Assembly: GCA_002077065.1 (NCBI GenBank)
Contig: NAJO01000136.1
Coordinates: 1-14,557, forward strand
Reading direction: 5' to 3'
DNA: 14,557 nucleotides
DNA from: Cryoendolithus antarcticus
Lineage: Eukaryota; Ascomycota; Dothideomycetes; Cladosporiales; Cladosporiaceae
Positions 1 through 14,557 of this stretch are shown one piece after another. Made by a program: the position numbers and the translations under genes. The notes below the pieces were generated by a model. The model saw nothing but the letters and a program-made list of their open reading frames with translations, had not been told where the DNA came from and did not search any database. How positions within the stretch are numbered: the first letter of the stretch is position 1; every line of letters begins with the position of its first letter.

Positions 1-352
1 GCGTAACACTATTACATCAGCATTACATTCCACGGCGTAGTGGGGCGCAACGCCTTCGACATGATGGAGCTAATGCTCGCGACTACGATACACCTCCCCG
101 CCATCGGTCATAAAGAACGCCTCTCTTTCGTGTGTCGTTCCGTCGTGCGCCTCAATTTGGTAACGTCCGTCCTCTCGTGCCGAGACGCACCCTGTGGCGA
201 GACAAAGAGGGTTAAATGACTCACTAGCTTCATCACGTGACATCCTGCGCCACATCGGAGATGATTATGCGAGTTGATGTCAGAGCGGTAAGTCACAGTT
301 TTGCCACCAACAACTCACTCAAAACAACTATCTTCAACTATACTGCTACAGT
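1..352. other. No assignable gene
   Basis: No recognisable gene. A 61-codon minus-strand frame ends at 70 but matches nothing I know and has no supporting context. The perfect palindrome TCACGTGA lies at 233-240, about 115 bp upstream of the BTB gene start. It is the core of a bHLH (E-box/CBF1-type) site, but no function can be claimed. Confidence 0.4.
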
Positions 353-1230
353 ATGGCGGATCCTCGAGGATACGTGGACCAGGGAAAACTGTAAGTGTAC
401 TCCGCTCGTGGGCAAGAACATGTAACTAATGTCTTAGACTTGATGGTGAAGTATGGACAGTAGAGGTTGGCGGACCGAAGCAGAAATGAGTACTTCATCA
501 ATACCGCAATGGCGCTGCTTTCTTCCGGTCTGCAGTCAAAAAAGAATGGAACCATGACCGCATAAGAACTATACCCATGCCCGACGATGACGTCGACCTT
601 TTTCCAGGTCTACGCACAATGGCTTTACCAGGCCAAGATTCTTGTACAGCAACACAACGAAGACCCAAACTGTTCGCCGGAACTCAACACATTGTTTTAA
701 GTACTACGTCTTCGGCGAGAAGATTCAAGACGTAGTTTTTCAGAATGCCACTGTTGACAGTATCTTCGCTTATATCCATAAGGACGAAAAGCGAGGTGGT
801 ATCCCACTGACGCTGACACTGTGTAAGACGGAACGCCGGAAGGATCACCTCTGAGGATGCTTATAGTTGATATATTCGCTTACCATGGTCAAGAAGATTG
901 GATACAGGCGCAGCGAAACGTTGACTTCTTAGTCGACCTCGGCAAAGAACTCCTGGACGTAAGGGAACGACCATCAGGTTCATCGCCAGTATCAAGAAAC
1001 ACTAGCTCCGTTTATCACGAACCAGCGCAAGAAGCAGTGGCGCAAGAACCGAAGCTCGAAACAGACGACTGATCCAACAAACGATAAGGGTAAGAAGACG
1101 CTCGAAGTCGTTTTCAAGTGGATGCAGCTTTGCGACAGGAGCTGGATCCGAGAGCAATAGTACGGGAGGTCATTAACGGAGACTGGACAGGGCAGCTCAT
1201 GAAGATGTATCAGGACCTGAAGCTCCACTG
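353..1230 (+). pseudogene. BTB/POZ-domain protein, decayed
   Basis: Remnant of a fungal BTB/POZ protein, a family that mediates protein-protein contacts. A short first exon (ATG at 353) reads 12 codons into a GTAAGT donor. The downstream frames then carry BTB landmarks in order: DGEVWTVEVGGP (first strand), AFFRSAVKKEW, IPMPDDDVDLF, VYAQWLY, KYYVFGEKIQDVVFQNA, and GTPEGSPLRMLIVDIFAYHG with FLVDLGKELLDVR. These lie in different frames. There are shifts near 487-500, 600 and 690, and a TAA near 825 where the family usually has Tyr in VYDGTP. A last open stretch (about 1118-1230, ending LMKMYQDLKLH) may be its C-terminus or a separate exon. The stop lies 14 bp from the end of the opposing transposase gene. 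The family call rests on motif order; broken status is seen directly. Confidence 0.6.
391..437 (+). other. Spliceosomal intron in BTB gene
   Basis: A 47-bp intron with consensus fungal donor GTAAGT, a branch-like AACTAAT (424-430) and acceptor GTCTTAG. Removing it joins the frame as ..QGKL|LDGEVW.., continuing into the BTB first strand. This supports the strand and the start codon. Confidence 0.65.
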
Positions 1231-1244
1231 AACGACATACTATT

Positions 1245-2307
1245 TCAATACATGCGTGCCGTAGGTGCTTGCCAACGTATGACCTCTGCTGTCTCTGAAA
1301 TTACCTGTGAACTACAGCTTCAAATGGCTGTCGCCTCCGTGGCTCGATTCCGACATAGCGTGTCGACTGCTTTGTCAGACATCTCTGCAGCTGCATTGCG
1401 CTTGCGACAACCCTTTTCTGGTCTATGCTCTTTCGCAGCGTCCTTTTCGGCTCTCTTCAACCGTGCCGTAACCAGGTCGTCATAGCTCATTACCTTTCCC
1501 TCTCCACTCCCTAGTACTACCGACTTGGTAGTACGCCTTGTCTCGGCCTCGGTGTTCTTCTTGTGCAGGAACTGTACCTGCTCGGTCTGGAGTCTGCTGG
1601 TTGTGTACAATGTACTGGTAGCTTTAGTGATTTTCTGCAAGTGTTTCTCTAGCTTTTGTTTGCTTGCAATACCCAGGCCCGCAGCATCGTGTTGGACGAT
1701 GATGTTTTGCAGTGACATTAGCGAATCAAGGCACATTGGTGTGAGTGGTGTCCGCGGCGGCGATGTGTGCACAGAAATGCTTCGCACAGTTTCGGCCACG
1801 ACTGGGAAATCGCTCACAGGCTTCGGTAAGCCTCTCAGAACTCTGTCTGGATTGAAGGGGAACAGGCCCGCTTTACTCCACCCTGCAATGATGTTCCTTT
1901 GAGAGAAGGCAAGTTCGCGAGCAGGGCTATGTAGAGAGGTGAAATGTTGTTTGCCGATTGTAGCAACGCCGCTGCTATCGAGACGCTCGACATTATCGCG
2001 GTAAGCGGCCTTCAAAGGCACAAACACTGCAATGTCACAAGGTTGTAGCTTATCGGAAGTGTGAGACGGAAGACGGCAAAGGATGATGTTGTTCGCGAAG
2101 CAAAATTCCAAGATCTCAATGGTCTTGTGGGTGCCGAACCCGTCGCAGATCAAGACCCGTGGCTTACAGGCAGCTAGCTCCTTCGTCTGCGGGTCGAATA
2201 CCCGCGATAACCATTGCAGACTAATCTGAGAATTAGTATACCCAGATTCGGAACATGCGTAATGCCAACCGGGCGTGGGGAACGTTGTGCAGTTGCTACG
2301 GTGCGTT
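1245..2307 (-). pseudogene. Element A transposase, 3' half (DDE_1, pogo/Fot1-like)
   Basis: C-terminal part of a fungal pogo/Fot1-type transposase that cuts and pastes DNA at TA sites. The frame resumes abruptly at THRSN. It contains PGWHYACSESGY, the second catalytic Asp in RVLICDGFGTH (1-based residue 58 of the frame read from 2315) and the third in LQPCDIAVF (residue 94), which gives 35 residues between them. FTSLHSPARE, GLFPFNPDRVLR and a basic C-terminus follow. A single in-frame TGA at 1320-1322 cuts the frame; beyond it the same frame continues to WQAPTARMY and a stop at 1245-1247, matching the WRAPAARMW end of the copy at 8388-10228. The first catalytic Asp and DNA-binding domains are missing here and lie at 12733-13545. 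No terminal inverted repeat was found beyond 1245, so this end of A may be lost. Confidence 0.88.
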
Positions 2308-2339
2308 ACGTCCATCCCTGCGTCGCGAACTACCCTCCG
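2308..2339 (+). repeat. Left terminal inverted repeat of element C
   Basis: Starts ACGTCCATCCCTGCGTCGCG and ends ACCCTCCG. It matches the reverse complement of 12701-12732 at 28 of 32 bases; a further CGAGC match follows three mismatches later (2343-2347). It is immediately preceded by TT. Confidence 0.78.
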
Positions 2340-3060
2340 TTACGAGCCAGATTCACGATTCAAGCCTCTGAATTTCCTAATCAGAGGTTTGTTGAACCGT
2401 TCTTCAGTCACATTGCTCTATAGCTCTACCTCTATGATGAGGCCGAGGTGCAATAAAAGTTACCGTCTAGCGGTCGAGCTATCGATTGTTTCGCTATTAC
2501 CGCGAATCGATGCTTCTTATGTTCACCCTTACTAAATCCTATTCCAAAGGGTCTCTAGGTCCTACAAGTGACAGACTACGAGTGCTGATGGTGAAGAATA
2601 GTGCCCCGGGATTTTAAGGCCACCCGGCAAAAGTGGCATAAACCCGGGAGTTCCGTTTGGCGAGGGACTAGGTGTTTTGATGTAGAGTGTTCTGAACTTG
2701 TCTTAGCGTGTATTTAGCCGGTATGCCAAGCTGTGTAAGTGACCGTATCTTGATCATCGTGATTTACGACATTATTGCTAGCGTTGATGTTGATTGTGGC
2801 GCACGCTCGGGATTCTAGACACATCTGTATATCACGTGACGAGATCTCCATGCTGCTACCTAGCAATGCCACACGCCCAATAGTCTCTGTTAGCGAACTG
2901 AGTCAAGCTACTACTTGACATTTTTGATGTTCAACCTGTGATAGATCTTGCTAGATAGTCTGAGAACATTCCGCCACATGTTTCGCCTTCCTAGTTAAAT
3001 GACGCCTGCTTCGAAGTTGATACAGCATCGCTATCCAGTAGGATTATCGCAACGTACAGG
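2340..3060. other. Gene-free left interior of element C
   Basis: No convincing coding frame. It holds an imperfect inverted repeat at 2605-2648 (CCCGGG...GCCAC / GTGGC...CCCGGG) and a TCACGTGA palindrome at 2832-2839. The rest shows no assignable feature. Confidence 0.4.
2605..2648. repeat. Fold-back sequence
   Basis: Outer arms CCCGGG (2605-2610) and CCCGGG (2643-2648) with inner arms GCCAC and GTGGC can form an imperfect hairpin. The GGCCACCC...AAGTGGC pattern recurs at 7777-7794 in the candidate LTR, so it could be part of a related LTR end. Origin unproven. Confidence 0.4.
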
Positions 3061-3117
3061 ACGTGATGAGCAAGCACTGCTTAGGATCTAAGACTAGTCG
3101 CTGCTTTGCGCAATACC

Positions 3118-3315
3118 AACCTACGAAGCGTAGGTTATGCACACGCAGCCGCCAAGGCTGGAGCCTAAGTGTCACGGGAGAACAACGCATACGCAGGAGT
3201 TCAGTGTGGTACTCAACAAGTTCGATACCGGAGGGAAGGAGGTTCTACTCTGAGTCCGAATCAAAGAGAGCGGAAACCACCGCACGGCCGCAGCTTAGCA
3301 CGGGCGCAGCCCGTG
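3118..3315. repeat. Cluster of short GC hairpins
   Basis: Three compact hairpins occur within 200 bp: 3118-3136 (8-bp perfect stem AACCTACG, loop AAG), 3146-3160 (CAGCC/GGCTG) and 3299-3315 (7-bp stem CACGGGC, loop GCA). A 180-codon plus-strand frame (3063-3605) runs across them but has no recognisable motif. Such hairpin clusters are common in some fungal mitochondrial genomes, but base composition here is not AT-rich, so a mitochondrial origin is only a possibility. Confidence 0.4.
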
Positions 3316-3635
3316 TCTTTGTCCAGGGCTCGCCCCTTACACTAAGGCTCCACATTCTCTCTGCGTCCACACCACGTCGTTTTACAGAAGTGTTAATCCT
3401 CAGTTCTAAGTGTCAGATCTACACAGCCGCACTTGGCCTGAACCAGTGCCTATACCTACCCTCATTGGTGTCACGGCTAAGCAAGATGGTCGATATTCTA
3501 AGGGTAGCCATATCAGGTTGTTCGACTTCTTCGTTATCCAGTATCCGTCTATACTCAACCCTATGCTCTAGGATTGAGGACTGTCCGCCTGCTGGAAATC
3601 GCTAATGTGGCTACACTACTATAGTTCTCGAGCGT

Positions 3636-3900
3636 CTATAGACATGCGCCGCTATAAACGTCCCAGATCTTGACCGTGCGGTCGGCATCACTGGCGGACG
3701 CGAGCAGACCAGAATCATAGGACAAGGCCACCGACAAGACCCTATCGCCATGGCCCCCGAGCGTCCGCAGACGCCGATGCAAGCCAGTTGGATCTAGGAA
3801 ATGCAGCGTCGACAAAAATGGAATGCCCTCTGTACTCGTAGGATCAATTACGCTTCGATTTCTAGGCTGTACTGACCGTAAGGCAAAGGACGTTGACGTG
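3636..3900 (-). pseudogene. WD40-repeat protein fragment
   Basis: The minus-strand frame ending at TAG 3636-3638 encodes a near-canonical WD40 blade: GGHGDRVLSVALSYDSG, then LLASASDADRTVKIWD, then VYSGACL. The GH dipeptide, the structural Asp and the closing WD are all in register. About 50 residues upstream in the same frame contain no second clear repeat. The wording is like the WD40 tails of fungal NACHT-WD40 (HET-E-type) NLR proteins, but no NACHT motif is visible, so this is a single-blade remnant. Known of the family: WD40 propellers bind ligands and partners. Inferred: a broken tail left by TE activity. Confidence 0.65.
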
Positions 3901-3943
3901 TATATTATGGTTCCTAAGCTTAGATATTGCTATGTGCTAATAA

Positions 3944-4161
3944 AGTTACATCGTTTGCGGTACTAAGCGACTGACAAGAGCGCACACCCGTGCCGTACGG
4001 GGCGCAAACTTGATCAAATTATCATACGTAGACTTCGTCGAAGCTGAGAATGCTGACCAGGGGCTAGCTCGCGGAAAAGCTTCCGCTCTACAGGCTTTAA
4101 CCTATTTCATCCAACCACACTTCACGCTCAGCGAGCGCTACCCTCACGTTCCATACCCTTG
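3944..4161 (+). CDS. Unrecognised open frame, possible exon
   Basis: An open frame of 72 codons with no ATG near its start, ending TGA at 4159-4161. It reads smoothly (..YVDFVEAENADQGLARGK.., ..ALTYFIQPHFTLSERYPH..) and has protein-like composition, but I recognise no family. A CTAAC branch-like site (4222-4226) and CAG acceptor (4236-4238) lie downstream, before the next frame, so it might be an upstream exon of the gene at 4239-4715. No convincing donor was found between them. Confidence 0.25.
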
Positions 4162-4238
4162 AGCACGAATTTCCTCAGCGTCACCTGTCGTACAGCGGCG
4201 ATGCGTCAGCAATCACGTATCCTAACGACCTGTCGCAG

Positions 4239-4715
4239 GTGACTTCACTTGAAGTGTACGTGTCGATGCAGGTATGTATGACGAATCAACACTACGTTCT
4301 TCCTCCTCCAGCAGAGCAATCCCGCGGCTCTATCAGTTGTGCCTACGTCCAAGAAGCTAATAAGGAACTTATAAGCATTATCCACCGGTTCCACAAGCTC
4401 AGATTGTCAAGACCAAAATACGCGCAGATACTTCCGAAGTCCTCGAGACAACATATGGCGGCAGCCCATAGATCACATGTCATCAGCGAGACTCCGGTGT
4501 TCTATGAATTTGTGGTGTTGTACATCGAGAAGACGATGGATTTAGTTGTCAAGGCAAAGGATCAAGAAGGACACATTACTCTAATTGAGGACGGGGACAA
4601 AGAAGGAGAGCGGGTCATACACACCATAAGTGCCGGGAGCACGATGCAGCTGACGGTGAAAGGAGGCGTGTCTTGTCGCATTCTTGGGTTATCGATCAGT
4701 AGCAGCTTGAATTAG
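4239..4715 (+). CDS. Hypothetical protein, about 150 aa
   Basis: The open frame runs from 4239 to TAG at 4713-4715. The first in-frame ATG is at 4266, giving 149 aa. The upstream 27 bp follow a CTAAC...CGCAG sequence, so the frame may instead be a terminal exon entered at 4239. Residues include a basic stretch (HRFHKLRLSRPKYAQILPKSSRQ) and an acidic/hydrophobic C-terminal part (VVKAKDQEGHITLIEDGDKEG, then STMQLTVKGGVSCRILGLSI), suggesting a beta-rich small domain. No family recognised, no signal peptide or membrane segment. It is tail-to-tail with the broken gene at 4725-5481. Confidence 0.4.
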   Translation: MTSLEVYVSMQVCMTNQHYVLPPPAEQSRGSISCAYVQEANKELISIIHRFHKLRLSRPKYAQILPKSSRQHMAAAHRSHVISETPVFYEFVVLYIEKTMDLVVKAKDQEGHITLIEDGDKEGERVIHTISAGSTMQLTVKGGVSCRILGLSISSSLN

Positions 4716-4724
4716 AGACAGTGG

Positions 4725-5481
4725 CTATTTGCTTTGATAAAGTCCAAGCTTTGTGATGATGTTCCACCCGGTCTCATGATCGATGAGGCTCATAACGCAG
4801 AAATCACCCGTTTGTGTGCGTGGAACGAACATATGCACAGCTCCTGCGTACTTTTCCCCAACGTGCCCCGCCCCGTTAGCGTTCGACTGTACCCCCTGGA
4901 CGACGGCAGCGAAAAGCTGCTGAACGTCTGCTCGGGGAATCGCGGTCAGGTGAACAAACTGCTTAGAATCCCGCAGTTCTGCCGAAGGATACCAATTGCC
5001 CCAGGCTGGAGCGCTCGTTAGCACGATTCGTGCTCAACCTCCATACGAAGGAAAGTACGACTCACACTGCAGAAATCGGAAAATGATGTCGCATGTCTTC
5101 TGACATTGTTTCTCAGCTTTCAGCTTCTCCAGATCTCCTAGCACAACAGGCTTCCAGTCTCTGGATAAGTCAAGGTTATGTACCAGCCTATCAAAAGTAG
5201 GCTTTGCGAGACGTCCACCACCCCAGGAGACTGGACAATAAGCTGTTGCCCAGCTGACGAGTGCAGTGTGACTGAGAAGCTGTAGCTCTTTACACCTCTG
5301 CTGGGTTTGATCTTCCTTGAAACCCGATCTCTTGGCCTTGCCGTGATCATGATCTCCAAGAATCAAATATGATGTTCCTGTTGAAGTATGCCGGTAAAGA
5401 GTTCTCTCTAATGGCGGTCTCGATGCGAGTGCGGCCTCTCTCAATCATAGACTTCGCATCGGGTCCTTTAGACTGTGCCAT
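4725..5481 (-). pseudogene. Unrecognised gene, broken by one frameshift and one stop
   Basis: The start is ATG 5481 in strong context (CAACCATGGC). The first frame encodes MAQSKGPDAKSMIERGR and runs about 44 codons, to a TGA at 5347-5349. From about 5370 another frame takes over (GDHDHGKAKRSGFKEDQ...) and stays open to 4725 except for one TGA at 5034-5036. Beyond that TGA the same frame continues (LTSAPAWGNWYPSAELRDSK... to LGLYQSK). There is no GT donor in the short zone of the shift, so an intron is unlikely. About 250 codons in all. Features include Trp-rich AYCPVSWGGGRL, an LDLSRDWKP segment and a Lys-rich helix. I recognise no family. Length, good start context and only two lesions suggest a recently inactivated gene. 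The 17-bp minisatellite lies about 105 bp upstream of the ATG. Confidence 0.5.
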
Positions 5482-5586
5482 GGTTGATGGACAGCGTCCC
5501 TTGACAGGCAATTACCCGATGAGCTCGGGTAAAACAGTTGCCAGCGCTTGTGTGTTGCTTGTGAGGATTGAGGACGTGGCAAAGAT

Positions 5587-5701
5587 GCACGGGCGGGCAG
5601 AGTGCACGGGCGGGCAGAGTGCACGGGCGGGCAGAGTGCACGGGCGGGCAGAGTGCACGGGCGGGCAGAGTGCACGGGCGGGCAGAGTGCACGGGCGGGC
5701 A
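5587..5701 (+). repeat. 17-bp G-rich minisatellite, 6.8 copies
   Basis: Six perfect tandem copies of gcacgggcgggcagagt (5587-5688), then a seventh that matches for 13 bases (5689-5701) before degenerating. The period is not a multiple of three, so open frames through it on both strands are artefacts of absent stops. Every unit has two GGG runs, so neighbouring units could form a G-quadruplex on the plus strand. Perfect identity implies recent expansion. Confidence 0.95.
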
Positions 5702-6069
5702 AAGGGCAGAGTGCGGTAGGGCAGCCGACGAATAGGGAAAGCTGCCGGCTGAATGAGCTTTACTGCGGGCCGCGTGCATTGTGGCGTGGAGATGCTTCAT
5801 GAATGAGATTCTACCTCAACAAATGGTATGCAAGTGAAGGTTGATGGCTCTGCTGGATCACGTGATCTTTGTCGACAGGATATAACACCGAGTGTTCAAC
5901 CGCTTCCTGACCAAGTGTGCAAGTCTATTGAGTACACCACTCTTTGTACAAAAATTCATTCCCCGGAATCTAGTGCCGGCAATCCAACCAAGATCGAGGG
6001 CAACGACCCCATAATTACCATGTAAATTTGATGGGCTCAGAAGTCCTTCGAGGCTAACCTGGATATAGC
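5702..6069. other. Intergenic region upstream of Cys-rich ORF
   Basis: No assignable gene; a 65-codon plus-strand frame (5828-6025) has no recognisable feature. The perfect 12-bp palindrome GATCACGTGATC is at 5856-5867. Just before the Cys-rich ORF, GCTAACC (6052-6058) and TATAG (6064-6068) resemble a branch site and 3' splice acceptor, so a 5' leader intron is possible. Confidence 0.35.
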
Positions 6070-6252
6070 ATGTGTGGTCAAGATGTTTATTTTGACCGAT
6101 GTGGCCACCGCCATAGGAGCAACAGACAGTGTCTCTACTGGGGCACTACGAAATGTCGGGAATGGCCAGACCAACATCTCGATAACAGGTGCGCGGCTTG
6201 CGCAAGGGCGGCGGAAGAGGCGGCGAGGAAGAAAGCACAGGCTGGAAAGTAG
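6070..6252 (+). CDS. Small Cys/His-rich hypothetical protein
   Basis: 60 aa, ATG at 6070. Cysteines at residues 2, 11, 21, 29, 41 and 44 and histidines at 13, 15 and 36 give the pattern C-x8-C-G-H-x-H ... C ... C ... H ... C-x2-C. This suits one or two structural zinc sites. The C-terminus is an Ala/Lys/Glu helix (ACARAAEEAARKKAQAGK). There is no signal peptide, so a secreted disulfide protein is less likely than an intracellular zinc-binding one. Short fungal proteins starting with MC and containing CGH are common, but I cannot name a family. A splice-acceptor-like sequence ends 2 bp before the ATG. Whether it is expressed is unknown. Confidence 0.45.
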   Translation: MCGQDVYFDRCGHRHRSNRQCLYWGTTKCREWPDQHLDNRCAACARAAEEAARKKAQAGK

Positions 6253-6410
6253 TTGAAAAGGAATCCTACATTGCAACAGTATTGAGATGGCCGCAGAACG
6301 AAAGGTCGTACAGTGCGGAAGCGCCTTCAGGGAACCTCACCAACCGAGGAAGTTGGATGCACTAGTTATTTATGCATAGCATTTGGCATTCAAGCTCTTG
6401 TATGCCCAGC

Positions 6411-6843
6411 TCATTTCGTTTGAATTGCCCTGCCGTCCCCGGACTCGACCGGGATTGCACGATTGATCTGTGCTGCAGGTCGGACCGTGGCCTCTGCGAG
6501 CTCGTGGAGCGCGAGGCAGATGTCGCGGGACTCAAGCGTAATCTGCTACCGTTGAGTCGCGTTGTCGCCGGCTGAAGCGAGGGCGTTGTAGAAACCTGCG
6601 GTGAAGTGGTGGGCCATATAGAACAGCTTCACCGAGTCATTGTCGTTCATGAGTCTCGGTGACTGCTACAGCCATCCCCATGGACACGGAAGCGCGTCCG
6701 GCTCTTTCGACGGCATCTCGTAGTTCGAATGCAGCTTTATAATAGTACGCCAGGTTGGCCCGGCGGTGATTCACGAAAATCGTGGGGCGTAAGTGATATG
6801 AATACACCCAGCAGGACGCACTGATCATGCACCGCTGGCGCAT
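6411..6843 (-). pseudogene. Unrecognised coding remnant, frame-shifted
   Basis: Two overlapping minus-strand frames look like one broken coding sequence. The first (from 6843) includes RPTIFVNHRRANLAYYYKAA and FELRDAVERAGRASVSMGMA and stops at 6637. The second starts at ATG 6650 (MNDNDSVKLFYMAHHFTAGF, then YNALASAGDNATQ), meets one TAG, and continues (DICLALHELAEATVRPAAQ) to TGA at 6411-6413. The protein-like, helix-forming composition and the overlap suggest a frameshift near 6650 plus a nonsense change. No family recognised. Confidence 0.3.
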
Positions 6844-7228
6844 GGTCTGTGCGAGATCACGAATGCAACCACAGGACTAAGGCTTGATATTGCCCCGACG
6901 AAGACTCTCGGCATGTCAGCGGGGATTGGCATCCGGAAGCCGCAAATGCTAGACGCAGTTCGCGCGGGTATCTAAACGCAGCGCGAAAGAGCTCTGTCAG
7001 AATATTCGAAGGACATTGCAGCTGGACACTACAGCTGGTCACAGTGGAGCAACCTGTGAACGTACCCATTACAAGGATAGTAGACTGCTCTATGCTGGTG
7101 CTGATCTCAGGGGAGCAACCTTTGGAAGCAGCCACTGCAAGGACTACACTGCTGAGCACTTCGGTGCGCTGATCTTCGACCCACACGAGCCTCGGGTCCT
7201 TCTGCGACTTGGTAACTGGGTCCACTTT
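6844..7228. other. Region 3' of the RPA12-type gene
   Basis: Frames exist on both strands here, but none shows a domain. They partly overlap the RPA12-type gene in other frames and are treated as chance. No terminator signal can be assigned with confidence. Confidence 0.3.
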
Positions 7229-7644
7229 TCAATTGTTGACATTGAATCTGTGGTCACAGCTCTGACAGTGGTAGCGAATCGTCGTGCCTTCGTCTGCGCT
7301 CCGCGTCTGTGCTTCTGTATAGTACAAATTGGGTTTTTGACATCTGGGACAGTCCTCATCGGAAATTTTCCGTGTATTGATCATGCCCTCGGACACCTCT
7401 TGCGTATGGGAGTACTTTTTATCTCTCAATCTCGACGGGAAATTTGTTGAAGAACTCGTAGTGGTCTCCGGCCATAGGTCTGGTACTTGTTAGTGTACAT
7501 CATGTGCTGTAAGTTTGTTGGAACCCCACTTGTGTTGATGGTATTGCATGCGAGACAGGTGATTTCTGTTGTAGTCTTCTTGTTGGCGCGCTCGAGAATA
7601 TTGCCGCAATCCGTACAGAAGACAAGGCTTCCGACGAGCGCCAT
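7229..7644 (-). CDS. RPA12: DNA-directed RNA polymerase I subunit RPA12 (A12.2-like)
   Basis: Two exons, 7644-7530 and 7479-7229, give a 121-aa protein (yeast Rpa12 is about 125). The N-terminus MALVGSLVFCTDCGN with Cys 10/13 and 30/33 forms the first zinc ribbon that docks the subunit on Pol I. A linker (SSSTNFPSRLRDK) leads to a TFIIS-like C-terminal ribbon with Cys 82/85 and 110/113 and the RSADEG hairpin (Asp101, Glu102). In this family that hairpin reaches the active site and stimulates RNA cleavage, as known for Rpa12 and TFIIS. All eight zinc ligands and both acidic residues are present. Splicing of the 50-bp intron keeps the frame perfectly. The ATG has A at -3. Unusually, it lies inside element C, so it is more likely a captured paralogue than the only genomic copy, but this cannot be decided here. 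Confidence 0.9.
7480..7529 (-). other. Intron of the RPA12-type gene
   Basis: 50 bp on the minus strand: donor GTGGGG, branch site ACACTAACA and acceptor CAG 11 bases after it. Removing it joins CNTINT to N and LWPETTTSSS without a stop. Without splicing the first exon runs into a TGA after 72 codons and never reaches the second zinc ribbon. The donor is not the commonest fungal form. Confidence 0.8.
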
Positions 7645-7718
7645 GATCTCGGTGTTTGAGATATGTACAGAAGGAAATGGTCCATGAACATGGGAAACAG
7701 AATGAATCTGCGCAACGG

Positions 7719-7738
7719 TTCGGGTAGATTCGGGTAGA
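7719..7738. repeat. 10-bp direct duplication upstream of the RPA12-type gene
   Basis: Two adjacent copies of ttcgggtaga (7719-7728, 7729-7738), about 75 bp upstream of the minus-strand ATG. They could be a paired regulatory site or simple tandem duplication; no factor can be assigned. Confidence 0.5.
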
Positions 7739-7770
7739 TCCGCCGCGGATTGCAGAGGCTAACATCCCCG

Positions 7771-7970
7771 TGTAACGGGCCACCCTAAGTGGCGGGCCAC
7801 TTTGCGAAACTTAGATCCGCATATCTCTTGCCCCGAGTTTGTACGGACACAAGTAACATCGCCCTGATCTATGCTCGTTCCTCTATCTACAAGCTAAAGC
7901 ATTACAGTAAATATGGGAGATTGGTCGTGTTGTCGATCATTATGCTGATAGAGGTAATCGATCCGTTAGC
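7771..7970 (+). mobile_element. Candidate solo LTR (copia-like)
   Basis: The stretch begins TGTAACGGGCCACCC and, 200 bp on, reaches ATCCGTTAGC. CCGTTA pairs with TAACGG at the start, and a fungal LTR of this type would be expected to close with CCGTTACA. The start shows the fold-back GCCACCCTAAGTGGC seen in some fungal LTR ends. No 5-bp target duplication was identified, and no gag/pol is present in the window, so it would be solo and slightly decayed. A coincidence remains possible. Confidence 0.35.
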
Positions 7971-8173
7971 GATTGACCCCTGCTACCCCATTATCGATGA
8001 GCTGTTTCCCGATCTCGGAGGGCGAATACTGTGGTTAGGTGGTTGAGGAATGCATGCGCTGCTTGAGGTGGAGTCTCAGCTTGTACACATGCATTCCGAG
8101 AGTTTCTCCGTTCGCCAGGAGACATTGCTCGTTCGCGTGAGAAATTATAATGAATAATCGTGCTGACATCATA
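7971..8173. other. Spacer before element B
   Basis: Nothing assignable. The TA at 8172-8173 is the proposed target dinucleotide of element B. Confidence 0.4.
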
Positions 8174-10300
8174 CTGTAACGCACCGCAATTGTGCTCAGC
8201 ACCACGCTCGATTCAGATATGCTGTTGCTGTGAGCTGTGGCGCATGTGGCGCTCACTTCTAGATGCTTCTTTAAGCCACGTGGCCGGTGTAATTCCATAC
8301 CCAGTCTATTCTTAGACAGATTCTCGGGTACCTGCAGATCCCCCAAACTTTCTTTCCCGCTACTTCCTCCACATCCACCACAGCCCGATGCAACAACGTG
8401 ATATGGACAGGGCCAGCCAGGTGTTGGCCGAAGACGTGTGCACTGGTGCCATCAGATTTTACCGTGCTCGATCTAGTCGTAATGACGTACCTCGCACCAC
8501 GCTTCAGCATCGCGCGCGCGCGGATGGCGGTCGCTTAGAGAGAAGTCCCAAAGCCAACAGTACCTCGACCCGTGGGAAGAAAAAGCCCTTGTCAAGTTGC
8601 TCGTGCATCAAGACGCTCTTGGTCGCCCTGTTCGGATAAAGTATGTAAGCTCGATAGCCTTTGGCCTCGCTCGTCAGCGGAGCCCTTCGAGAAGACCTAA
8701 CAAGCCACCGGGCAAAAATTGGCCGCAATCCTTCCATAAGCGCCACCTAGAGCTTAAAGCCAGTACAGCCAAGGCGCTGGACTGGAATTGGTACGACATC
8801 CATGATAAGGTAATGCACCGGTTCGACGTGATCGGACAAGTCTTACTGGAGCCGAATGTCTTACAAGAGAATGTCTACAATATGGATGAGACGGGCATCA
8901 TGCTTTCACAGCTCGGCTCCGTCAAGGTTCTCGTAGGTAGGGACAACCAGCAAGGCTGCAGAGGCGCGCGTGTCAAGCGGACGACGATAACGGCGATCGA
9001 ATGCGTGAGTGCCGATGGTAGGTGTCTCGACCCCATGATAATCTGGCCCGCTTCAACTCATAGATATAATTGGAGCATGCATCCCACCCCGGGATGGCAT
9101 TACGCATTCTCCGACAGCGGATACACCAACTCATACCTTAGCTTACAGTGGCTCAAGCTTCTATTTGACCCTCAAACTAAAGAACGCGCAGGATGGAAGC
9201 CACGGATTCTGATCTGCGATGGTTTCGGGACGCATGAAACCCTCGAAGTCTTGGAGTTCTGTTTCGAAAACAATATCACACTCTGCCGTCTCCCGTCCCC
9301 CACATCCCACAAGCTTCAGCCTTGTGACATCTCGGTGTTCGGCCCGCTTAAAGCAGCCTATCGCGATCAAGTGGAAAGATTAGAACGTGGTGGCGTAGGG
9401 ACGATCGGGAAAGAGCATTTCACTTCCTTGTATAGCCCCGCGCGGGATCGTGCGCTTACGTCGAGGAATATTCGTGCTGGATGGGCCAAGGCGGGACTCT
9501 TTCCATTCAATCCGACCAGGGTTATCGTAGATATTCCTAAGCCCCTCGCAGAAGTCGCAGTTCAGGAAACGATAGGGGCACAAGTGGATAATGTCGATCG
9601 AAGTGACATACCGCAGACCCCCGTCACTCTAGTGTCTACAGAAGCTGCCACCTCGCTGCGTCACCTAATCGAGCAGGATGCCCACCTGTTGGACGAGATG
9701 AAAAGGCAGCGCCTACAGAGGCGCCTACAAAAGCTCATCAATGCCACCCAATTATCCTTTGCCGAGCGTGCCCTCCTTCGTGGGCAAAACCAGTTCCTGA
9801 TGGGAGTCAACAACGAAGCCAAGGTCCGCCGCTCGACCAGGTCAACGGTGGTAGGAACGGCGAGAGTGATGAGCTACGAAGACCTCGACAAAGCAAGAGC
9901 AGAGCGTGCTAGGAAAGAGGCTGGGAAAGAGGCCAAGAAAGGTGAGAAAGAAGCCCGGAAAATCGCAAACATTACGGCAGAGGCCGAGGAATCCACTTCG
10001 GTCACGAAAGGACGTGGTCGTAAAGAGAAGCCTGCCACATCCACTTCTTATACTCTCGAGACAAGGGCTGCGGTGGCGGAAAGCAGCGACAGACAGCTTG
10101 CGAGCTATGAGCGAGAAGTAGAAGTGGTAGAGTTAGAGGCTCCAGCAGCGTCGCTGTGCGAAAGACAAACTAAGGGGTATGCGACAGCACCGACACTGTG
10201 GAGAGCTCCAGCAGCGCGCATGTGGTAGCAGAGGGCGTTTGGAAGATATTCAGGACCATGAATGCGGCCTGAATTAGTTTGAATCTCCGCCACGTTACTG
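8174..10300 (+). mobile_element. Element B: pogo/Fot1-like transposon, nearly complete
   Basis: 2.1 kb around the transposase gene. The left end reads CTGTAACGCACCG after TA (8172-8173). The right end read inward is CAGTAACGTGGCGG, followed outward by TA (10301-10302). The ends match at 8 of the first 9 positions except one substitution (CxGTAACG), and the right end resembles that of element A (CAGTAxCGT). Size, TA flanks and the distance from left end to the HTH (about 215 bp) fit a Tc1/mariner-pogo element. The inverted repeats are short and imperfect, so the boundaries are tentative. Confidence 0.5.
8388..10228 (+). pseudogene. Element B transposase (DDE_1, pogo/Fot1-like), frameshifted
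   Basis: Almost full-length transposase. The N-terminal psq-type helix-turn-helix (YRARSSRNDVPRTTLQHRAR) is read from ATG 8388. Just after it the frame must change at a run of six CG dinucleotides (8511-8522). One CG fewer would join smoothly into the frame that runs from GWRSLREKSQSQQYL to 10228. That frame holds the second DNA-binding segment (LGRPVRIKY, PPGKNWPQSFHKRH) and the catalytic triad: Asp97 in YNMDETG, Asp208 in ILICDGFGTH, Asp244 in LQPCDISVF, counted from the Met at 8597. With 35 residues between the last two, this is DD35D. A Lys/Glu/Ala-rich basic region follows, then the family end WRAPAARMW. Translation from 8597 would lack the first DNA-binding domain. All catalytic residues are intact, suggesting recent inactivation. 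Confidence 0.9.
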
Positions 10301-10658
10301 TATACATGAAGAACCTGGGCACTTGTTGCTCACTCTCGGCGCAAGAGGTGCAATCGGTAGACATTTGAGGCAGATAGGCCTTAACATTGTCTATCCGTTT
10401 CGCTGCGATCATCTCATCCTTCTCAGTTCCATTCAATGCACACGATCCCATTCAACTCCCTCCCAAATGATGTGGCTCGCAAAATGGGCATGCGTCTCTT
10501 TATCAGGTTTAGCCTCGGCCCGTTTCGGTCGAAACGAGATTGTATACGTAGCTTCGATCACATGACATCAGCTCCACATTGCCCCCTAGACCCATGACAA
10601 CATCCGCAGTGAGGCAAAAACATTACATCGGATGGCAACACAGGCCTAGCCTGCAAAT
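10301..10658. other. Upstream region of coiled-coil gene
   Basis: No gene seen; the open frames in this stretch lack recognisable features. ATCACATGACATC near 10558 is similar to ATCACGTGACATC at 232-244. It may be promoter sequence for the downstream ORF, but no core element can be assigned. Confidence 0.35.
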
Positions 10659-11789
10659 ATGCCGGTCGCTGGCAATCAATCTGTGCAGCGCAGCTCGTCT
10701 GGAGGCTCAGACGCCTCCAGCACCGGAGTCGTTCACAGCGTACTACTCGAAGATGGCCCCAATTCATCCAGCAGCGGCAGTGATGGCGAATGGCTGGCGT
10801 CCATCAACCCAACCGTACAAGACATTCTCCGCGAGTTGCAAGTGCTGCGCAGGGCTAGGCAAATCGACTTTCGAAGTCTGCATGGGGAGTTGCAGGAACA
10901 GCGCACACAGACAAACGAACGCTTCGACAAAGTGTTGCAAGAGTTGCAGGAACAGCGCACACAGACAAATCAACGCTTCGAACAGACAAACGAACGCTTC
11001 GACAAAGTGTTGCAAGAGTTGAAAGAACAGCGTACACAGACAAAACACATCCGTTCGGAATTACAGTCACTGAAGGAAGACACGAAGGCACAGCAGGCTA
11101 ATCGAGGAGCAACGCGTATCCACAATAGCATTCAGCCAGTCGGGCGCTATGATGCTACGAAAGACCTGATATCGATGCCCGACCAGTTCCCTGTTCGTGT
11201 GCATGAGTTTCTGCGACTCAAACTCCGCATGAACTGGAAAGTCTTAGCCAGCCTTCTCCGCTTTTACGATGCAAAGTCATGGTTTGATTGGGGCCTGATC
11301 TCATATGATGAGAGTTCTGAAGAGATACTCGCACCGAGACACCGCACCTTGGACGAAGCCGTCGAGTTTGCGCCAGGACACGCTTTGCAAGAACTTGCCA
11401 TACACATTGGGCTAGACTACGACAAAATCATGACAAACCATGCAGAAGACGAAAAGGTGCAGCAGCATCGCGCGACTTATGCAAAGCGATTGCTGCCGGA
11501 GGGCTCAAGGCCCGCAAAGCGAGAGAAGCAGACTGAGGCTGCGGTGCAAGAGCGGCAACAAATTGCGAGGGTAGAGACTCCACAACCAAAGGACACATCT
11601 CCCGCGCCTTCGTCGGAGAGAATTGGTTGGGACGGCCGCGACACAGAAGATCGCACCCCATCGTCGGGCAACTTCCGGGCTCGGGACGCCGCTGGCAAAC
11701 GGCGGACTCTCTCCCCAACTTCGGTGGCGACTTCTCCGAATGCTCAGCTTCCTATAAGGAAGAATCTACGTACGAAGGAAAGTAGTTGA
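10659..11789 (+). CDS. Hypothetical coiled-coil protein, 376 aa
   Basis: A single intact exon with ATG in good context (A at -3). Residues 1-45 are Ser/Gly-rich and disordered. About residues 50-150 form a long coiled coil. Within it an 18-residue unit, ELQEQRTQTNERFDKVLQ, is repeated: a full copy, a 14-residue copy, an 11-residue partial copy and a start of a further copy. About residues 155-260 look globular (SMPDQFPVRVHEFLRLKLRM, SLLRFYDAKSWFDWGLISYD, ALQELAIHIGLDYDKI). The remainder is charged and low complexity, with a basic KRxxxEGSRPAKREK segment that could be nuclear localising. No family or enzyme motif recognised. It is the longest undamaged frame inside element C; in contrast to most neighbours it has no lesions, which hints at a young or maintained gene. 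It could also be a TE-linked accessory ORF. Confidence 0.7.
   Translation: MPVAGNQSVQRSSSGGSDASSTGVVHSVLLEDGPNSSSSGSDGEWLASINPTVQDILRELQVLRRARQIDFRSLHGELQEQRTQTNERFDKVLQELQEQRTQTNQRFEQTNERFDKVLQELKEQRTQTKHIRSELQSLKEDTKAQQANRGATRIHNSIQPVGRYDATKDLISMPDQFPVRVHEFLRLKLRMNWKVLASLLRFYDAKSWFDWGLISYDESSEEILAPRHRTLDEAVEFAPGHALQELAIHIGLDYDKIMTNHAEDEKVQQHRATYAKRLLPEGSRPAKREKQTEAAVQERQQIARVETPQPKDTSPAPSSERIGWDGRDTEDRTPSSGNFRARDAAGKRRTLSPTSVATSPNAQLPIRKNLRTKESS
10887..11045 (+). repeat. In-frame tandem repeats within coiled-coil gene
   Basis: 54-bp unit (10887-10940), a 42-bp 3'-truncated copy (10941-10982), a 33-bp 5'-truncated copy (10983-11015) and a 30-bp start of a further copy (11016-11045). The units are nearly identical at the DNA level and all junctions keep the frame. 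Confidence 0.9.
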
Positions 11790-11965
11790 TACTGACTGCA
11801 AGTGTCGAGCCTGAGCCTGAGCCCGAGCCTCCCTCTTAGCGAGCTCGCTCAAAGTCAGTGTATCACGTAGCTGGTCAAGTGGTATGAACTTCGACGCCTG
11901 GGCAGACGTCTCTGCCGTGTAAGCCATCTAGACTTGTCGGAGTAGCTTAGATTAGCAAGTTAGCA
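11790..11965. other. 3' region with simple repeat and palindrome
   Basis: Four tandem GAGCCY hexanucleotides (11807-11830) and the 12-bp palindrome AGCGAGCTCGCT (11838-11849) follow the coiled-coil gene closely. No gene seen. Confidence 0.6.
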
Positions 11966-12097
11966 GTACTGCTCAAGGAGGGCGCAGGTGTGGATGCGGC
12001 GAGAGGAGAGTATCGCAACGTGCTTCAGGCTGTATTGGATGAAGGTCACGATGAGGTAGTCCCGTTGCTGTTTGCGAAAAGCACTCTATATTTATGA
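11966..12097 (+). pseudogene. Ankyrin-repeat fragment
   Basis: The open frame encodes VLLKEGAGVDAARGEYRNVL, then QAVLDEGHDEVVPLLFAKS, and ends in TGA at 12095-12097. This is the familiar fungal ankyrin pattern LLLxKGAxVxAxxGxYxNxLQAxxxxGHxxVVxLL. About one repeat remains. A TAG lies 15 bp upstream of it in frame, so it is a fragment. Such repeats occur in the tails of fungal NLR-type proteins, as do WD40 blades like the one at 3636. No link between the two fragments can be shown. Confidence 0.65.
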
Positions 12098-12700
12098 AAC
12101 AGTCCTTCGTTCCACCGCCATACTCAAGTGTTCAATGCAAAATAGCTTGTTTCTTTATAGAAAATGTCAAGATGTTGTCGATCGAAGCCGTGCCCTACGC
12201 GTTGACAACACTCGCTAATTTCACAGCCACAAGTTGATCAGCCACGGGTTATGCACTACTTGCTTACTCATATTCGACTTCACGGTAATTATGGTGTCTC
12301 GCGTTGGCGCTAGCCGCATTAGTTATCGTACTGATTCGTCAGTACTGATCGGCGTTAGCAATCCGCAAGAATCTTTGCAGATTGGCAGCTACAGAGCTCA
12401 CAATGACTCGCTGTATTAGTGTCGAGGCTCAGAGGCGTGAATGCTACTAGATCATGACTATCAAGACTGATAAGCACTCGATGGGGAAGCAATAATGGAG
12501 GTGTTTGTAATATCACCAAAAGAGAGGTCTCTACTTATCACGCGACGAGGGGACAACAGAACCACAAATTGTGTCTGGGACAAGCCGTTAGAGTCAAGGG
12601 GTGACTTGGGAAGAGGGCTGGCGCGGAATGAGAAGAATGCGGAAGGTTATAAGATGTCGAGATGGCTATCAAGAGAAAGTATCTCCAAAATTGCTCGCCT
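12098..12700. other. Gene-free right interior of element C
   Basis: Short frames here carry no recognisable motif. A TTCG-capped hairpin is at 12328-12345. Read on the minus strand, the last 100 bp inside the right TIR are pyrimidine-rich (CTTTCTCTTGATAGCC...), as is common just inside fungal transposon ends. Confidence 0.4.
12328..12345. repeat. TTCG-loop hairpin
   Basis: GTACTGA-TTCG-TCAGTAC: a 7-bp perfect stem closed by a TTCG loop, a very stable tetraloop class in RNA when closed by C-G (here closed by A-T). Outer segments GCTAGCCG (12310-12317) and CGGCGTTAGC (12350-12359) can pair partly and extend the structure. Confidence 0.5.
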
Positions 12701-12732
12701 CGGAGGGTGGCTCGCGACATAGGGATGGACGT
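12701..12732 (-). repeat. Right terminal inverted repeat of element C
   Basis: Read on the minus strand it starts ACGTCCATCCCTATGTCGCG and ends ACCCTCCG; it pairs with 2308-2339 at 28 of 32 bases. It is followed on the plus strand by TA (12733-12734) and then element A coding sequence. Confidence 0.78.
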
Positions 12733-13545
12733 TAGTAGCTGGCCATATGATCATCGGATGCAGGTACCGTCCTGCGGCGCTAATGCATTCGATGGCCGTA
12801 ACAGTACTGCGCTTGACGTGAGCACCTCTATACTTACGTGTGTCGGCTTTACCTACGAGGACCTTTATAGAGCCAAGCATGGAAAGCATTACACCAGTCT
12901 CGTCCATGTTGTAGACATTTTCCGACATGACGTCTGGTCTGTGCAAAATATCTGTGATAACTCCGAACCACTTATGTATCTTCTCATATGTATTCTTCTC
13001 GTGACGATTCCAATCAAGTGCGCGGACTCTTCTCGCGTGAAGCTCTGGGTGTCTCTTCTCGAGCGCCCGAGCCCAATTCTTGCCTGAAGGCTTCGCTGGT
13101 CTCTTCGAGACAGGCCTAATGCGGGTAGCGCTAAATGCTATAAGTTATACGGAATGTATTTGATGCGGACAGGGTGACCTAATGCGGATATCTGCAGGAT
13201 GAAGTTGACTGTAGCCTTCTCTTCCGCAGGTGTCAAATATTGCTGTCGTTCGGCCTTTGACTGGATCGAGGGCCTCCTACGTGCGCGATGATGCAGGGTC
13301 GTGTACGGCACGCCATAATGATCTGCGCGGGCGCGATACGAATTGGGCACGCCGTCAGGCACAGGCTCTGAGAGGATGCGACTTTCCTTGTCCACCCTCT
13401 GCTTCGTATAGCATTGTCTACGACACCTAGGACAAAGAAGTGCCTGCCTCTCTGCAGTAGCTACCACGTGAGTCATCGAAGCTTCTGGAAAGTGTGGGCC
13501 GGAGCTGCGCCTCATCTCGTCAAAATAGGAACCCACCTGCGCCAC
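12733..13545 (-). pseudogene. Element A transposase, 5' half (pogo/Fot1-like)
   Basis: N-terminal part of the transposase whose 3' half is at 1245-2307. The frame from 13545 includes YTKQRVDKESR, the helix-turn-helix YRARADHYGVPYTTLHHRAR, the linker QQYLTPAEEKA and LGHPVRIKYIPY, then meets a TAG near 13138. A different frame continues at once (IAFSATRIRP, PSGKNWARALEKRHPELHAR, RALDWNRHEKNTYEKIHKWF). It carries the first catalytic Asp in YNMDETGVML and ends at MIIWPAT, where element C begins. So besides the insertion there is a small indel near 13138. The true start is uncertain: 13545 is the first Met, but the conserved part begins near 13411. Confidence 0.88.
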
Positions 13546-13580
13546 ATCAACAAGTCCTCAACTTGTAATGATCTGCGACA

Positions 13581-13599
13581 GTACAGTACGGTACTGTAC
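13581..13599. repeat. GTAC-rich palindrome at the right end of element A
   Basis: GTACAGTAC-G-GTACTGTAC, a 19-bp palindrome with 9-bp arms, overlapping the proposed A end (13596) and its TA (13597-13598). A second palindrome, TACTGTACAGTA, overlaps it at 13592-13603. Confidence 0.7.
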
Positions 13600-13928
13600 A
13601 GTACATAGCTTACAGTGTTCATCTCTGGGAAGCTAAGGTTCGGCCGAACATTCCAATGCGACGTACCCGCTGATGAATACACCATCCGTGGATCTGCGAA
13701 TACAACTTCTCCGAGTTGCGCTCCGAAGTCGTGTGGCGATGATGACGTATAGGAACTACGATATCAATCGCAGTCGGAACATTGACGCGGGCAGCCCATT
13801 TAGAGCAAGCACAGTTCGATGTATGAAACATGGCGACTACCTCTGATCATGGTATGCATCTTTACACTAGGTCTGGCATCATTGACGTAGATCGGCGGTC
13901 GCAATTTCTCGAGCGCTTTACTGCTGTC
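13600..13928. other. Right flank of element A, no gene assigned
   Basis: A 70-codon minus-strand frame (13619-13831) and a plus-strand frame from 13830 show no recognisable motif. Nothing else can be assigned. Confidence 0.35.
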
Positions 13929-14114
13929 CTACGCACAGAAGTTGAGCAATTCCGCTGCCATATTTGGAGGCACCTGATTTGGAGCAAAGTATGTCCTTCC
14001 TGCCACGCGGAACCGCCAAGTGTACATCACGTGCTCCAGATCAGGAGGGTTCGGGCATGCCGCAATATCCGAGCGGCGTTCGATCGAGGTAGTCCCAGCC
14101 CTCAGTCTACTGCG
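13929..14114 (-). pseudogene. Unrecognised coding fragment, C-terminal exon or remnant
   Basis: The minus frame is open from 14114 to TAG at 13929-13931. It encodes protein-like sequence (ERRSDIAACPNPPDLEHVMY, then TWRFRVAGRTYFAPNQVPPN, MAAELLNFCA). It is blocked upstream by TAA at 14115-14117, so it is a terminal exon or a fragment. No family recognised. Confidence 0.35.
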
Positions 14115-14179
14115 TTAGCGATGTGTGCCTCTCCATAAGCTCTCTCTGCAGTCTGACCTCGGGAGGATCATGGACCCTT

Positions 14180-14340
14180 CACAAGCCGGAGTGACAGACC
14201 AGTGATCTGACACCTGAAGCTCCGAGTCGTAGGCAGACGCTGATGGTGCGCTTGCCAGGAATGTCGTAGACATAATAGCCGTCGAGTAGGCGCGCGTCTA
14301 TTACGCAAGAAACCCTCACACAAATCCGTAATTAGAGGAC
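14180..14340 (-). other. Possible coding fragment, unrecognised
   Basis: The minus strand here reads VSCVIDARLLDGYYVYDIPG followed by KRTISVCLRLGASG, a smooth protein-like stretch without start or clear end. It may belong to the same dead gene as 13929-14114. The remaining bases to 14557 show nothing assignable. Confidence 0.25.
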
Positions 14341-14557
14341 CTCCGCTTTAATTTAGGTGCACTTACCATAACCTACCAATCGATCATTCACTGCAAGTAA
14401 TGCAAACTTACTACAGCTTATCGATGAGTTTCCACCACTAGTGAATAATGAGGGGCCCACAACATGCGTTCGGCGGTCATCGTGCTATGAGACATGTACG
14501 GTAGCAAGCGAAATGGGATGCGGAAGTCGTGGTTCCCCTCCATGAGATCTGAGTTCG

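Follow-up and report, generated by a model that had tools for sequence, protein, structure and literature searches.

In fungi, the movement of genes is chiefly attributed to Starships and a handful of large elements with terminal inverted repeats (TIRs); hAT elements have a target of 8 bp. According to the available portion of a published survey, Fot and Fot-like members of the pogo superfamily measure 1.20-5.20 kb and hold one or two ORFs, with target duplications of TA (FotC and FotD clades) or TAA and ends of about 100 bp in FotC (PMC7386202). In maize, the accessible parts of the Ac/Ds literature describe macrotransposons and alternative transposition, in which the ends of two neighboring elements mobilize the DNA between them (PMC9910405, PMC3260210, PMC4270019).

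Here we examine a window of 14,557 bp, the whole stretch of DNA analyzed, most likely from the Antarctic rock fungus Cryoendolithus antarcticus, in which a 10,425-bp interval lies inside a pogo transposase gene. With the Fot and Fot-like elements, as described in the available text, the interval shares a DDE_1 transposase with DD35D spacing, TIRs, and a TA target, and one of its components, the two-ORF element B (4,975 bp), falls within their size range (PMC7386202). The unit as a whole, however, exceeds that range, has the ends of two copies, and includes foreign DNA, and the ends of several relatives in this genome are alike over ~300 bp, unlike the shorter ends given for FotC in the same text. 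The parallel with Ac/Ds is mechanistic, as the ends of two neighbors would have mobilized intervening DNA; in contrast to those plant hAT elements, which are known through genetics in the excerpts available, this is a fungal pogo case known from sequence alone. Starships likewise move cargo genes in fungi, but by a tyrosine recombinase in the accessible parts of the reports (PMC9594970, PMC12289983, PMC11623301), whereas a DDE transposase, TIRs, and a TA target occur here; no tyrosine recombinase was detected among the part of the window's frames scanned against Pfam (9 + 2, one a repeat, + 1). ToxhAT, which the available text describes as a 14-kb TIR element with a gene in a Dothideomycetes fungus, is similar in size, although it is a hAT by name and the target here is 2 bp (PMC12506042). 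A setting in Pleosporales, the order for which the initial annotation mentioned large cargo-bearing TIR elements, was not borne out, the source organism lying outside that order.

Insertion at a TA in a host transposase gene

The interval spans positions 2308-12732, and its outer ends form a 32-bp inverted repeat (left TIR, 2308-2339, plus strand; right TIR, 12701-12732, minus strand) identical at 28/32 positions, or at 33/40 over 40 nt. On either side lie the parts of a host pogo transposase encoded on the minus strand: the C-terminal part with the second and third catalytic Asp at 1320-2307 (DDE_1, E 3.8e-21) and the N-terminal part with the first catalytic Asp at 12733-13557, the latter with its frame broken once more near 13,140. 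In the translations, the cut falls after the D of MDETG and before that of CDGFGTH. When the flanks are joined with one TA, the reading frame is restored and no gap appears in the alignment to the paralogues on contigs C8 and C32, which are uninterrupted. The initial annotation had reported the exact siting of the interval, the inverted repeat at the cut edges, the position between the first two catalytic Asp residues, and the continuity restored by removing the interval and one TA; all of this held, with exact coordinates. The 10,425-bp interval is a genuine and exact insertion at a TA of the host gene.

The right target copy (12733-12734) is TA. The left copy (2306-2307) reads TT, one substitution from the TA that the paralogous sites lead one to expect. 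TA precedes 20 of the 22 listed TIR-like sites (the window's two included), the exceptions being the window's left side and a site on C148. A three-base target duplication (TTA/TAA) was rejected because the joined sequence would exceed the paralogues by one base; elsewhere, flanks agree in TA only. At 163-202 on the plus strand, following a TA, lies what is probably a relic of the host element's own right TIR (PWM score 20.2 versus a shuffled maximum of -12.6). This relic resembles another subfamily and gains no support from the A-type end profile (E 1.4).

Two copies of one family supply the outer ends

The left end of the interval is that of a pogo copy, A (2308-2883, plus strand), whose transposase is absent. 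Its identity follows from blastn similarity to other ends and from a left-end profile, built from seven other copies, that matches 2308-2891 (E 8.9e-99). The right end belongs to B (7758-12732, plus strand), which has its own left end, a transposase, a second gene, and a right end. At the left TIR of B (7758-7799, plus strand), decay has left the TA and the first five TIR bases unrecognizable, and the match to a profile built without the window starts at model position 6, which is position 7763 (E 9e-9; best of five shuffles, E 0.36, with the 720-nt profile). Its distance to the transposase is as in other copies.

The transposase of B (8316-10228, plus strand) matches DDE_1 (PF03184) over the cut-off (E 2.8e-26), with the 35 residues from second to third Asp that define DD35D spacing. 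It is open over 8486-10228 (580 aa), and its N-terminal part lies in another frame. HTH_Tnp_Tc5 scored 16.9 bits in the window transposase, versus a cut-off of 22.2, and 15.5 in a related copy on contig C136. That copy follows the same plan of transposase and then ORF2. The ORF2 product of B (10650-11789, plus strand; 379 aa) shares 76% amino acid identity with the C136 one and belongs to an unnamed family with 11 matching database proteins; searches returned no Pfam family over its cut-off and no convincing PDB relative. B and the interval as a whole share one right end (12192-12732, plus strand), which is 76% identical to C136:53789-54333. Once a later inversion is undone, the joined flanks of the C136 copy match C9:5085-5500 unbroken (415 bp, 88%). 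This empty site confirms the TA target and gives an element size of ~4.98 kb, versus 4,975 bp for B. B-type elements insert as ~5-kb units.

From 2900 to 7757, profile searches on both strands detected no right end belonging to A. Two other arrangements were rejected: the inner pogo is not a mere passenger, since its right end is that of the interval, and the interval is not one element with a 5.6-kb insert between left end and transposase, since B has its own left end. The outer ends come from two different copies. The initial annotation was correct that another transposon lies inside, but this transposon is not separate from the interval, whose right end it owns.

The end family across the genome

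A genome search with the end sequence, as the initial annotation had proposed, located the pattern of the interval ends at 59 sites, versus none for a reversed control pattern; related ends therefore occur elsewhere, and the family goes beyond chance. Directly after 8 of 15 left-type ends, at retrieved loci outside the window, comes the start of a pogo transposase of the same family. Two of these eight, on C20 and C29, appear to be copies of each other. These loci, together with a right end that is the inner element's, overturn the earlier view that no transposase clearly matches the interval's ends. Because of the transposase-bearing relatives and the shared right end, we read the interval as two copies of one family rather than one element of unknown type. 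Neither a donor site nor another full 10.4-kb unit was recovered, as the full-length query matched the genome in pieces only.

Seven end-pair junctions were searched for empty sites in one query, and one, from C136, matched across the junction. Those for intervals on C32 (15.6 kb), C4 (29.7 kb), C136 (4.8 kb), C133 (5.4 and 4.0 kb), and C130 (5.0 kb) returned either their own flanks or matches on one side alone. For the 29.7-kb candidate on C4, which was set aside, C3:30783-31002 stops at the junction on the left flank, and C8 and C12 start there on the right. As this one-sided case illustrates, insertion into related elements is common in this family. No long shared stretch was found between the two C130 ends or between the two C8 ends. 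In C4, C29, and C61, similarity drops sharply past the transposase stop, where no right end was found; this drop was first taken as variable cargo, and truncation is equally likely.

DNA lying between the two copies

Between A and B lie 4.9 kb of DNA, the presumed cargo. A short dispersed repeat at 3217-3349 (~125 bp at 76-79% identity) recurs on contigs including C35, C58, C60, C64, C87, and C93, and a WD40 gene relic at 3418-3770 (minus strand) is also found beside a same-family end on C133; the WD40 domain itself scores E 1.7e-9 over 3636-3929, minus strand. Another dispersed repeat (6441-6914) has matches on C29, C130, C133, and C39. The minisatellite and intact RPA12-type gene of the initial annotation were both recovered, the former by repeat scan as 6.8 copies of a 17-bp unit at 5586-5701. 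The RPA12-like gene (7229-7644, minus strand; 121 aa) encodes a TFIIS zinc ribbon (E 1.1e-15) and contains one predicted 50-nt intron (7480-7529), common to a copy on C6. With a dN/dS of 0.157 between the two, the gene is under purifying selection. Its start is 114 bp short of 7758, and likeness to the C6 locus extends to 7703. RIP indices of the window were unremarkable, and Rfam gave no match in it.

Origin of the interval

We consider it probable that the interval is a Fot-like macrotransposon of the pogo superfamily, a composite of two copies moved by its outer ends, the left one from A and the right one from B. This reading is based on the TIRs and TA with a target uninterrupted on C8 and C32, the left end of B at 7763 and its right end common to C136, the C9 empty site of a ~5-kb unit, and the missing right end of A. 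The same TA on both sides and the uninterrupted paralogues point to joint insertion. We infer joint excision and the following order of events. Copy A would have sat ~5 kb upstream of B in the same orientation, and B would have lost the TA and outermost TIR bases of its own left end. The family transposase may then have paired the left end of A with the right end of B, excising all 10.4 kb. The excised unit would have entered a third pogo copy, at a TA within its transposase gene, with the intervening 4.9 kb and its RPA12-like gene traveling as cargo. Against this count the lack of a donor site or second copy in the genome query, the TT at the left target, the absence of precedents for such paired pogo movement from the accessible literature, and the B transposase frame, which is broken today; a sibling transposase would therefore have moved the unit, or the break came later.

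The main rival to joint insertion is two separate side-by-side insertions, one of A or B into the host TA and the other into the edge TA, with later loss of the right end of A. Every insertion at TA creates a new TA, and the habit of entering its own kind seen on C4 would favor such a sequence. It nevertheless seems unlikely, given that the right end of A would be expected directly before 7758, where profiles on both strands find none and yet detect the decayed left end of B, and that the RPA12-like gene and its C6 similarity leave little room there. Less probable still is a single ancestral large pogo cargo element with its left end at 2308, genes between that end and the transposase, and a duplicated inner end at 7763. 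Although the interval behaves as one unit, and the C32 interval combines matching ends with a transposase and ion-transporter genes, the eight copies with a transposase beside the left end carry no cargo between the two, the cargo on C32 lies on the opposite side of the transposase, and the C136 element is complete at ~5 kb. An assembly artefact joining halves of unrelated repeats might be suspected because the window is an entire small contig and a published genome, perhaps the same one, came from Illumina 2x300 reads (PMC5502844). This is very improbable, with both junctions on TIR edges and at one and the same TA of a gene with continuous paralogues, a 32-bp TIR that is short versus 300-base reads, and closest copies only ~70-88% alike, which makes collapse unlikely.

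Pogo elements as possible gene carriers

The macrotransposon reading would add to what is described for pogo. In the literature searched, from which subscription papers were mostly absent, the accessible text described neither two pogo copies moving as one unit nor a cargo-bearing or composite pogo element. The available text of the pogo survey covers transposase matches with 2 kb of flank (PMC7386202), so long pogo units would have been missed.

The 15.6-kb interval on C32, for which the genome junction query yielded no empty site, holds a transposase, a P1B ATPase, and a Na/Ca exchanger between matching 300-bp ends (with 5.7 kb of the interval unread), which hints at a wider cargo habit of such elements. 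It is conceivable, if rather doubtful, that this fungus holds a class of pogo-driven cargo movers. Their modules, tentatively a left end with transposase, an ORF2 with right end, and cargo (RPA12-like gene, P1B ATPase, Na/Ca exchanger), would be reshuffled and moved as 10-16 kb units in the manner of Starships, though by a DDE enzyme and with TIRs and a TA target. The locus suggests that small pogo transposons can act as gene carriers. If common pogo copies pair ends across neighbors and carry intact genes, a very widespread family would become one means by which genes are duplicated and relocated.

An interrupted pogo transposase gene in Cryoendolithus antarcticus

The window comprises an entire contig (C42; 14,557 bp) of the 46.97-Mb, 149-contig genome of Cryoendolithus antarcticus (order Cladosporiales). 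An earlier name of this fungus is Rachicladosporium antarcticum. A published draft under that name spans 47.4 Mb in 267 contigs from Illumina 2x300 reads, figures near those of the present genome without being the same (PMC5502844).

A 10,425-bp interval (2308-12732) interrupts a minus-strand gene for a pogo-type transposase. The initial annotation had described a 32-bp inverted repeat at both cut edges, which we recovered at 2308 and 12732 with 28 of 32 positions identical. Its proposal that the frame is restored upon removal of the interval and one target copy also held, in that the flanks, once joined through a single TA, give a gap-free alignment to continuous transposase genes on C8 and C32 (C numbers denote contigs of this genome) and the frame closes. 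The target copy is TA on the right and TT on the left; TA precedes 20 of the 22 TIR-like sites listed. The suggested genome search for the end sequence, run as a degenerate 28-base pattern with 3 mismatches allowed, retrieved 59 sites on 34 contigs, versus 0 for the reversed control. DDE_1, DD35D, and the TA target fit pogo, Fot/Fot-like, as characterized in a pogo survey, which gives element lengths of 1.20-5.20 kb (PMC7386202). For the host pogo element, no left end was found in the window; the expected position of that end holds a repeat (13598-14329) 90% identical to C133:73776-74519.

Ownership of the two ends

An end profile built without window sequences matched 2308-2734 strongly (E 3.8e-89). 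At 12732-12691 the match was confined to the TIR (E 2.5e-9), and at 7763-8021 it started from model position 6 (E 9e-9). A 720-nt profile from seven transposase-bearing copies matched 7763-7989 and 8231-8497, the latter including the transposase start, while the best E among five shuffles was 0.36. The inner transposase is thus preceded by a left end of its own at ~7758, of which the TA and the outermost five bases are unrecognizable. The left end at 2308-2883 is that of a different copy, A, whose likeness to other copies ceases shortly before the expected transposase start. The inner element, B (7758-12732; 4,975 bp), owns the right end: positions 12192-12734 are 76% identical to C136:53789-54333, and the genome query gave no other match as long. 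The earlier statement that no transposase clearly matches the ends of the interval is therefore not supported, as the right end is that of transposase-bearing B.

C136 carries a left end, transposase, and ORF2 in the same succession, with likeness extending to window position 12195; its right end (equivalent to 12192 onward) is inverted and lies 1.4 kb further on. When the inverted part is turned back, the left- and right-end flanks join and match C9:5085-5500 across the junction (415 bp, 88%). The element at C136:53789-60177 is thus a single two-gene pogo insertion of ~4.98 kb; inversion of its right end came later, and C9 preserves an empty site.

Within 8490-12734, C136 resembles the window far more in ORF2 and the right end than in the transposase. 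Given a dS of 0.27 for ORF2 (dN/dS 0.48) versus ~1.9, near saturation, for the transposase (dN/dS 0.13), the two halves of B differ in history; recombination between copies near 9,930-10,556 is the simple explanation of the mosaic. The open frame of the B transposase covers 8486-10228, but its N-terminal part lies in a different frame; in the C136 copy the frame is open over 586 aa. The family of ORF2 (10650-11789) has no name and counts 11 database proteins, those named being from Cryoendolithus, Oleoguttula, and Baudoinia; B0A48_18503 of C. antarcticus is a relative. ORF2 itself shows only a weak likeness to coiled coils.

Cargo between A and B

The stretch that separates A from B holds a dispersed repeat, a WD40 relic, a minisatellite, a second dispersed repeat, and an RPA12-like gene; the last and the minisatellite had been reported in the initial annotation and are present. 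A relative of the WD40 relic on C133 adjoins an end of the same pogo family in the same orientation. Two adjoining minus-strand frames at 4725-5444 have no Pfam match. The RPA12-like gene (7229-7644, minus strand) is open over two exons and shares a 50-nt intron with a copy at C6:2392-2816 (dS 0.36, dN 0.06, dN/dS 0.157); the genome-wide pattern search returned no end-pattern sites on C6. Canonical RPA12 genes reside on C80 and C2 (identity 45%). In a tree of 35 rows, comprising 31 of 37 database proteins (six longer than 160 aa were left out) together with four from this genome, the cargo gene and C6 copy group with P0132, P0133, and P0135 and are separated from the canonical genes (99/99). 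Long branches converge at this point, and the placement is unsure. The two loci represent a second, diverged RPA12-like lineage, which groups with single Viridothelium and Pyrenophora proteins.

Other candidate units

The inverted ends of C32:2876-18499 (15,624 bp) are 76% alike across 300 bp, and each is flanked by TA. In the sequence read, which lies outside C32:3301-8999, this interval contains open frames for a pogo transposase (612 aa) and a P1B-type ATPase (1,020 aa), a frame for a Na/Ca exchanger (342 aa), and broken ATPase pieces. With the reading limited to those parts and no empty site found in the joined-flank test, it is a strong lead, not proof, for a possible cargo-bearing pogo element. 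At C32:18784-18938, two inverted ends, each next to a TA, form a MITE-like pair of 155 bp. Further inverted pairs whose ends are similar over a long stretch are those at C136 20763-25585 (84%), C133 34244-39688 (68%), C133 64609-68611 (65% over 236 bp), and, doubtfully, C4 5986-35717 (87%). On C4, a left end at 39350 and its transposase are embedded in sequence that matches an uninterrupted sister at 99.6% identity as far as the TA, which is a sign, from one side only, of fairly recent movement. Copies on C4, C29, and C61 (~81-90% alike) lose likeness at the stop codon of the transposase or shortly beyond it, which may reflect truncation or an exchanged downstream part.

Proposed joint movement of A and B

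Two insertions at one TA are the main rival to joint movement. The main weakness of joint movement is the absence of a second unit: the initial annotation had proposed seeking other copies, and the genome query yielded no second copy of the whole 10.4-kb unit. One of seven junctions tested, that of C136, has an empty site, with none for the other six. Under two insertions, A should have its right end immediately before 7758, and the profile search found no trace of one there. The literature searched contained no report of joint movement by the ends of two neighbors in pogo; in maize Ac/Ds, movement through the ends of two neighboring copies is known (PMC9910405, PMC3260210). The ends, the target, and the copy to which each end belongs are established here, and we infer the joint excision of the A-to-B unit. 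In the best reading, B was no longer able to leave via its own left end, and a transposase of the family would have paired the left end of A with the right end of B, carrying all 10.4 kb to a TA within a third pogo copy.
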